Shown here in pieces: positions 1 to 64,000 of a stretch of DNA of 64,000 nt. This DNA comes from Leptolyngbya subtilissima AS-A7. GTDB lineage: Bacteria; Cyanobacteriota; Cyanobacteriia; Phormidesmidales; Phormidesmidaceae. The translations under genes and the position numbers were made by a program. The stretch lies in contig NZ_JAMPKY010000008.1 of the NCBI RefSeq assembly GCF_039962255.1, positions 62,001-126,000 on the forward strand. The letters are read 5' to 3'. The notes beneath the pieces are model-generated. The model saw only the letters and a program-made list of their open reading frames with translations, did no database searches and was not told the DNA's origin. How positions within the stretch are numbered: the first letter of the stretch is position 1; each line of letters opens with the position of its first letter.

Positions 1-2
1 GC

Positions 3-1043
3 CAGTCGATTTCTGCTGCTACCGTGACCGAAATTTTAGACAGCAACCAGGTCTACATTCAAAACCGTGCAGCCCAGGTCAACAGTGTGGCCCAGCAGCG
101 CCAGCAGGTCAGAACTAGGGATGCCCGAGCATCGCTGCGGTTCAACACTGGGGCCGTAGCGCGCCTGGCCCACAACTCTAGTTTGGTGGTGGGGCAATGT
201 GCCCAGCTCACCCGAGGCACGCTACTAGTTAACGGCAACCTCAACGGCTGCTCGACCTCAGTCGTCGCTGGAGTGCGAGGCACAATTTATACCATCGAAG
301 TCACCGAGACTGGGGAAACTATTGTTCAGGTGTTCGAGGGGGAAGTGGTGGTAGCGCGCAACCCCGAACCCATTGAACCAATGGCCGACGACTTTGACCC
401 ACGCAACCCATCCCTAGACCCGGCGGTGCCCTCTACCGACCCGGTAGTACCCTTCGTTAATCCTATGGAGCCATCTACGTCTCCGGCTGAGCCATCACCT
501 GTAGGCTCCCCTGACCCTGTCGTTACCCCTGACCCTGTCGTTACCCCTGACCCTGTCGTTACCCCTGACCCCGTCGTCACCCCTGACCCTGTCGTTACCC
601 CTGACCCCGTCGTCATCCCTGAACCAACTACGCCAACAACTACGCCAACTACACCGACCGGCGGGCCATTCACTGGACCGTCTCTTTTCCTCACTGCCCC
701 TAAGCAGAGCAACTCTTCACCGGTCGATAGCGAAGACGCTAAACCAACTGATGAAACCCAGTCAGAAACCGTAGACTTTGCGCCAGCGGATTCGATTACC
801 CTGGCAGAGGGGCAGCAGGTCATCGTGGATGCCGAAGATGACGAGGCGGTGATTACACCCCTAAGCCCAGAGGATTTTATTGACCTTTTAGAAGGTCCGC
901 TGATTGACGGTTTTGCGGTAGAAATACCTGGCATGGCTAACCTGCGCCGCTCCTTTGAGCAACTGTTTCCAGGAATACCATTGCCCTACTATTGGGTGCC
1001 CGCTATTCCCACCCCGCCAATCCGATTTCCCTTTCCGTTCTAG
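3..1043 (+). CDS. FecR domain-containing protein, 5' end outside the window
   Basis: The frame is open from the first bases of the window, so the true start probably lies upstream; the first in-window start candidate is GTG at 24. The first ~110 residues after it match the FecR sensor-domain pattern: a stretch ending RFNTGAVARLA, then LTRGTLLVNG, then VVAGVRGTIY. FecR domains are usually periplasmic, although the signal peptide would lie outside the window. The middle is low-complexity Pro/Thr with six 18-bp units encoding TPDPVV (507-614), and the C-terminus is Pro/Phe-rich. The next gene on the same strand is a CHASE2 adenylate cyclase. From my knowledge of cyanobacterial genomes, FecR and CHASE2-cyclase genes are often adjacent, so a sensory partnership is likely. 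That partnership is inferred, not shown. Confidence 0.8.
   Translation, partial: QSISAATVTEILDSNQVYIQNRAAQVNSVAQQRQQVRTRDARASLRFNTGAVARLAHNSSLVVGQCAQLTRGTLLVNGNLNGCSTSVVAGVRGTIYTIEVTETGETIVQVFEGEVVVARNPEPIEPMADDFDPRNPSLDPAVPSTDPVVPFVNPMEPSTSPAEPSPVGSPDPVVTPDPVVTPDPVVTPDPVVTPDPVVTPDPVVIPEPTTPTTTPTTPTGGPFTGPSLFLTAPKQSNSSPVDSEDAKPTDETQSETVDFAPADSITLAEGQQVIVDAEDDEAVITPLSPEDFIDLLEGPLIDGFAVEIPGMANLRRSFEQLFPGIPLPYYWVPAIPTPPIRFPFPF
507..614 (+). repeat. six 18-bp in-frame tandem repeats in the FecR gene
   Basis: Six consecutive 18-bp units encode (S/T)PDPVV. Some units differ only at the third codon position (cct gtc gtt versus ccc gtc gtc). This is consistent with slippage-driven length variation of a Pro-rich linker. 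Confidence 0.9.
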
Positions 1044-1156
1044 AGGTAAGCTTCCAGCATGGGAAGCTTGCAGACAGTGGGGAATAGGGGTGCTGCCAGG
1101 CTCTGGGATGTGCCAGGGCCACTCATTCAGCGTTGGCGTCTTAGGGAGCGGTTGCC

Positions 1157-3109
1157 ATGGTTAAATCCTATCGACGTATCTTTCAGATTGGGCATGGGCT
1201 GATGGTGAGCTGGGCGGTGTTTGGGGCGATCGCCCTCACCTCCCAGCACCCGTGGATTGTGCTGATTGAGGGCCAGGCTCAGTCGTTTTTGCTGCGGCTG
1301 CGGGGGCCGGTGTCCCCACCCGAGGAAATTGTGATTGTGGGCATTGACGAATATTCGCTGACCCAGGGCGATCTGTACCAGGCCGATCCAGAACGCTATC
1401 CGTTTTTGGAACCCCTGGCGATCTGGCCCTGGCAGCGCCAAGCCTATGCCCAAGCTATCGAGCAGCTGATGGCTGCTGGAGCTAAGGCCGTAGCCCTTGA
1501 TGTGCTACTGGTTGACCCCAGCGGCTACGGCCCCGACGATGATGCGGCTTTAGACGCAACCCTAGCTCGATGGGGCGATCGCGTGGCTTTGGCCGCCGCC
1601 TACGACGTGTCGAGCAGCGACTTTGGTCTATTTACCAACCTGTTAGAGCCCGTCTATAGCAGCCAGACCCAGGTAGGCCTCATTAACCTAGAGGTCGATG
1701 TTGATGGCAAGCATCGCGCCTTTCCCGATCGCGGCATTGAAACCCTGCGGCAGGCCCACCAATTCTCAGATGATCTACCGTCTCTGGCACGAGCCACTCT
1801 GGCAGCAGCCAACTACCCCAGCCCTGAGCGCCAGAGCCAACAGCTCTTCTTTTACGGCCCGGCGGGCAGTTTTCCGGTGGTGTCGTTTGTGCAGTTGCTT
1901 GACCCCACTAACTGGCCCCTAATCGCCGATCAGTTTGAAGGCAAAATCGTGCTAATTGGCCCCATGGCCACGTCGTTTCAAGACCGCAAGCGCACCCCCA
2001 GCGATGAGGCTATGCCGGGGGTTGAAATCCATGCCCACGCCCTAGCCGCACTGATGGAGGATCGGGTGGTCAACGCGGCGATCGCCAACCCTCTAGCCCA
2101 AGGCTTGCTAACGGCGATCGCCATCGGCGCCATCGGCCTAGGGCTTGGCTACCGCTTGACGCAGCCCGTGCCTAGGCTGGTGGGCTTTTTGGGTGCGATC
2201 GCCTCCTGGGGCGCGCTGGCCTATCTGCTGATGGTGCATGGCGATCGCCTCATGCCAGTCGCCATCCCCGTCGCCTGTCTGGGCATGGGCGGTGTCACCT
2301 ATATAGCCACCGGGGCGGTCAGCAACCGGCTCGAAGAACAGCGCCTGCGCCGCACCCTAGAGCGCTATGTGGCCCCGTCGGTGGCCCAAGAAATTCTCAA
2401 CCAGCCCGAAGACTTTACCAGCCTCACCGTGGGGCAAAAGTTTCAGGCGGCGGTGCTGTTCTCAGATATTCGCGGATTTAGCCGCATCTCGTTTCAGCTA
2501 GGGGCGATCGAAACCGTCAGCTTGCTCAATACCTACCTCGATGTGATGGTGGACGCCATTCTGAAGCACCGAGGCACCATCGACAAATTCATTGGCGATG
2601 CGGTGATGGCCGAGTTTGGCGCTCCCAAATCTCTTGGCCCAGAGCAGGATGCTCTAGGGGCTGTCTCCGCCGCCCTGGCCATGCGGGAAGCGCTCGTCAC
2701 CCTGCGCCTCTCCCTCAAAGCCAAAGGACTGCCGCCGCTCTACAACGGCATCGGTATCAGCTATGGCGAGTTGGTAGTGGGCAATGTAGGGTCGATACAG
2801 CGGCTAGAATATACCGCTATTGGCGACACCGTAAACGTGGCCAGCCGCATTGAGGGGCTCACCAAGATGATTGGCACCGATCTGCTCATTACCCAGCCCT
2901 GCTACGACCTGGTGAAAGACCACATCATCGCCGTCGACCACGGCACACACTTTTTGGCCGGGCGCGAGCAAGAATCGGTTCAGGTGTACGGCGTCGTGGC
3001 TCTCAAAGGGGAAAGCGATGATCTCTACCAGCAGGTTCAAAAAGACCTGATTCAACACCTAAGCCAGCCAAAAGCCATAACCTTAACCAGCAGAAAAAAC
3101 CCAACCTGA
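1157..3109 (+). CDS. CHASE2 domain-containing class III adenylate cyclase
   Basis: A 650-residue membrane-bound cyclase predicted to make cAMP from ATP in response to an extracytoplasmic signal. An N-terminal membrane segment (about 12-30) precedes a CHASE2 sensor domain (to about 300), then three closely spaced membrane helices (about 309-383) and a cytoplasmic cyclase domain (about 425-610). Class III residues are visible: metal-binding D437 in LFSDIRGFS and D481 in FIGDAVMA, purine-binding K477, T553 at the adenine-specifying position, and transition-state residues N560 and R564 in NVASR. The K/T pair argues for adenylate rather than guanylate cyclase. The gene follows a FecR-domain gene by 113 bp on the same strand. 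The nature of the CHASE2 ligand is unknown. Confidence 0.93.
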
Positions 3110-3283
3110 TGTAGCCACTGCCAGATCGGACAAGAGATGTAGCAAAAGAACAAAAGGGAAAAACATACCTAACAGGATTCAATCTTGGCCGTTTGAGCGC
3201 TGTTCTAATTAGAGTTCGCTTGCTACAGACTTGAGTTCTAGAAGCTCTTAATTGTCTCAACCATGCTGCCTCTACAACAGCAC

Positions 3284-3320
3284 CAAAAAGGGTGAGTCAG
3301 CTTAAAGCTAATCTCACCCT
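3284..3320 (-). terminator. Rho-independent terminator of rpe
   Basis: Perfect 8-bp arms (agggtgag 3289-3296, ctcaccct 3313-3320) with a 16-nt loop. Read on the minus strand, the stem is followed by TTTTT (3284-3288), and it lies about 50 bp beyond the rpe stop codon. Confidence 0.8.
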
Positions 3321-3372
3321 CAGAGTCTACGGACCAAGGAAGTAGACGGTGTTAAATTTCACCCTTCACTGA

Positions 3373-4080
3373 CTAAACGGCAGCTAGTTCGGGGGCGGGG
3401 CGCTTGCTGTTGCGAATGCCTTCGATCGCCGCCGCATAGTCGGGCGCATTAAACACCGCTGAACCAGCCACGATCGCATTGGCTCCAGCCTCTAGCACCT
3501 GCCAGGTGTTGTTGGCCTTCAAACCACCATCTACTTCGATCCAGGGGTCTAGACCGCGCTCGTCGCACATGGTGCGCAGGGCGCGAATTTTGTCGACCAT
3601 GGTGGGGATGAAGCTTTGGCCGCCAAAGCCGGGGTTAACGCTCATGATCAGCACCAGGTCGCAGAGATCGAGCACATTCTCGATCAGCGACAGCGGGGTA
3701 CCGGGGTTGAGCACCACGCCCGCCTCTTTGCCCAGCTCCTTGATCTGGCCCAGGGTGCGGTGCAGGTGGGGTGAGGCGTTGTGCTCGCAATGAACAGTGA
3801 TGATATCAGCGCCAGCCTTGGCAAAATCGGCCACATACTTTTCAGGCTCGACGATCATCAGGTGCACGTCGAGGGGCTTTTGGGTTACGGGGCGAATCGC
3901 CTCGACGATCAGGGGGCCAATTGTAATGTTGGGCACAAAGCGACCATCCATTACATCCACATGAATCCAGTCGGCACCGGCTTCATCAGCGGCCTTGATC
4001 TCTTCGCCCAAGCGGCTAAAATCCGCCGAGAGAATGGAGGGAGAGATAACAACGGACTTTTGAGAAGAGGTGTGAGGCAT
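3373..4080 (-). CDS. rpe: ribulose-phosphate 3-epimerase
   Basis: This cytoplasmic 235-residue TIM-barrel enzyme interconverts ribulose-5-phosphate and xylulose-5-phosphate in the Calvin cycle and pentose phosphate pathway. The family signature is clear: [13 protein letters not shown] near the start, metal and catalytic residues H40, D42, H73 and D184 (in [15 protein letters not shown] and EVDGG), and the phosphate-binding loop [10 protein letters not shown] around 146-155. Length is normal for the family. The ATG is preceded by AGGAG about 10 nt upstream (minus strand). It is monocistronic here, with a good terminator at 3284-3320. rpiA, the partner isomerase, lies 3.3 kb away on the same strand but is not in the same operon. 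Confidence 0.98.
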
Positions 4081-4339
4081 GGGGAATGGTTCTCCTGTGC
4101 GTTTGTGTTTATCGTAACAAAGTCTTAAAATCTCTTCTCACAAAAGTTCTGAATTTGAGAGAATTCACCATCAATATATGATGAAGCCCTGGCATGGCCT
4201 ATGGGGCAGGGATTTCATAAAGTTAAAAATCAGCTCCTCATAGGTTGGTGAAATGCAGTAAAGTCCAGCGCCGGACTGGGTTTTGTTGAATTCTGCGATC
4301 GCGCCATTCGACTTCAGTAGATTGCAAAGTCTCCGCAGG

Positions 4340-4436
4340 CCTCACCCCCGGCCCCTCTCTCAGGGAGGAGAGGGGAGCCGGAATCAGACTTCAAAGTCCC
4401 TCTCCCAGCTTGGGAGAGGGATTTAGGGCGAGGGAG
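4340..4436. repeat. REP-like intergenic repeat (CCTCACCCC...GGGCGAGGG type)
   Basis: A CT-rich half (cctcacccccggcccctc) is followed by nested hairpins such as ccctctcccagcttgggagaggg and ends atttagggcgaggg, so the outer ends are also complementary. It sits in the 423-bp gap between rpe and the aldo/keto reductase gene. Elements of this form are widely dispersed in filamentous cyanobacterial genomes. The rest of the gap holds the rpe upstream region and nothing else I can support. Confidence 0.65.
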
Positions 4437-4503
4437 GGCTAGATGACGGCAAGAGAGCGTGTCTGTAATCTACTGAACCTACATATTCAATTGCGACCAG
4501 CCA

Positions 4504-5697
4504 TTAGGCATTCGACAGTCGAGCCATCGCTTGACCGGCCAATGCGGCATGGGTCTCGGCCAGCAAATGCGGAATTTTCTCGGCGTGGGGGCTGCGGCGT
4601 AGGCATTCGGTTAGATCTACCTGACTCAGGTTCTCGGCCTTTTCGCCGGGGAACCAGTGGCCCGCGTTGCCTAGCATGTTGTAGCGGGCCTTGGCGTAAT
4701 CTTCCATATCAAACGCGAGCAGCAAGTTGCGCAGCCGCAAAATAGCGGGGATATTGATGTTGCCAGGGGTGTCGTCGGGGCTGGGCAGACCAATTTTCCA
4801 GGTGCGCAGCCAGTCTTCGCCCAGTACGGTTTGGGCGTGGCGGTGCAGGCAATCGAGCACTGGTTTGAGGTACAAATCTGCGTCCTCTAGCAGTGGCAAG
4901 GTCTTGAGGTGTTCGTCAAAATCGGTAGGGCGCGCCGCTCCGATGCTAAGGGTGTGCACCTGGGGATGGCTGAGGCAAAACAGATCGTTGAACACCATCG
5001 GGCTGAGCGGATTGCACAATTCCACTAGCTTTGCGGGGGGGCTGTAGAGGTGGCCCCCTTTATCGGACGGGCTAATGATGAAGACGCCGACATCGTGGCG
5101 TTGGGCGGTGTCGATCGCAGCCCAATTATCCTGGTTGACGTAGTACCAGTGCAGGTTCACGTAGTCAAACTCACCGGAGGCGATCGCCTGCTGAATCACC
5201 GCTGTCGGTGCATGGGTCGAAAAGCCAATAAACCGCACCCGCCCCTGCCGCTGAAACTCGCGGGCCACATCCATGCAGCCGCCGGGGCGCAGAGTCCAGT
5301 CTAAAATTTCGGCGGTGTTGATGCCATGGAGGCCGAGCAAATCAACGGTGTCCAACCGCAGGTTAGCCAGCGATTGAGTCAGGTTTTGGCGAAACTCGGT
5401 GGGGTCAGCCGTGGGGGAGACTTTGGTCTGCACAATCAGGCTCTCTCGCTCTAACCCCGGCAAAATCTGGCCCAACTGAATTTCAGATGTGCCGTAGCCC
5501 CGCGCGGTTTCAATATGGTTAATGCCTACTTCCAGCGCCCGGCGAATTGTGGCCTCTAGATTCTCCTGATTCTGGCGAGGAATATCGGTTGGCGGTACAT
5601 CTTTCCATGAGTGCTGATACCGCATGCCACCGCAGGAAAATACGGGCATCTGAAGCTCAGTGCGACCAAAGCGGCGGTACTGCATAGGAGAATTCAC
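4504..5697 (-). CDS. aldo/keto reductase family protein with degenerate C-terminal ferredoxin-like region
   Basis: A 397-residue predicted NAD(P)H-dependent oxidoreductase with an AKR TIM barrel (about 1-280). It begins with the family start RRFGRTELQMPVFSCGGMR. Three of four catalytic tetrad residues are recognisable: Y68 (in ARGYGTSE), K92 (QTKV) and H124 (LGLHG). The usual Asp is Glu (E63 in HIETA), a conservative change I believe is typical of this subfamily. Related AKRs carry a C-terminal 4Fe-4S domain with CxxCxxC and a Pro-rich tail. Here the corresponding region (about 370-385, CLRRSPHAEKIPHLL) keeps the fold-like sequence but lacks the cysteine ligands. The substrate is unknown. The gene stands alone. 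Confidence 0.88.
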   Translation of the reverse strand: MNSPMQYRRFGRTELQMPVFSCGGMRYQHSWKDVPPTDIPRQNQENLEATIRRALEVGINHIETARGYGTSEIQLGQILPGLERESLIVQTKVSPTADPTEFRQNLTQSLANLRLDTVDLLGLHGINTAEILDWTLRPGGCMDVAREFQRQGRVRFIGFSTHAPTAVIQQAIASGEFDYVNLHWYYVNQDNWAAIDTAQRHDVGVFIISPSDKGGHLYSPPAKLVELCNPLSPMVFNDLFCLSHPQVHTLSIGAARPTDFDEHLKTLPLLEDADLYLKPVLDCLHRHAQTVLGEDWLRTWKIGLPSPDDTPGNINIPAILRLRNLLLAFDMEDYAKARYNMLGNAGHWFPGEKAENLSQVDLTECLRRSPHAEKIPHLLAETHAALAGQAMARLSNA

Positions 5698-6030
5698 AAA
5701 AGAGCAAAGGGCTATCCCTCACGGTAGTCAAGGGATTGCTGGTTGTAAAGGTTCGCTTGAGGCAGGGGTGAGAAGAGAGGAGGTTGTAGGAATGCTCAGC
5801 CCGTTGAACGATAACGTAACTACAGCAACTAAAGCGTTCTACTAATTTAGCAGGAGGAGCAGATAGACCTTTAGCACGAGCCTCTCTACAGCTATGGGGG
5901 CAGATTGATCAAGAGTGCATTTTAATGACCCCTTTGAGAGATAAGAAACCATTTTCATTTCGCAACCATGTGTGCAGTAGAGGAGCAGACTTCTAATGCT
6001 CTTTCCAATGCTGTTCACCAAAAGAAATTC

Positions 6031-6885
6031 ATGTTTTACCACAAGAAGCGCCTGCAATATTTCACTAAGCCTGAAAAGCCCGATCCAGTTTATGCAAAAC
6101 AGTTACAAGAGCTGATTGGCGGGCCTTTTGGCGAAATGTCGGTGATGATGCAATACCTATTTCAAGGCTGGAACTGCCGAGGTCCTGCAAAATACAAAGA
6201 CATGATGCTCGACATCGGCACCGAGGAAATTGGCCACGTTGAGATGTTGGCCAATATGATTGCTCATTTAGTTGACAAAGCCCCTGCGGATGTTCAAGAA
6301 AAATCCGCTTTGGACCCCATTGTAGAAGGGGTAATGGGTGGTATGAAAACCGAAGATATCATCATGTCTAGCATGAACCCCAAACATGCCATCGTGGCTG
6401 GCGGTGGTGCGCTGCCCGCCGACAGCACAGGCTATCCCTGGAACGGAAACTACATCGTGGCCTCGGGCAACCTGATGGCTGACTTTTACTCCAACGTGCA
6501 GGCTGAAGCTCAGGGCCGTCTCCAGGCCGTGCGCCTGTATGAAATGTCTACCGACCCCGGCGTCAAAGACACCTTGAGCTACATGATTGCCCGCGATACC
6601 ATGCACCAAAATCAGTGGCTAGCGGCGATCGAAGAACTCAAGGCCGATGGCTTAGAAGACGTGCCGGTACCCAGCCGATTCTCGCGATCGCAGGAGAAGC
6701 AGGACGTCTCTTACCAATTCTGGAATTTGTCAGAAGGCACCGAAAGCGAGCAGGGGCGTTGGGCCAAAGGCCCCAGCCCTGACGGCAAAGGTGAGTTTGA
6801 GTATCTGGAAAATCCAGAACCCCAAGGTCCTGAGGGTGAGGCTCCGATTCCCAATCCCAAACTTTACTCCACGCCTAAAAAGTAG
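6031..6885 (+). CDS. manganese catalase family protein
   Basis: Predicted cytoplasmic dimanganese catalase that disproportionates hydrogen peroxide; 284 residues from the chosen start. The ATG at 6031 is preferred because family members characteristically begin MFYHKK; an in-frame ATG at 5968 would add 21 residues without a better ribosome site. All expected metal ligands are visible in a ferritin-like four-helix arrangement: E35, E66 and H69 (in EEIGHVEM), E159 (VQAEAQGRL) and H192 (DTMHQNQW). The acidic, Pro/Gly-rich C-terminus (from about 230) is typical of the family. The gene is monocistronic, with a very strong hairpin 52 bp after the stop codon. The upstream gap (5698-6030) presumably holds its promoter; I could not define one. 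Confidence 0.95.
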   Translation: MFYHKKRLQYFTKPEKPDPVYAKQLQELIGGPFGEMSVMMQYLFQGWNCRGPAKYKDMMLDIGTEEIGHVEMLANMIAHLVDKAPADVQEKSALDPIVEGVMGGMKTEDIIMSSMNPKHAIVAGGGALPADSTGYPWNGNYIVASGNLMADFYSNVQAEAQGRLQAVRLYEMSTDPGVKDTLSYMIARDTMHQNQWLAAIEELKADGLEDVPVPSRFSRSQEKQDVSYQFWNLSEGTESEQGRWAKGPSPDGKGEFEYLENPEPQGPEGEAPIPNPKLYSTPKK

Positions 6886-6936
6886 GGTTTCTTAAAGTAG
6901 GGTTTCTTGACGCTCAATCGTAAGTATTGCTGAACG

Positions 6937-6974
6937 TTGCACCCTGCGGCGCGCCGACGCGCCGCAGGGTGCAA
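6937..6974. terminator. 17-bp perfect stem-loop downstream of manganese catalase
   Basis: Arms 6937-6953 and 6958-6974 are perfect reverse complements around a 4-nt loop (ccga), and the stem is very GC-rich. It lies 52 bp after the catalase stop codon, but no U-tract follows, so it may act as an mRNA 3' stabiliser or a non-canonical terminator. The rest of the gap to 7423 holds a second palindrome (7353-7382) and no supported gene. One open stretch on the plus strand (about 7077-7274) looks protein-like but has no start and no family I recognise. Confidence 0.55.
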
Positions 6975-7352
6975 CTGTGCTGTTAGATTGTGCAATTGAA
7001 GACTCTGGCAATACCTACCTAAATCCGGCAGGCGAACGGAACAAAGCACCAGGATAATCAGCAACATACTCTGCATTGCCTCAATCGAAGCTGTTTGCAA
7101 AATGCCTACGAGCCCAAGGTGAGGTTTGAGGTAGTGGGCACGCCGTTTTTGGAACAGTTCTATGCGATCGCCATGTCCGAGGGTAGCCCCTTACCGCACC
7201 CCAGCCAATCAGACATTCTGACCCTGCGCAAGAACGGCACTACAACGAAACCTATGGCAGGTGGTTTGGCCTGAGGGATGCTAAGCCACTGCTGCTTAAG
7301 CTCTGTGGACGTTAGCGGCGATTTTTTGAGATTTATCGTTTGCTCTTGAGTT

Positions 7353-7382
7353 AGGGATGCTGGGCGATCGCCCAGCATCCCT
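7353..7382. repeat. 30-bp perfect palindrome centred on a HIP1 site, downstream of rpiA
   Basis: A 15-bp arm and its exact reverse complement meet at a central GCGATCGC. It lies 42 bp beyond the rpiA stop codon. No U-tract follows on the minus strand, so a terminator role is possible but unproven. Confidence 0.6.
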
Positions 7383-7423
7383 GACCTCAGTCGGAACCCG
7401 CAAACAGAAGCCCTAGGTTCGCT

Positions 7424-8131
7424 TTACAGCTTGCGAACGCTAGCCTGACCGTCTTTGACTTCGCCCACCAACACTTCGGTGGCCACGCCCACAAAAAGGC
7501 CGTTGTCGAGCACTCCGGGGATGTTGTTGATGGTCTTTTCTAACCCTGCAGGGTCGTCGATCGCATCAAATTTCACGTCTAAAATCATGTTGCCCTGGTC
7601 GGTGATGACGGGACCGTCTTTTTTAATGCCCATGCGCAAGTCGGGCTTGCCGCCGAGGGCTTCCAAAGCCTTAGAGACAGGGGTAACGGCCAACGGCATG
7701 ACTTCAACGGGCAGCGCGAAGGTTGTGCCCAGTTTATCCACTAGCTTCGAGCTATCGACAACGACGATAAATTCTTTGGCGAGGGAATCAACGATTTTCT
7801 CGCGGGTGTGGGCAGCGCCACCTCCCTTCACCAGGTTCATTTGAGGGTCAACTTCGTCGGCCCCATCAATAGCCAAAGCAATCTCGTCGCCTTCGTCAAG
7901 CGTGGTGAGGGGAATGCCGTACTGCTTAGCCAGCACCGACGCCTGAAAGGAGGTGGGCACGCCCTTGATGTTGCTAATTTCGCCGCTGGCCAGCCGCTCG
8001 CCAATGAACTGGATGGCATAGGCGGTAGTTGACCCAGTACCTAGGCCTACCACGGTGTTTGACTGCACCCGCGCTGCCGCCTGGCGCCCCACTTCCTGCT
8101 TCATCAACTTGACAGGATCCATCTCGGTCAT
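7424..8131 (-). CDS. rpiA: ribose-5-phosphate isomerase A
   Basis: This cytoplasmic 235-residue enzyme interconverts ribose-5-phosphate and ribulose-5-phosphate, feeding the Calvin cycle and nucleotide synthesis. The family motifs appear in order: [14 protein letters not shown] (substrate loop, about 27-40), [10 protein letters not shown] (about 86-95), [11 protein letters not shown] (about 102-112, with the catalytic Glu nearby in the family), and [10 protein letters not shown]. Length is normal. The start MTEMD is supported by an upstream AG-rich stretch (agaggaact on the minus strand). It is divergent from the alpha/beta hydrolase gene; a G-run cluster lies in the shared upstream region. 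Confidence 0.98.
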
Positions 8132-8201
8132 GGCTCTAGTTCCTCTTGCAAATCACTGCGTTTTCGGGATCTAGCATGACCTAAAGCGGGGCGGCTGCAT
8201 A

Positions 8202-8242
8202 GGGAGGGTGGGTGGGTGGGTAGAGGGGTAGATGGGTGGGGG
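8202..8242 (+). other. G-quadruplex-prone G-run cluster
   Basis: Eight runs of three or more G in 41 bases, including GGGAGGGTGGGTGGG with single-base loops, which is a canonical parallel G-quadruplex pattern. It sits between the divergent rpiA and hydrolase genes. It may be only a degenerate minisatellite of ggtg units. Confidence 0.55.
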
Positions 8243-8365
8243 ATGTTCCAATTTGTTGGGGTTCTTGATGCTTGGAAGGGGGTGATCCGCTTTGAAGCGG
8301 GAGCCTCTAGCTCGCTAACATCGTAGAGTGGGTAGTGCCCACCATCCTCAATTGGGCTTTGTGCT

Positions 8366-9307
8366 GTGCCTCAACCTCCGACGTTACTCAGCAGTTTGTC
8401 TTCTGGCCTCAGCGAGGCGGGCTACCAGCGCTTTTGGCACTGGCGGGGCTGGCGCATTCGCTACTGGTTTCACCCTGGGCCAGGAGATGCAGCGGTGCCG
8501 CCAGTGTTGTTAATTCACGGGTTTGGGGCCAACCTTAACCAGTGGCGACACAACCTGCCGGCCCTGAGACGGGTGGCTCCGGTGTATGCCATTGACCTGC
8601 TGGGTTTTGGCGATTCTGAGAAGGCGGCGACGCTCTACGGCGCAGAGCTGTGGGCGGCGCAGGTGGCAGATTTCATTCGTCAGGTAATTGGTCAGCCAGT
8701 GGCGCTGTTGGGCCATTCACTCGGGGCATTGATAGCGCTGACGGCTGCCCACAACCATCCCGACTGGGTGAAGCAGCTGGCGCTGATTACCCTGCCGCTG
8801 GAGGCCAACCGCGAGGATCTGGTGGCGGGCTGGGTAGCGACTCTGGCACTGCGGGTCGAGAGTTGGGTGGCCAACCCGCTGCTGATGCGATCGCTCTTTG
8901 CTCTGGTACGTCGCCCTAGCATTTTGCGGCGAGCGCTGGCGGGCATCTACACAGTGGCTGAACGGGTGGACGATGACCTAGTGAATTTATTTGCGCTGCC
9001 CCCCAACGATCGCGGTGCGGCCCGAACGCTGTGTTATCTGGTGCGATCGCGCACCGATTCCAGCTTTAGCCCCTCGGTCAAAGACATGGTCGCCACGCTG
9101 CCGGTACCCACGCTGCTGCTTTGGGGCGACCAAGACCGCGTCATTCCTGTAGCGCTGGCCGTAGGGTTAACGGCCCTAAACCCGCAGCTTTCCCTAGAGG
9201 TGGTGCCTGACGGTGGCCACTGCCTCTATGACGAATCCGACGTTGACTTCAACGCCCGCATACAGGCGTGGCTGAGGGAAGCAGGCCCATCTTTGCAGCA
9301 GTCCTAA
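8366..9307 (+). CDS. alpha/beta fold hydrolase
   Basis: A 313-residue predicted serine hydrolase of unknown substrate. The alpha/beta-hydrolase signature is complete: oxyanion loop HGFG (51-54), nucleophile S118 in GHSLG, acid D257 in WGDQDRVIP and H285 in GGHCLYD. There is no signal peptide, so it is cytoplasmic. A cap region lies at about 145-240. The start is GTG at 8366; another GTG lies five bases upstream in a different frame, and no strong ribosome site was found. The stop codon is 6 bp from the 3' end of the convergent kinase gene. Cyanobacteria have several such paralogues, and nothing in the context fixes the role. Confidence 0.9.
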   Translation: MPQPPTLLSSLSSGLSEAGYQRFWHWRGWRIRYWFHPGPGDAAVPPVLLIHGFGANLNQWRHNLPALRRVAPVYAIDLLGFGDSEKAATLYGAELWAAQVADFIRQVIGQPVALLGHSLGALIALTAAHNHPDWVKQLALITLPLEANREDLVAGWVATLALRVESWVANPLLMRSLFALVRRPSILRRALAGIYTVAERVDDDLVNLFALPPNDRGAARTLCYLVRSRTDSSFSPSVKDMVATLPVPTLLLWGDQDRVIPVALAVGLTALNPQLSLEVVPDGGHCLYDESDVDFNARIQAWLREAGPSLQQS

Positions 9308-9313
9308 GATTAC

Positions 9314-10417
9314 CTAGGGCAGCGACACCGGCCCTGCCGAACGCCCCTGCTCTTGGGGCAGCGCTCGCTTTTTGCGCCACTTACGAATCGCCTGGGCCTC
9401 TCGTTGAATGGGGGTTAGGTAGGCATCGCTGGACAGATCAGCAGACTGATCGCCAAATTCGTCAGGCGGGTGCTGACGCGTATTCATGCAGCCAGCCAGC
9501 ACGTCGAGGTGGGGCTCTAGTTCTAGGGCGCGCTCTAGCTCGTCGACGGTGGTGTAGCGATCCTGGGAGTCGGGCAGCAGCATGCGATCGAGCACCATGG
9601 TCAAGTGGGGGCTGACGGTGACCGTGTGGTGCCAGCGAATCACCCCGCTGTGGGGATCTTGGTCAAACTCGATAGGGGTGCGGGCGGTGAGCAGATACAG
9701 GCAAGTCATGCCCAGGGCGTAGACGTCGCTGGCGTAGCAGGGGCGCAGGGCTAGCTGCTCGGGCGGGGCAAAGCCAGGGGTGCCGACAAACTGGGTGGCC
9801 GGAGCCTGCATCGAGCCTTGCTCCTCCACGTCGGAAAGGAATTCGCGCACGGCCCCAAAGTCAATCAGCACCAGGCGGCGATCGCGCTCACTGCGAATAA
9901 TATTGGGGGGCTTAATGTCGCGGTGAATGATGCGATTGCGGTGAATGAACTTCACCACCGGAATAATTTCGCGCAGAAAATATTTGACCTGGGCCTCGGT
10001 CAGCCGTCCGGCGCGACGTACCTCTTGGGCCAGGGTTTCGCCGTGCACGTACTCCTGCACCAGGTAAAACTCGCCCCCGGTGGTGAAGTAGTCAAGCAGC
10101 TGTGGAATCTGCGAATGGCTGCCAAGATTAGCCAAAGCCCGAGCCTCGCGGCGAAACCGCACCTTGGCGCGCTCTAGGGATAGCTCACTGCCCGCCTTGG
10201 GGCAGAGTTGCTTAATCACGCAGTAGGGTTCCCCCGGCAGGGTGGCGTTTTGAGCGAGATAGGTAACGCCAAAGCCGCCCTGACCCAGCTTTTTCAGCAC
10301 GCGGTAGCGATCGCGAAACAGCCGATGCGACTGGTAATAGTGGCGAATTTCAGAATTGGCTGCCCGGTCGAGGGCTTGGCCCGGTGAATTGACCATATAT
10401 GCTTGTCCTGGCCTCAA
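9314..10417 (-). CDS. serine/threonine protein kinase
   Basis: A 367-residue Hanks-type kinase. The glycine-rich loop LGQGGFGVTYLA (about 44-55), ATP-anchoring K69 (in VIKQ), catalytic loop HRDIKPPN with D167, DFG at 186-188 (IDFGAVRE) and the APPEQ activation segment are all present, so the enzyme should be active. The region after about 300 is short, with no membrane segment, TPR, WD40 or pentapeptide extension, unlike many cyanobacterial kinases, so it is probably cytosolic. The ORF start could also be the internal Met8. It converges with the hydrolase gene. The 445-bp gap upstream (10418-10862) holds only a weak 7-bp hairpin (10738-10765) and no gene I can support. Confidence 0.95.
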   Translation of the reverse strand: MRPGQAYMVNSPGQALDRAANSEIRHYYQSHRLFRDRYRVLKKLGQGGFGVTYLAQNATLPGEPYCVIKQLCPKAGSELSLERAKVRFRREARALANLGSHSQIPQLLDYFTTGGEFYLVQEYVHGETLAQEVRRAGRLTEAQVKYFLREIIPVVKFIHRNRIIHRDIKPPNIIRSERDRRLVLIDFGAVREFLSDVEEQGSMQAPATQFVGTPGFAPPEQLALRPCYASDVYALGMTCLYLLTARTPIEFDQDPHSGVIRWHHTVTVSPHLTMVLDRMLLPDSQDRYTTVDELERALELEPHLDVLAGCMNTRQHPPDEFGDQSADLSSDAYLTPIQREAQAIRKWRKKRALPQEQGRSAGPVSLP

Positions 10418-10862
10418 AAGAGGGGAAGATGCCTGTTTCCCGGTTCAATAATGAGCCAACCGAGCCGTAGCCCAATGGCAGCTAAAAATGCGCAGGAACA
10501 CAAAACGCTAGTACATCCAGAGCTAACCGCAGTGCAGGGTTATCCACTACCTTAGCAATTCTCCCAACAATACTTAGAAACTTAATAGTTGAGTGGCGGC
10601 AATACTACATTAGTAGCAACGATTAAAAATTAGGGTATCACGACAGGCCAGCTCTACTCAGCTATAGGTCTCATCTCTATCCAAAGGCGGATTTTTCCTC
10701 CGGAAGGATTTGGCTCCTGTATTAATTTGGGCGATGCAAGGACATTTTTTTACGCATTGTCCTTTAGGTGCATGCCCCAAAGCGGCCTCGCCGCAACGGT
10801 TGTAGCACTTCCAGAGATCTGACGCCAACGGACCCCTCTCCTGCCTAGCCTCTAAAGTTTTC

Positions 10863-12584
10863 TTAAAACCCCAAGTCGGCGCGGGCCATTTCTGAGGCTT
10901 TAAACACCACCTCGTCAGGCAGCTCTTCCCAGGCAGTAGCTCCTACTTGAGTATAAAAAGTGCTGTCATAGGGACGGGTGCGCACCACCACGGGCATGGG
11001 CACCGCATGGCCCAGCACCAGCGCCTGCTGCTTAGAGTCGAGCTTGGCCAGCACCGATCGCAGGCTCTGTCCCCCCGACACGCCGGTAAAGATGGCGTCG
11101 ATATCTTTCTCGTCGTTGAGCAGGGCGGTAATGCGGGTGCCGATCTGCGACATCACCTCGTTGTCAATGCCCGAGGGCCGCTGGTCAACCACTAGCAAGG
11201 TGACAAAATATTTGCGCATTTCCCGAGCGATGGTGCCAAAGATGGTCTGTCGGGCGGTGGCCGGGTCGAGAAAGCGGTGAGCCTCTTCGATAGTGATCAT
11301 CAGCTGGCGGGGTCGGTCCACCACGTTCTTAGTCTGCAAGAAGCGATCGGCCTTTTTGACGTAGCTGGCGTGAATGCGCCGGGCGATTACGTTGGTGGCC
11401 AGCATGTAAGCTAGCATGTTCGACTGAGAGCCAAACTCCACCACCACATGCTTGCCCTCGTCGATGGCCGCGAGAATCTGGGTGATGTAGTTGGTGCCGC
11501 TGGCCGCCTTCATATATTTAATGTCGGCCAGCCGCGTCAGCTTGCGCTGCAGCGCCATGATCGACGACTTGCTACCCATCTTGGTCTCGCAGAATTCCTG
11601 AATTTCCTCGTTGGTCATGGTCAGCAGACGGTTGATCCAGGCCTTGCCAAACTCGTTGCGCAGAATGATGGCGTTTTCCAGGCTGGCCTCCGATAGATTC
11701 AGCTCGCCCCGCACCAGATTCAGGTCTTCCACATCGATCTGGTCAAAGCTGATGTATAGCTCCTGGGCATCGCGCACGCCGCGTCGCTGGGTAGCCTCGG
11801 GATCGAGGGTAAACATCTGCACCTGGCCGGGAAACAGCTGCCTTAACCCCTTGACAGTGCTAAACTGCTTGCCCTCGCTAACGGCCTCCCAGCCGTACTC
11901 TGAGTGCATATCAAAGATTAAATTCACTGCCGCCTGCCGCTGAATAATGCCCGCTAGCAGCAGCCGGGTGAGAAACGATTTGCCCGTGCCCGACTTACCA
12001 AAGATGCCGTTGCTGCGCTCCACAAAGCGATCGAGATCCAGACAGACTGGCACCTCCATATCGATGGGTTGACCGATCGCAAAGTTCCGCCGATGGGGGT
12101 CGTCTTCCCAGCCAAAGATGATGCGAAAGTCGCGATCGCTGGCGTCATACACCTGACTAAAGTGGGCCGGAATCGTCTTTACCGGCAGCAGTTCCACGTC
12201 AGCGCTACTCTGCACCTCCATCGACCCGTAGCTGCTGTCAACCCCTTTTTTCTTTGCTTTCCCCTTACTCCCTACTCCTTCACCCTCCTGCTGCGTAAAC
12301 ATCAGCATCGGTGTCAGGTTGATCGTGCCGTAAGTGCCCGTCCCGGCCAGCACCTCCTGCAAAAACAGGTTTGACGGCTCCGGCGGGTGGGCCAGAATGC
12401 GCTGGCTCCCGGTGCCTAGGGTGACGTCGGTGAGCATGCAAAAGAACTGCGATCGCTGCCCCTGCACCACCAGAAACTTGCCCACCCGCATGTCTTCTAC
12501 CGAAATATCGGGGTGCAGGCGCACCTCTAGCCCCTGGCTCAGCGAACCTTGGATGACCGACCCCAGCGGCTGACTCATCCCCAT
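10863..12584 (-). CDS. HerA-like (DUF87) P-loop ATPase
   Basis: A 573-residue FtsK/HerA-superfamily ATPase. An N-terminal barrel-like HAS domain (about 1-180) precedes the Walker A motif GKSGTGKS (196-203), the segment LIFDMHSEY (222-230), Walker B MITIEEAHRF with E433/E434, and the sensor-like VVDQRPSGID (465-474). In archaea HerA works with the nuclease NurA in end resection. In bacteria similar ATPases act as DNA pumps or in defence, but no NurA or nuclease gene adjoins this copy. Its large size and conserved look suggest a core cyanobacterial gene. A lysine-rich insert (about 107-113) is likely a flexible loop. Role: inferred DNA translocase. Confidence 0.88.
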   Translation of the reverse strand: MGMSQPLGSVIQGSLSQGLEVRLHPDISVEDMRVGKFLVVQGQRSQFFCMLTDVTLGTGSQRILAHPPEPSNLFLQEVLAGTGTYGTINLTPMLMFTQQEGEGVGSKGKAKKKGVDSSYGSMEVQSSADVELLPVKTIPAHFSQVYDASDRDFRIIFGWEDDPHRRNFAIGQPIDMEVPVCLDLDRFVERSNGIFGKSGTGKSFLTRLLLAGIIQRQAAVNLIFDMHSEYGWEAVSEGKQFSTVKGLRQLFPGQVQMFTLDPEATQRRGVRDAQELYISFDQIDVEDLNLVRGELNLSEASLENAIILRNEFGKAWINRLLTMTNEEIQEFCETKMGSKSSIMALQRKLTRLADIKYMKAASGTNYITQILAAIDEGKHVVVEFGSQSNMLAYMLATNVIARRIHASYVKKADRFLQTKNVVDRPRQLMITIEEAHRFLDPATARQTIFGTIAREMRKYFVTLLVVDQRPSGIDNEVMSQIGTRITALLNDEKDIDAIFTGVSGGQSLRSVLAKLDSKQQALVLGHAVPMPVVVRTRPYDSTFYTQVGATAWEELPDEVVFKASEMARADLGF

Positions 12585-12779
12585 CAGGCAGTCCTCGTAC
12601 GGTATGGTGTTGGCCCTAAGGGCCTAGAGTAGAGCGCCAGCGGCACACAACATGCCTTAGAGTTGGGTTCCACTTTGTTTCACCCAACCTACGCAAGCCT
12701 TCAGTTTTCTGTTGACAGCGCTTTCGCCCCGTCAACTCCGCCAATTCTAATACACTTGTCCTGGTTGGCTCAACTTTGA

Positions 12780-12820
12780 TCAAAAATGTCCTGGGCTACC
12801 GAGTTCGATAGCTCAGGACA
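12780..12820 (-). terminator. Rho-independent terminator of the outer-membrane-type gene
   Basis: Twelve-base arms (12787-12798 and 12809-12820) pair with one G-U. On the minus strand the stem is followed by TTTTT (12782-12786). It lies 58 bp beyond the stop codon of the gene ending at 12878. Confidence 0.75.
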
Positions 12821-12877
12821 AAATCGCAACCAAGACACGGCAAGTCCAAAGAGTAGAGTCAAACCTAAATCAAGCCT

Positions 12878-13435
12878 TTAAAACTGGATGCCGACGCCGC
12901 CCTGCACCGAGATAGCCATATTGTTACCTTGGCGGTAGGCATCAAAGGCAAAAATAGCGTTGCCAAAGGCGACTAAGTTGCTATTGGGAAACAGATGGTC
13001 AATGCCCGGCTGAACGACAAAAGCTGTCTTGTCACCCACAATAGAGGGGTCATCGCCGCCGCCGCCGACAAACGAGGCCCCGGCTCCCACATACACATCG
13101 GTATTCCAGCTCAGCGGCACGTCGTAGGAAACGGTGGGCACAAACGCAAAGTCACCGCCAAAAATAAAGCCCTGGGCCCGCAGCGAAACCGGATATTGCA
13201 ACAGGCGATAGCGGCCAGAGATTACGCCTTGTACACCGCCACCTTGACCGGTAGCCGCGTCGCTGGTTAAGCCTATGCCGGCCCCGATGCCGACATAGCT
13301 ACCGTAGGCTACCTGGGCCTCGGCGGCCTCTGGAGCGATCGCCGCACCCGTAGCGGTAGTGGTCACTGCTAGCAGAGCAGCCCCTGCCGTACGCCCCATC
13401 CAACGCCCTAAGCTTTTCATGGAGTTACTCCTCAA
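12878..13435 (-). CDS. secreted, outer-membrane beta-barrel-like protein
   Basis: A 185-residue exported protein. A signal peptide (about 1-40) has a basic start, a hydrophobic core and an AEAQ cleavage site. The mature part alternates hydrophobic and small/polar residues in Gly-rich strands (YGSYVGIGAGIGL, GRYRLL, VYVGAGASFVGGGG) and ends in a C-terminal aromatic (GGVGIQF). That pattern is typical of small outer-membrane barrels of the OmpW/OmpA-N or cyanobacterial DUF type. No specific family or ligand can be assigned. It is monocistronic with its own terminator. The upstream gap 13436-13800 (365 bp) must hold its promoter and that of the next, divergent gene; I cannot place either precisely. 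Confidence 0.75.
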   Translation of the reverse strand: MRSNSMKSLGRWMGRTAGAALLAVTTTATGAAIAPEAAEAQVAYGSYVGIGAGIGLTSDAATGQGGGVQGVISGRYRLLQYPVSLRAQGFIFGGDFAFVPTVSYDVPLSWNTDVYVGAGASFVGGGGDDPSIVGDKTAFVVQPGIDHLFPNSNLVAFGNAIFAFDAYRQGNNMAISVQGGVGIQF

Positions 13436-13803
13436 CCCTTCAAACGATTGTGTGTTGGCTGACTGTGCGGGCTTACCGATGCCGACCCGAACCCATGGCT
13501 GTAGGGCGATTTTGGCCCTTATACCCTTAGTCTGCCGATAAGCTTACTGCATGGTTCAGATTTCGACACACCAAATTTTCCTAGTCGGTAAGATTGTTAA
13601 GGAGAAATCCGAGGCCAGGGGCAGAGGTCTCCGCTAGAGAAGCAGCACATCGACGAAAATGGCGTGTCCATCTACCGCAAATGGCTTGTTTGAGCACCAA
13701 GTCTATATAGCTTAAGTGAAGGAACCAACGGGAGGACTCAGGCTCAATGGCAGACGGGTATTCTGAGGTTAACTAGCTGACAACTAACACTGCGATCGCT
13801 GTG

Positions 13804-14544
13804 ATGAACGATTCCAAAGCCCTCTTTGACTACTGGCACAGCAAAGTACGCCTCAAAAATCTGAGCATTGTCTCTTCCCCTGGCCATGTTGAAACCCATC
13901 GTCTGCGCCACGATTGCACCAACTACGACAACCTCCGCGCCAGCCGCGAAGTCGCGCTGCTAGACGAGCTAGAACGCAGTCAGGTCATTGCCGTCATCAA
14001 ATACCAGTGCACAGCCCAGGTGCTTCAACGGCGGGCAGGCTTTCTCAACAGCCACATCGCAGAGCTTCAGAGCGAAGTTCAAGATCTCGCCCATACCAAG
14101 GGCAAGTTTCAAAAGATTATCCAAGCGCTGCAGGAAATCATCTTCGGTAAGGATCAAGATATTCAGGCGCTGCAAAACCGCATCTCTATTCTGGAGACAG
14201 AAAACGAGACCTTAAGAGCCGAAACTGAGCAGGCCAAAGCGTATAGCGAGCTTCTCCAAGAGTTTGAAACCCTCAAGAAAGAATTTGGGAAAGTCGCTAA
14301 GCGCAAGCAAGAACTTGCCAAAAACAATCAGAGTCTTGGCGGTCGAGTAAGCCATACCAACCGCTTCCGGAACGAGCGCGACGCAGCGCGGGCGGCGGCA
14401 GAAGAGCTGCGCCAAAAGCTGGCTCAGGTTACAGACCAGAACCAACAACTCCACAGCGAAAACGAGGCGCTAAAGTCAGAACTCTCTCAGCTCCGTCAGC
14501 AGACCAAGCTAGGCATTGTAGAAATTAGCCGCAATGGGAATTAA
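13804..14544 (+). CDS. coiled-coil protein of unknown function
   Basis: I do not recognise this 246-residue protein. The first ~75 residues are mixed alpha/beta in character (DYWHSKVRLKNLSIV, RLRHDCTNYDNLR) and could be a small globular domain. From about 75 to 235 it is a nearly continuous coiled coil rich in E, Q, K and L, with phrases such as ALQNRISILETENETL and QLHSENEALKSELSQL. There is no signal peptide or membrane segment. A GTG lies one codon upstream; the ATG is preferred. Its 3' end overlaps the next gene by 11 bp, so the two are probably translationally coupled and act together, perhaps as a complex built on coiled coils. Confidence 0.75.
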   Translation: MNDSKALFDYWHSKVRLKNLSIVSSPGHVETHRLRHDCTNYDNLRASREVALLDELERSQVIAVIKYQCTAQVLQRRAGFLNSHIAELQSEVQDLAHTKGKFQKIIQALQEIIFGKDQDIQALQNRISILETENETLRAETEQAKAYSELLQEFETLKKEFGKVAKRKQELAKNNQSLGGRVSHTNRFRNERDAARAAAEELRQKLAQVTDQNQQLHSENEALKSELSQLRQQTKLGIVEISRNGN

Positions 14545-15103
14545 CGACTTAAAGGCTAGAACCTATGAGTTAGCCGGTGTGACTACTACCCGGCAGCTCA
14601 AAGCTAAATACGCGGCGATTGCTCAACTCAACCTCCGCCTCAAAGCCTCCTGGAAAGAAGCGATCGCCGTTCTACAGACGAACCCAGCCAGCAATAGCAC
14701 CCCAGCCAAAGCCATCGCCGAGTTAAGAGCTGAGGTTTATACGCTGGCCCAGGTCTCCACAACTCAGCAGCTCAAAACTAAGTACGAGCATCTAAGGGCA
14801 CTTAACTTCAGCTTCAAAACGTCCTGGGAAAAGGCTCTCATCCTCTTGAGTGCCAACCAACAGGACTTTCGAGCCTGGCTGGCCAGCCCGCCCGAAGAGT
14901 ATAAGGCCCTATTTGCCGAAATTGAAACAGTTTCCGATGGCTTTAACTCCAAGCTGGAGAAGGCCAAACAGTTGGGACAAGAAGCTCGGGCGATGGCCAT
15001 CAGCCTTGAACAGCTAGCTGAGGAATCCCAAGAGGAAGCAGAACAGCTGCGGCAAGAGGCCGAAACTGCCCACCAGATTGCTCAGCAGGCGAATCTCAAC
15101 TAG
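14534..15103 (+). CDS. internally repeated helical protein of unknown function
   Basis: A 189-residue protein I do not recognise. It contains two copies of a ~42-residue unit, at 6-47 and 64-105. They share the pattern L(K/R)AxxYxLAxVxTTxQLKxKYxxxxxLNxxxKxSWxxAxxxL, with an invariant Trp, Lys-Tyr and Ser. The unit looks like a helix-turn-helix-like or three-helix module. The C-terminal 70 residues form an E/Q/A-rich coiled coil. It overlaps the preceding coiled-coil gene by 11 bp. The 14-bp gap to the 3' end of the convergent ppc gene has no obvious terminator. Confidence 0.75.
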   Translation: MGINDLKARTYELAGVTTTRQLKAKYAAIAQLNLRLKASWKEAIAVLQTNPASNSTPAKAIAELRAEVYTLAQVSTTQQLKTKYEHLRALNFSFKTSWEKALILLSANQQDFRAWLASPPEEYKALFAEIETVSDGFNSKLEKAKQLGQEARAMAISLEQLAEESQEEAEQLRQEAETAHQIAQQANLN

Positions 15104-15116
15104 CTGAAACCCGCAA

Positions 15117-18100
15117 TCAGCCCGTATTGCGCATCCCTGCTGCGATGCCGTTGATGGTGAGCAGCGCCCCTCGCAGCAGTTCGCCCTGGCTGTAGCGCGA
15201 TCGAATCACCCCCGTTGCCGCCTGGTCTTTGTACTGGCGCAGGCGTTTTAGCAGGGCCACCTGCAAAAAGCCCAGAGGCACGATGGTGCCGTTGCGCAAG
15301 TAGACCGATCGCTGCAAATCGGGGTCACCGTCGAGCAGGCGCTCGCAGTCAGTAATCCGTAGCACCATGTCACGGGTCAAGTAAAACTCTTGGGAAATGG
15401 TGCTAAACAGATCCAAAAACCGCTCTTTGTCTTCGGGGGTGGTGAGTTCGCGCACGTAGTGCTCAGCAATTTGTAGATCGACCTTAGCCAGGGTCATCTC
15501 CACCTTGGAGATCACCATCTTAAAGAAGGGCCACTTGCTGTAGAAGTAGCGCAGCACCTTGAGGTGTTCTTCCGGCGCTTCATCCACAAACTCTTGCAGA
15601 GCCGTGCCTACCCCGTACCAGGAAGGCAGCAAAAACCGGGCTTGGGTCCAGCTAAACACCCAGGGAATTGCCCGCAGACTGCCGAGGTCTTTTTTGCCTC
15701 CCCGGCGAGACGGACGCGAGCTGATCTGGAGCTGGCTAATTTCCTGAATGGGAGTGACTTGGTGGAAGAAGTTGACCAGATCGGGCTGTTCGTAGATCAG
15801 CTGACGGTAGTGGCTGCGGGAGCGAGTGGCCAGCTCCTCCATGGTCTCGTTCCAGGGCTGAATGTCGTCAACGCTGTTGCTCAGCAGGCTGGCCTGAATG
15901 ACGGCAGTGGTCACCGTCTCCAGGTTGTAGAGAGCCAGGTCAGAGAGGTTGTACTTAGAAGCCAGCACCTCGCCCTGCTCGGTGATTTTAATGCGGCCTT
16001 TGATGCTGCGGCCCGGCTGGGCCAAAATCGCCTCGTAGGCGGGGCCGCCGCCGCGCCCTACCGAGCCGCCGCGTCCGTGGAAGATCCGCAGGGAAACGCC
16101 GTAGCGATCGGCGGTGGTCTGAAGCGCTTGCTGGGCCTTATGAATTTCCCAGTTGCTGCTGAGAAAGCCGGAGTCTTTGTTGCTGTCGGAGTAGCCCAGC
16201 ATCACCTCTTGCAGGGGCACCGCCCGAGGGGTGGCCACGCTGCCGGGGCCTTCGTCGGCGGGCTGCTTGGCTTGGCCTTCTAGCAGGTTGCGATACAGCG
16301 ACAACTGAAACAGCTCCTCCATCACCGCCGGGGCGCGCTGGAGGTCTTCGACGGTCTCAAACAGGGGCACTGGCTGAAGACTGCTCAGCTCAGCGCTGGG
16401 GTCGTAGAGACCCGCCTCCTTGGCCAACAGCAGCACCTCTAGCAGGTCGCTGACGGTGTGGCTCATGCTGATTACGTAGCTGCCGCAAATATCGGGGCCA
16501 AACTCCTGGTGAAGCTGGCGCACCATGTGCAGAGTAGCGATGGTCTCGCGAGTTTTGGCAGAGAAGGGCAGCTCGCGGGGGGTGAGGGGGCGGCGGGTGG
16601 TGAGTTCGCTGACCAGCCAGGCAATTTTGTCGGCCTCGGGCAGCTCGCTATAGGGCTGAGGCAAAACTTGCAGGTACTCGGCGATCTCGTCGAGGGCGTC
16701 GGAGTGGCGGGTGCTCTCTTGCCGCAGGTCAAGCTGGGCCAGGTTAAAGCCAAAGATTTCGACTTGGCAGATCAAGGTGTTGAGGTCTTGGCAATTAAGG
16801 CCAGTGGCTTCTAAGTTGCGCTGAATCAGCCGCAGCTCGGCCAGAAACTCGTGGCCGTAGCGGTAGATTGGCAAGCCGCTGGAGTCGTTGGAGTGGTCAG
16901 CAAAGGGGTCGCTTTGGTAGAGGCGCTGACTGCGATCGCAGGTATTCTTCAGCCGCTGTTTGATGTAGGCCAGCTTGAGGCGGTAGGGCTCTTGACGGTA
17001 GCGAATGGCCAGCTCGTCGTAGATGTCAGCCATTTTGACCTGATCTTGCTCCAGCGATTCGAGCAGCTCAGGCAGAACCTCACTCCAGTGCAGGGAGAGG
17101 CTGAGCAGTTCGACCAGGCGATCGACGGAGGCCATGTACTTGTTGAGCACCAGGTTGCGCTGGTAGCAGGCAGTCTTCCAAGTAACCTCGGGGGTAACGG
17201 AGGGGTTGCCGTCGCGATCGGCCCCTACCCAGGAGCCAAACCGGCAAAAGCGGTGGCGGGGCGGGTCGAGCTCCGGGAAGGTAGTGGCGATCGCCCGCTC
17301 AAACCGCTGGTATAGCTGAGGCAGGGCATCAAACAGCACCACGTTGAAGTAGTGCAGGGTGTAGTCAACTTCGTCGAGCACCGAGGGCTTAAACTGGTGC
17401 AGCTCGTCGGTGCGCCACCAGAGGCGAATTTCTTCGGTGAGCTGTTCTTTGAGTTCTTCGATCTCCCAAGAAGAGGTCAAGCCCAGGGTTTGGGCGCTCT
17501 CTTCGGCCTGATCCATCTGACGCAAAATGCTGGCAATCCGCCGCTGCTTGTCGCGGATCGTGTGGCGCACAATTTCGGTGGGGTGGGCGGTAAACACCAG
17601 CCGCACATCGAGCTGATCGATCAGGTTTTGGATTACCTGGGGCGGCACGTTCAACCGCTTGAGGGTGGGGAACAGCCAGTGGAAGGTGCCCGCCTCTTTG
17701 CGGCTGCTGGGGGGGTCGGCAATGCTGCGGGTCAGCAGGTCAGCCTGGAAGAGGTTGTTCGACTCGCTGTCGCTGCCGCTATTGCCGAAAATTGACTGAC
17801 CAATGCGCTGGGCCAGCTCCGAGGTTTCGTAGGCGGCCCGATACTGCTGCTGCTGATCGCGCTGCTCGTAGTGCTGCTCAACGATGTTAATCAGCTGAAA
17901 GTAGAGGGCAAAGGCTCGCGAGGCCCGAATGGCGTCTTCAAGATCGAGGGCTTCAACCACATCGACGACGGCTTTAACCCGAGCCTCGGCGGCAGTGGGG
18001 GCCTGCCCATCAGGGGAGCACATGCGCCGCAGCTGCTGGAGTAGTTTTAGGAGTTCAGGGCCACAGGCGTGCTCCAGGACGTTTTCCCATAGGTCTTCGA

Positions 18101-18230
18101 CCACGCGCAGCCGGTGGCGCAGCAGCAAATCTTGCCACGAGGACTGATCATCCACCGCTGCGGGCAAGCTAGCCGAGTCAGTCTGAGCTGCGGGCCGGGC
18201 ATCCCCGGAGGAGTGGAGCGTTGAACTCAT
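15117..18230 (-). CDS. ppc: phosphoenolpyruvate carboxylase
   Basis: This cytoplasmic anaplerotic enzyme adds bicarbonate to PEP to give oxaloacetate. At 1037 residues it is normal for cyanobacteria. Key motifs in order: [12 protein letters not shown] with the catalytic His (about 215), [16 protein letters not shown] (about 330), [18 protein letters not shown] (about 678-695), [14 protein letters not shown] (the Gly-rich catalytic loop, about 710-725), EVLASKYN, and a C-terminal RNTG that replaces the usual QNTG tail. The N-terminal Ser phosphorylation motif of plant enzymes is not evident, as is usual for cyanobacteria. It is monocistronic; its upstream neighbour is a small membrane protein on the same strand. 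Confidence 0.98.
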
Positions 18231-18409
18231 GGGTATGACAGCAGAGAGAACGGGGATATCGCAAAGATTCTATAGGATTACCCTGACCGGAAGAAGTTTG
18301 TCCAGATGAACAAATTGAAATCGTTACAGCGTTATCAGCGCTTACCAAAGCTGTCAAACCCTTCTCTGGCAAGGGTTTTCGAGAGAGCAAAAACCCTGGC
18401 AAAACAGAC

Positions 18410-18643
18410 CTAACTCTCCGATGCGGGGGTTGCGATATCGGGTGCACCTAGCGGCATTTTTAAGTTGGGCAGGCGATCGCCCGCGAAGAGCTGCTCGCTG
18501 ACTAGACCCAGCTGGGTCAGCCCATCGGCCAGGGCACGGGTCACCAAAATACCGAGCAGCACCGGGGGCACCAGCAGACCCACCGCCACCTCGGCAGACT
18601 GACGGTTAACTGGGGCAGAATCAGAACGGCGCGACGAGGTCAT
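18410..18643 (-). CDS. small single-pass membrane protein, unknown
   Basis: A 77-residue protein from the internal ATG (MTSSRRSDS), preferred because the upstream extension of 46 codons looks non-coding. After a polar, basic start there is one hydrophobic stretch (VGLLVPPVLLGILVTRALA, about 22-40) and then a short amphipathic tail (LTQLGLVSEQLFAGDRLP). I recall similar small proteins as conserved hypotheticals in filamentous cyanobacteria but cannot name a family. It lies 179 bp upstream of ppc, on the same strand. Confidence 0.6.
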   Translation of the reverse strand: MTSSRRSDSAPVNRQSAEVAVGLLVPPVLLGILVTRALADGLTQLGLVSEQLFAGDRLPNLKMPLGAPDIATPASES

Positions 18644-19049
18644 AGGATAATCACAAGTTGGGGCACAAATGGGGAAAAAATCTAGGGTCAAAGCCGACTC
18701 TGAAAGCGCCGCTAGAGGGGTCTTGGGAAGCGATCGCCCAAGCGTACCGTCGGCGCAATTGATCACTAATATATTAGACAAGGGGCCTTACGCTTGACTA
18801 GGCAGCCTTGGCCAGGGCGTCCCTGTCATCTCCCCATTGTTGAACCAGGTTGTTGAGCAGGTAGGATGGGGCAAGTAGGATGGGGTCAATGGCTGAGCAC
18901 CCCTGGGCTGACCCAGTTTTGAAATTGCCCTAAAAGAAATCGGCTGATTGGCGCTGGAGTTGGTATAAATTAAACCGACTGCGCCACGGCCAGGCGCTGT
19001 CTCACAATTCGGGAGTGTGGCCCTAGCCTAGCCGTTACCCTGACCCCCT

Positions 19050-22000
19050 ATGCCTGTGTCTTTATCCAACCCCACCCTTAGCCCCAACTCACCAACAGCC
19101 ACCGTGTTGGGCTGGCTGAAGCAGGCCATGGGGTTGCCCACGGCGGAGCTGCACATCAAGCTGCGGGGCAACATTCTCCACGTACTCTGCGAGACCCCGG
19201 CGGCGCTAGATCAGTCGGCGGTGCTGCTCAAGCTGGTGCGATCGCTGATTGAGGGCGGCGACGACCTGGTGCGCCAGCACTACCCCCAGGTGTATCAGCT
19301 TTACGTCTACAGTCGGCTAGAGGGCAACCCCACCCCTGAATGGACGGCCCCCATCTATCTCAACCGGTTAGAGCGCCACCTAGCCCAGCTGGTGCTCGAA
19401 AACCAGGACGAGGCCGATATCAAGGCCACCCACTCGCTGCTGGAGAAATATAACCAGGGTCAGTCGGCCCGAGGGGTTGAGGGCGGCAGTGGGGCGATCG
19501 TACTGTCGAACCTGAGCCTGGCCCGCAAGGGCGACCCCGAGGCGATCGCCTGGTATCTGAGCGAGACCCTCAGCAGCCTCGACGTTGGGGTGTGGGTCAG
19601 CATTAAGGCCATACCCGGCACCGCCCACCTGCACCGGATGGCGATTCCCGTCGGACTGGCGTCGCGCATCGCTGGCGACGATGGCGAAACCACGGCAGAC
19701 GACCCAGCGGGCACCGACACGACTATCTCTCGGCTGTGGATTCTCTGCGAAGCTACTTATAGTCCCGACCCCTCGCTGATTGCCCACCCCACGGCGGAAC
19801 GGCTGCGGCAGCTTCAGCTCACCCAGTTTAAGGATGCGGTGCTGCTGCTCCAGGTGCGGGGCGAAACCAAGCCCGACTGGAGCCTGCGCATCGACCTCAC
19901 CCCGCCCGAGGAAATGCTGCGGGAGTGGGGCCGCTGGGGCGACACTGATGCGATCGCGCGTCTGCTTTCAGCGGCGGTGGCCAGCTGGCATCTGGGCGTC
20001 ACCGCCGAGCTGACCAACGGCACCCTGCACCTGATCTGCTCACCCCAAAGCGGTGACCACGATACCCAGCAGGCCGAGGGGCTAGCGGCCCAGGAGGCCG
20101 TGCTCGAAGCCCTAACAACGCCCCTCAACGACCTCGCTCCCCAAGGCATTCCCCGGGCCGTGATCTACGGCCAAGCCGGGGCCAACGCTACCCCCGCCTG
20201 GGTGCAGTACCTCGACCTGCCCGCCGCCGAGCACAGCGCCCTGGCTGACACCCCCGAGTACTTGGGCCAGACCGGCGACCTGCCCGCGATCGCCTTCCTG
20301 CTCACCCGGCTGCTCAATCCCAGCCTCGACGACCGCCTGGCCACGGGCGGCCAGCGGGTGCAGCTGCTGCGCCGCGATGGGCTGCTGCACGTCATGGTCG
20401 ACGGCCCGGTGGCCCCTCGCCGCCGTTTGGTGGCCCCACCCATCAACGACTACTTGCACTCCCTCAGCCCCATGGGCATCGAGGGAGTGCGGATTTATGG
20501 GCGGCGATCGGGGCAGTCGCAGCCCGCCTGGACCTTTGGCCAAGACTTTTTGGCCCGCCGCCGCTTGGTGCCCGAGGCCACCCCAGAGTTCACCGCCTCT
20601 GACTCCTACGTCAACGAGCTGCTGGTGCGGCCCGACGGCCCCGTCACCGCCGCCGAAGTCGAAGCCGAGCTAGAGGAAGACGTTGCCCTCAGCCAGTGGG
20701 TGCAAGACGTGTTGGCCCAAGGCCGCCACCTGCTGCTGCGATCGCAGCTGCTGACCAGCGCCACCCCCGACTTGGGCGACGGTGTTGAGAGCCTAGACAA
20801 CCTGGGCCGCTCCGACGGGTTCAAAATTGCCGTCGTGTGGGCGGCAGTAGGGGTCCTCGTCGCCCTTCAGGTGGACTGGCTGCTGGGGCAGATTATCACC
20901 CCGCCGAGCCAGCAGGCCAAGGCCGAAGACATCGCCCCCGCTTTAACCGAGGCTCCTCCGGCGGGTGACCCCTTGGCGGAAGATCTGGCCGAGCTTGACT
21001 GGCCCGGTTCTCAAAACAGCGACAACGGCTGGGGCGAAGGGGGCTTTACCAGCGATTCCAACGGCGACACCGCTGGGGCGCTCGACACCAGCCCCAGCCA
21101 GCCCATCGTCGCCATCAATGACCTGGTCGAGCAGGCGTCGTTCTCCAGTTTTAACAGCGACCAGATGAACGAAAAGCTAGCGCTTTACTACCAGCGCCTA
21201 GAGCAGTCTGGCCCTCCCGACGTGATGATCGTGGGTAGCTCCCGCGCCCTGCGGGGGGTTGACCCCGTAGCCCTGCGCCAGGAGCTAGCCACCATCGGCT
21301 ATGACAATGTCAGCATCTTCAACTTCGGCATTAACGGGGCCACCGCCCAGGTGGTTGACCTGGTGATTCGCCAGGTGCTAGAGCCTGACCAGCTGCCCCA
21401 GCTGATTATCTGGGCCGACGGGGCGCGGGCCTTTAACAGTGGCCGAGTCGATGCCACCTACAATGCCATTGCAGCCTCCCCCGGCTACCGCGAGGTGGCC
21501 AACCGGCGAGCCGAGGAGCTGGAGGCCGTCGCCACCCCCGGTGACCCCACGGCCCCGGGTAGCCCCGAAACTTCAGCTGGGTCGTTGCCCAAGAGCTACG
21601 CCGCTATGGATGAGTGGCTCAGCGGTCGGCTGGCTACGGTCTCGGCGGTGTATGCCGATCGCGAGCGGCTCAAGGGCTGGTTTCAGCAGCGGCTGATGGT
21701 CGCCACCCCCACCCCCCCTGGCTCCAGCGAAGAGGGCCTTGATGCCGCCATGCCCGAGGGCAGCACCATCGACTTCGACGGCTTTTTGGCCCTCTCGGTG
21801 CGGTTTAACCCCGCCACCTACTACCAAGACTTCGCTCGAGTTTCGGGTCGCTACGACGGCGACTACGACAGCTTTCGCCTCGAGGGCCAGCAGGTCGATG
21901 CCTTTGCCAATCTGCTCAGCTTTACCCAGGAGCAGGATATTCCCATCGTGTTCATCAACACCCCGCTCACCGATGAATACCTTGACGACTACCGGCGAGA

Positions 22001-22226
22001 TGCCGAGGCCGAGTTCTTGCAGCACATGCTCAAGCTCTCCACCACCGAGACCGGGTTTCTCTTTCGCGACTTTGCCCAGCTCTGGCCCGATCGCTACGAC
22101 TACTTCTCAGACCCCAGCCACCTGAACCGCTACGGCGCCTATCAGGTCTCTAGCCAGCTGGGCCAAGACCCGCTAATTGCCTGGCCCCGACCCGCCGCTC
22201 CCCCTGCTCCCCCCGCCCTGCCATGA
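19050..22226 (+). CDS. DUF1574-type/SGNH-like protein with four N-terminal repeats and one membrane anchor
   Basis: A 1058-residue protein. Residues ~15-520 contain about four degenerate ~110-residue repeats, each with a (G)DxxAIAxxL helix start, a hydrophobic strand such as LHVLCE, LHLICS or LHVMVD, then a Val/Ile-Tyr strand with ...TPxW. A membrane helix follows (about 592-612, KIAVVWAAVGVLVALQVDWLL). The C-terminal part resembles DUF1574/AlgX-AlgJ-like SGNH domains: VMIVGSSRALRGVDP (about 725-740), NFGINGATAQ, and DPSHLNRYGA near 1020 with the Asp-x-x-His pair. It overlaps the MBOAT gene by 4 bp (ATGA), so the two are surely co-translated. Together they probably acylate an extracellular polysaccharide. 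The polymer is unknown. Confidence 0.8.
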   Translation: MPVSLSNPTLSPNSPTATVLGWLKQAMGLPTAELHIKLRGNILHVLCETPAALDQSAVLLKLVRSLIEGGDDLVRQHYPQVYQLYVYSRLEGNPTPEWTAPIYLNRLERHLAQLVLENQDEADIKATHSLLEKYNQGQSARGVEGGSGAIVLSNLSLARKGDPEAIAWYLSETLSSLDVGVWVSIKAIPGTAHLHRMAIPVGLASRIAGDDGETTADDPAGTDTTISRLWILCEATYSPDPSLIAHPTAERLRQLQLTQFKDAVLLLQVRGETKPDWSLRIDLTPPEEMLREWGRWGDTDAIARLLSAAVASWHLGVTAELTNGTLHLICSPQSGDHDTQQAEGLAAQEAVLEALTTPLNDLAPQGIPRAVIYGQAGANATPAWVQYLDLPAAEHSALADTPEYLGQTGDLPAIAFLLTRLLNPSLDDRLATGGQRVQLLRRDGLLHVMVDGPVAPRRRLVAPPINDYLHSLSPMGIEGVRIYGRRSGQSQPAWTFGQDFLARRRLVPEATPEFTASDSYVNELLVRPDGPVTAAEVEAELEEDVALSQWVQDVLAQGRHLLLRSQLLTSATPDLGDGVESLDNLGRSDGFKIAVVWAAVGVLVALQVDWLLGQIITPPSQQAKAEDIAPALTEAPPAGDPLAEDLAELDWPGSQNSDNGWGEGGFTSDSNGDTAGALDTSPSQPIVAINDLVEQASFSSFNSDQMNEKLALYYQRLEQSGPPDVMIVGSSRALRGVDPVALRQELATIGYDNVSIFNFGINGATAQVVDLVIRQVLEPDQLPQLIIWADGARAFNSGRVDATYNAIAASPGYREVANRRAEELEAVATPGDPTAPGSPETSAGSLPKSYAAMDEWLSGRLATVSAVYADRERLKGWFQQRLMVATPTPPGSSEEGLDAAMPEGSTIDFDGFLALSVRFNPATYYQDFARVSGRYDGDYDSFRLEGQQVDAFANLLSFTQEQDIPIVFINTPLTDEYLDDYRRDAEAEFLQHMLKLSTTETGFLFRDFAQLWPDRYDYFSDPSHLNRYGAYQVSSQLGQDPLIAWPRPAAPPAPPALP

Positions 22227-23704
22227 CCCTGCCCTCCCTGGTCTACGCCCTGTTTTTGCTCAGCGTCGTCGGCGTGTTTTGGACGCTGGAGTCATTGCAG
22301 GCGCGGTTGTGGCTGCTGGTGGTGGCCAGCCTAATCTTCTACGCCTCGATTCAGGTGCAGTATCTGCTGCTGATGGTGGCGGTGCTAATCGTGACGTTTT
22401 TGGTGGGCAATGCGATCGCCGCTCCCCTCGACTGGCGCATTCCCAACCCCCGATGGCAACTGGCTGAACGGGGCTGGAACCAGCGCCGCACTCAGCTGCT
22501 GTGGCTGGGAGTGGGCATCAACGTGGCGCTGCTGCTGGGGTTTAAGTATGCCGAAGGGCTGTTTCGCTGGCTGGGCATTGAGCTGGGCACTGCCCCCGAC
22601 GACACCCTTACCCGCATCATCATGCCCCTGGGGTTGAGCTTCTTTGTCTTTGAGTGCATTGCCTACCTGGTGGACGTGTATCGGGGCTCGCCAGCGGCGC
22701 TCAACTTCTCTGACTTTGCCGCCTACAAGCTCTACTTCCCGAAGCTGATCTCTGGCCCCATCACCCGGTTTCACCCCTTTATCGACCAGGTCGAGCAGCA
22801 GAAGCCGCCGGGCCTCAACACCGCCGTCGAGGGGCTGTGGCTGATCGCCTATGGGGCGATGAAAAAGCTGCTGATTGCCGACCACATCGCCATTTTGGTC
22901 AACCTCAGCTTTGACAACCTGGAGCGGGCGGGTAGCGCCGACATCTGGCTGGCCACGTTTGCCTACGGTCTTCAGCTCTACCTTGACTTCAGCGCCTACG
23001 TCAACATTGCCCGCGGTAGCGCCCTGCTGATGGGCATCAACCTGCCCCAAAACTTCGACGCCCCCTACTTCACCACCAGCCTGGCCGACTTTTGGCGGCG
23101 CTGGCACATCACCCTGGGCGACTGGCTGCGCAATTACCTCTACTTTCCCCTGGGCGGGTCGCGGCGGGGGCTGGTGCGCACCTGCATCAACCTGATGGCG
23201 GTGATGCTAATTGCGGGGGTCTGGCACGGCAACAACTGGGGCTTTTTAATCTGGGGCGGCCTGCATGGGGCGGGTCTGGTGATCCACCGGCTGAGCCTAG
23301 CCTGGGGCAAAGCGGTACCCAAACTCAAGGCGTTTTGGGGCACGCTGCCGGGGACGGGGCTGGGCTGGCTGCTCACCCAGGGGCTAGTGTTCTTTAGCTG
23401 GCTGTTCTTTCGGCTGCCCGAGCCCGATCGCTACACTTTGGCACTACAGCGGCTCTGGGGCACTCCGTCAGACGCGCAGTTTAGTCAGCTGGTCTATTTA
23501 GAATCGCTGGGCTTTACCTTTACGCAACTGCTGCTGCTGCTCTGTAGCGTGGTGGTGCTGATGGCGGGGGCCTACGTGGTCAAGCGGGGGCTCAAGCTAG
23601 AGCTGAGCTGGCCGGTAAAGCTGCTACTGGTGCCGTTGTTTAGCGTGCTGGCCTGGCTGCTGGCCCCGGCGGAGACGTTGCCGTATATTTATTTCGACTT
23701 CTAG
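22223..23704 (+). CDS. MBOAT family O-acyltransferase (AlgI-like)
   Basis: A 493-residue integral membrane protein with about ten hydrophobic helices. It carries MBOAT/AlgI signatures: YKLYFPKLISGPITRF, LYLDFSAYVNIARGSALLMGI, NFDAPYFTTSLADFWRRWHITL, and the catalytic pair H335 (GVWHGNNW) and H348 (LHGAG). In AlgI/PatA/DltB-type systems this subunit moves acyl groups across the membrane for a partner SGNH protein, matching the coupled upstream DUF1574 gene (4-bp overlap). Its product should sit in the cytoplasmic membrane and serve O-acylation of exopolysaccharide or cell-wall glycan. The target is inferred. No further polymer genes are in this operon. Confidence 0.93.
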   Translation: MTLPSLVYALFLLSVVGVFWTLESLQARLWLLVVASLIFYASIQVQYLLLMVAVLIVTFLVGNAIAAPLDWRIPNPRWQLAERGWNQRRTQLLWLGVGINVALLLGFKYAEGLFRWLGIELGTAPDDTLTRIIMPLGLSFFVFECIAYLVDVYRGSPAALNFSDFAAYKLYFPKLISGPITRFHPFIDQVEQQKPPGLNTAVEGLWLIAYGAMKKLLIADHIAILVNLSFDNLERAGSADIWLATFAYGLQLYLDFSAYVNIARGSALLMGINLPQNFDAPYFTTSLADFWRRWHITLGDWLRNYLYFPLGGSRRGLVRTCINLMAVMLIAGVWHGNNWGFLIWGGLHGAGLVIHRLSLAWGKAVPKLKAFWGTLPGTGLGWLLTQGLVFFSWLFFRLPEPDRYTLALQRLWGTPSDAQFSQLVYLESLGFTFTQLLLLLCSVVVLMAGAYVVKRGLKLELSWPVKLLLVPLFSVLAWLLAPAETLPYIYFDF

Positions 23705-23814
23705 GCTGGTGGGGAGTGGAGAGGTTGGAGGGTGGGAGAGTTGGATGGTGGGAGGGTGAAGTTGATGCCACTCGCCAAGGTTGAGAGGAGTTGGAACTGT
23801 CCTACCCAGAGCTG

Positions 23815-24378
23815 ATGGATTTACCGGCTGATCAGCCAATTTTGTATACGTCGCGGTTGGTGCTGCGGCCGTTTGCGCTGGCGGATGTGGCGGCGGTGGT
23901 GGCGCTGGCGGGCGATCGCGCCGTTGCTGAATACACGCTCTCGATTCCTCACCCCTACAGCGAGGCCGAGGCGGAGGAGTGGATTAACCAGCGGCCAGCG
24001 GCTTGGGCAGAGAAGAAAGCGATCAACTACGCTGTTGTGCTGCCTGACGGCGATCTCTGCGGTTCGGTGGGGTTGGGCTTATACCCGGCTTACAACATGG
24101 CAGAGCTGGGCTATTGGATAGGAAAGCCTTACTGGGGTCAGGGCTATGCAACGGAAGCTGGGGCTGCTGTTGTGGATTTTGGGTTTAGCGCCCTGGGGCT
24201 GAACCGCATTAATGCTATACGTTTTGGCGACAACCTGGCCTCGGGCCGGGTGCTGGAAAAGCTGGGGATGGCGCAGGAGGGCTATCGGCGGCGGCAAACG
24301 CCGAAGTGGGGGGTGTATCGCGATGTGGCTCTCTACGGTCTGCTACGAGAGGATTGGGAGAAAGGCAGGGATAGTTGA
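23815..24378 (+). CDS. GNAT family N-acetyltransferase (RimJ/RimL-like)
   Basis: A 187-residue acetyl-CoA-dependent acetyltransferase. It opens TSRLVLRPFALADVAAV, the usual RimJ/RimL start, and carries the acetyl-CoA loop region YWIGKPYWGQGYATEA (about 96-112) followed by FGFSALGLNRINA and the ENxASxRVLEKLG-like segment (DNLASGRVLEKLGM). The ATG at 23815 is preferred; a TTG 8 codons upstream is also possible, but the AG-rich stretch beside it is too close. The G-rich stretch 23705-23770 between the MBOAT stop and this gene holds repeated ggtggga-like motifs. Substrate unknown (ribosomal protein N-terminus or small amine). Confidence 0.88.
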   Translation: MDLPADQPILYTSRLVLRPFALADVAAVVALAGDRAVAEYTLSIPHPYSEAEAEEWINQRPAAWAEKKAINYAVVLPDGDLCGSVGLGLYPAYNMAELGYWIGKPYWGQGYATEAGAAVVDFGFSALGLNRINAIRFGDNLASGRVLEKLGMAQEGYRRRQTPKWGVYRDVALYGLLREDWEKGRDS

Positions 24379-24385
24379 CGCGAAC

Positions 24386-24466
24386 GTAGGGGCGAATGGC
24401 ATTCGCCCTGCAGGGTATCTGGTTGGGTGGCCCTAGACTGGGTGGGGCAAACGGCGTTTGCCCCTA
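24386..24466. repeat. paired dispersed palindromes (GTAGGGGCGAATGGCATTCGCCC and GGGGCAAACGGCGTTTGCCCCTAC types)
   Basis: The first palindrome has arms gggcgaat (24390-24397) and attcgccc (24101 offset removed: 24401-24408) around a ggc loop. The second has arms ggggcaaac (24444-24452) and gtttgcccc (24456-24464), also around ggc, and ends in ctac, complementary to the gtag at the left end. A related 28-bp palindrome with the same GTAGGGGC outer sequence lies at 30715-30742. Confidence 0.7.
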
Positions 24467-24502
24467 CGGGGTGGCGGTTGATGAATTCAGGTGGATTTGC
24501 CA

Positions 24503-24976
24503 CTACATTGCGGCTTCGGCGGGGGCTTTTTTGCGGGGCTGGCGATCGAATCGCTGGCCCAATTCTTCAACCAGGGTGTCAAGGCCGCTGCCGTCGCCGT
24601 GGGCTTTGGCGTGGCGGTAGACCTGAAGGGCGGCGGTAAAGGCGTCGCTGCCGACGGCGGCGAGGGTATCGTCGAGGTCGGCCTGGAGCTGGGCGATCGC
24701 CATGGCTAGCGGGTAGATAGTCTCAAACAGATCTACGTCGCGCTGGAGTTCGGCGATGTCGAAGGAGCGGGGCAAGAAGTCGGGGTGCTGAACGGCGACA
24801 TCGAGGGCTTTTTGCACGAAGGCGCGGCTTTTGTCGCCCATTTTGGGCATGGAGCGTTTGACTTTGGGGGCGACGTCGATGATGAAGGGGAGCTTGGCGC
24901 GGATGGCTGAAATCGCGCCCATGATCTCGTCGCGGGCTTGCGGGGAGAGGGTGGCGCTAATGTAGTTGCTGGTCAT
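24503..24976 (-). CDS. conserved hypothetical protein
   Basis: A 157-residue soluble protein with no family I can name. The start MTSNYISATLS is chosen because GAGAGG lies 10 nt upstream; six codons further up there is a TTG start. The sequence is almost all helical: APKVKRSMPKMGDKSRAFVQKALDVA, DIAELQRDVDLFETIYPLAMAIAQLQADLDDTLAAVGSDAF, then a basic tail ending in RQPRKKAPAEAAM. I have a general memory of similar short hypotheticals in cyanobacteria and other bacteria, without a known role. It lies on the opposite strand to the GNAT gene, with the palindromic repeat pair between their 3' ends. Confidence 0.65.
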   Translation of the reverse strand: MTSNYISATLSPQARDEIMGAISAIRAKLPFIIDVAPKVKRSMPKMGDKSRAFVQKALDVAVQHPDFLPRSFDIAELQRDVDLFETIYPLAMAIAQLQADLDDTLAAVGSDAFTAALQVYRHAKAHGDGSGLDTLVEELGQRFDRQPRKKAPAEAAM

Positions 24977-25119
24977 AAGGTAGGTGCCTCTCAAGATGGT
25001 TTTCCCAAGATTCCCAGCCGCAAATACAAAATCTTTATAGAGATTAGAATTTCTTCTGCACTCGGAGTGAATTTAAGTTTTTCTGGTAGCGCAAGTTGCC
25101 GTTGGTCACGATCAAAAGC

Positions 25120-25305
25120 TTATAACCCTCTTACTTTGCGGTAGATAAGTGCCTCTACCTGAGCGTAGGTGACACCAAGAAACCACTCCAAAAACTGATC
25201 GAGTGAGGCACCATCCTTGAGATTTTCAAAGAGGGCAGCTACGGAAACGCGAGTGTCGAGCAAGACCCAGGCATCGCTCACCTTATCTGGGCTGTCTTCC
25301 AACAT
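25120..25305 (-). CDS. DUF433-like antitoxin-type protein, probably orphan or decayed
   Basis: A 61-residue ORF resembling the DUF433 (VapB-like) family. DTRVSVAALFENLKDGASLDQFLEWFLGVTYAQVEALI matches the family pattern GTRVPVxALFxxLxxGxSLDEFLxxFPxVTxEQ. The N-terminal portion (MLEDSPDKVSDAWVLL) differs from the usual PxIxxGxPVFxGTR start, and the C-terminus is short. A DUF5615-type toxin gene usually follows such genes, but none is visible between here and 24976. It may be a remnant, or a stand-alone regulator. It lies just downstream (minus strand) of the trypsin-NB-ARC-TPR gene. Confidence 0.55.
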   Translation of the reverse strand: MLEDSPDKVSDAWVLLDTRVSVAALFENLKDGASLDQFLEWFLGVTYAQVEALIYRKVRGL

Positions 25306-25373
25306 GTGGCTTAGTGGTCGTATCCATTCGGATTACCTTTTGTCTATTGTAAGTGGGGATGCGGGGCGGCCTG

Positions 25374-28352
25374 TTATTGCCTTTGAACCTGGCGCAACAA
25401 ATCCTGAGTAATGGGGTGGTCAGAGAGGATATGAATTTGCCCAGCGACAATAACAATGCCAACGAAGTCACCTAGGCGGTTGATGGCTTCAATGGTGTAG
25501 GGATGCTCAGCGCCTGAAGTGTGGGCAAAGATCCTAAGCGCCTGCAGAAGCATAGCCTCTACATCAGCGAAGTTATCTTGAGCTACTCTCAACCGCGCCA
25601 GATTGCACAAGCAGATGCCCACAGTAGGATGCTCCTGTCCAAGAACACTTATGCTGATCTGCAACGACTTAGTAGCTAGGGGTTCCGCCTCACCATAGCG
25701 TCCTTGCGACCGATATAGTTCTGCAAGATTGTTCATGCTAATGGCGACATCGGGATGGTCGTCGCCCAAGCGCCGTTGACACAGCATAAGCGCCTTATGG
25801 AAAAGGGATTCGGCCTCTCTGTAGCGCTCTTGCAACCGATATAGATTCGCGAGATTGTTCATGCTGGAAGCGACATTGGGATGGTCGTCGCCCAGGCGCC
25901 ATTGGAGCAGTGTCAGTGCCTTTCGGAAGAGGGGTTCGGCTTCGCTGTAGCGCCCCTGCGACCGATATAGTTCTGCAAGATTGTTCATGCTGGAGGCAAC
26001 ATCGGGATGGTTGTCACCTAAGCGCTGTTGGCGTAGCGTCAGCGCATCGCGGAGGAGGGGTTCGGCCTCGCTGTAGCGCCCTTGCAACTCATATAGACCC
26101 GCGAGATTGTTCATGCTGGTGGCAACATCGGGATGGTCGTCATCCAAAAACCGTTGGCGCAGCATCAGCGCATCGCGGAAGAAAAGTTCGGCCTCACTGT
26201 AGCGCCCTTGAGATTCACACAAATACGCGAGATTGTTCATGCTGGTGGCGACAGTGGGATGGTCGTCGTCCAAGAGTCGTTGGTGCAGCATCAGCGCGTC
26301 GCGGAAGAAGGGTTCAGCCTCGCTGTAGCGCCCTTGAGATTGATATAGAGCCGCAAGATTGTTCATACTGGCGGCGACAGCGAGATGGTCATCGCCAAGA
26401 CGATCGCGCGTTACCATCAAACAATCTTGTAACCAGGGTTCTGCCTGCCCGTAAGCTCCCTGTCCTTGATAAAACCGCCCTAGTCCAATAAATGGCCATC
26501 CTAACGACTCATCGTCTAGCCAATGCTGCCAAGTAGTAGCCGCTTCTGCCAGGTGGGGGATCGCCGCTGTCACTGCCAAGATTTGGTCACGGGTGGGGAT
26601 ATCGGGTATCTGCCGAGCCACTTGCACCGTCGCCTGACAATAGCCCTGCTTTAACGCCTCAGCCCCAGACCACAGCTCCAGCTTGCTGCGAAAAAATTCT
26701 CGAATCAGCTGGTGCAGTTGCAGCTCTACCGGGGCACCACTGGCGCTAGCCACCGTGATCAAACTGCGGTTGATCAACCCCTCATCTCGCCAGTCTTCTA
26801 TCTCATAGGGGTCGGTACCCTCGTACCAGTTCTCTATCCACTCCCAAGGTATAGGGGCCAGGGCAAATAGACAAAGGCGATAGGCGAGTTCTTGGGCTTC
26901 TAGCTCCAGGTCTTGCCAGCTCAGCTCAAAGGCAGCAGCTAGGCTTTCGTGGGCGGCAGTCATGTCTGCCTGGGCCTGAGTTAGGGCTTTGGCATCTAGG
27001 CGCTTGGCATGGAGTTGCTGCTGCATTTTGGCTAGAGTCCACCCCGGCTTGCGGGCCAAAAAACGGCCCACCAGTTCCAAGCCCAGTGGCAGGTAGCCCA
27101 GCCACTCGCACAGGGCTTTGGCGATATCGGGTTCTTGGTCTACGCGTTCATCCCTCACCAACGACCTCAGCAGATCTAGCGATGCCGCCTCACTCAGCAC
27201 ATCGAGCAGCACCATTTGGATGGATGCGCCCAGTTGTAAGCGGGTAGTTAGCAGCACCCGAAAGCGAGATTTCTGCGGCGGCAGGTAGGGTTTAATGGCG
27301 ATGTAAGCAGCATTGTCGTCGGGGCCACTGACGTCATCAATTACTACCAGCACATCGCCATCGCCGGGCCAGTTGCGCCAGCAAAACTGCGCTTGTCGAG
27401 GCAAATCGATATCCGTAGGCATGTTTAGCCCCAGTTGGTCGATTGCATAGTTCACGATTTCGGTGCCAACGTCTTGCTCTTTGGCTTGTAGCCAGCAAAT
27501 GCCACCAGGGTAGATGCCTCGATCGCGCTGTTGCAGGGCGTATCGCAGGGCTAGCTCGGTTTTACCAATGCCCCCCATGCCACGAACAGCGGTAATGGCA
27601 ATGCGATCCGACTGATGGAGCTGGATATGAAGGTTGGTGAGGTCCGTTTCACGACCCACAAACTCTACCGCACCGCTGTGGGGTAGGTTATTGGGGCAAA
27701 CCTTTAGTGGTGAGGGCAGCGTATCGAGATGGTCTAAGAAACGTTGCCACCGTCCATCTTGCTGGTGAAACGCTTGCTGCCAATCGGCTAATACGGGCAA
27801 CCGCTGCATTATTACCGCCGTCTTGACGCCACCACCGCCAAGGCTGCTGTACTCATCTAGCGTAAACTTGGCCATGCCGCAGACCTTTCCGGTTCTGCGG
27901 TTGAGCAGGGCTGCGCCGCTCATCCCCGGCTGCACCTGCCCCTGCTCAAGCATAATGAACGGCGGCTCATCGCCCGTAAAGCCTTCGCACTCTGGCGTTA
28001 CAGGGCGACCATTCTCAAACTCTCTAGCGGGGTAGCCAAACAAATAGAGCTGATCCCCCACCCGTACATCTTCATCATCTAAATAGACACAGGGCAAATT
28101 GTTTTGGGGTGGCTCAATAAAGGTGAGCAATGCCAAGTCAATCTCTGCCCACACCTGCTCTACCTGCGCCTCAGCAAAGTCCTGTATTTGCCGCCAGCGC
28201 ATGGCTATCGGGGCACCCCCCGCCCGACGCACCACATGCTCACAGGTCAGCACCCGGCCCGGTGCCACAAAAAAGCCCGTGCCACATTCACCATTGGCCA
28301 GGGTGAGCTTAACAGTGCAGTCGTGCAGTAGGTCGTAAAGGGTGTCGACCAC
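25374..28352 (-). CDS. trypsin-like protease/NB-ARC ATPase/TPR repeat protein (STAND family)
   Basis: A 992-residue three-part protein. Residues 1-190 are a trypsin-like serine protease with the full triad H39 (LTCEHVV), D72 (EIDLALLTF) and S145 (QPGMSGAALL). Residues ~225-620 form a STAND-type NB-ARC ATPase: P-loop GMGGIGKT (258-265), Walker B DVLVVIDD (333-340), LLTTR (367-371) and a winged-helix/ARC region. Residues 621-956 are eight 42-residue kinesin-light-chain-type TPRs, the middle six nearly identical (MNNLAxLYxSQGRYSEAEPLFRxAL). There is no signal peptide. The gene starts 3 bp after the Trypco1-like gene. The known logic of such proteins is that TPRs sense a ligand, the ATPase oligomerises and the protease is activated. 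A defence or cell-suicide role is therefore likely but inferred. Confidence 0.92.
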   Translation of the reverse strand: MVDTLYDLLHDCTVKLTLANGECGTGFFVAPGRVLTCEHVVRRAGGAPIAMRWRQIQDFAEAQVEQVWAEIDLALLTFIEPPQNNLPCVYLDDEDVRVGDQLYLFGYPAREFENGRPVTPECEGFTGDEPPFIMLEQGQVQPGMSGAALLNRRTGKVCGMAKFTLDEYSSLGGGGVKTAVIMQRLPVLADWQQAFHQQDGRWQRFLDHLDTLPSPLKVCPNNLPHSGAVEFVGRETDLTNLHIQLHQSDRIAITAVRGMGGIGKTELALRYALQQRDRGIYPGGICWLQAKEQDVGTEIVNYAIDQLGLNMPTDIDLPRQAQFCWRNWPGDGDVLVVIDDVSGPDDNAAYIAIKPYLPPQKSRFRVLLTTRLQLGASIQMVLLDVLSEAASLDLLRSLVRDERVDQEPDIAKALCEWLGYLPLGLELVGRFLARKPGWTLAKMQQQLHAKRLDAKALTQAQADMTAAHESLAAAFELSWQDLELEAQELAYRLCLFALAPIPWEWIENWYEGTDPYEIEDWRDEGLINRSLITVASASGAPVELQLHQLIREFFRSKLELWSGAEALKQGYCQATVQVARQIPDIPTRDQILAVTAAIPHLAEAATTWQHWLDDESLGWPFIGLGRFYQGQGAYGQAEPWLQDCLMVTRDRLGDDHLAVAASMNNLAALYQSQGRYSEAEPFFRDALMLHQRLLDDDHPTVATSMNNLAYLCESQGRYSEAELFFRDALMLRQRFLDDDHPDVATSMNNLAGLYELQGRYSEAEPLLRDALTLRQQRLGDNHPDVASSMNNLAELYRSQGRYSEAEPLFRKALTLLQWRLGDDHPNVASSMNNLANLYRLQERYREAESLFHKALMLCQRRLGDDHPDVAISMNNLAELYRSQGRYGEAEPLATKSLQISISVLGQEHPTVGICLCNLARLRVAQDNFADVEAMLLQALRIFAHTSGAEHPYTIEAINRLGDFVGIVIVAGQIHILSDHPITQDLLRQVQRQ
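25485..26492 (-). repeat. eight 126-bp tandem TPR-coding units
   Basis: Eight consecutive 42-codon TPR units; the middle six (about 25611-26366) are highly similar in DNA as well as protein. This suggests recent duplication or gene conversion and easy change in unit number. Confidence 0.85.
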
Positions 28353-28355
28353 GGG

Positions 28356-28670
28356 CTATGCCTTTGGCTCCCATTCAAGGGTGATTTCGAGCGTTGCGTT
28401 GCCGCCGCCTTTAACCAACAACGCCGTTAGCTGGCCCGGCTCTACCGCTATATCTACGCCAAATTTCACCGTTGCCTTTGAGGGCATTGCTTTTTGAATG
28501 GGGGCAGCCACCGCCTCTACAATGCCTTCGATCGCCTTACCCACATCTTTCAAGTTAGGAATTTGCCCCCCAGCTACATCTTGCCGCCCGCCGGTTGCGG
28601 CTACCTCCACTTTTACAATCGTGCCGTCTTCTAGCCTGGCCTGAATAGTGTCTGTGCGATCGGGGGTCAT
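28356..28670 (-). CDS. trypsin-co-occurring (Trypco1/CU044_2847-like) domain protein
   Basis: A 104-residue protein whose layout fits the trypsin-co-occurring domain 1 (CU044_2847) family. It opens with TIQARLEDGTIVKVEV and ends with a strand pair, KFGVDIAVEPGQLTALL and GNATLEITLEWEP, around a helical middle (LKDVGKAIEGIVEAVAAPI). Family proteins are known mainly from gene pairs with trypsin-STAND proteins, and this one lies 3 bp upstream of exactly such a gene on the same strand. Its biochemical job is not established; it may present the protease to its target or hold it inactive. Identification is from memory of the family pattern. Confidence 0.75.
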   Translation of the reverse strand: MTPDRTDTIQARLEDGTIVKVEVAATGGRQDVAGGQIPNLKDVGKAIEGIVEAVAAPIQKAMPSKATVKFGVDIAVEPGQLTALLVKGGGNATLEITLEWEPKA

Positions 28671-28828
28671 AGCGCGGCAACTCAGTTTTTAGTAGGGGAA
28701 ATAGTCAAGGGTATCTGCTCCTTCAGCCAACCCGCAGAGGGCATAAAACTGGCGAAGGGCGAGCACCACAATCCTAACTTCAGTCTTCAGCCTCAGAAAG
28801 CAAGATTCCGAGCGGTTTGCCCCAGGTT

Positions 28829-29017
28829 TCGAGTAATTTTCTCGGAACGTCGAGTAGTTTTCTCCAGATGCCGAGCAATTTTCTCAAAGCACCGAGTTAT
28901 TTTCTTGGCACGCCGAGCGATCTGCTTCATCTTCCGAATAATTTTCTTGGAATGCCGGGTAATTTTCTCGGTGCACTGAGTTATCTACCCCAAACGCCGA
29001 GTAATTTTCTCGGAAGG
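28829..29017. repeat. nine exact-length 21-bp tandem repeats, each a mini-hairpin
   Basis: Nine units of exactly 21 bp run without spacers, consensus ccgagtaattttctcggaacg; units diverge by several bases but none changes length. In the best units ccgag and ctcgg form a 5-bp stem around a T-rich loop. Because 21 is divisible by three, the array is open on the plus strand (TTG at 28817 to 29020, repeating xPSNFLG) and in part on the minus strand. No ribosome site supports translation. The surrounding gap (28671-29123) contains nothing else except the palindrome at 29057. Confidence 0.8.
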
Positions 29018-29056
29018 TAGAGTCTTTTTACTGAAACGCCTTAAAACAGCCCGTCG

Positions 29057-29073
29057 GGTGGGCACTGCCCACC
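29057..29073. repeat. dispersed palindrome GGTGGGCACTGCCCACC, copy 1
   Basis: An exact 8-bp inverted repeat around one central base. Near-identical copies occur at 29590-29606 and 29958-29974, and a degenerate one at about 8328-8342 in the alpha/beta hydrolase upstream region. Confidence 0.7.
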
Positions 29074-29123
29074 ACTTAAACCTGCCTCAAACAGCCAATC
29101 TCGAAAGAGCCCCTTTGCCTAGG

Positions 29124-29378
29124 CTACAAAGGCACCCCTTCACTGCCCGCAAAATCGTTGGGAATTTCATCGACCGATTGAACGTTCAAAACAATCATCA
29201 ACGCTTTCCACTGCTGGGGCGTTAACTTGGCCTCAGTTGCCCCGGCAATCCAGCGTTGATAAGTCCGCAGCGGAATCCCACAGTGAACAGCAAACTCAGC
29301 TTGGGACAGATTCGTCCGCTGAATCCTGAGTTCTTCAATAGGGGAATCACTTTCCTGGGGACGCCGATCTTTTTTCAT
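29124..29378 (-). CDS. XRE-type helix-turn-helix transcriptional regulator
   Basis: An 84-residue DNA-binding protein. After a charged tail (MKKDRRPQESDSP), residues ~17-55 form the HTH: IEELRIQRTNLSQAEFAVHCGIPLRTYQRWIAGATEAKLT, the SQAEFA...RTYQRW pattern of lambda-repressor/XRE domains. A short C-terminal helix with LTPQQWKALMIVL follows. Similar short XRE proteins are common in cyanobacteria and often regulate their own gene or a mobile locus. Two 15-bp palindromic sites lie directly upstream (29393-29435), consistent with autoregulation. It may control the neighbouring conflict genes, but no direct link is visible. Confidence 0.85.
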   Translation of the reverse strand: MKKDRRPQESDSPIEELRIQRTNLSQAEFAVHCGIPLRTYQRWIAGATEAKLTPQQWKALMIVLNVQSVDEIPNDFAGSEGVPL

Positions 29379-29392
29379 TTAACACAGATGAC

Positions 29393-29435
29393 ACGCCATA
29401 TTGACGTATTGATGATTGGCACGTCATAATGGCGT
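29393..29435. promoter_or_regulatory. two 15-bp palindromic operator-like sites upstream of the XRE gene
   Basis: Sites acgccatattgacgt (29393-29407) and acgtcataatggcgt (29421-29435) are reverse complements except at two central bases, and each is itself close to a palindrome of the form ACGYCAT-A-WTGRCGT. Starts are 28 bp apart. They begin 15 bp upstream of the XRE start codon, a typical autoregulatory position. The binding protein is inferred. Confidence 0.65.
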
Positions 29436-29589
29436 ATGTAAGTCGATGGCAGCACCAGCCTTACCTGTAAGGACATGCCTACTGTCGTGCCCCATTCTAC
29501 CGTTACCCATCATGTTCTTTTGCCATCTGCGATCGCGGGGGCTAGTTTTTGCTGCCCATGCGCTCTGTTAAAAGGTTTTGACCTTGGGT

Positions 29590-29606
29590 GGTGGGCAGTG
29601 CCCACC
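29590..29606. repeat. dispersed palindrome GGTGGGCAGTGCCCACC, copy 2
   Basis: The same inverted repeat as at 29057-29073, 34 bp upstream of the small hypothetical gene that starts at 29640. Confidence 0.7.
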
Positions 29607-29639
29607 CTACGCTTTGTTCTGCTGTTGAGGACTTTCTAA

Positions 29640-29921
29640 ATGCTGCAAGCTCAATCTTTTTTGCCGCCCTACCTGTGTGGGGCAGCACAGACCCCGCTGC
29701 CTACAATTCCTTTAGCTGTGGTGCCACACCGCCGCCTGCGGCACTACCTAGTCGGCTCCCCCGATGACACCCAGCACGCCATCGATCGCCTGCACCTGCT
29801 CGGCTACCTAGAGCGCGTCAGCTGGAGCCATGCTATCGACATCTCCGCCAACGGCCTGCTCATTCGCCCCGATGCGGGTGATGTGTTGCGCTACAGCCAG
29901 CGCGATCGGGTGACGGGGTGA
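29640..29921 (+). CDS. small hypothetical protein
   Basis: A 93-residue protein I cannot assign. After a Leu/Pro-rich start (residues 1-28) it reads HRRLRHYLVGSPDDTQHAIDRLHLLGYLERVSWSHAIDI, then GLLIRPDAGDVLRYSQRDRV. The mid-section looks like a real folded domain (charged helices, balanced composition) and I have a weak memory of related short cyanobacterial hypotheticals. The ATG at 29640 has no strong ribosome site (gaggactttctaaATG). It sits between two copies of the GGTGGGCAGTGCCCACC palindrome. Confidence 0.55.
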   Translation: MLQAQSFLPPYLCGAAQTPLPTIPLAVVPHRRLRHYLVGSPDDTQHAIDRLHLLGYLERVSWSHAIDISANGLLIRPDAGDVLRYSQRDRVTG

Positions 29922-29957
29922 TCCGGTGATGAGGCAAGCGGCTCTGCATCAAGGTAG

Positions 29958-29974
29958 GGTGGGCAGTGCCCACC
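29958..29974. repeat. dispersed palindrome GGTGGGCAGTGCCCACC, copy 3
   Basis: An exact match to copy 2, lying between the 3' ends of the small hypothetical gene and the pseudouridine synthase gene. Confidence 0.7.
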
Positions 29975-30007
29975 ACTAGGAAAACTGTTTTCTAAAAGCT
30001 GCTTCGG

Positions 30008-31789
30008 CTAAAACGGCACGGCGGAATCAAGAAAGATTGCATCCTTTCTATGGGGATGAACAAATTGCAGCGATTGGGCGTGCAGGTGCAGCCGCTGCCC
30101 CGGTTCGCTCTGGCCATAGAGGCGATCGCCCCAAATCGGTGCATTCAGCCCATGGGCCGCATGCACCCGCAGCTGGTGAGTGCGCCCCGTCAACGGGTAA
30201 AAGGCGATTCGCGTTAGCTCTCCCTCACGGCCCAGCACCTCAAACTTGGTTTGACTGGGTTTGCCGTGCTGCCAGTTCACCGATTGCCGCGGTCGCTGCA
30301 TCGGGTCACCCCACAGCGGCAGGTCAATGATCCCCGACGCTTCGGCAACATCCCCCACCACGATCGCCTGGTAGGTTTTGGCCACCTGGCGCTGCTCAAA
30401 CTGCTGGCAGAGCTGGCGGTGGGTCTCGGCATCCAGCGCCAGCAGCAGCACCCCAGAGGTGTCTTGGTCAAGCCGATGCACGGGTTGCAAAAACGCTCCG
30501 TCAGGCAGGGCCGATTCGCGAATCGTTCGGGAACCGACTCGGAACGAGTATCCCAAGGGGAATCGCAGGCGGGTGAGCACGCTATCTTGGCGATCGCTGT
30601 AGCGCCCCGGTACCGACAGCAGCCCCGCAGGCTTATCCACCGCAATCATCCACGAGTCTTGATAGAGAACAGGAATCCCCAACTCTAGTTGAATGCCCTC
30701 GATCTGTGAGGGTTGTAGGGGCGCAGCATGCTGCGCCCCTACGGGGATATCGCTTGAGCCCAAAACCTGAGCCGACAACCCCGACAGCAGAAATCCCATA
30801 ATCGGCTGACAGCGCTCAGCGCAGGCCCCATAAAATTCTCCCGGCTGCTTGTCGCCCTGGGGTGGCCCCCACCAAAACTCGGCCATCGCCAGGGGCTCAA
30901 GGCCGAGCTGAGCCGCCGCGTGCAACAGCTTAGGAGCGCAGCAGTCGCCCGTGCCCGTAGGCAGATTGCCCTGCCCCGCTAAATTCTGGATGGCCAGAGA
31001 TTCGCCCGCAAAGTTGGTGAGGGTATAGGCGGCGTGCATCTCGGCCTGGAGCTGGCGGGAGAGATCTCGTCGCCGCTGCCTGAGAATGACGATTTCGGCA
31101 TCGGCAGATTGAATGGTGGCTTCTAGAGGGGCAATGCGATCGCGCCACCGTTGCTTAAACTGCCGCAGCTCGGCCTTGTCGCCCCGACTCTCCTGCTCCA
31201 GAGCTGCTAGGGCTGCCGTGAGGGATTCTCCTGCTAGGGTGCAGACTAGGGTTTGGCGTTGGCGATCGCGGCAATGTTTGCGATCGCGGTGCCTTTGATT
31301 GAACTGGGTGCGATCGCAGGCCTGCTCCTCCTGCAAGCGAGCGTAGGTCTCTCGCTCTGGCAACTGTTGCAACCCCAGCAAACGGTCTTTAATTGCCCCC
31401 AGCGCATCGAGGGTGCGGGCCTCTTGCAGCGCCACCTGCGATCGCCCCGGTATCGGCGGCACCCAGCCAGGCAACCGTTCTTGCCCCTGCCACAGCCCCG
31501 AAAATGCCTTGAGCACTCCCATTTCCCGAGATGGCGATGGCCCTCCCGGACCGGTCTTCGACCATCGCACCACCAGCACCCCAAACATCTTGCCCTCAAG
31601 CGAGTGAGGGTCGCCAAGCTGGGTCATGAGCGCCTGGGCGCTCGCCCGAGCCATTGCCGTGCGGGGCAGTTGGTAATGCTTCCCCGTGCGGGGACAGTAG
31701 CCTTGGTAATAGTAATCAACTGCCTCTAGAGCAGGCAGCCGCACTCCGTCTAAAAAGGCATTGAGGGAATGAAAGGGTAGGTCAGACAC
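30008..31789 (-). CDS. RluA family pseudouridine synthase with long N-terminal extension
   Basis: A 593-residue enzyme predicted to convert uridine to pseudouridine in rRNA or tRNA. The catalytic domain occupies about 375-590: VDKPAGLLSVPGR, the HRLDQDTSG motif with catalytic D441, and GRTHQLRVHAAHGL. The first ~340 residues are an extension with a coiled coil (about 145-255, rich in R, Q, E) and Trp/Pro-rich segments. The extension is a known architecture in some RluA homologues. A 28-bp perfect palindrome (30715-30742) is read in frame within the linker, encoding roughly VGAQHAAPLQ (about residues 350-359). The gene is monocistronic and divergent from treZ. Confidence 0.9.
   Translation of the reverse strand: MSDLPFHSLNAFLDGVRLPALEAVDYYYQGYCPRTGKHYQLPRTAMARASAQALMTQLGDPHSLEGKMFGVLVVRWSKTGPGGPSPSREMGVLKAFSGLWQGQERLPGWVPPIPGRSQVALQEARTLDALGAIKDRLLGLQQLPERETYARLQEEQACDRTQFNQRHRDRKHCRDRQRQTLVCTLAGESLTAALAALEQESRGDKAELRQFKQRWRDRIAPLEATIQSADAEIVILRQRRRDLSRQLQAEMHAAYTLTNFAGESLAIQNLAGQGNLPTGTGDCCAPKLLHAAAQLGLEPLAMAEFWWGPPQGDKQPGEFYGACAERCQPIMGFLLSGLSAQVLGSSDIPVGAQHAAPLQPSQIEGIQLELGIPVLYQDSWMIAVDKPAGLLSVPGRYSDRQDSVLTRLRFPLGYSFRVGSRTIRESALPDGAFLQPVHRLDQDTSGVLLLALDAETHRQLCQQFEQRQVAKTYQAIVVGDVAEASGIIDLPLWGDPMQRPRQSVNWQHGKPSQTKFEVLGREGELTRIAFYPLTGRTHQLRVHAAHGLNAPIWGDRLYGQSEPGQRLHLHAQSLQFVHPHRKDAIFLDSAVPF
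30715..30742. repeat. 28-bp perfect palindrome (GTAGGGGCGCAGCATG...) inside a coding sequence
   Basis: A perfect inverted repeat (14-bp arms), starting GTAGGGGC like the intergenic pair at 24386-24466. It lies in frame in the inter-domain linker of the pseudouridine synthase gene, so the element is translated. Confidence 0.85.
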
Positions 31790-31974
31790 AGCCAGAGAAG
31801 TCTCTAATCCTTCTGACTATAGAGCTCTTACTCAAGGCCATGATTTCCGTCGAAGTGAAGAGCAAGATCTATCTAAGAGGAGATTGGGGATCAATTCGGC
31901 GCTGATAAAGTAGCGGAGCGTGATGCTTCCCTTAAAGCATTGCCCCCTACTTCAGCCACTAAATATTATTCCCC

Positions 31975-33810
31975 ATGAGATCAGACCTCAAAGTTGGAGC
32001 CATTCTCCAAGACAATGGACAGTGCCATTTTACACTTTGGGGGCCTGAGCTAGACTCTGTCGAGCTGCGGCTTCTCTCGCCTAAAAAAGCCTCTTTTCCA
32101 ATGCAGAAAAGTGAGGAAGGCTATTGGACAATTTCGGTCGATGACGTAGCCGAAGGCACACAGTATCAATACTGCATAAACGAGGCCGATGTGCGGCCCG
32201 ATCCGGCTTCGTTTTATCAGCCCGAGGGAGTGCATGGCCCCTCGGCAGTAGTTGACCTCAATACTTACAAATGGAACGACGACGGCTGGCAAAATATTCT
32301 CTGGTCAGACTACGTCATCTACGAACTGCACATCGGCACGTTTACGGCTGAGGGCACCTTTGACTCGGCGATCGCCCAGCTAGCCGACCTCAAAGCCCTC
32401 GGCATCACCGCCGTCGAAATTTTGCCGGTGTCGCAGTTTCCTGGCGAGCGCAACTGGGGCTACGACGGCGTGTTTCCCTTCGCCACCCAAAATTCCTACG
32501 GCGGCCCCAACGGGCTCAAGCGCCTGGTCGATGCCTGCCACCGCGAAGGGCTGGCGGTGATTCTCGACGTGGTCTACAACCACCTGGGGCCAGAGGGCAA
32601 TTACACCGGCAGCTACGGCCCCTACACCACCGACAAATACAACACGCCTTGGGGCAACGCCATTAACTTTGACGACACCTGGTCTGATGGGGTGCGGCAC
32701 TACTGCATTCAAAATGCGCTCTACTGGCTGCGCGAGTTTCACATCGACGGGCTGCGGCTCGACGCCATTCACGCCATCTACGACTTCAGCGCCAAGCACC
32801 TGCTAGCCGAGATGGCCGAGGCCGTGGCAGAGCTATCTGAGCAGGTCGGCAAGCCGCTGTACGTCACCGCCGAAAGCGACCTCAACGACACCCGTATCAT
32901 TCGCCCCGCCGAGCAGGGGGGCTTTGCCCTGCGCGCCCAGTGGAGCGACGATTTTCACCATGCGTTGCACACGATGATTACCGGCGAACGCTACGGCTAC
33001 TACCAAGACTTTGGCACCTGCGAGGCCCTGGCAACGGCAATTCGCGATCGCTTTGTCTATAGCGGCACCTATTCACCGTTTCGGCATCGGCGGCACGGCA
33101 ACTCAGCCACCGACTTGCCCTCCGATCAATTTATTGTTTGTGCCCAAAACCACGACCAAATTGGCAATGCGAAGGGCTGCGATCGCCTCACTAAACTTGT
33201 GCCCTTTGAGGCCCTCAAGCTGACGGCTGGGGTACTGTTGACTTCACCCTACATTCCCCTGATTTTCATGGGCGAAGAATACGGTGAAGAAGCTCCCTTC
33301 AACTACTTTATTGATCACAGCGATCCCGATTTAATTGAGGCCGTCTATGAGGGGCGCAAACGCGAATTTAAAGAAGCTCACGGCTTTGGTGAACCTGCCC
33401 CCGCCCACGAAATTGCTACCTATGAAGCGTCTAAGCTGAACTGGCATCTGCGCGGCGAAGGCAAGCACAAAACAATGTTGAACTACTACCAACGCTTGCT
33501 AGAGCTGCGGCGACAGCTCAAGCTCAATGCGCCGTCCTATTCCAAAGATATGGAGATCAGTGGCGACGAAGACACCAAGGTGATCGTCTATCGCCGGGCG
33601 ATCGCCGATGGACAACTGCTCTGCCTAATGAACTTCAACCCAAACGCTAGCGTAATTGAGCTAGCGCCGCCCGAGCAGCCCTGGATGCTGACCTTTGACT
33701 CGGCCGCCGCCGAGTGGGCTGGGCCAGGCTCATCCCTTCCTGAAAAAATCACTGAGGCCCAGTCTTTAGAAGTGCCACCCCTTGGGTTTGTGCTCTATAC
33801 AACAACGTAG
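31975..33810 (+). CDS. treZ: malto-oligosyltrehalose trehalohydrolase
   Basis: A 611-residue GH13 enzyme that releases trehalose from maltooligosyl-trehalose. An N-terminal carbohydrate-binding domain (about 1-95, FTLWGPELDSVELRLL) precedes the GH13 barrel. The catalytic triad is visible: nucleophile D263 (GLRLDAIHAIYD), acid/base E300 (VTAESDLND) and D394 (AQNHDQIGN). The treZ-type phrases YELHIGTFTAEGTFDSAI and VYNHLGPEGNY distinguish it from branching enzyme. treY follows after 117 bp on the same strand, so glycogen-derived maltodextrin is converted to trehalose by the pair. treX (debranching) is not nearby. Trehalose here is likely an osmo- or desiccation protectant. Confidence 0.96.
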   Translation: MRSDLKVGAILQDNGQCHFTLWGPELDSVELRLLSPKKASFPMQKSEEGYWTISVDDVAEGTQYQYCINEADVRPDPASFYQPEGVHGPSAVVDLNTYKWNDDGWQNILWSDYVIYELHIGTFTAEGTFDSAIAQLADLKALGITAVEILPVSQFPGERNWGYDGVFPFATQNSYGGPNGLKRLVDACHREGLAVILDVVYNHLGPEGNYTGSYGPYTTDKYNTPWGNAINFDDTWSDGVRHYCIQNALYWLREFHIDGLRLDAIHAIYDFSAKHLLAEMAEAVAELSEQVGKPLYVTAESDLNDTRIIRPAEQGGFALRAQWSDDFHHALHTMITGERYGYYQDFGTCEALATAIRDRFVYSGTYSPFRHRRHGNSATDLPSDQFIVCAQNHDQIGNAKGCDRLTKLVPFEALKLTAGVLLTSPYIPLIFMGEEYGEEAPFNYFIDHSDPDLIEAVYEGRKREFKEAHGFGEPAPAHEIATYEASKLNWHLRGEGKHKTMLNYYQRLLELRRQLKLNAPSYSKDMEISGDEDTKVIVYRRAIADGQLLCLMNFNPNASVIELAPPEQPWMLTFDSAAAEWAGPGSSLPEKITEAQSLEVPPLGFVLYTTT

Positions 33811-33821
33811 GAACGGTTGTT

Positions 33822-33859
33822 TTTCTAAACGCTCTAGTTGATGCTAGAGCGTTTAGAAA
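33822..33859. other. 15-bp perfect stem-loop between treZ and treY
   Basis: Arms 33822-33836 and 33845-33859 are exact reverse complements around an 8-nt loop. It lies 12 bp after the treZ stop codon with no U-tract. It could slow or partly end transcription into treY, or stabilise the treZ mRNA. Confidence 0.6.
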
Positions 33860-33927
33860 GCTATGGGCCCCACGGCAATTTCGGCCTGACACAGGTTATT
33901 TAATCCTTCATCTTTTCTGAGTTCGCT

Positions 33928-36750
33928 ATGCGTATCCCTACCGCGACCTACCGGCTTCAGTTCAACTCAGAGTTTGGGTTTGCTGCGGCCCAAGACATTG
34001 TGGAGTATCTCAAAAACCTTGGGGTTTCAGATATCTACGCCTCGCCGATTTTCAAAGCGCGAAAGGGCAGCACCCACGGCTACGATGTGGTTGACCCCAC
34101 CCAGCTCAACCCCGAGCTCGGGGGCGAAGCAGCGTTTCAGCCGCTGATTGATACGGTGCACCACCACAGTTTGGGCTGGCTGCAAGATATTGTGCCCAAC
34201 CACATGGCCTACGACGGCCAAAACCCGTACCTCATGGACATCATGGAGTACGGCCCCGACTCGGAATATTTCAACTTCTTCGACATTGAGTGGGAAGGGC
34301 CCGAGGAGCTGGGGGGACGAGTTTTGGCCCCCATGCTGGGAGATTTTTACGATCGCTGCCTAGAGCGGGGCGAAATTCAGCTCAGTTACGACGAGACTGG
34401 GCTGAGCGTTAACTACTACGGTCTGCGGTTTCCGGTGCGCATCGAGTCCTACGGGCGGTTTTTGAGCTACCAATCGGGGCGGCTAGCCCAGCAGCTTGAC
34501 ACCAGCGATCGCACCTTCGTCAAGATCTCAGGCATTCTCTACCTGGTCAAAAATGCGATCGTCGATCTCAAGGGCCGTGAATATCGCGACCAGGCTCAGT
34601 TTGCCAAAGGGCTGCTGTGGGATGTCTACCAAGAAAGCGACGCCGTTCGCGAGTTCATCGACCAAAACCTAGTGATCTTCAACGGCACCCCCGACCAGCC
34701 CAGCAGCTTTGATCTCCTCGACGAACTCCTCTCAGAACAGTTTTACCGCCTGTCATTTTGGAAAGTGGGAGCCGAGGAACTCAACTACCGCCGCTTCTTC
34801 ACTGTCAACGAGCTGATCTGCCTCAAGATCGACAACCAGGAAGTCTTCGATCAAACCCACGACCTGATCTGCAAACTGGTCAAAAATGACCAATTCAACG
34901 GTGTCAGAATCGACCACATCGACGGGCTCTACGACCCCACTCGCTATCTAGAGCGGCTGCGCGATCGCCTGGGCGACACCTACATCGTCATCGAAAAAAT
35001 TCTTGAAGACGAAGAAACCATACCTCCCGAATGGCCAATTCAAGGCACCTCGGGCTACGACTCGCTGATTCAGCTCAACGGCGTCTTTTGTCAGCAGGAC
35101 AACCAAGACGCCTTCACCCACATCTACCAACAGCTGACCGGCGAAAACACCCCCTACCCCGAGCTAGTGGCCGCCAAGAAACGGCTGATCGCCGAGACTA
35201 ACCTAGTCGGCGACATTAACAACCTGGCCCGGTTTCTCAAGCGCGTCTGTCAGCAATATCGCTACGGGCGCGACCTCACCCTCTACGGCCTGCGCACCGC
35301 CATTGAAGAGGTGCTGATTGCCTTCCCGATCTATTGCACCTACGTCAACCAGGAGAAGATCTCCGAGCGCGATCTGGCCTACGTGCAGGAGGCGATCGAG
35401 GCCGCCCGCAAGCGCATTCCCCAGCTGATCAACGAGCTAAATTTAATCGAGCGATTCCTATCGCTCAACTTTGAAGGCTCGCTGCCCGAGGAAGAAAAGG
35501 CCCAGTGGCTGCACTTCGTCATGCGCCTCCAACAGTTTACCGGCCCGCTGATGGCCAAAGGCCTAGAAGACACCCTCTTCTACGGCTACAACCGCTTTAT
35601 CAGCCTGAATGAGGTGGGTGGCACACCGGGGCATTTTGGCCTTTCGATGCGGCAGTTTCACCAGCGGCAGCAGCAGCGACAGCAGCAGTGGCCCCATGCC
35701 ATGAACGCCAGCTCAACCCACGATACCAAGCGCAGCGAAGACGTGCGCGCCCGGCTCAATGTGCTCTCTGAAATCCCCAGCGAATGGGAAACAGCCGTCA
35801 ACCTCTGGCGCAGCCTCAACGGCAGCCACAAAACGGTGGTGCGCGACCAGGTGGTACCCGACGCCAACGACGAATATTTTCTCTACCAAACCCTGGTGGG
35901 AGCGTTTCCGTTTGAGGATAGCGAGCTGGCTAGCTTTAGCGATCGCGTTGCCGACTACGTGGTCAAAGCCGTGCGCGAAGCCAAGGTGCACACCGCCTGG
36001 CTGCGCCCCGACGCCGACTACGAAGACGGCTATGTAGCCTTTGCCCGCGCCATTTTGACCCCCGGTGAAAAGAACAATTTTCTCCCCGAGTTTCGCAAGT
36101 TCCAGCAGCGCATTGCCGAATATGGCATCTACAACTCGCTCTCCCAGGTGGTGCTCAAGCTGATGCTGCCAGGGGTACCCGACATCTACCAGGGTCAAGA
36201 ACTGTGGGATTTTAGCCTGGTTGACCCCGACAACCGCCGCCCCGTTGACTACAACCTGCGGCGCCACTGGCTGCAAGAGTTGCAGCAGTGGGGCGACGAT
36301 CGCGCTGCCCTGCTCCAAAACCTGCTGGAGTACCGCCAAGACGGACGCATTAAACTGTGGGTGACCCACTGCGGGCTGGCGGTGCGGCAGGCCTACCCCG
36401 AGCTGTTTGAGCAGGGCGACTACCAGCCGCTGTTTGCGCGTGGTGATGCAGAGGAGCACATTTTGGCCTTTGCTCGCCAGTGGGGCAATCAGTGGGTGGT
36501 GGCGATCGCCCCCCGTTTTCTCACCAGCCGCATTGAACCGGGCGAATACCCCATCGGCAAGGTGTGGGGCGACACCACCCTGGCCCTGCCCAGCGGCGCT
36601 CAGCACTGGCAAAACTGGATCACAGGCGAATCGGTTACTACCACCACCGAAGATGCCGCCCTGTCGGACCTGTTGGCCACATTTCCGTACGCTATCTTGG
36701 TTGGCACAGCAGCCGACCAGCCAGCCCTAGAAGCTACCACCGAATCCTAA
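33928..36750 (+). CDS. treY: malto-oligosyltrehalose synthase
   Basis: A 940-residue GH13 enzyme that converts the reducing-end alpha-1,4 linkage of maltooligosaccharides to alpha,alpha-1,1, producing the substrate of TreZ. The start MRIPTATYRLQFNSEFGF and the following IYASPIFKARKGSTHGYDV are diagnostic. Catalytic residues: D329 (VRIDHIDGLYDP), E356 (YIVIEKILEDEE) and D599 (SSTHDTKRSED). Length is normal for the family. It is the second gene of a treZ-treY unit; a 15-bp hairpin lies in the 117-bp spacer, and a 19-bp hairpin follows treY at 36783. Confidence 0.97.
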   Translation: MRIPTATYRLQFNSEFGFAAAQDIVEYLKNLGVSDIYASPIFKARKGSTHGYDVVDPTQLNPELGGEAAFQPLIDTVHHHSLGWLQDIVPNHMAYDGQNPYLMDIMEYGPDSEYFNFFDIEWEGPEELGGRVLAPMLGDFYDRCLERGEIQLSYDETGLSVNYYGLRFPVRIESYGRFLSYQSGRLAQQLDTSDRTFVKISGILYLVKNAIVDLKGREYRDQAQFAKGLLWDVYQESDAVREFIDQNLVIFNGTPDQPSSFDLLDELLSEQFYRLSFWKVGAEELNYRRFFTVNELICLKIDNQEVFDQTHDLICKLVKNDQFNGVRIDHIDGLYDPTRYLERLRDRLGDTYIVIEKILEDEETIPPEWPIQGTSGYDSLIQLNGVFCQQDNQDAFTHIYQQLTGENTPYPELVAAKKRLIAETNLVGDINNLARFLKRVCQQYRYGRDLTLYGLRTAIEEVLIAFPIYCTYVNQEKISERDLAYVQEAIEAARKRIPQLINELNLIERFLSLNFEGSLPEEEKAQWLHFVMRLQQFTGPLMAKGLEDTLFYGYNRFISLNEVGGTPGHFGLSMRQFHQRQQQRQQQWPHAMNASSTHDTKRSEDVRARLNVLSEIPSEWETAVNLWRSLNGSHKTVVRDQVVPDANDEYFLYQTLVGAFPFEDSELASFSDRVADYVVKAVREAKVHTAWLRPDADYEDGYVAFARAILTPGEKNNFLPEFRKFQQRIAEYGIYNSLSQVVLKLMLPGVPDIYQGQELWDFSLVDPDNRRPVDYNLRRHWLQELQQWGDDRAALLQNLLEYRQDGRIKLWVTHCGLAVRQAYPELFEQGDYQPLFARGDAEEHILAFARQWGNQWVVAIAPRFLTSRIEPGEYPIGKVWGDTTLALPSGAQHWQNWITGESVTTTTEDAALSDLLATFPYAILVGTAADQPALEATTES

Positions 36751-36782
36751 AGCGAGCCGCTCCCCGTTCAAATAGGAGTGTT

Positions 36783-36825
36783 TAGGCCTTGTGGGACAGC
36801 CGTCTTGGCTGTCCCACAAGGCCTA
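36783..36825 (+). terminator. 19-bp perfect stem-loop after treY
   Basis: Arms 36783-36801 and 36807-36825 are exact reverse complements around a 5-nt loop, beginning 33 bp after the treY stop codon. A short, interrupted T-run follows (caatttt). A transcription terminator is likely but the U-tract is weak. Confidence 0.65.
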
Positions 36826-37011
36826 CAATTTTGGCTGATCGGCTGATAACTCACGCAAGAGTCTAGTCAACCTCTTCAAAAGCCTCTTTGCCAATCGCGG
36901 AGATATTGCCTAGGGCCAGACCCTTCGTTACAGCAGGGCTTCTAGCTACCCACGAAACTGGAGAGTAGAAATTGGGCACTGTATTAAGCGAAAGCCCTAA
37001 ATCTACTATTC

Positions 37012-38145
37012 ATGATTGTTAAAGAGTTAGATCCTCTCGCCCCTAACGCCAGTAAGCAGATGCAGGCGGGGCACAGGGCTGAAGAACAAATGGCGTTTTA
37101 CCTGCGCAGGGCATTCAGCGAAGATCCCAAAATCAAGGTACTAAACGGATTGCGGCTAGAGCGCCGGGGAGAGGTAGCCCAAATTGACCACCTGCTGATT
37201 AGCACCCACGGCTTTATTTTGATCGAGAGTAAGAGCGTCACCACGCAAATCCGGGTCAATGAGCAAGGGGAGTGGTCACGCCAGGTGGGGTCAGTTTGGC
37301 AGGGCATGCCATCTCCCCTACTGCAAGTTGAGCGCCAGGCAGAGTTGCTCAAGACCTTACTAAACGACCACGTTGATCAGTTCTTCCGCAAGGTGCTAAC
37401 GCTTCAGCTCACCTTTGCTTCAGTTCCCTTTGATGGGCTGGTGGCTATTTCTGACATCGGGGTGGTTCAGCGCCCTCCCGGTTTTGCCACGCAGCAGGTG
37501 CTCAAAGCCGATCAGATCACTAAACGAATTCAGGAAATGCATGCCGCCTATCGTCGGGCCAGCAGTTTATTCTCCCTCAACGTGAGGGATGCTGGGGCCG
37601 AATTTAACGACAGGAAAGTAACCAACCTAGCGGAGTTTTTGCTGCAACAGCACAGTCCTCAAACCCAGCTGCCTCCTCTAGAGATTCCTACAGCGCTGCC
37701 CAATTCTGTGAAAACGCCCTCTATTTCGAGATCTAAGCAGGTTGTTCTTCCTGTTGCCAAACCTCAGTCTGATCGGCCACCCTTACCCCGACGTCAAGTG
37801 GCACCAGCTCCAAATACCCTCAAGGGCTCTGCCCCGGCTACCGTTAAACCCCAGCCACGGCCAGTTCCCTCACCTCAATCTCAGGTCGTTTCAGCAGGGG
37901 CGGTTTCACCCTCTGCTGGGAACGCTTTGGCTCCCGCCTGTCGCACCTGTGGTAGCAGCCACTTGACCATTGTGTATGGCAAATATGGCTACTATTTCAA
38001 GTGTGCTGATTGTGAGGGCAACACGCCAATTAAAGTAACCTGTGCCAATGGCGAAAAAGCCAAAATTTCAAAGCAAGGACGGGAGTTTTATCTAGTGTGC
38101 CAGGACGCACCACAACCCCAACTCTTTTACATCAATCCGACTTAA
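37012..38145 (+). CDS. NERD domain protein with C-terminal zinc ribbon
   Basis: A 377-residue protein. Residues ~20-140 match the NERD (nuclease-related) domain: AGHRAEEQMAFYLRRAF, EVAQIDHLLISTHGFILIESKS (the DHLL...IESK core, resembling restriction-endonuclease-fold residues D, E and K) and WSRQVGSVWQGMPSPLLQ. A Pro/Ser-rich linker (about 215-300) leads to a zinc ribbon with C310/C313 and C331/C334. The ribbon resembles those in topoisomerase I and DNA-binding proteins. A cytosolic nuclease or nucleic-acid-binding role is likely, but substrate and pathway are unknown. The gene stands alone, in a region without other DNA-repair genes. The 186-bp gap upstream holds its promoter, not located. 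Confidence 0.88.
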   Translation: MIVKELDPLAPNASKQMQAGHRAEEQMAFYLRRAFSEDPKIKVLNGLRLERRGEVAQIDHLLISTHGFILIESKSVTTQIRVNEQGEWSRQVGSVWQGMPSPLLQVERQAELLKTLLNDHVDQFFRKVLTLQLTFASVPFDGLVAISDIGVVQRPPGFATQQVLKADQITKRIQEMHAAYRRASSLFSLNVRDAGAEFNDRKVTNLAEFLLQQHSPQTQLPPLEIPTALPNSVKTPSISRSKQVVLPVAKPQSDRPPLPRRQVAPAPNTLKGSAPATVKPQPRPVPSPQSQVVSAGAVSPSAGNALAPACRTCGSSHLTIVYGKYGYYFKCADCEGNTPIKVTCANGEKAKISKQGREFYLVCQDAPQPQLFYINPT

Positions 38146-38290
38146 TGAACGAGGCGCATAATCAATACGCAGTGCAATGACACTTGCAATCAGTTGCTTA
38201 GCCTAGCGATCGCCATATAGGTGTCTCCCCGCAGAAGGATGGCAAAGCTAGATCCCGTACCTAAGCTTAAGGCATTGTATGGGAGGCATT

Positions 38291-38674
38291 ATGGGCGTTC
38301 GCAAACGGATATTTATACTGAGTTCTGCGATCGGCGCTGGTATTGTCACCATTGCCATTGGGCTCATTCTTTGGAGCACTACCCTATCCCCAGCCAGCCA
38401 AGCCAAGGGTGTCGGGGTTGAGCCCGCACCTATTCAGCTTGAGCAGGCTGCCAACCAAGCAGAGGACCTCTCAAAGGACGTCTACGGCGGGCTAGACACT
38501 ACCAAGGAGATTATTGGTAAGACTGAACCCCGCAACCAAGCTATTGAGCGTGGCCGAGACGCCGCTAGCCAAAAAATGAAGGAACTGAGCGATCGCGCCC
38601 GTCAAGCACAACAGTCTGGGGAAGACGTACTGTCTGCTACTGACAAGCGAGTACTCAAGCACATCACAGAGTAA
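38291..38674 (+). CDS. small membrane-anchored protein of unknown function
   Basis: A 127-residue protein from the ATG at 38291, preferred because GGGAGG lies a few bases upstream; an ATG four codons earlier overlaps that site. An N-terminal hydrophobic anchor (about 6-28, FILSSAIGAGIVTIAIGLILW) follows two Lys/Arg residues, so it is probably a single-pass protein facing the periplasm. The remainder is hydrophilic and helical (QLEQAANQAEDLSKDVYGG, RGRDAASQKMKELSDRARQAQQSG). No family recognised. It has no clear operon partner. Confidence 0.7.
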   Translation: MGVRKRIFILSSAIGAGIVTIAIGLILWSTTLSPASQAKGVGVEPAPIQLEQAANQAEDLSKDVYGGLDTTKEIIGKTEPRNQAIERGRDAASQKMKELSDRARQAQQSGEDVLSATDKRVLKHITE

Positions 38675-38718
38675 GTCAGCAAACCCCAATGCCAAAACTA
38701 CGTTTCCTAAAAGACCAT

Positions 38719-39636
38719 CTAGTTGGATGCTGGCAAGAGAAATTCAAGCGATTGGGGGACAACGCTTACGTCAATAACGATAGAGCCATCTAGCGAAGCT
38801 AAATCGCTCTTGGACAGAATTTTGTCATCAGCGTGAATATCAAACCCTTCTCCCTGAATCTGTAAGTGTCGGCCCTGATACTGCGTGAACGGGGCTAGAT
38901 CGCATTTGCCAGCTAAGCAGTCAGATAGGTAATTGATAATCTTATCTTGCTCGCCCTCTCGCACCAGCACAACGGTCAACAGCCCGTCATTGAGGCTTAT
39001 ATTTGGGGCCAGGTGTAGGTTAGGTCCAACATATTCAATATTCATAACCTCCAGCAAAACATATTCGCCTGAAATATCTTGACCATCCAAAGAAAGGGTT
39101 AAAGATCGGACAGGGCATCGGGAAACCCGCTGTTTTAGCAGGTCTAAGACAGTTGCAATTTCCTCTTCAGCGGTTGCCACATGCTTTAGATGACCACTAT
39201 GCTCAACCTTAGACATGGTTCGAGCAAATAGACCCATACCTAAACTTTCAATCAGTTGAGTTGTGCCCCAGGCTCCGCTGGCGATCGCACTATCAAACTT
39301 AATGTGTTGTGCAGTGGCCCATCCTTCAACAAGCTGCTCCAGAGGAATGTCCATCAAGCCCAGCGTTTTGGCGATATTATTGGCTGTCCCCATGGGCAAG
39401 ACAGCCATCGGAATATCTTGCCCGACCAAGCGTTGGGCCACCTGACCAACAGTGCCATCCCCCCCGGCAGCGACTACTAAGTCGCCGGGATTTTCCAAGG
39501 CAGCAACCCATTTGTCGTGTTTGGTCGACTGATAGTTAACCTCATAACCAGACTGTTCAATTAGAGATAAAAGTACATCTTTGGAAGGGTGTTTATCATC
39601 GCCTGCCTTGGAATTATGAATCAGCGTAACTTTCAT
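38719..39636 (-). CDS. diacylglycerol kinase family lipid kinase (YegS/BmrU-like)
   Basis: A 305-residue cytosolic enzyme of the DAGK_cat family. The start KVTLIHNSKAGDDKH, nucleotide loop AAGGDGTVGQVA with GGDGT (58-62), and PMGTANNIAKTLGL are the family signatures. The C-terminal beta-sandwich (about 130-300) ends with a GEGFDIHADDKI-like stretch. Substrate may be diacylglycerol or another lipid; in cyanobacteria it may recycle lipids, but this is inferred. It converges with the small membrane protein gene and is divergent from surE. Confidence 0.93.
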   Translation of the reverse strand: MKVTLIHNSKAGDDKHPSKDVLLSLIEQSGYEVNYQSTKHDKWVAALENPGDLVVAAGGDGTVGQVAQRLVGQDIPMAVLPMGTANNIAKTLGLMDIPLEQLVEGWATAQHIKFDSAIASGAWGTTQLIESLGMGLFARTMSKVEHSGHLKHVATAEEEIATVLDLLKQRVSRCPVRSLTLSLDGQDISGEYVLLEVMNIEYVGPNLHLAPNISLNDGLLTVVLVREGEQDKIINYLSDCLAGKCDLAPFTQYQGRHLQIQGEGFDIHADDKILSKSDLASLDGSIVIDVSVVPQSLEFLLPASN

Positions 39637-39751
39637 AAAAATTCTCTAAAAAGCCCAAAAACAAGATTTGAACAGTTTAGAACCTGTGGTTTTGCCATCC
39701 CTCGGCACAGAGGCAGATGGTAATAACCCTAGAGGAGGAAAAGAGGTTTAG

Positions 39752-40486
39752 ATGCGGATACTTATTGCTAACGACGACGGAATTTACAGCCCTGGTATTG
39801 CAGCCCTGGCAGAGGTAGCCGCAACCTTTGGCCAAGTGCGTATCGTCGCACCCGATGTAGAAATGTCTTCGGCGGGGCACTCCATTACGGCTTCGCGCCC
39901 CCTCTCCTACAAGCGCACACCCCTGCGAGATTTTGAGGCCTACCGCGTCAACGGTACCCCCGCCGATTGCGTAGCACTAGGTGCTTACAACTGGGACAAA
40001 GTGAATGTAGTGCTGTCGGGTATCAATTTAGGCAGCAACTTAGGCAATGCAATGTGGCATTCAGGCACTCTTGCGGCGGCCAAGCAAGCAGTTCTGTTGG
40101 GGATGCGCGGCATTGCCCTCAGTGCGCCCGCGACTGAGAGTGAGCCCGATTTTGACCTACTAAAGCCCTACCTGGCAAAGGTTCTAGAGTTACTCTTGCC
40201 AGATCCAGACCTAGCCTTAGTCAACGTCAATTTTCCTAACCAGGCTCCTCAGGGCTTGCGCTGGACTCGCCAGTCGGTGCGACAGTACGACGGCCAGGTC
40301 ATGCCTAGTAAGGATCCGATGGGGCGGCAGCACTTCTGGTTCACAGTGATACCGCTGGAGGCTCCTGAGGCTGGGACTGATCGCTGGGCTGTAGACCAAG
40401 GCTATGTCTCGATGACACCCCTGCGCCTTGACCTAACCAATGAAGATGCCCTAGCTCAAGCACAGTTGAAGCATTCTTGCAATTGA
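39752..40486 (+). CDS. surE: 5'/3'-nucleotidase SurE
   Basis: A 244-residue cytoplasmic metal-dependent phosphatase acting on nucleoside monophosphates. Metal-binding D8-D9 in MRILIANDDG, S40 in APDVEMSSAGHSIT, and the SGINLGSNLGN motif (about 90-100) are present. The start ATG has a good AG-rich ribosome site (ctagaggaggaaaagagg upstream). Length is normal. It is divergent from the lipid kinase gene and convergent with the acetyltransferase gene at 40601. Confidence 0.97.
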   Translation: MRILIANDDGIYSPGIAALAEVAATFGQVRIVAPDVEMSSAGHSITASRPLSYKRTPLRDFEAYRVNGTPADCVALGAYNWDKVNVVLSGINLGSNLGNAMWHSGTLAAAKQAVLLGMRGIALSAPATESEPDFDLLKPYLAKVLELLLPDPDLALVNVNFPNQAPQGLRWTRQSVRQYDGQVMPSKDPMGRQHFWFTVIPLEAPEAGTDRWAVDQGYVSMTPLRLDLTNEDALAQAQLKHSCN

Positions 40487-40600
40487 GCACCAACCTCAAT
40501 TTGAACTGCTAGGGCGAATAAAGCCCTTGTCCAGCTACGTTCATCGACAACTATCTGGACCTAATTTGACAGCACCAGGCGGACAAGAACGGAGCAAATT

Positions 40601-41215
40601 CTAGCCCTGATTATTTACCATCTGACGCGGCGCTACGGCCCGGCAAGGATTGCCATAGCAAATCTGCCCCGACGGCAGCGATTTTAATACGCTGCTGCGG
40701 GCTCCTACAACGCTATTGGCTCCCACCGTCACCCCAGGGGCCACAAAGCAGTCGGTCGCCACCCAAGCGCCGTTCTCAACGGTCACTGGTGCAACTATCA
40801 AGCCAAAGCGTGGGTCGTGAATGTCGTGGCTGCCAGTGCACAGGTAGCTTTTTTGCGAAATTACGCAGTGTTGGCCAATGGTAATTTGGGCCAGGCTATA
40901 GAGCACTACGTCATCGCCAATCCAGCTGTGGTCGCCGATACTCACATTCCACGGGTAGGTGAACCGAGCGGTAGGGCGAATCACCACACCCTGGCCAACA
41001 GTGGCCCCAAACTGACGCAGCAGCCAGCGCCTCGGCCCGTGGGAGGCGTGGGGCGTGAGGGGAAATAGCACCGCCTGCAACAGCCACCACAGCAGAATGA
41101 CGACCTTCGATCGCCCCGGTTTATACCACGACTGGTCGTAGGCATCGAGCCGCACCCAGGGGCGCTCGCCGCCACTATCCAAAGGGCTGTGACTAGAATC
41201 GGGGGGAGCCGTCAT
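40601..41215 (-). CDS. WcaF-like hexapeptide-repeat acetyltransferase
   Basis: A 204-residue left-handed beta-helix transferase, like the colanic-acid acetyltransferase WcaF. A basic Trp-rich helical start (PRRWLLRQFGATVGQGVVIRP) leads to hexapeptide repeats: VSIGDHSWIGDDVVLYS, ITIGQHCVISQKSYL, and VTVGANSVVGARS. It probably O-acetylates a glycan precursor using acetyl-CoA. Two family-2 glycosyltransferases follow upstream on the same strand (spacings 22 and 36 bp), so the three likely form an operon for an extracellular polysaccharide or glycolipid. The sugar is unknown. Confidence 0.9.
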   Translation of the reverse strand: MTAPPDSSHSPLDSGGERPWVRLDAYDQSWYKPGRSKVVILLWWLLQAVLFPLTPHASHGPRRWLLRQFGATVGQGVVIRPTARFTYPWNVSIGDHSWIGDDVVLYSLAQITIGQHCVISQKSYLCTGSHDIHDPRFGLIVAPVTVENGAWVATDCFVAPGVTVGANSVVGARSSVLKSLPSGQICYGNPCRAVAPRQMVNNQG

Positions 41216-41237
41216 ATTCAGCCGCCATCAAGAGGTA

Positions 41238-42212
41238 TTAAGGGGCTGATTCTACCGAAATAATCGATGGCTGAACTACTGGCTGTGGTAGGGTCGCATT
41301 TTCTTTGGGGGTGACATTGAGCTGCCCACCAAACTGCCTAAGCTCGAACAGTTTCACCCCAATCTGGTACTCATACTGGCTCAGCAGCCGTCCATAGATA
41401 TAGCCCGCTCGCCCGTCTAGAAAGCCTAGCCGCAGCACATAAAACAGCACAAACCGCAGCAGCGGTTTAAAGGGCAGCCGCACCCAAATTTTCTTGAGAA
41501 ATCGCTTGCGCTGCACCGCATCGCCAAACAGATTTGCGCCGATGGTGCCGCCGTCGCCCATGCCGGTGAGCAGGTTGTAGTAGACCTGGGCCTCCCAGTT
41601 AGAGTAGCGGTTGTGGCGGGCTAGCCAGTGGTACAAGTCACGAAAGTCTTCGTGGAGCATATCGTGCTTTAGGTAGCCTACGGCACCTTCGACCATGACG
41701 TGCTCGTGCACTTCGTTATCGCCAGTGTTAGGAATATCGGCGGTTTGCAGATTTTCGTAGCGGCCCTTTTGGTGGCGAAACAGGCGCAGGTTCCAGTCGG
41801 GGTATTTACCGCCGTGGCGAATCCAAGTGCCAAGAAAGAATACCCGGCGGTTTAAGTAGTAACCGTCAAACTCGTTCTGCTGAATAGCGTTAGTAATCTC
41901 ATCCCACAGTTCTGGGGTAATGCGCTCGTCACAGTCGACAATCAGCACCCACTCGTGGCTAAAGGGCAAGTTGTCTAAGGCCCAGTTTTTCTTTTTGGGC
42001 CAGTGGCCGTTGAAGTCAAACTGCACCACCTTAGCCCCAGCAGCGGTGGCAATCTCGATACTGCGATCGCTGCTGTTTGAATCCACTACAAAAATCTCCG
42101 CCGCCCGCTCTAGGCTGGCCAGACAGGCGGGTAGATTTTGCTCCTCATCCTTAGCCGGAATTAGCACAGAGATGGGGACTTTGGGGGTCGTCTTAACCAT
42201 GGTGAATTCCAT
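41238..42212 (-). CDS. family 2 glycosyltransferase (WaaE-like)
   Basis: A 324-residue GT-A enzyme. The start region VPISVLIPAKDEEQNLPACLASL and FVVDSNSSDRSIEIA are the nucleotide-sugar binding part, and LIVDCDERI carries the DxD motif (about 95-103). The later DGYYLNRRVFFLGTWIRHGGKYPDWNLRLFRH, with a Trp/Arg/His-rich core, resembles the lipopolysaccharide-core WaaE family. A membrane-associated amphipathic C-terminus (PFKPLLRFVLFYVLRLGFLDG) fits a peripheral protein. Donor and acceptor are unknown. It belongs to the glycan operon with its neighbours. Confidence 0.9.
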   Translation of the reverse strand: MEFTMVKTTPKVPISVLIPAKDEEQNLPACLASLERAAEIFVVDSNSSDRSIEIATAAGAKVVQFDFNGHWPKKKNWALDNLPFSHEWVLIVDCDERITPELWDEITNAIQQNEFDGYYLNRRVFFLGTWIRHGGKYPDWNLRLFRHQKGRYENLQTADIPNTGDNEVHEHVMVEGAVGYLKHDMLHEDFRDLYHWLARHNRYSNWEAQVYYNLLTGMGDGGTIGANLFGDAVQRKRFLKKIWVRLPFKPLLRFVLFYVLRLGFLDGRAGYIYGRLLSQYEYQIGVKLFELRQFGGQLNVTPKENATLPQPVVQPSIISVESAP

Positions 42213-42248
42213 ACTTGAGAGGTTTACTCAACAAACGTCGGTTGGTGC

Positions 42249-43187
42249 TTAGGGGCAGACCTTCGCCCCAGGGCGAGGCAGTAGGTGGCGCAGACCGCCC
42301 ACCACATAGCCCAGTTGCCCGTAGGCGTAGACCAAATTTTCAAACCGCAGTGCTGGGTCAGACCAGTAGCGCAGAGTCTTAACCAGGCCTCGCAGCAAAC
42401 ACAAGCTTCGCACCCGCACCCGCTCTAGGGTTAGGGTGTGGCTAAGCTGCTCGCGGTAGCATTCGCTAATGCCCTGCCACCAGCTGCGGCGCAAAAACCA
42501 GCCCCGACGCAGTCGTTCGGGAGCCACGTTGTGGGCTACCTGGGCCTGGGGTACAAACAAAACCTCATGCCCAGCGGCCAGGGCCAGTTGAGTCAGGTGC
42601 AGTTCTTCATTCGAGAGCAGATTTTTGCCCACTCGACCGAGTTGTGGGTCAAAGCCACCTGCAGCATCGAGAAAGCTTTTTTTGACGCCGTAGTTGAGCC
42701 CTCGGGGGGTTTGCCCTGGGTTAGTGATGAGTCGCGTCGTAGTGCCCAAATCGTAGGCACCCAGGCTCTCAGAAAGCGTAGACGACAGCCAGCGAGGCGG
42801 AGTCATATTCTGTGGCCAAATCAGGCTGACGTAGCCGCCCGCGATCGCCGCCTTGGGGTGCTGCTCAAAGGCCGCCGCTAGGGCGACCAGCCAGTGGGGA
42901 GAGGCTTCGGCATCGTCGTCGAGGTAAGCGAGAATAGTACCCTTGGCGATCGCAGCACCCCGGTTGCGTGCCGCCGACAGCCCCAGGGTGCTCTCGTACA
43001 CGTAGGTCAGTGTGGGGTTGGACAGATACGTTTCAACTACGGCCTTGGTGTCATCCGTCGAAGCGTTATCCACCACAATAATTTCGTAGGCGGCGTAGGT
43101 TTGCTCAAGCAGGCTGGCGATCGCTGCCCCTAGATAGCAAGCCCGGTTGTGGGTACAAATAATTGCTGAAATCAGGGGTTGAGTCAT
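42249..43187 (-). CDS. family 2 glycosyltransferase
   Basis: A 312-residue GT-A glycosyltransferase. The start MTQPLISAIICTHNRACYL is chosen because the family begins there; a further 20 codons upstream are open but unlikely. The nucleotide-binding pattern EIIVVDNASTDDT and the DxD-like AYLDDDAEASPHWL (about 95-108) are clear, followed by a long region with Trp/Arg (GWFLRRSWWQGISEC) typical of family-2 enzymes of polysaccharide clusters (HpsE type). It is the first gene of the three-gene glycan operon. Confidence 0.9.
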   Translation of the reverse strand: MTQPLISAIICTHNRACYLGAAIASLLEQTYAAYEIIVVDNASTDDTKAVVETYLSNPTLTYVYESTLGLSAARNRGAAIAKGTILAYLDDDAEASPHWLVALAAAFEQHPKAAIAGGYVSLIWPQNMTPPRWLSSTLSESLGAYDLGTTTRLITNPGQTPRGLNYGVKKSFLDAAGGFDPQLGRVGKNLLSNEELHLTQLALAAGHEVLFVPQAQVAHNVAPERLRRGWFLRRSWWQGISECYREQLSHTLTLERVRVRSLCLLRGLVKTLRYWSDPALRFENLVYAYGQLGYVVGGLRHLLPRPGAKVCP

Positions 43188-43345
43188 CACCAACACTATT
43201 GCCGTAGGGCTGCTAAACCAACATCTTCCGCCCTGTTCAAACACCACAATGGGCAGCCTAGAACCGCGCTGATTCTAAACTGCCCATTTCAGTCTATAGA
43301 CTACCGAAGCTTCCCGTCTGTGATGCGACGGACATTGCCAACTGG

Positions 43346-44428
43346 TTACTGGCGGTAGCTAGGGTGGGGTTGGTAATAGACCTTCGCCCCTTGATCCGCC
43401 ACATAGTGGCAGGCCCAAAACGATCGGGCAAAGCTTCTCCACACCGGCTCTTCAGAGCGACGGTAATAATCGCCCAAAATTGGCTTAATGGCCTCGGTTG
43501 CCGTCTTCAGGTGATAGTGGGGAATAGCCAAGAAAATGTGGTGGGCCACGTGGGTGCCGATGTTGTGGTGAATGGGATTGATAAACCCATAGTCACGGTC
43601 AATGGTCGACAGCGCCCCCTTGAGGAAATACCACTCATCCCCCCGATACCAAGGGATATCTGGCTCGGTGTGGTGCAAAAACGTCACCAAATCAAGCCAC
43701 ACAATGAACACCAGGTAGGGTGCTACATAGTAGGTCGCCAAAAACAACAGCCCCTGAGTTAATCCTACCCAGGCCAAAAACACGACCATAGCCGACCAGC
43801 ACAGAGTGCTCACCAGCACGTCACGCCGCTCAGAGGGACGAAACAGCGGACTGCTGGGCATGAAGTGAGAGCCACTGCGCCCCGACGACCGAAAGAACAG
43901 ATAGAACGGATAAGCAAACAACGCTCCGTAGAAACGCACCATCTTTTGCGCCCAAGGCATAGCTTGATAGGTCGACTCATCTATTGGGTACCAACTTTCG
44001 TCAGTGTCGATGTTGCCGGTGTTGGCGTGATGGGTGCGGTGGCTAATTCGCCAGCCGTGGTAAGGCACCAAAATGGGCGTGTGGGACAGATGACCGACCA
44101 GGCTGTTGAGCCACTTGTAGCGAGAAAATGAGCCATGGCCGCAGTCGTGGCCGACCACAAAAATAGCCCAGAACATCGTGCCCTGAGCCAGCCAAAATAT
44201 TGGGAAAAACAGCCAAGAATTGACTGCGTGGGCCACGGCATATAGCGCCGCGATAATCCCTAAATCTAAAAAGAAGTAGGCCAGCGACTTAAGCACGGAA
44301 GGCTGAAAACAATGGGCCGGAATCGCCGCCCTGAGATCTTGAAGGGTAAAGTCTAGCTCCTGGGCTGAGCGAACGTAGGCCGAAAATTCTGCATCTGTAG
44401 CTCCTGGAGGAACACGATCTACTTGCAC
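43346..44428 (-). CDS. desB: omega-3 (delta-15) fatty acid desaturase, DesB type
   Basis: A 360-residue integral-membrane di-iron enzyme introducing a double bond at the omega-3 position of lipid-bound fatty acids. Three His boxes are visible: GHDCGH, HRTHH (in HGWRISHRTHH) and HVAHH. The phrases LVPYHGWRISHRTHH and DRDYGFINPIHHNIGTHVAHH, followed by IPHYHLKTATEAIKP, match DesB and plant omega-3 enzymes better than DesA. About four hydrophobic membrane segments surround the boxes. In cyanobacteria desB is often induced in the cold. Alternative: another front-end or delta-12 desaturase, less likely. The 294-bp upstream gap (44429-44722) carries its promoter. Confidence 0.92.
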   Translation of the reverse strand: MQVDRVPPGATDAEFSAYVRSAQELDFTLQDLRAAIPAHCFQPSVLKSLAYFFLDLGIIAALYAVAHAVNSWLFFPIFWLAQGTMFWAIFVVGHDCGHGSFSRYKWLNSLVGHLSHTPILVPYHGWRISHRTHHANTGNIDTDESWYPIDESTYQAMPWAQKMVRFYGALFAYPFYLFFRSSGRSGSHFMPSSPLFRPSERRDVLVSTLCWSAMVVFLAWVGLTQGLLFLATYYVAPYLVFIVWLDLVTFLHHTEPDIPWYRGDEWYFLKGALSTIDRDYGFINPIHHNIGTHVAHHIFLAIPHYHLKTATEAIKPILGDYYRRSEEPVWRSFARSFWACHYVADQGAKVYYQPHPSYRQ

Positions 44429-44722
44429 GAAAGTACCAATTTAACCATAGAGACGAACGCCCAGCTACTTCAAAAAAAATGAGCGGGCGTTACACAGCTT
44501 AACTTTTCGCGGCATAAAATTCTATCCCGCGATGGAGGAGCATAGTTAGTGAGTTAAAGCAATCTTTCTAGTTAGCCAGAGAAGAAGGAGTAGGTTGGGG
44601 GCTTTGAGCCTGTCTGTTGGGACTACAGATAAATGGGCTTTATTGACGCGATCGCAGAGCGAGTGCTATGCCTTCAACCTCTCCAATCGGGGCGATCGCC
44701 GATCTCAACCCGGCAGCAGTCC

Positions 44723-46348
44723 CTACTTAGGGCGCTCCTCTACCCATACCGACACCGAGCCACCATTGCAGCGAAACTCCGCCCAGCCGTCGCCATTGGT
44801 TGTGATAGTTTGAGAAATATGCCCAGTCAAGTCGTAGAACGTGGTGTTGGGCTTACCCACCTCCATCCACTTGGTGCCCTCTGATCCATTGCTCAGCAGC
44901 ACCGCCATGGCGTGGGGGTGGCCATCAGAGCCGAGCCGCGTCCAGCCCACCACATTGGGATGGTCAAAATAGTCATACTGAGGGCCGTAGGCAAAATGCT
45001 GGCGGCCAATCAGCAACCGGTCCAAAATTTCCCGATGCGAGTCCATCCAGATCTCGTACTCGTTGCCATCGCGGCCCTTGTCTACATAGTGAGCACCGTA
45101 ATAGTCGCAGTAGAAAATACAGGGATAGCCTTCTTCTCGCAGCAAAATCATGGCGTAGGCCAGGGGCTTAAACCACGATTCCACCACAGACTCCAGGGCT
45201 TGCAAGGGCTGGGTATCGTGATTTTCGACTAGGGTAACGGCCAGCAGCGGCATCTCTTTGACCACGGTGTTGTCAAAAATGGTGCGCAGGTCATAGTTAT
45301 TGCCCGCCTTACTGGCCTGGTAAAAGTTGTTGTGTAGCGGCGCGTCAAATAGGTCGAGCTGCCCGCCCGAGTTACCGGCATACCAGCTCAGCGCCCCTAG
45401 GTCGTAGGTCCAGTATTCGCCCACGCAAAACAGATCGCGCTGGGCATAGTGTTCCAAGTGGGCCAGCCAATCCACAAAGAAGTCACCACAGATATGCTTG
45501 ATAGCGTCTAAGCGAAACCCATCTACCCCGACGTGGTCGAGCATCCACTCGCCCCAGTATTTCAACTCGCCGCTCACTTCAGGATGGTCGATATCTAGAT
45601 CACAGCCCATCAGGTAGTCGAAACTGCCCCGTTCCCAACTCACCTTGTCTTCAAAGGTTTTGCCCTCAATTAGCCATACGGCTTTGTAGTCGGGTTCATA
45701 GCTGTTGTAGTCAACGCCGTCAAAGTGGTACCAATGCCACTTCATGCTTGAATATTTATCGCCTCGTCCGGGAAAGGTGAACTCTGTCCATGACTTGATT
45801 TGGCGCATTTCTCCTAAAGGACGGTGGCGATCGCTTGGATCCATCGGAATTGCCTTGAATTCCTCTTCACCATCGGCTGCCATTTTGTGGTTAAACACCA
45901 CATCGGCGTAGACGTTAATTCCTAAATCGCGGCAGGCTTTGACCGCTGCAACGTACTCATCCTTAGTGCCGTACTTCGTTCGCACTGTGCCTTTTTGGTC
46001 AAATTCTCCCAGATCAAACAGGTCGTAAACTCCGTAGCCAACGTCGTAGCCTCCGCCAATGCCTTTGTAAGCAGGCGGTAGCCACAGAGCGGTAATGCCG
46101 GCGTTGGCGAGGGCCTCGGCCTCCTCCTTAACGCGATTCCAGTGGCTACCATCAGCGGGGGTATACCAGTGGAAGTACTGCATCATAGTGCCGTTAAACT
46201 CCCCCCGCTTACGCCGACTCCGCAAGGTGTCGGCGTTAGCCTGCAGCCACTCCTGTAAAGACGCTTTAGCGGTTTCTGCTCCCTCTGGAGTGAGATTAGG
46301 GCCAATCGCCTTAAACCTATCCTTAAGCTGCTGAAAGGGATTAGACAT
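44723..46348 (-). CDS. alpha-amylase (GH13, cytoplasmic type)
   Basis: A 541-residue enzyme from the ATG at 46348, which has GGGGG shortly upstream; a GTG nine codons further up is also possible. The GH13 triad is present: nucleophile D281 (GFRLDAIKH), acid/base E311 (VGEYWTYD) and D378 (ENHDTQP). YFHWYTPADGSHWNRV and GGYDVGYGVYDLFDLGEF are typical of the cytoplasmic amylase group (Bacillus liquefying-type relatives). No signal peptide. A 60-residue N-terminal helical extension is unusual. It likely breaks down glycogen-derived maltodextrin, and may supply the TreY/TreZ pathway 8-12 kb away, though they are not in one operon. Confidence 0.95.
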   Translation of the reverse strand: MSNPFQQLKDRFKAIGPNLTPEGAETAKASLQEWLQANADTLRSRRKRGEFNGTMMQYFHWYTPADGSHWNRVKEEAEALANAGITALWLPPAYKGIGGGYDVGYGVYDLFDLGEFDQKGTVRTKYGTKDEYVAAVKACRDLGINVYADVVFNHKMAADGEEEFKAIPMDPSDRHRPLGEMRQIKSWTEFTFPGRGDKYSSMKWHWYHFDGVDYNSYEPDYKAVWLIEGKTFEDKVSWERGSFDYLMGCDLDIDHPEVSGELKYWGEWMLDHVGVDGFRLDAIKHICGDFFVDWLAHLEHYAQRDLFCVGEYWTYDLGALSWYAGNSGGQLDLFDAPLHNNFYQASKAGNNYDLRTIFDNTVVKEMPLLAVTLVENHDTQPLQALESVVESWFKPLAYAMILLREEGYPCIFYCDYYGAHYVDKGRDGNEYEIWMDSHREILDRLLIGRQHFAYGPQYDYFDHPNVVGWTRLGSDGHPHAMAVLLSNGSEGTKWMEVGKPNTTFYDLTGHISQTITTNGDGWAEFRCNGGSVSVWVEERPK

Positions 46349-46495
46349 AGCGACCCCCAGGGGAATAATTTCCACCAGAATAGGGGCAAACCCTAAGAGT
46401 TTGGTAAAAATTAGGGTTTAATTCTAGAAACTCACGTCTCTTTAGACTAATTACTAAGACCTCATCCCACTGCCTCTAACCCCTATGCAAACTAC

Positions 46496-47533
46496 CTAGC
46501 CAAACACTAGGAGCCACAGCGGAATAGTGAGCAGCAGGCCTCCTGTAGATAGGGCAATGCTGGCAGCGGCCAGTTCTCGGTCGAGATCGTACTCTTCGGC
46601 CAAAATTAGTCCCGCGAACGCGCTTGGCATACCCGACATCAGCACTAGCACTAGCACCCCATCCCTAGGCAGCCCTGCGCTCAAGGTCACCGCCCCTACC
46701 ATCACGGGCAGCACCAGCACCTTGAGCATCGCTGGTACCAGCGCTGGCTGTAGACTACTCCACCCCTGCAGTTGACTCAACCGCAGCCCCATCAGCACCA
46801 GCGCTACCGGAATCACCAACCACACCGACTGATGCAAAGTATCGTCAACCAGGGGCGGCCAGGTCCAAACTTGGGAGACTGAGCCTAATGCAAAGGCCCA
46901 TAGCGACGGTACGGTCACCACGTCACGTAGCTGCTGCCAACGCGATTGGGCGTGGGCACCGCGTCCAAACCAGCTGGCGATAAACACTCCTAGTCCATAG
47001 GTGCCGACCACGTTTTGGGTCACGCTATAGAACACAGCCCAGCCTAGGTAAGGACCATTGACCAGGGTGGGCACGATGGCTAGCCCGACAAACCCCGTAT
47101 TACCCAACATAGAGGCCAGCACAAAGCTACCCTGACGGGGTTTATCAACCCAGGTCATCGTGGCGGTGTCAGGCCACAAAGCCAATTCCACCGGCTGTGG
47201 GGGCAGCAGCTCTGACCCTGGGGCGACCCCGATTTCAATAGCGGCGGCCTCAACCGGGATGGTAGTGGCCAGCGATCGCACCACCGCTAACCCCACCAGC
47301 CCCAACCCCAGTCCTAGCCCTAGCGAGACAACGGTATACAACGGTGCTAGACCTGTGTCTTCCGCAAAGTGAGTTTGACGCGCCAGGGTAAAAATTTCGA
47401 GGGGAATGCCAATCCAATACAACCCTCGTCCCAGCAATCGAGGTAACGCCGCCGGCAAAAACCGGCCCAGCCCAGCCCCCAGCCCTACCCAAATAACCAG
47501 CGGCAAATAGGCTTGAATCAGAGAATTACGCAT
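46496..47533 (-). CDS. AEC (auxin efflux carrier) family transporter
   Basis: A 345-residue membrane protein with about ten hydrophobic segments in two five-helix halves separated by a hydrophilic stretch (about 90-135, EAAAIEIGVAPGSELLPP...). Family-like phrases include ASMLGNTGFVGLAIVPTL and the C-terminal VLMSGMPSAFAGLILAEEYDLDRELAAASIALSTGGLLL, the typical AEC last helices. Members export small carboxylates or signalling molecules; the substrate is unknown. The hydrophilic loop is longer than in many homologues. It is monocistronic. Confidence 0.9.
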   Translation of the reverse strand: MRNSLIQAYLPLVIWVGLGAGLGRFLPAALPRLLGRGLYWIGIPLEIFTLARQTHFAEDTGLAPLYTVVSLGLGLGLGLVGLAVVRSLATTIPVEAAAIEIGVAPGSELLPPQPVELALWPDTATMTWVDKPRQGSFVLASMLGNTGFVGLAIVPTLVNGPYLGWAVFYSVTQNVVGTYGLGVFIASWFGRGAHAQSRWQQLRDVVTVPSLWAFALGSVSQVWTWPPLVDDTLHQSVWLVIPVALVLMGLRLSQLQGWSSLQPALVPAMLKVLVLPVMVGAVTLSAGLPRDGVLVLVLMSGMPSAFAGLILAEEYDLDRELAAASIALSTGGLLLTIPLWLLVFG

Positions 47534-47894
47534 TTTGGCAGTTCGCTATGGCACTTACCCCACTCAGTAATCTACGGAGTTTTGGTCAAGTTGACGTTTA
47601 TTTAGTGCGATCGCAGCTCTAGCCGTAGACCCAACTTCAATGCCAACTACCAATCGCTCAATATGTCTTTAAAGAGAATCATTGATCCATTAAACCTCAG
47701 TTTCTTGCCTATCTTAAAAAAGCTGAAGTGACCCTACAACAGACCTTTAGACGACAACTTAGCTCTAAAAAGGGCGTTGAAATACAACCAACTACAACAT
47801 CCAGACGAGCTTAAAGTATAAAAAAATTAGCCTCTTCTGAAATTGTACGGACGAGTTTCAATACTATTAATCTTGGCCTCACAAAACTGTATCA

Positions 47895-47940
47895 ATCCTG
47901 TAAAAACAGGCTAGAAAACCCAGGGTTAGCTGTTTTTTTT
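47895..47940 (+). terminator. orphan Rho-independent terminator, possible small RNA 3' end
   Basis: An 11-bp stem with one bulge (aaaaacag-g-cta pairing with tag-ctgttttt, about 47902-47937) is followed by eight T (47933-47940). No plus-strand gene lies upstream: the 641-bp gap (47534-48174) begins at the start of the minus-strand AEC gene. Terminators without a gene may mark small RNAs. The minus strand also gives a U5 tail, so direction is not certain. Confidence 0.55.
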
Positions 47941-48174
47941 GATTTGATGATATCAGGTGGTTCAATCTGCGCGATCGCTGCCTAGTAACAGGCAACATCA
48001 CTTTGGCTCAAAGCCACCTCATCGTCATCAATAGGGATTGCATCACCGCTACAACTGTGAAATTCTCCACAGCCTACAACGCTTCGATGCCCCTGCCAGC
48101 CCCCAGCAGGACAAACACCCTAGCCCCCGGTCTCCTTTGATGACTCCTTTCATGCTTAGTTAGGGAGTACATAT

Positions 48175-48453
48175 TTGACTATGGCTACGTCTGCACCCCG
48201 TTCGTCGGTTGAGCCTCAGGTTGGCATTTATGAGTGCGCCATTACTCTCAAGTTTCGTATTTTAGAAGACAGCCACGTCATGGCCGATCGCGAACATCTG
48301 CTGGAACAGCTAATCGATGCCTTTTCCTATGGCAGTGACGAGTTCGTTGAGCAGCTTGACGCCCAGGTAGAGGTTGCCGAGGTTGCCGAACTCCAAGCAT
48401 CACCACTGATGCGGCGACAGCTAATTCGGCTACGCAATTTGCCCTCGGCCTAA
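48175..48453 (+). CDS. Npun_R1517 family heterocyst differentiation transcriptional regulator-like
   Basis: A 92-residue protein. The pattern VGIYECAITLKFRILEDSHVM, DREHLLEQLIDAFSYGSDEFVEQL and ASPLMRRQLIRLRN fits the Npun_R1517 family. The family name comes from heterocyst-forming Nostoc, but close homologues occur in non-heterocystous strains, so the name should not be taken as a function here. A TTG start at 48175 has GGAG seven nt upstream; the ATG two codons later is an alternative. It lies upstream of psb32 in the same direction (146 bp apart, with a hairpin at 48511-48527). Confidence 0.8.
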   Translation: MTMATSAPRSSVEPQVGIYECAITLKFRILEDSHVMADREHLLEQLIDAFSYGSDEFVEQLDAQVEVAEVAELQASPLMRRQLIRLRNLPSA

Positions 48454-48510
48454 GAATACACCCTTCAGTTGACTGACCTTTAAGGGGCAAACAAAACGAC
48501 CTAGTTCCCT

Positions 48511-48527
48511 CGGGGCTCTTAGCCCCG
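48511..48527. other. 7-bp GC hairpin between the Npun_R1517-family gene and psb32
   Basis: cggggct (48511-48517) pairs perfectly with agccccg (48521-48527) around a 3-nt loop. No U-tract follows, so read-through into psb32 is possible. Confidence 0.45.
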
Positions 48528-48599
48528 TATATTGGTTAATAGGCCAGGGTAGAACCCAGTTAGTTCCTTCTGGCTCAGCCGTTGTTGTAGCTTAGGCCC

Positions 48600-49337
48600 A
48601 TGAATAGTTACCCCTCCCAACGAACGCATAGTCGCTGGATTCAGGTCTGCTGGAGCGCGCTCTTGGGCCTAGTTTTACCCCTGTTCATGCTAGGGCTATT
48701 CGCCGAGCCTGCTGAGGCCGTAGCCGTATTCCAAGTTCCAACAGTGGCGGCGGGCGAGTCTACCTGGGTGGTTGACGAAGCCAATATCATCAGCCGCATC
48801 AATGAAAACAAAATTTCTAGTCGTTTCAGCGAGCTGGCGGCCGCTACCGGCAACGAGGTGCGCCTCGTAACTATCCACCACTTTGACTACGGCGATACCA
48901 TTCAAAGCTTCACCGATAAGTTATTTGAGCGCTGGTACTCTACCCCAGAAGAGCAAGCCAACCAAACTTTGCTGGTCCTCGACGAAGTCACTAAAACCGT
49001 AGGCATTCGCGTTGGCGCTCAAGCTGCGATCCTACTCACCGACGACATTGCTAACAGTGTTGCCCAGGAAACAGTGCTGTTTCCCCTGCTGGAAGGCGAC
49101 AAATACAACCAGTCGTTTTTGGCCGCCAGCGATCGCCTCGGGGCAGTACTAGGCGGTCAAGCAGATCCCGGCCCGCCCAACTTTGACGACTCCTTTGACA
49201 GCGAAAGTACCTTTGCCTCCGCCGAAGAAACCGCCGAAAACCGCGGCAACAGCACAGTGGTTCTAATTGTTTTGCTAGTGCTTGCCACCGTTATCCCGAT
49301 GGCAACCTATTTTTGGTACGTTGGATTCGGCAACTAA
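48600..49337 (+). CDS. psb32: TPM domain protein Psb32, photosystem II repair factor
   Basis: A 245-residue protein. A signal peptide (about 1-41, ending AEAVA) targets it to the lumen or periplasm. The TPM domain (about 55-190) has TWVVDEANIISRINENKISSRF, NEVRLVTIHHFDYGDT, and LLVLDEVTKTVGIRVGAQA. A C-terminal membrane helix (about 219-236, TVVLIVLLVLATVIPMATYF) is expected for Psb32. In Synechocystis Psb32 helps protect and repair photosystem II after high light. The region 195-218 is acidic and Ser-rich, a likely linker. A long 19-bp hairpin lies downstream between it and the convergent deacetylase gene. Confidence 0.9.
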   Translation: MNSYPSQRTHSRWIQVCWSALLGLVLPLFMLGLFAEPAEAVAVFQVPTVAAGESTWVVDEANIISRINENKISSRFSELAAATGNEVRLVTIHHFDYGDTIQSFTDKLFERWYSTPEEQANQTLLVLDEVTKTVGIRVGAQAAILLTDDIANSVAQETVLFPLLEGDKYNQSFLAASDRLGAVLGGQADPGPPNFDDSFDSESTFASAEETAENRGNSTVVLIVLLVLATVIPMATYFWYVGFGN

Positions 49338-49502
49338 ATCAGACAACACTCGCTGCCAAACCTGAGTTCAAGATAAGCAAGTGGCTTGAGTTACTGCTCA
49401 GTTTTTCAGACCGAACAGCCTAAGCGCTCAACCTGAAAACGAGTTATCTGGCCCCTACCTTGCTTCAAGTCATACACACGGCCATGGAAAACTTAGGTTG
49501 AC

Positions 49503-49544
49503 TGGTTTTAAGCCCAGGACAGCAGTGTCCTGGGCTTAAAACCA
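49503..49544. other. 19-bp perfect inverted repeat between psb32 and the deacetylase gene
   Basis: Arms 49503-49521 and 49526-49544 are exact reverse complements around a 4-nt loop. It lies between convergent 3' ends and could end transcription from both sides, but A-runs rather than T-runs flank the stem, so it is not a textbook terminator. Confidence 0.6.
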
Positions 49545-49552
49545 TAAGCGTT

Positions 49553-51499
49553 CTATCGCTTCATAGTGGTTGGGTTATCTTGATCCAATACCAAAGGACA
49601 GGGACTACCGTCGTTGGCTTCAGGAGGCACCAGTCCTAGAACGTGGGGTACCGGACGCGGAATATAGCCCACTAGGGAATCTCCTTGATAGGCCAGCGAA
49701 GTGCTGGCCCCAGAGTCAAGCATGACAGCATCACGCAGACCGGCCTGGTGCAGCAGTTCGCCTAGCTGTACCGAATCAACCATGGTGTGGGTCACGCCAA
49801 CCACCGGCTGCCCAGCCGTGTTAATACCCCAGAAGGCCCGATGGCGACGGGCATCGTAGTCAAACAGGGTGCCAAAACTACTAGCGGGTTGGGGTGAACC
49901 GTCTTTAACTAACCAGCCAGCCGCCACAAAGGCATCGGTTACCCCAGGTAGCTGCTGAGCCAAGCCTGCCAGCGTATTGTGACGAGTAGCATCAAAGGGC
50001 ACAAACTGAACCTTGTTAGGAGCAATTAGCACCAGAGGGCGGCTGTTGAGCTTGGGCGTTTCTCCCGGATAGCCTGGAACAAACTGCCGTGTGCTTTGGC
50101 TCAGGACCGGACCGATCATGACGTTGGAGTCCAGGTACTTGAGGGAGAAAAAGCCCCCGTCAACAGCTCCGGCAACGTTGCTGCCCGCTAGCATTTCTGG
50201 CAACTGGTAGCGACTGTTGGCGTGGATAGTAACCGGATGCCCGCCGCTGATCAGCGAAAATGACTGGTCCTCCCAATCTATCTTTTGCACAGCGACGGGA
50301 GTAGCGAAATTAAACGCGGAATCGGCGACAACGGGCATCGCGCCAGCCGTAGTAGGGCCACCCCAGGCCACCTCAAGCAACGACTGAAGATTGGATTGAC
50401 CAAACCGCTCGATGGCTAGCAGCGATTCTGAGGCACCGGCAAATTTTTCGTCACTCTCGCGCATTGTGAACCCCGCCAGATAGCCGGCATCGGCCACGGC
50501 CTGGGCAACCCGCTCATCATAGTGACCAGTGGGATAGCCAAAGTACTCGATAGGAATACCTAGTTGAGCCTCTAGTTGCCGCTTCGACTCAACCACTTCA
50601 TAGACTAGGTCCTCATCGCTGAGGGCTCTCAGGTCAGGAGGGTGAGTCACGCTATGGGAGGCAATGGTTACTAAGGGGTCAGCAGCCATAGTCTTAAGCT
50701 GATCCCACGTCAGGGTTGAGCGCCCAGCGACGGTACCATCGACCTTACCCGGGAAGACGAAGAAGGTAGCTGGTACCTGATACTTTTGCAGCAGCGGATA
50801 AACATGTTCGTAGTGGCCTAGATAGCCATCATCAAAGGTGATGAGCACAGGCTTTTCGGGCAGTGCCACACCGGTACGTAGGTGCTGCACCAGCTGGTCA
50901 GGGCTAATTGGCGTTAAGCCATTGTCCAGTATGGTTTTTAGGTGAGCCTCAAAATCTGCGGGGGTAAGATCAAAAAAGACTTCCGGTGGATCGAGGACAT
51001 CGTGGTACATCAACACCGGCACCCGAGCTTCGGCTGCTAGAGGATGAATACTGGGCCAGGGTGCAGCCCCCAGCTGAGCGATCGCCTCAATAGCCTGAGT
51101 TACAGCAGTACTAGGGCTAGAACCATGAAAGAGGCTTTCGCCCGCTGTAGCGCTACTAATCTCTGCCTGATTCAGACCCGCAGGGCGACGGCACAGCCTC
51201 TCACTGCTGACTACAGTAGGAAACGCATCTACCCCAGGGGCATCGGCTAGAGTCAGGAAATTTGGGTTGAGGGCTTGGGGCTGGTCAAGGGCCGCAGGGG
51301 CGGCAAGCCCCACGCTGCCAATGCTGATTAAGCCAGTACTGAGGGCGCCGGCCAAAGGCACAGCGGCCCCAAGCAAAAATGCTCCCGACCCTAACGTAAC
51401 CAGTGTTCGCACCTTAGACGGCTTAGCGCCGTCTGTCTTCTTTTCGCCCTTGACCATTGCTGCTACTCCCCACCAAGTTAGGCCCCGCCTAAGACCCAT
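49553..51499 (-). CDS. polysaccharide deacetylase and phosphodiester glycosidase fusion protein
   Basis: A 648-residue membrane-anchored or exported protein (N-terminal hydrophobic helix about 31-54). The middle (about 160-375) is a NodB-type deacetylase: VPVLMYHDVL, LITFDDGYLGH with metal-binding D223/D224, and ASHSVTHP with H282/H286. The C-terminal part (about 395-640) is a phosphodiester glycosidase (NAGPA/DUF2233-like) domain: GAVDGGFFSLKYL, and VMLDSGASTSLAYQGD. This suggests one enzyme that both deacetylates and cleaves a glycan or a phosphodiester-linked sugar outside the cytoplasm. The gene is monocistronic. A second phosphodiester glycosidase gene lies at 59603. Confidence 0.9.
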   Translation of the reverse strand: MGLRRGLTWWGVAAMVKGEKKTDGAKPSKVRTLVTLGSGAFLLGAAVPLAGALSTGLISIGSVGLAAPAALDQPQALNPNFLTLADAPGVDAFPTVVSSERLCRRPAGLNQAEISSATAGESLFHGSSPSTAVTQAIEAIAQLGAAPWPSIHPLAAEARVPVLMYHDVLDPPEVFFDLTPADFEAHLKTILDNGLTPISPDQLVQHLRTGVALPEKPVLITFDDGYLGHYEHVYPLLQKYQVPATFFVFPGKVDGTVAGRSTLTWDQLKTMAADPLVTIASHSVTHPPDLRALSDEDLVYEVVESKRQLEAQLGIPIEYFGYPTGHYDERVAQAVADAGYLAGFTMRESDEKFAGASESLLAIERFGQSNLQSLLEVAWGGPTTAGAMPVVADSAFNFATPVAVQKIDWEDQSFSLISGGHPVTIHANSRYQLPEMLAGSNVAGAVDGGFFSLKYLDSNVMIGPVLSQSTRQFVPGYPGETPKLNSRPLVLIAPNKVQFVPFDATRHNTLAGLAQQLPGVTDAFVAAGWLVKDGSPQPASSFGTLFDYDARRHRAFWGINTAGQPVVGVTHTMVDSVQLGELLHQAGLRDAVMLDSGASTSLAYQGDSLVGYIPRPVPHVLGLVPPEANDGSPCPLVLDQDNPTTMKR

Positions 51500-51655
51500 T
51501 ACATATTACTGGGCAATGCCGACTTTGTTTGCCCAGAGTGGGCCGCATTTCGGTTAAGGAGCTGTTAATTTAGGCCGGTCAGAGATCGGTGGTCAGAGGG
51601 CGCGATCGCGACAGCCTCGTCTTACTATGAAACAAGCCCGCTATTGCAAGTCCTC

Positions 51656-52561
51656 ATGACCGTTACCATTGCCTACCTAGGGCCTGAGGGCACCTATACC
51701 CAGCTTGCTGCCCTAGCCTATAGCCTTAATCTAGAGCAGCACACCAGCCCACCGGTCAACCTAGTGGCCTTCCCAAGCATTCCCAAAGCCATGCAGGCCA
51801 CTGCTGAAGGCATGACAACCTTGACGATTGTGCCGGTCGAAAATTCTACCGAAGGGGGAGTTACTACAACCCTAGATACTCTCTGGCAGCTTCAGCAACT
51901 TAAAATTCACCACGCTGTGGTCATGCCCATTCGCCACGGGTTGCTATCTCAGGCAACTTGCCTCAGCGTCATAGAAACAGTTTTCTCCCATCCCCAAGCG
52001 CTGTCTCAATGTCAGCGGTGGCTCGAGCACAACCTGCCCCAGGCAAACCTGGTTGCCACCCGTTCTACCACAGAAGCCCTCGACCACCTGACCGATAACA
52101 GCACAGTAGCCGCCATTTCTTCGGAATGGGCAGCCCAGCTCTACAACCTACCGATCTTGGTCCACAACATCAACGACCATTCCGACAATTGCACGAAGTT
52201 TTGGGTGCTTAAAGATGACAATAGGGAAGCAGGTCCGGTCAAAGGCCGGTACACCTCTCTAGCCTTCAGTCTGCCGGTGAACAGTCCTGGAGCGCTGCTT
52301 AAACCACTGGACGTATTTGCTCGTTCCGGCATCAATCTCAGCCGCATCGAGTCGCGTCCCACCAAGCGATCGCTGGGAGAATACCTGTTCTTTGTCGATT
52401 TAGAGACTGATGCTCATAGCCAAACGGGACAGCAGGCTCTTAACGAACTCCTGTACTGCACCGAATCCTTGGTTAATTTTGGCACCTATGACGTGGTTAC
52501 CGCAGACCCCAGCCTAGCTGCCGCCAAGGCTAAAACTCAGTCTACTCAAGCACTTCCTTAA
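51656..52561 (+). CDS. pheA: prephenate dehydratase
   Basis: A 301-residue cytoplasmic enzyme converting prephenate to phenylpyruvate in phenylalanine synthesis. The ATG at 51656 is chosen (MTVTIAYLGPEGTYTQLAAL); a TTG four codons upstream is possible. The periplasmic-binding-like dehydratase halves contain VPVENSTEGGVTTTLD and the Thr-Arg-Ser motif region VATRSTTEALDHL. A C-terminal ACT domain (about 200-285) with GALLKPLDVFARSGINLSRIESRPTKRSLGEYLFFVD mediates Phe feedback. There is no chorismate mutase fusion, as usual in cyanobacteria. It overlaps the next, convergent gene by 20 bp at their 3' ends. Confidence 0.97.
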   Translation: MTVTIAYLGPEGTYTQLAALAYSLNLEQHTSPPVNLVAFPSIPKAMQATAEGMTTLTIVPVENSTEGGVTTTLDTLWQLQQLKIHHAVVMPIRHGLLSQATCLSVIETVFSHPQALSQCQRWLEHNLPQANLVATRSTTEALDHLTDNSTVAAISSEWAAQLYNLPILVHNINDHSDNCTKFWVLKDDNREAGPVKGRYTSLAFSLPVNSPGALLKPLDVFARSGINLSRIESRPTKRSLGEYLFFVDLETDAHSQTGQQALNELLYCTESLVNFGTYDVVTADPSLAAAKAKTQSTQALP

Positions 52562-53186
52562 GAGCAGTACGGGCTGCTAGGTGATTGCGGGTAGAGGTTA
52601 GAATCTCAGCCTCACGCTCTAGCCTCACGCTGGTATCGTCCATCTCGAGCAGTGCTTGCTGCTCAAGGGCCACCCCGTGCAGGTTACTAGCTACCCAATA
52701 CGACAGCTCAATGGGAATATCGGGGATATTATCGGGTAGATCAATATCTTGATTGGTCAGCTTGGCTGATAGATGAACCACGTCCCGCAGCAGCTGGTCC
52801 ACGTCAGAAGCAAGCGGGCTGAGATCTTGGTTGGTGGGTTTATCTTCAACCCATTCTACTAGCCCAACTCGATAGGGCTTATCGCGCACGTAGCTCAACA
52901 CCCGAAACCGCTGCTGGCCTAAAGTGAGAATTTTGAGACGATCATCAGGCAGTCGCTGGTAGTGAAGAATTTCAGCGCAACAACCGACATTAGCCGGCTG
53001 CCCCGTGGCAGGGTCTAGCATCAGAACTCCAAAACGGCGATCGCTTTGGAGAACAGTATTCATCATGATCCGGTAGCGAGGCTCAAACACATGAAGTGGC
53101 AGATGTCTTCCCGGAAATAAGACCAACTCAGGCAACGGAAAAAGCGGTAGTTCTCGCACAGATAAGGACTCGGAGAATGACATCAT
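52542..53186 (-). CDS. LON peptidase substrate-binding domain protein
   Basis: A 214-residue protein from the internal Met (MMSFSES), preferred because the extension of 17 codons upstream is weak. It has the Lon N-terminal substrate-binding domain: LPLFPLPELVLFPGRHLPLHVFEPRYRIMM and YVRDKPYRVGLVEWVED; no protease domain follows. These proteins are common stand-alone partners of proteolysis in cyanobacteria, function uncertain. Its 3' end overlaps pheA by 20 bp on the opposite strand. Confidence 0.93.
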   Translation of the reverse strand: MMSFSESLSVRELPLFPLPELVLFPGRHLPLHVFEPRYRIMMNTVLQSDRRFGVLMLDPATGQPANVGCCAEILHYQRLPDDRLKILTLGQQRFRVLSYVRDKPYRVGLVEWVEDKPTNQDLSPLASDVDQLLRDVVHLSAKLTNQDIDLPDNIPDIPIELSYWVASNLHGVALEQQALLEMDDTSVRLEREAEILTSTRNHLAARTALKEVLE

Positions 53187-53324
53187 CGCCTCTTGCGAAT
53201 TCAAGCGCACCGCACTCTGGCACGGCAGCTGTAACACTTGTTTACATAGAGGTATTCTAACCCAACTCCCTAACGGAATGCTGCGGTTCAGAACATAGTC
53301 TCTTCGTAACTCAATCTAGCCGGC

Positions 53325-53363
53325 ACAAAGAACCCGCCAAATATGTAAGCATTCAGCGGGTTC
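53325..53363 (-). terminator. terminator of the str operon
   Basis: An 8-bp stem, gaacccgc (53330-53337) with gcgggttc (53356-53363), around an 18-nt loop. Read on the minus strand it is followed by TTTG. It sits 12 bp beyond the rpsJ stop codon. Confidence 0.7.
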
Positions 53364-53374
53364 AGCATCAGGAC

Positions 53375-53692
53375 TTAGAGCTTAACTTCGATATCAACCC
53401 CGGCAGGGAGGTCCAGCTTCATCAAAGCATCGATGGTTTTAGAAGAAGGCTGGTAGATATCAATAATTCTGCGGTGGGTACGGCTTTCGAAATGCTCCCG
53501 AGAGTCTTTATCCACGTGGGGAGAACGCAGGACGCAATAGATACGTCGTTTAGTCGGCAAGGGGATAGGGCCAATAGCTGTGGCGTTGGTGCGATTAGCA
53601 GTATCTACAATCTTTTCGCAGGAGGTGTCAAGCAGTCTGCGGTCAAAGGCTTTGAGGCGAATTCGAATTTTTTGTTGCTGAATAGTAGCCAT
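53375..53692 (-). CDS. rpsJ: 30S ribosomal protein S10
   Basis: A 105-residue ribosomal protein with the S10 pattern: [57 protein letters not shown] and [13 protein letters not shown]. It is the last gene of the rpsL-rpsG-fusA-tuf-rpsJ operon, an arrangement typical of cyanobacteria. A stem-loop lies in the 109-bp spacer after tuf, so its expression may be reduced relative to tuf. Confidence 0.98.
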
Positions 53693-53743
53693 AAGTTTTA
53701 GAAGAATGAGTTGTCAAGGTACAGCGGCAAAAGCTCTGGAAAC

Positions 53744-53778
53744 AAAAGACAGGAGCAAACCCTGGAGGCTTACTCCTG
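53744..53778 (-). terminator. attenuator-like stem-loop between tuf and rpsJ
   Basis: Arms caggagcaa (53750-53758) and ttactcctg (53770-53778) pair with one G-U. On the minus strand the stem is followed by a T-rich stretch (tcttttgtttcc). It lies 24 bp beyond tuf, suggesting partial termination. Confidence 0.55.
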
Positions 53779-53801
53779 CCCTTAATAAAGTAGTCCAGAA
53801 A

Positions 53802-55031
53802 CTACTTCAGGATTTTAGAAACCACACCAGCGCCTACAGTGCGGCCGCCTTCGCGGATTGCAAAGCGCATGCCCTGCTCAATAGCGATGGGGTTGATGAG
53901 TTCGACAGTCATCTTGATGCGATCACCGGGCATAACCATTTCAGCAGCGCTGCCATCGTCAGAGGTAAAGGCGATAATGCTACCGGTTACGTCGGTCGTA
54001 CGCACGTAGAACTGAGGCTTGTAGCCGGGGAAGAAGGGAGTGTGACGACCGCCCTCTTCCTTCTTGAGAATGTAAACCTCAGACTCAAACTGGGTGTGAG
54101 GGGTGATGCTGCCGGGCTTAGCCAACACCATGCCGCGCTCGATGTCCTCTTTTTGAAGACCTCTTAGTAGGAGCCCAGCATTGTCACCGGCCATGCCTTC
54201 CTCAAGGCTCTTCTTGAACATCTCAACCCCAGTAACAGTGGTGCTACGGGTGTCGCGAATACCGACCAACTCAACGGTTTCGCCAACCTTGACCTTGCCG
54301 CGCTCAATTCGCCCGGTGGCTACGGTACCCCGACCCGTGATCGAGAACACGTCCTCAACAGCCATTAGGAAAGGCTTGTCGATATCGCGCTCAGGGGTGG
54401 GAATGTAATCATCAACGCTGTCCATCAGCGCTAGGATTTTGTCGACCCACTCGTTTTCACCGCGGCTAATTTTGGGAGTAGCCGTTAGGGCTTCCACAGC
54501 CAGCAGGGCAGAACCAGAAGTGATGGGAATATCATCACCGGGGAAATCGTAGGAGCTGAGTAGTTCGCGCACCTCTAGCTCAACCAGCTCCAGCAGCTCT
54601 TCGTCATCAACCTGATCTTGCTTGTTCAGGAAGACCACAATGCTAGGTACACCTACCTGCTTGGCTAGCAGAATGTGCTCCCGGGTTTGGGGCATAGGGC
54701 CGTCAGCAGCGGAGCACACTAGGATGGCACCATCCATCTGAGCTGCGCCAGTGATCATGTTTTTCACGTAGTCAGCGTGCCCAGGGCAGTCCACGTGGGC
54801 GTAGTGGCGAGTCTCAGTCTCGTACTCCACGTGGGCCGTATTGATGGTGATACCACGAGCCTTTTCTTCGGGTGCCGCATCGATCTCGTCATATTTGCGA
54901 GCTTTAGCGCCACCGGCTGCCGCCAGTGTCATGGTGATGGCGGCCGTCAGAGTGGTTTTGCCATGGTCAACGTGACCGATAGTGCCGATGTTGACGTGGG
55001 GTTTATTGCGTTGAAACTTTTCGCGTGCCAT
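53802..55031 (-). CDS. tuf: translation elongation factor Tu
   Basis: A 409-residue GTPase delivering aminoacyl-tRNA to the ribosome. G1 GHVDHGKT (about 19-26), G2 [14 protein letters not shown]3 [14 protein letters not shown]4 NKQD and G5 SALLAVE are all present. The three-domain length (409) is normal for cyanobacteria, which carry a ~10-residue insertion ([15 protein letters not shown] region). It lies 23 bp downstream of fusA in the str operon. Confidence 0.99.
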
Positions 55032-55054
55032 TTACGTTACGTGTCCTTTCCTTT

Positions 55055-57130
55055 CTAAGCGTTCCCAGTGTTTTTAGAGATAATGGCCTCAGCCACGTTC
55101 CGAGGAACCTCACCATAGTGGCTAAACTCCATCGAAAAAATGCCCCGACCCTGCGTTTTAGAGCGGATGTCGGTAGCATAACCAAACATCTCAGCTAGGG
55201 GAACATGGGCTGTAACCTTTGCAACGTCAACCTCTGTTCCCATACCCTCGATCTGGCCACGGCGGGAGTTTAAATCTCCCATGACGTCACCCAGAAAATT
55301 TTCTGGAACTTCAACCTCGACCTTCATGATCGGCTCTAGAAGGACGGGAGACGCCTGCATGACGGCTTCCTTCATCGCCATTGACCCGGCAATTTTAAAG
55401 GCCATCTCTGATGAGTCTACATCGTGGTAAGACCCATCGACCAGAGTAACCTTTAAATCAATTACGGGGTACCCAGCTAGGATACCAGATTCGCAGGCCT
55501 CTTTCATGCCCTGTTCAGCTGGGGAAACATATTCTTTAGGAATTGTCCCTCCAACAATCTTAGACACAAACTCGAAACCGCTACTTTCTTCAGAGGGTTC
55601 TACCTCGACTACTACGTGACCATACTGGCCTTTACCGCCGCTCTGGCGAATAAATTTGCCTTCGGCTCTCGTAGCTTTACGAATGGTTTCCCGATAGGCC
55701 ACTTGAGGAGCGCCGATGTTGGCCTCTACCTTAAACTCGCGCAGCATACGGTCAACCAGAATATCGAGGTGAAGCTCCCCCATACCGGCGATCACGGTCT
55801 GGTTAGTCTCTGGATTAGTGCTGACTCGGAAGGTGGGGTCTTCCTCAGATAGAGATTGCAGAGCCTTGGACAGCTTGTCCATATCCTGCTTGGTTTTAGG
55901 CTCTACCGCCACGGAGATCACCGGCTCGGGCACGAAGAGCGATTCAAGCACGATTGGAGCCGCAGGATCGCAGATGGTGTCACCAGTAAAGGTTTCTCTG
56001 AGGCCAATGGCAGCCCCCAGATCCCCAGCTCGTAATTCGTCGACCTCAATGCGATCGTCAGCTTTCAACACAATAAGGCGAGAAATCCGCTCTTTTTTGT
56101 CTTTAGTGGCGTTGTAGATATAGCTACCCTTCTTGAGCACCCCAGAGTAGACCCGCACAAAAGTGAGCCTTCCGTAGGGATCGGCCATGATCTTAAACGC
56201 TAGGGCAGCTAGAGGAGCGTCGTCATCGGCAGGTCGCTCGCCTAGCTCGCCATTGGGCAAATGCCCTTGAATCGGCGGCACCTCAATAGGAGAAGGTAGA
56301 TAATCCACAACCGCATCTAACAGCAACTGCACCCCTTTGTTTTTAAAGGCAGAGCCACACAGAACCGGTACGATAGTGCCCTGAACTGTTCCTTTACGCA
56401 AGGCAGCAGCGATTTCGGCTGAAGAGAGCGGTTGCCCTTCAAAGTATTTTTCCATCAGGGAATCGTCGGTCTCAGCCACTGCTTCAACCAGCTTGGCTCG
56501 ATACTCCTCCGCCACATCCTGGACATCAGTCGGTATCTCTGTGTCGTCGAAGTTTTGACCTAGATCGTCGTGATAGATGCGGGCACGCATGGCAACTAGG
56601 TCAACAACGCCCTGGAAGTCGCCCTCAGCCCCAACGGGAATTTGAATTGGTACGGCATTTGCCCCCAAGCGATCGCGCAGCTGACCGCAGACTTTCAAGA
56701 AATCGGCCCCAGTGCGGTCCATCTTATTGACAAAGGCAATGCGAGGAACGCTATAGCGATTGGCTTGACGCCAAACGGTTTCTGATTGAGGTTGTACCCC
56801 TCCCACCGAATCAAATACAGCAATCACCCCGTCCAAAACGCGCATAGAGCGCTCGACCTCAATGGTGAAGTCGACGTGACCAGGGGTATCGATAATATTG
56901 ATTTGGTGGTCGCGCCAGCTAGTGGTAATAGCCGCAGCCGTGATGGTGATTCCGCGTTCCCGCTCCTGCTCCATCCAGTCGGTGACGGCAGTACCCTCGT
57001 GAACCTCACCAATTTTGTGCACCATGCCTGAGTAGAACAGGATGCGCTCTGTGGTGGTGGTTTTGCCAGCGTCAATGTGGGCCGCAATCCCAATATTTCT
57101 AACCCGCTCTAGGGGCGTTGTCCGTACCAC
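55055..57130 (-). CDS. fusA: translation elongation factor G
   Basis: A 691-residue ribosomal translocase GTPase. Motifs: [19 protein letters not shown] (G1), [14 protein letters not shown] (G2), [17 protein letters not shown] (G3), [10 protein letters not shown] (G4). C-terminal domains show [12 protein letters not shown] and the conserved [17 protein letters not shown] tail. Normal length for EF-G. Located between rpsG (123 bp) and tuf (23 bp). Confidence 0.99.
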
Positions 57131-57253
57131 AGCTCCCTCCTCGTGACTCTATCGATCGCTTCGGCAAACCCGAACAAACAAATTTATTCTAGGAAATAGA
57201 AACAGCGATCGCCAATCGAGCAGAAGCTCTGCGGCCACAATCACCGTTTCAAC

Positions 57254-57724
57254 TTAATACCGGTAGTGAGCAAAGGCCTTGTTCGCTTCTGCCATCCGGT
57301 GAGTTTCTTCACGCTTGCGGACTGCACCACCTGTCTCATTGGCGGCATCCATCAGCTCATTAGCCAACCTAATGGCCATCGACTTACCAGGGCGCTGACG
57401 AGCGAACTGGGTCAACCATCGCAATGCCAAGGCAACGCTACGCTCGGAGCGAACTTCCATAGGCACTTGGTAGGTAGCACCCCCCACTCGGCGGGCCTTT
57501 ACCTCAACCAGAGGAGAAGCATTACGCACCGCCCGTTCAAAGACATCCAAGGGATCGCCACCACTACGCTCCTTAATAATTGTGAAGGAGTTATAGATGA
57601 TTTTGTCAGCCAAAGACTTTTTGCCACTGGTCATGAGGCGACGGCTCATCATAGTAATGAGCCGGCTGTTGTAGACAGAATCGGGTGGAATTGGGCGCTT
57701 TTGGATAACGGTACGGCGAGACAT
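57254..57724 (-). CDS. rpsG: 30S ribosomal protein S7
   Basis: A 156-residue small-subunit protein that nucleates the head of the 30S particle. It starts [22 protein letters not shown] and shows [25 protein letters not shown] and [20 protein letters not shown], matching S7. Second gene of the str operon, with a 188-bp spacer after rpsL. Confidence 0.99.
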
Positions 57725-57912
57725 GATTCAAATTCCAGTGATTGAAGGCTAGCTGAATGGGCAAAAAAGATTCGTTAGCTTAGCTGAGACGGATTGAAAG
57801 GTTGAGCCAGAACAGCCTATAGCTCAAAACAGAGTTTAATGACAGGCTTAACTTATAAGCCTAAGCATGCAACCCCATATGAAATTTAGGCCATCCTGGC
57901 GTTTTATCCAGC

Positions 57913-58287
57913 TTAGGCTTTAGGACGCTTGGCGCCATACTTAGAACGGCCCTGGCGACGGTCTTTTACGCCAGCGGTGTCAAGGGTGCCACGAATGATG
58001 TGGTAGCGAACACCGGGAAGGTCTTTGACCCGGCCGCCACGAATCATGACTACGGAGTGTTCTTGCAGGTTGTGACCAATGCCGGGAATGTAGGCAGTGA
58101 CCTCAAATCCGGAGGTCAAGCGCACCCTAGCCACCTTCCGCAGAGCCGAGTTGGGCTTCTTAGGAGTTGTGGTATAGACACGGGTACAAACCCCCCGACG
58201 CTGCGGACAGCTCTTTAGAGCAGGGGATTTGGTTTTTTTGTCGGCTTTTTGGCGCTCACTCCGAATGAGTTGCTGAATCGTGGGCAT
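57913..58287 (-). CDS. rpsL: 30S ribosomal protein S12
   Basis: A 124-residue decoding-centre protein. [53 protein letters not shown] and [28 protein letters not shown] are diagnostic, including the streptomycin-interaction segment TPKKPNSA. First gene of the str operon; the promoter lies in 58288-58417. Confidence 0.99.
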
Positions 58288-58417
58288 AGGACGCTTCTGC
58301 TGCTACGGCTGATAATACTCGAGTTTTCACAAGATCCAATGCTAGCACTCTGACGAAGCTTTGGTCAAACGCCGTAATTTAACCAATCTGGAGCGTTGCC
58401 CGCTTGAGATTCGGATC

Positions 58418-58804
58418 TTATGGCGTTGGCAAATGTGCGGCAGTGCAGTCTTGAGTAACTGGGGTATCAGCGCTCAAAGCGAAGGCATTGCCGCAGCCGC
58501 AGGTGCGCTGGGCCAGCGGGTTCGTAAAGCGAAACCCGCCGCCCATCAAATCTTCGGCGTAGTCGATGGTGAGGTCTTCGATTAACTCCACCTGATCGAC
58601 AGGCACTGCCAGGCTGATCTCACCGCAGGTCAGTGTTGCTAGCGGCCTCTGAGGCGTAATATTTGAGGTTAGTTGGTAGGTCCAATCGGCACAGCCACCC
58701 GGCTCGAGGGTGAGATAGATCTGAGACGCAGATCTGGTGTGGGCAGTATGCCGATGCAGCAGTCGTTTGAGTTCTTGAGCAGCGGCGGGACGAATTTGAA
58801 CCAT
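58418..58804 (-). CDS. IscA/SufA-type (HesB family) iron-sulfur cluster assembly protein
   Basis: A 128-residue A-type Fe-S carrier from the Met at 58804 (MVQIRPAAAQELKRLL); 18 upstream codons are open but unlikely. The three cysteine ligands are in place: one in EPGGCADWTYQL (about 55) and the CGCG motif in RTCGCGNAFAL (about 100-103). The Cys pattern agrees with cluster-binding A-type proteins. It is upstream of rpsL on the same strand (130 bp), a placement that may be accidental. Which target it matures is unknown. Confidence 0.93.
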   Translation of the reverse strand: MVQIRPAAAQELKRLLHRHTAHTRSASQIYLTLEPGGCADWTYQLTSNITPQRPLATLTCGEISLAVPVDQVELIEDLTIDYAEDLMGGGFRFTNPLAQRTCGCGNAFALSADTPVTQDCTAAHLPTP

Positions 58805-58897
58805 AGGAACTTTGCAGTAACGGTCAAAAAACGGCGGTAATGCTGAGCTTAGCATCACCGCCGTTTTTCATTGTGCTGATTTAGTCAGGACAATAGC

Positions 58898-59317
58898 TTA
58901 GATATTTTCGGCCCGAGAATAGTCGTCTTGAAAGCGAACAATGTCGTCTTCGCCTAGGTACTCGCCATTTTGGACTTCAATCAGCACCAGGGGAATAACG
59001 CCTACATTCTCTAGACGGTGCTGGGTGCAGGGCGGTACGTAGGTAGATTGGTTGGTAGACAGAAGAATCTCGTTTTCGCCGCAAACCACTTTGGCAGTGC
59101 CGGACACCACAATCCAGTGCTCACTGCGATGGTGATGCATCTGTAGGCTCAGGCGATGCCCAGGCTTGACTTCAATACGCTTAATTTTGTAGCCTCGGCC
59201 CTCTTCGAGCACTGTATAAGAACCCCAGGGGCGCAACCCTGTTTCAGCAATTTCTTTGCCGTTGCTGGTGGCCAGGGCCAACGCGGTGGGCTGAATCGAC
59301 TCTTGTAGTTTTGGCAT
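58898..59317 (-). CDS. cupin domain protein, mannose-6-phosphate isomerase type II-like
   Basis: A 139-residue cupin. The start MPKLQESIQ is chosen because AGGAGA lies about 10 nt upstream; the longer frame (69 more codons) lacks coding character. The cupin barrel motifs appear as RPWGSYTVLEEGRGYKIKRIEVKPGHRLSLQMHHHRSEHWIVVSGTAKV, split here across two strands, with HHHRSEHW as the metal motif, and TQHRLENVG as the second. Such stand-alone proteins resemble the C-terminal half of bifunctional GMP/PMI enzymes (ManC). A phosphomannose isomerase activity is possible but not proven. Confidence 0.85.
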   Translation of the reverse strand: MPKLQESIQPTALALATSNGKEIAETGLRPWGSYTVLEEGRGYKIKRIEVKPGHRLSLQMHHHRSEHWIVVSGTAKVVCGENEILLSTNQSTYVPPCTQHRLENVGVIPLVLIEVQNGEYLGEDDIVRFQDDYSRAENI

Positions 59318-59602
59318 ACCGAATAATTCTCCTAGAACCTGAATGTATAAGACTGTGGCGGAATAAGCGACTCGGGAGAATCGCGTTGTCCTATGGTGCC
59401 CATTGCGATCAGACTTTTGTTTTGGCCCAAGAGTTTCAGATGCACAAGGCTCGGGCAAGGTTTTCAGGCAATAGTCTAACAAGCGCACATTGGCAGAGCG
59501 GAGTATCTGGGCAGAGCAAGACACAAAAACACAAATTCTTTATACCTACTTTGAGGTTTTAAAGAATTTGGGGCAGATACTGTGGCGATGCGACTCCAAA
59601 AG

Positions 59603-61432
59603 CTACGGGAAAAACAAGCCGATGCCGTTATTGACCCTAGCTGCCGTGCGGGGAGAACGATTGATCAGCCGACCGCCTAGATAAAGACTGGCGGAGCTAC
59701 CGCCGTCTAAATTAAGGGCGTTGGTGCTGCCCAACTGAAGCATGATTTGAGCCAGCTGATCGAGGGTGGGGCCTGAACCTTGAGGGCTATTGTGAACGGC
59801 TACTAGCAGAATTTCGCCGGTGGCGGTGAGGCCAATGGCGCTGCGAGGAGCAGCCTGGGTGCTAAAAGCTGTGCCGAACTGCTCTAACTTGGCATCGAGG
59901 ACGAGGGCGCGATCGCGAATCAGCAACGGTCCACCGCCAATCAAGTTAGGAAAGGGAGCCATCGTCGCGGGTAGGAGATCAGAGGCGATGGTAACCCGCT
60001 GCCCCGGTGGCAGGGCTTGGGCAGCGGTAGCGTAGGAGCGCAGGGCCAGCAGATAGCCATTGGGAGGGATTGGAAGTCCTCCAGGGGCAATAGTGGCCGC
60101 AGGCTGCTGGGCCGTAACCACGTCATCCACCACCGTAACCACCGTTTCACTTTCAATCACAGGGCGGTAGGTTGCCCCCCATGCAGGGGTATAGAGGCCG
60201 ATGCCTGCCTGCACATAGCCGCTGTTGATCGCCAGTACTGGATAGCTCTGACCGCTGGCGGTGGTAAGGGTCTGCTGCAAAGCAAGGCGCTCCATGCGCA
60301 CCTGACCCTGATCGTTCCACCCCACGACACCACGGCTGAGAATAGGGCCTGAGATCCAGGTGTTGTTGGCCCGTACAGCCCCGAGGGGATATTGGTTATT
60401 GCGATTGAAGAACCCGGCGTTGATGGCAGCGGCCGCTTGCCACCGTTGGGCAATGGTCGTCAACGGGGCAGTGCCCGCCGCCGTAGTGGGGTCAGTCCAA
60501 ATGGGGCGCAGGCTGGTTTGGGTAGGGTCGATTTGTAAGTAATAGACGGGAAACGGCCGACCGGCTACAGAGACGTACCGCTGCTGCCAGCGCACTCCAG
60601 GGGCCCAAGCAATGCTGTGGGGTTGGAGATTGTCGGCACGAATGTCGATCACGATCTGGTTAGGATTGGCTTGGGTAACCAGTCGGGGTGGGTAACTGGT
60701 ACTAGCCTGGAGGCGAATACCTCCATTTGTGGGAGAAACGGTGAGCGATCCCAAATAAGATCCGGCGGGGGCGGCGATCGCATCCCCAACTACTCGACTA
60801 TCGGCGGTAGCCCCTAGAGTGAGGGTTAGGGCATCGGCACTATCGGCTAGGGCAGCGGGCACTGGGCCTGACAACTCTACGATTAAGCGCTCACCGCCGG
60901 GTTGAGTAACGCGACGCAACGCTATCACTTGGGCCGGAGCAGTGGTAATTTGCAACGTGCCCCCCTGGGGCTGCACCTGCCAGCCATATCGGGCAGCTAG
61001 AGGCATGATGTCAAGAAACCTATAGCCGCCCTGAACCCAGGCGGAGAGTTCCACGGAGCTACCAGGCGCAGAGAACCACTGTACAGGCTGTCGACTGGGA
61101 TCACTATTGTTGAGGAGGGTAGCCCCTAGGTACGCAGTCAAGCCGTAGTCGGCTAAGCCAATTTGACCATTGACCATCATCCAGGGAACGGCGACGGGAC
61201 TGCCATTAATGGTCAGAGTTTGGCCTTGGGCGGCAGGGTTTACAGCTGCATCGGCTATGACTGTTTCAGCAGGTGGCGAGGCAGGGGGGACAGCTAGAAT
61301 GGGAGCAGGGGCGATCGCAGCTACAACACTTAGCCCCAACCAGCCAACCCAGCCTCCCACGACCCAGCGGTGTTTCAGGCGAAAGTGAAAGAGTAATAGC
61401 GTCAAGGCTGGCCATTTAACCATAAAAACCAT
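59603..61432 (-). CDS. phosphodiester glycosidase family protein, exported
   Basis: A protein of ~609 residues; the start is uncertain (ATG at 61432 chosen, ATG 61423 and TTG 61483 also possible). A basic N-terminus and hydrophobic helix (WVVGGWVGWLGLSVVAAIAP) form a signal peptide. An AMIN-like/amidase-accessory region (about 100-270, RLIVELSGPVPAAL, NQIVIDIRADN) precedes the phosphodiester glycosidase (NAGPA/DUF2233) domain: AAAINAGFFNRNNQYPLGAV and the C-terminal LNLDGGSSASLYLGG. It probably cleaves sugar-phosphodiester bonds in envelope glycans. The deacetylase fusion at 49553 carries a related domain. Confidence 0.85.
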   Translation of the reverse strand: MVFMVKWPALTLLLFHFRLKHRWVVGGWVGWLGLSVVAAIAPAPILAVPPASPPAETVIADAAVNPAAQGQTLTINGSPVAVPWMMVNGQIGLADYGLTAYLGATLLNNSDPSRQPVQWFSAPGSSVELSAWVQGGYRFLDIMPLAARYGWQVQPQGGTLQITTAPAQVIALRRVTQPGGERLIVELSGPVPAALADSADALTLTLGATADSRVVGDAIAAPAGSYLGSLTVSPTNGGIRLQASTSYPPRLVTQANPNQIVIDIRADNLQPHSIAWAPGVRWQQRYVSVAGRPFPVYYLQIDPTQTSLRPIWTDPTTAAGTAPLTTIAQRWQAAAAINAGFFNRNNQYPLGAVRANNTWISGPILSRGVVGWNDQGQVRMERLALQQTLTTASGQSYPVLAINSGYVQAGIGLYTPAWGATYRPVIESETVVTVVDDVVTAQQPAATIAPGGLPIPPNGYLLALRSYATAAQALPPGQRVTIASDLLPATMAPFPNLIGGGPLLIRDRALVLDAKLEQFGTAFSTQAAPRSAIGLTATGEILLVAVHNSPQGSGPTLDQLAQIMLQLGSTNALNLDGGSSASLYLGGRLINRSPRTAARVNNGIGLFFP

Positions 61433-61889
61433 CGCCGTATGAAGGTCTAATGCTGACTGGGTAAACGGCAAACCACTAAGCAATCAAACGCTGTTTAGGA
61501 GGATTTTGAAACAACCGTTACCGCTACTGCCGCTTAATTCTAAGAAGCTGTGGCTACATGCTGAGTCTAAGGTTTGTAAACTACTGATAAAGTCTGTAAA
61601 TTACAGATAAAGCGCCGATCGCGCCAATGCTTTATGACTAGGACCATTGCCCCTAGTTCCCTCCGACAGACCAAGATAATTGACTGAGTCGCGGGCACTA
61701 ACCCCTAAGCCTGCCCGAGGTTGCCTGAATCGAAGCGGGATTGGCTTCCCGTTCTAGCCCGTTCTAGGACTGTGCCTAGCAATTTGATTTCAAAGGCTCA
61801 GCCATTCTGCTATGGGATGTGTGCTGCTAGGCTAGTTCTCCCAGCTAAATTCGTTGCTCTGCTTTTACCACACCTTATCTTCCTCTTCC

Positions 61890-64000
61890 ATGGGACGTAC
61901 ACCTGTGAATCACCCCTACCAACCTCGGCAGCACACCCGTTCTGAATGGCCAAATTGGGGGCCAAAGTCGCTAGTTGAAGAACGCGATGCTTGTGGCGTA
62001 GGCTTTTTGGCCGATCGCCAGAATCGCGCTAGCCACGATCTAGTGGCCAAGGCCCTAGCGGCCCTCGACTGCATGGAGCACCGAGGGGGGTGCTGCGCCG
62101 ACCAGGCTTCCGGTGACGGAGCCGGGGTGATGACGGCAATTCCCTGGGCGGTGCTAAATCGCTGGGCAGAGGAGCAGGGGTATGCGGCACTGGAGAGCGA
62201 TCGCACCGGCGTGGCGATGATTTTTCTGCCCAACCACAGTGAGACTGCGGCCTTTGTGCGCGACACCTTTAACCAGGTAGTCAAAGACGAAGGGCTAAGC
62301 GTGGTGGGATGGCGACCTGTGCCTGTACACCCTGATGTGCTGGGGCCACTAGCGAAGCAGTACCAGCCTCACATTGAGCAGCTAGTGATCGCTTCAGCGA
62401 CAGAAACCGGCGAAGACCTGGAGCGGCGGCTTTACCTAGTGCGTCGTCAGGCGCTGCATTTGGTTGCCAAGGCGGCCGCCAATCCTGACGAGCGGGCAGC
62501 GGTCTCTGTAGCTGATCTGAAGGAGTTCTATGTGTGCTCCTGCTCTTGCCGGACGATTGTGTACAAGGGCATGGTGCGATCGCCGGTACTGGCCGCCTTT
62601 TACGACGACCTCCGCGATCCCGACTACATCAGTTCGTTTGCTGTGTATCACCGTCGGTTTAGCACCAACACTATGCCTAAGTGGCCCCTGGCCCACCCCA
62701 TGCGGCTGCTGGGTCACAATGGCGAGATTAATACCCTGGTAGGCAACATCAACTGGATGGTGGCACGCCAGGCCGATCTCCACCATCCGGTGTGGGGCGA
62801 TCGCGTGGATCTGCTCAAGCCCATTGTCAACGCCGAGAACAGCGATTCTGCCAACCTCGACAACGTCATGGAGCTGCTAGTGCGATCGGGCCGTTCTCCC
62901 CAGGAAGCCCTGATGATGATGGTGCCTGAGGCCTACAACAACCAGCCCGAGCTAGACGCCTATCCTGAAATCACCGATTTCTATGAGTACTACAGCGGCC
63001 TGCAAGAACCCTGGGATGGCCCGGCGCTGATTGTCTTTAGTGACGGCACTCAGGTGGGAGCAACCCTCGATCGCAATGGCCTGCGTCCGGCCCGCTACGT
63101 GATCACCAAAGACGATCTGCTAATGGTGTCGTCGGAGGCAGGAGTGCTCGATGTAGCTCCCGCAGACATCGTAGAGAAGGGTCGTCTTGGCCCTGGCCAG
63201 ATGATTGCGGTCAATCTACAGAGTCAGGAAATTCTCAAAAATTGGGCCATCAAGCAGCGGGTTGCCACTCGGCACCCCTACGGCCAGTGGCTCAAGGATA
63301 ACCGAGCCGAGATCCAGCCCCAGCTGTTTGCGGAGGCGACCCTCTACCCCGCTGCCGACCTGCTGCCCCAGCAGAGCGCCTTTGGCTATACCGTCGAAGA
63401 CGTAGACATGATCATTCAAGACATGGCGGCCCAGGGCAAAGAGCCCACTTTCTGTATGGGCGACGACACGCCCCACGCCGTGCTGTCAGAGAAGCCTCAC
63501 CTGCTCTACGACTACTTCAAGCAGCGCTTTGCCCAGGTCACTAACCCAGCCATTGACCCCTTGCGCGAGCGGTTGGTGATGTCGCTCGCCACCCAGCTTG
63601 GCGGCCAGGGCAACCTGCTGGATGAGCAGCCCGAGTACGCCCACCTGCTCAAGCTGGAAAGCCCGGTGATCAATGAGGTAGAGCTAGAGCAAATCCACGG
63701 GTCGGGCTTTGCCACCGCCACCCTGTCAACGCTGTATGTTACTGGGGATGGCCCTACGGGTTTGGCTAAAGCTGTGGCGGCGTTGTGCGATCGCGCCGAT
63801 GCCGCCGTTAAAGCCGGCAAGACAATTTTAGTGCTGAGCGATCGCGTCGATACCGAAGGAAAACCTACTTGGCTGAGCGCGGACGTCAGCTATATTCCCC
63901 CCCTGCTGGCGGTGGGCGCGGTGCATCACCATCTGATTCGCGACGGGTTGCGCATGCGTGCTTCCCTGGTGGTCGATACAGCTCAGTGCTGGAGCACTCA
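61890..64000 (+). CDS. gltB: glutamate synthase large subunit, 3' end outside the window
   Basis: The frame is open to the window edge; 703 complete codons are visible, about 45% of a normal ~1530-residue protein. ATG at 61890 starts a 34-residue propeptide before the N-terminal nucleophile C35 in ERDACGVGFLADR. Class II glutaminase motifs follow: MEHRGGCCADQASGDGAG, YHRRFSTNTMPKWPLAHP, HNGEINTLVGN, and DRNGLRPARYV. The central domain begins at about residue 450. It converts glutamine plus 2-oxoglutarate to two glutamates. The window stops before the sequence that separates ferredoxin- from NADPH-dependent forms, so both gltB and glsF remain possible. The 457-bp upstream gap shows no other gene. 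Confidence 0.95.
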   Translation, partial: MGRTPVNHPYQPRQHTRSEWPNWGPKSLVEERDACGVGFLADRQNRASHDLVAKALAALDCMEHRGGCCADQASGDGAGVMTAIPWAVLNRWAEEQGYAALESDRTGVAMIFLPNHSETAAFVRDTFNQVVKDEGLSVVGWRPVPVHPDVLGPLAKQYQPHIEQLVIASATETGEDLERRLYLVRRQALHLVAKAAANPDERAAVSVADLKEFYVCSCSCRTIVYKGMVRSPVLAAFYDDLRDPDYISSFAVYHRRFSTNTMPKWPLAHPMRLLGHNGEINTLVGNINWMVARQADLHHPVWGDRVDLLKPIVNAENSDSANLDNVMELLVRSGRSPQEALMMMVPEAYNNQPELDAYPEITDFYEYYSGLQEPWDGPALIVFSDGTQVGATLDRNGLRPARYVITKDDLLMVSSEAGVLDVAPADIVEKGRLGPGQMIAVNLQSQEILKNWAIKQRVATRHPYGQWLKDNRAEIQPQLFAEATLYPAADLLPQQSAFGYTVEDVDMIIQDMAAQGKEPTFCMGDDTPHAVLSEKPHLLYDYFKQRFAQVTNPAIDPLRERLVMSLATQLGGQGNLLDEQPEYAHLLKLESPVINEVELEQIHGSGFATATLSTLYVTGDGPTGLAKAVAALCDRADAAVKAGKTILVLSDRVDTEGKPTWLSADVSYIPPLLAVGAVHHHLIRDGLRMRASLVVDTAQCWST

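What the first reader, a model, noticed from the sequence alone, without database searches (positions are those of the whole stretch)
25374..28670. Two-gene NTP-dependent conflict system: Trypco1-like protein plus trypsin-NB-ARC-TPR protein
Sequence shows a protease triad (H39, D72, S145), a complete NB-ARC P-loop/Walker B, and eight 42-residue TPRs in one protein, with a small Trypco1-like gene 3 bp upstream. Trypsin-STAND/Trypco pairs are described in comparative genomic work on bacterial conflict systems, but few are tested. The near-identical TPR units suggest a quickly changing sensor. Inference: ligand binding by the TPRs causes ATP-driven assembly and activates proteolysis of a cell or phage target.
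Basis: partly seen in the sequence, partly recalled or inferred. Interest (0 to 1): 0.75.

Follow-up and report, generated by a model that had tools for sequence, protein, structure and literature searches.

The report
Bacterial immune receptor with protease trigger
A probable cyanobacterium carries, at a chromosome spot where related species keep different defence genes, a sensor protein built to fire a protein-cutting enzyme, paired with a small conserved partner protein whose sister family sits beside caspase-like enzymes.

Summary
28356-28670(-) is Trypco1 (PF19493). 25374-28352(-) is Trypsin_2, NB-ARC and a TPR array, with the protease triad and NB-ARC motifs intact. 'Near-identical TPRs' is overstated: units 1-5 share 64-81% amino-acid identity; groove positions look diversified.

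The kind is known (trypsin + Trypco1, Kaur 2020). Three results go further. (1) Trypco1 follows the protease, not the NB-ARC chassis: among 40 fetched loci it occurs in 16 of 17 with trypsin and 0 of 23 without. In one relative the pair is 95/91% identical but NB-ARC 49%. (2) The locus is a hotspot: sister species hold other NLRs, some with a Bell-like partner, a type IIG restriction enzyme, a NACHT-GUN4 protein, or no NLR. (3) A second Trypco1 branch lies head-to-head with caspase genes in 22 of 80 loci and in 6 of 6 plasmid copies examined.

Most likely an NLR-type immune receptor: TPRs sense a ligand, NB-ARC assembles, the HtrA-like protease acts on or with Trypco1. Ligand, target and Trypco1's role are inferred.

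The parts
28356..28670 (-). Trypco1 gene (104 aa), trypsin-type branch
   Evidence: PF19493 59 bits; NCBIfam CU044_2847 57.9 bits, cut-off 23; tree position
25374..28352 (-). Trypsin - NB-ARC - TPR protein, 992 aa, GTG start 3 bp after the Trypco1 stop
27753..28352 (-). HtrA-like trypsin domain, aa 1-200, triad H39/D72/S145
   Evidence: Trypsin_2 66 bits; triad 54 of 54; fold match to HtrA/DegS
26925..27650 (-). NB-ARC domain, aa 235-476, P-loop at aa 258-265
   Evidence: 57.9 bits; motifs in 28 aligned domains
25500..26381 (-). TPR array, 42-aa units at aa 658-951 (six clear, one divergent)
28830..29015 (.). 21-bp imperfect tandem array upstream of Trypco1, with similar sequence upstream of the NLR at related loci
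29124..29378 (-). HTH gene that anchors the hotspot
   Evidence: HTH_3 27.9 bits, cut-off 23; found at 10 of 12 informative sister loci, 31-99% identity
24503..24994 (-). Flanking ORF (163 aa), left border of the hotspot
   Evidence: 87-94% identical at 5 of 12 informative sister loci
30008..31789 (-). Pseudouridine synthase gene, right flank of the hotspot
   Evidence: PseudoU_synth_2 107.5 bits; synteny

Best explanation
The large protein is an NLR-type (STAND) immune receptor. Shown by sequence: HtrA-like protease with its triad, NB-ARC switch with its motifs, TPR array with diversified groove positions, and a chromosomal slot that holds other defence genes in sister species. Inferred: a ligand (phage or other non-self, possibly a sign of damage) binds the TPR groove; NB-ARC exchanges nucleotide and oligomerises; crowding turns on the protease. 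Trypco1 is the dedicated partner of the protease module. I think it most likely is what the protease acts on (a protease-processed effector or relay), because the two cases I know of small genes shared between trypsin and caspase systems (gated nucleases, passages read; bacterial gasdermins, recalled) are protease-activated effectors. That last step is only modestly more likely than Trypco1 being a regulatory subunit.
For: Triad and switch motifs intact. Trypco1 tracks the trypsin domain: in 16 of 17 fetched loci with trypsin against 0 of 23 NB-ARC loci without it (Fisher p 2.7e-10). Of 80 Trypco1 loci 35 have a trypsin ORF, each time directly downstream on the same strand; in one (L108) it is only a 61-aa fragment. 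Cassette exchange: against L035 dS is 0.18 for Trypco1, 0.26 for trypsin and 1.1 for NB-ARC, and identity drops near aa 300. Hotspot holding other defence genes. Groove positions: pN 0.27-0.48, above pS in 6 of 8 arrays. Precedent: a trypsin domain fused to Hachiman or Avs proteins cleaves the product of the upstream gene, and a protease fused to a dimerising peptide is toxic (PMC12799240, passages read).
Against: No phage, ligand or cleavage data. AlphaFold did not show how Trypco1 sits on the protease (pTM 0.68; Trypco1 part at block means of pLDDT 40-74) and gave a poor model of Trypco1 alone (pLDDT 60.5). No enzymatic or membrane domain was recognised in Trypco1 and no solved relative was significant (best E 0.25). 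23 of 80 Trypco1 genes have neither protease within about 4.5 kb by my profiles. Against L037 and L034 Trypco1 changes less than its protease (dN 0.086 and 0.084 against 0.277 and 0.304, at saturated dS), against L035 about equally (0.033 and 0.036); this fits a structural subunit at least as well as a substrate. L067 has trypsin without a detected Trypco1. Two of 8 TPR arrays show groove pN below pS.
Confidence: 0.6

Rival explanations
1. Trypco1 is a bound inhibitor or regulatory subunit (a brake or allosteric switch) that keeps the protease off until the receptor oligomerises. This concerns the role of Trypco1 only and leaves the receptor reading standing.
For: It lies directly upstream of the protease gene, often with stop and start a few bases apart; it changes less than the protease in two of three comparisons; it appears to be exchanged together with it.
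Against: A specific trypsin inhibitor would not be expected to have a sister branch beside unrelated C14 caspases; 8 of 60 rows of the trypsin branch have no trypsin nearby.
Confidence: 0.35
2. Trypco1 is an adaptor that links the protease to other receptors or effectors in trans, as EAD domains are thought to do.
For: 23 of 80 copies have neither protease nearby; partner proteases are varied: of 35 scanned, VMAP-C in 9, EAD9 in 8, NACHT in 5, nSTAND1 in 4, NB-ARC in 2; the PNAS 2024 paper calls Trypco1 an adapter domain (PMC10907252, passages read).
Against: The Trypco1 ORFs examined are short (92-193 aa in the 80 loci), that is not fused to effector domains; no shared docking motif was sought.
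Confidence: 0.2
3. The system serves kin recognition, development or stress-induced death rather than phage defence.
For: A kin-recognition role has been proposed for related conflict systems of multicellular bacteria (PMC10907252, passages read); no phage trigger is known.
Against: The same chromosomal slot holds a type IIG restriction enzyme in a sister species, which points to defence against foreign DNA.
Confidence: 0.2

Closest known systems
Trypsin plus Trypco1 pairs of VMAP ternary systems (Kaur et al. 2020, PMC7159879, passages read)
   Same: Trypsin-like domain with a neighbouring Trypco1 gene
   Different: No VMAP, vWA or MoxR match in the seven window ORFs scanned (the rest of the window was not scanned); the chassis is NB-ARC-TPR. 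The passages tie Trypco1 to trypsin, and caspase-bearing VMAPs to an alpha/beta hydrolase; here a Trypco1 branch lies beside caspase genes.
FxSxx-COOH system TPR protein (NCBIfam NF040586)
   Same: The NB-ARC-TPR part matches over aa 230-958 with 277.4 bits
   Different: Below the curated cut-off of 300 bits; the trypsin part is not covered; FxSxx peptides and peptide-processing genes were not searched for.
Nuclease-protease pairs of Avs1, Hachiman and Lamassu (PMC12799240, passages read)
   Same: N-terminal trypsin domain fused to a defence protein, with a partner gene upstream
   Different: The partner is Trypco1, not a metallo-beta-lactamase-fold nuclease; PADLOC matches to these families are weak and confined to the trypsin part (RT-Protease_XI 43.5, Avs1b 27.9, LmuA 26.9 bits).
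CARD-NLR / LypABC (PMC13236601, passages read)
   Same: Trypsin-like peptidase plus NLR with TPR-like repeats
   Different: There the functions are spread over three proteins; here protease, switch and sensor are one protein.
Bell/BASS amyloid NLR pairs (PMC7889193, PMC8086366 and PMC9815663, passages read)
   Same: Small partner gene next to an NLR; look-alikes occupy the same chromosomal slot in two sister species
   Different: The window pair has a protease instead; in neither window protein does the look-alikes' motif occur by eye.

Membership tests
Trypco1 (PF19493) | Match over the curated cut-off | tested here: met
   59 bits against 24.6
Trypco1 (PF19493) | Neighbour of a trypsin-like peptidase | tested here: met
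   3 bp upstream of the trypsin gene
Trypsin-like (S1, HtrA-like) peptidase | His-Asp-Ser triad and fold | tested here: met
   invariant in 54 of 54; HtrA/DegS fold match
Trypsin-like (S1, HtrA-like) peptidase | Peptidase activity | not testable with these tools
   needs biochemistry
STAND NTPase, NB-ARC/AP-ATPase type | P-loop, Walker B, LPL and MHD-like histidine | tested here: met
   K264 and D340 28 of 28, D339 27 of 28, LPL 28 of 28, H547 27 of 28; motif names recalled
STAND NTPase, NB-ARC/AP-ATPase type | Nucleotide-dependent oligomerisation | not testable with these tools
   needs biochemistry
FxSxx-COOH system TPR protein (NF040586) | Match over the curated cut-off | tested here: not met
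   277.4 bits against 300
VMAP-MoxR-vWA ternary system | VMAP, MoxR and vWA genes alongside | tested here: not met
   no such match in the pair and five neighbouring ORFs; genes further away not scanned
Gated nuclease-protease pair (Avs1, HamM) | Upstream MBL-fold nuclease | tested here: not met
   the upstream gene is Trypco1
Known anti-phage system in PADLOC-DB 2.0.0 | Strong match to a system component | tested here: not met
   best matches are TPR 62.5 and RT-Protease_XI 43.5 bits on parts of the protein; none for Trypco1

The most novel reading that the evidence does not exclude
Trypco1 is a third kind of small effector that bacterial receptors switch on by proteolysis, beside gated nucleases and gasdermins: one branch is coupled to trypsin receptors in operon, the other to caspase-STAND receptors head-to-head, and whole protease-plus-effector cassettes are traded between sensor chassis and, at a fixed hotspot, replaced by other effector classes.
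Probability: 0.25. Interest if true: 0.85.

Novelty: new variant of a known kind. Interest (0 to 1): 0.57.

Why it matters
Trypco1 has a name but, as far as the held library shows, no tested function: only two held papers contain the name, a search for its family names found none, and the passages I saw report no experiment on it. That it travels with the protease, and that a sister branch lies beside caspase genes, narrows its possible jobs and makes them testable. The locus also suggests that bacterial NLR genes with different effector modules (protease, Bell-like) replace each other at one chromosomal site.

Tried and rejected
Read-through of the TAG between the two in-frame genes as a source of a fused protein: rejected, since among relatives the stop is TAG, TAA or TGA and the gap ranges from -4 to 92 bp.

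Docking of Trypco1 on the protease with AlphaFold on a read-through fusion: not resolved. Fold search with the poor Trypco1 model: best E 0.99, not interpretable. Sequence relatives of Trypco1 among solved structures: none significant. Relatives of the window Trypco1 in the phage collection: no match at E 1e-3.

Membrane-active helix in Trypco1: the helix is amphipathic (mean moment 0.45-0.48 against 0.22-0.24 shuffled), but so is any helix packed on a sheet; not used as evidence.

Limits of the counts. Order search: 61 matches listed; the 40 fetched regions hold 43 of them, one more is the window itself, 17 were not fetched, and two of those 17 (G050, G030:C474) match the trypsin part. In L066 Trypco1 lies 443 bp after one trypsin gene, before what reads like the start of another. 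Phylum search: 80 of 91 matches taken; left out were the window's copy, one already held (G061:C24) and nine weak, short or stop-bearing ones. The 80 include near copies from related species and are not independent. Trypsin and caspase calls rest on home-made profiles, so divergent proteases may be missed. Tree: quick method, SH-aLRT only; the tool warned of few columns and long branches, among them caspase-type rows; the 16 copies from L034-L073 were labelled 'trypsin' by me. TPR test: the unit pattern fixes many non-groove positions, so only the comparison with pS is fair; the mapping to canonical TPR positions 2, 5, 9, 12 and 13 is recalled; no formal selection test was run. Plasmids: one search lists seven places; six copies were examined, the second place on NZ_AP026079.1 was not.

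Papers: besides those cited, passages of PMC8195603 were read; some searches were further literature searches of which I saw listings.
Full report
Observation. The small gene, 28356-28670 on the minus strand, is Trypco1 (PF19493, 59 bits, cut-off 24.6). The large one, 25374-28352, has Trypsin_2 at aa 24-160 (66 bits), NB-ARC at aa 235-476 (57.9 bits) and TPR_12 in nine stretches. H39, D72 and S145 are kept in the 54 trypsin domains aligned. K264 of the P-loop and D340 of Walker B are kept in 28 of 28 NB-ARC domains aligned, the LPL core in 28 and the MHD-like histidine H547 in 27. A predicted model, best over the protease part, matches MucD, HtrA and DegS structures. The TPR units are not near-identical: units 1-5 share 64-81% amino-acid identity, with dS 0.40-1.08. 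The NB-ARC-TPR part also comes close to NCBIfam's FxSxx-COOH system TPR protein, 277 bits against a cut-off of 300.

Sensor. In eight TPR arrays that passed a strict unit pattern, five groove positions per unit show pN 0.27-0.48. This exceeds pS in 6 of 8 arrays (in the window only barely, 0.397 against 0.393) and falls below it in L047 and L052. That fits diversification of a ligand-binding surface; the position mapping is recalled and no formal selection test was run.

Trypco1 belongs to the protease. A search of the 63 genomes of the order with the trypsin plus NB-ARC part found a match in 40. I fetched 40 regions, holding 43 of the 61 matches listed. Seventeen carry the trypsin domain, and 16 of these hold a Trypco1 gene; 23 carry NB-ARC without it, and none holds Trypco1 (Fisher p 2.7e-10). 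Five of ten non-trypsin N-termini scanned are TIR_2. Its Trypco1 is 95% and its trypsin 91% identical to the window's, its NB-ARC 49%. dS is 0.18, 0.26 and 1.1 for the three parts, and identity drops near residue 300, inside NB-ARC. Trypco1 and protease thus seem to have moved together onto another chassis.

A second Trypco1 branch with caspases. Of 291 genomes of the window's phylum (Cyanobacteriota, inferred from named relatives), 49 have Trypco1, 91 matches in all. I took 80 of the 91. In 35 a trypsin ORF follows directly on the same strand, in one of them only a 61-aa fragment. In 22 a caspase-like ORF lies head-to-head, 12-314 bp away; these are the only caspase ORFs that my profile found in the 692 kb examined. 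In 23 neither was found. All 22 keep the DCC motif and 20 keep GHG by pattern. Pfam on four of them: C14 plus nSTAND1 plus WD40 (L149), C14 plus nSTAND1 plus FGE-sulfatase (L153), C14 plus iSTAND (L174); for L145 only the 25 best families of 52 are listed, nSTAND1 and WD40 among them, C14 not. C14 caspases are too few to explain this by chance: 115 of 146 genomes of the class have any, mostly one to nine, at most 16 in the genomes listed. A tree of 97 Trypco1 domains splits, with SH-aLRT support 98, into 37 rows (22 caspase, 15 with neither, no trypsin) and 60 rows (52 trypsin, 8 with neither, no caspase) (quick method, few columns, long branches flagged). A separate set agrees: six copies on five plasmids of Acaryochloris, Gloeothece and Nostoc, found with a caspase-type query, all lie head-to-head with a caspase-like ORF by my profile, two of these ORFs being annotated as pentapeptide-repeat proteins (a seventh place was not examined). 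Three of the five plasmids are typed conjugative. The only two papers found that hold the name Trypco link it to trypsin in the passages I read; Kaur et al. state there that caspase-bearing VMAPs are accompanied by an alpha/beta hydrolase. I read passages, not whole texts or supplements, so I do not claim that the caspase link is unpublished.

A defence hotspot. With the flanking genes as anchors across 26 genomes of the genus, 13 including the window's are informative. The slot between the HTH/pseudouridine synthase side and the GNAT/MBOAT side holds: Trypco1 plus trypsin-NLR in the window and in G021 (anchors on one side only); a 150-aa gene plus NLR in G031 and G045, where the small protein's C-terminus and the NLR's N-terminus share a GG(T/I)AY(I/V)GD motif, the arrangement described for Bell/BASS pairs (the same pair occurs in L036 and L038); NB-ARC proteins without this trypsin in G022, G024 (one side only) and G032 (split over several frames); a partly masked NTPase gene with a sub-cut-off NB-ARC match in G042; a type IIG restriction-modification enzyme in G044 (PADLOC 1248 bits; MmeI domains); an NLR fragment plus a NACHT-GUN4 protein in G035; the HTH gene but no NLR in G043; neither HTH nor NLR in G033 and G025. 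No BASS profile was available, so that label is a resemblance. In the other 13 genomes the synthase was not found (three), stood without the other anchors in the stretch fetched, or lay near a contig end; G040 was not fetched.

Mechanism. The anatomy is that of an NLR: sensor repeats, a nucleotide switch and an N-terminal effector. In Hachiman and Avs1 a fused trypsin domain, after infection is sensed, cleaves the product of the upstream gene (PMC12799240, passages read). By analogy I expect ligand-driven assembly to activate this protease. For Trypco1 the choice is between substrate or effector, regulator, and adaptor. Pairing with both trypsin and caspase receptors resembles what that paper reports for gated nucleases and, from recall, what holds for bacterial gasdermins, and favours the first; slow change and the solitary copies favour the others. 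AlphaFold did not decide.

Verdict. A real, apparently intact system of a known general kind in a less-described architecture, at a defence hotspot, with module exchange and a caspase-linked sister branch of its small partner that I did not expect.

Noticed in passing
window 28830-29015: A 21-bp imperfect tandem array (consensus CGAGTAATTTTCTCGGAACGC) between the HTH gene and Trypco1. Similar sequence lies upstream of the NLR at related loci and at one more place on the same contig. In the nine arrays checked no single frame is open in all; an operator or expression role is possible.
   Followed up: partly
L181 (G000:C5) and L182 (G000:C1): The window's genome has two further Trypco1 genes, both on the caspase side of the tree but with neither protease within about 4.5 kb.
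   Followed up: partly
L186:2378-7791: Plasmid of Allocoleopsis franciscana PCC 7113, typed conjugative: SLOG protein, ATP-binding protein, hypothetical protein, Trypco1 and serine protease in a row.
   Followed up: no
L034:925-971: The reading frame of a close relative of the receptor is interrupted inside NB-ARC (one TAG), so some copies may be decayed.
   Followed up: no
L152, L160, L165, L173: Trypsin-branch Trypco1 genes without trypsin nearby; three (L152, L160, L173) share an upstream neighbour family that reads, in L152, like a SWIM-type zinc finger protein by eye.
   Followed up: no
L123:4794-5720: A Trypco1 with neither protease nearby has an alpha/beta hydrolase 67 bp downstream, of interest because Kaur et al. 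pair such hydrolases with caspases.
   Followed up: no
window 508-622: An 18-bp tandem repeat, 6.4 copies.
   Followed up: no
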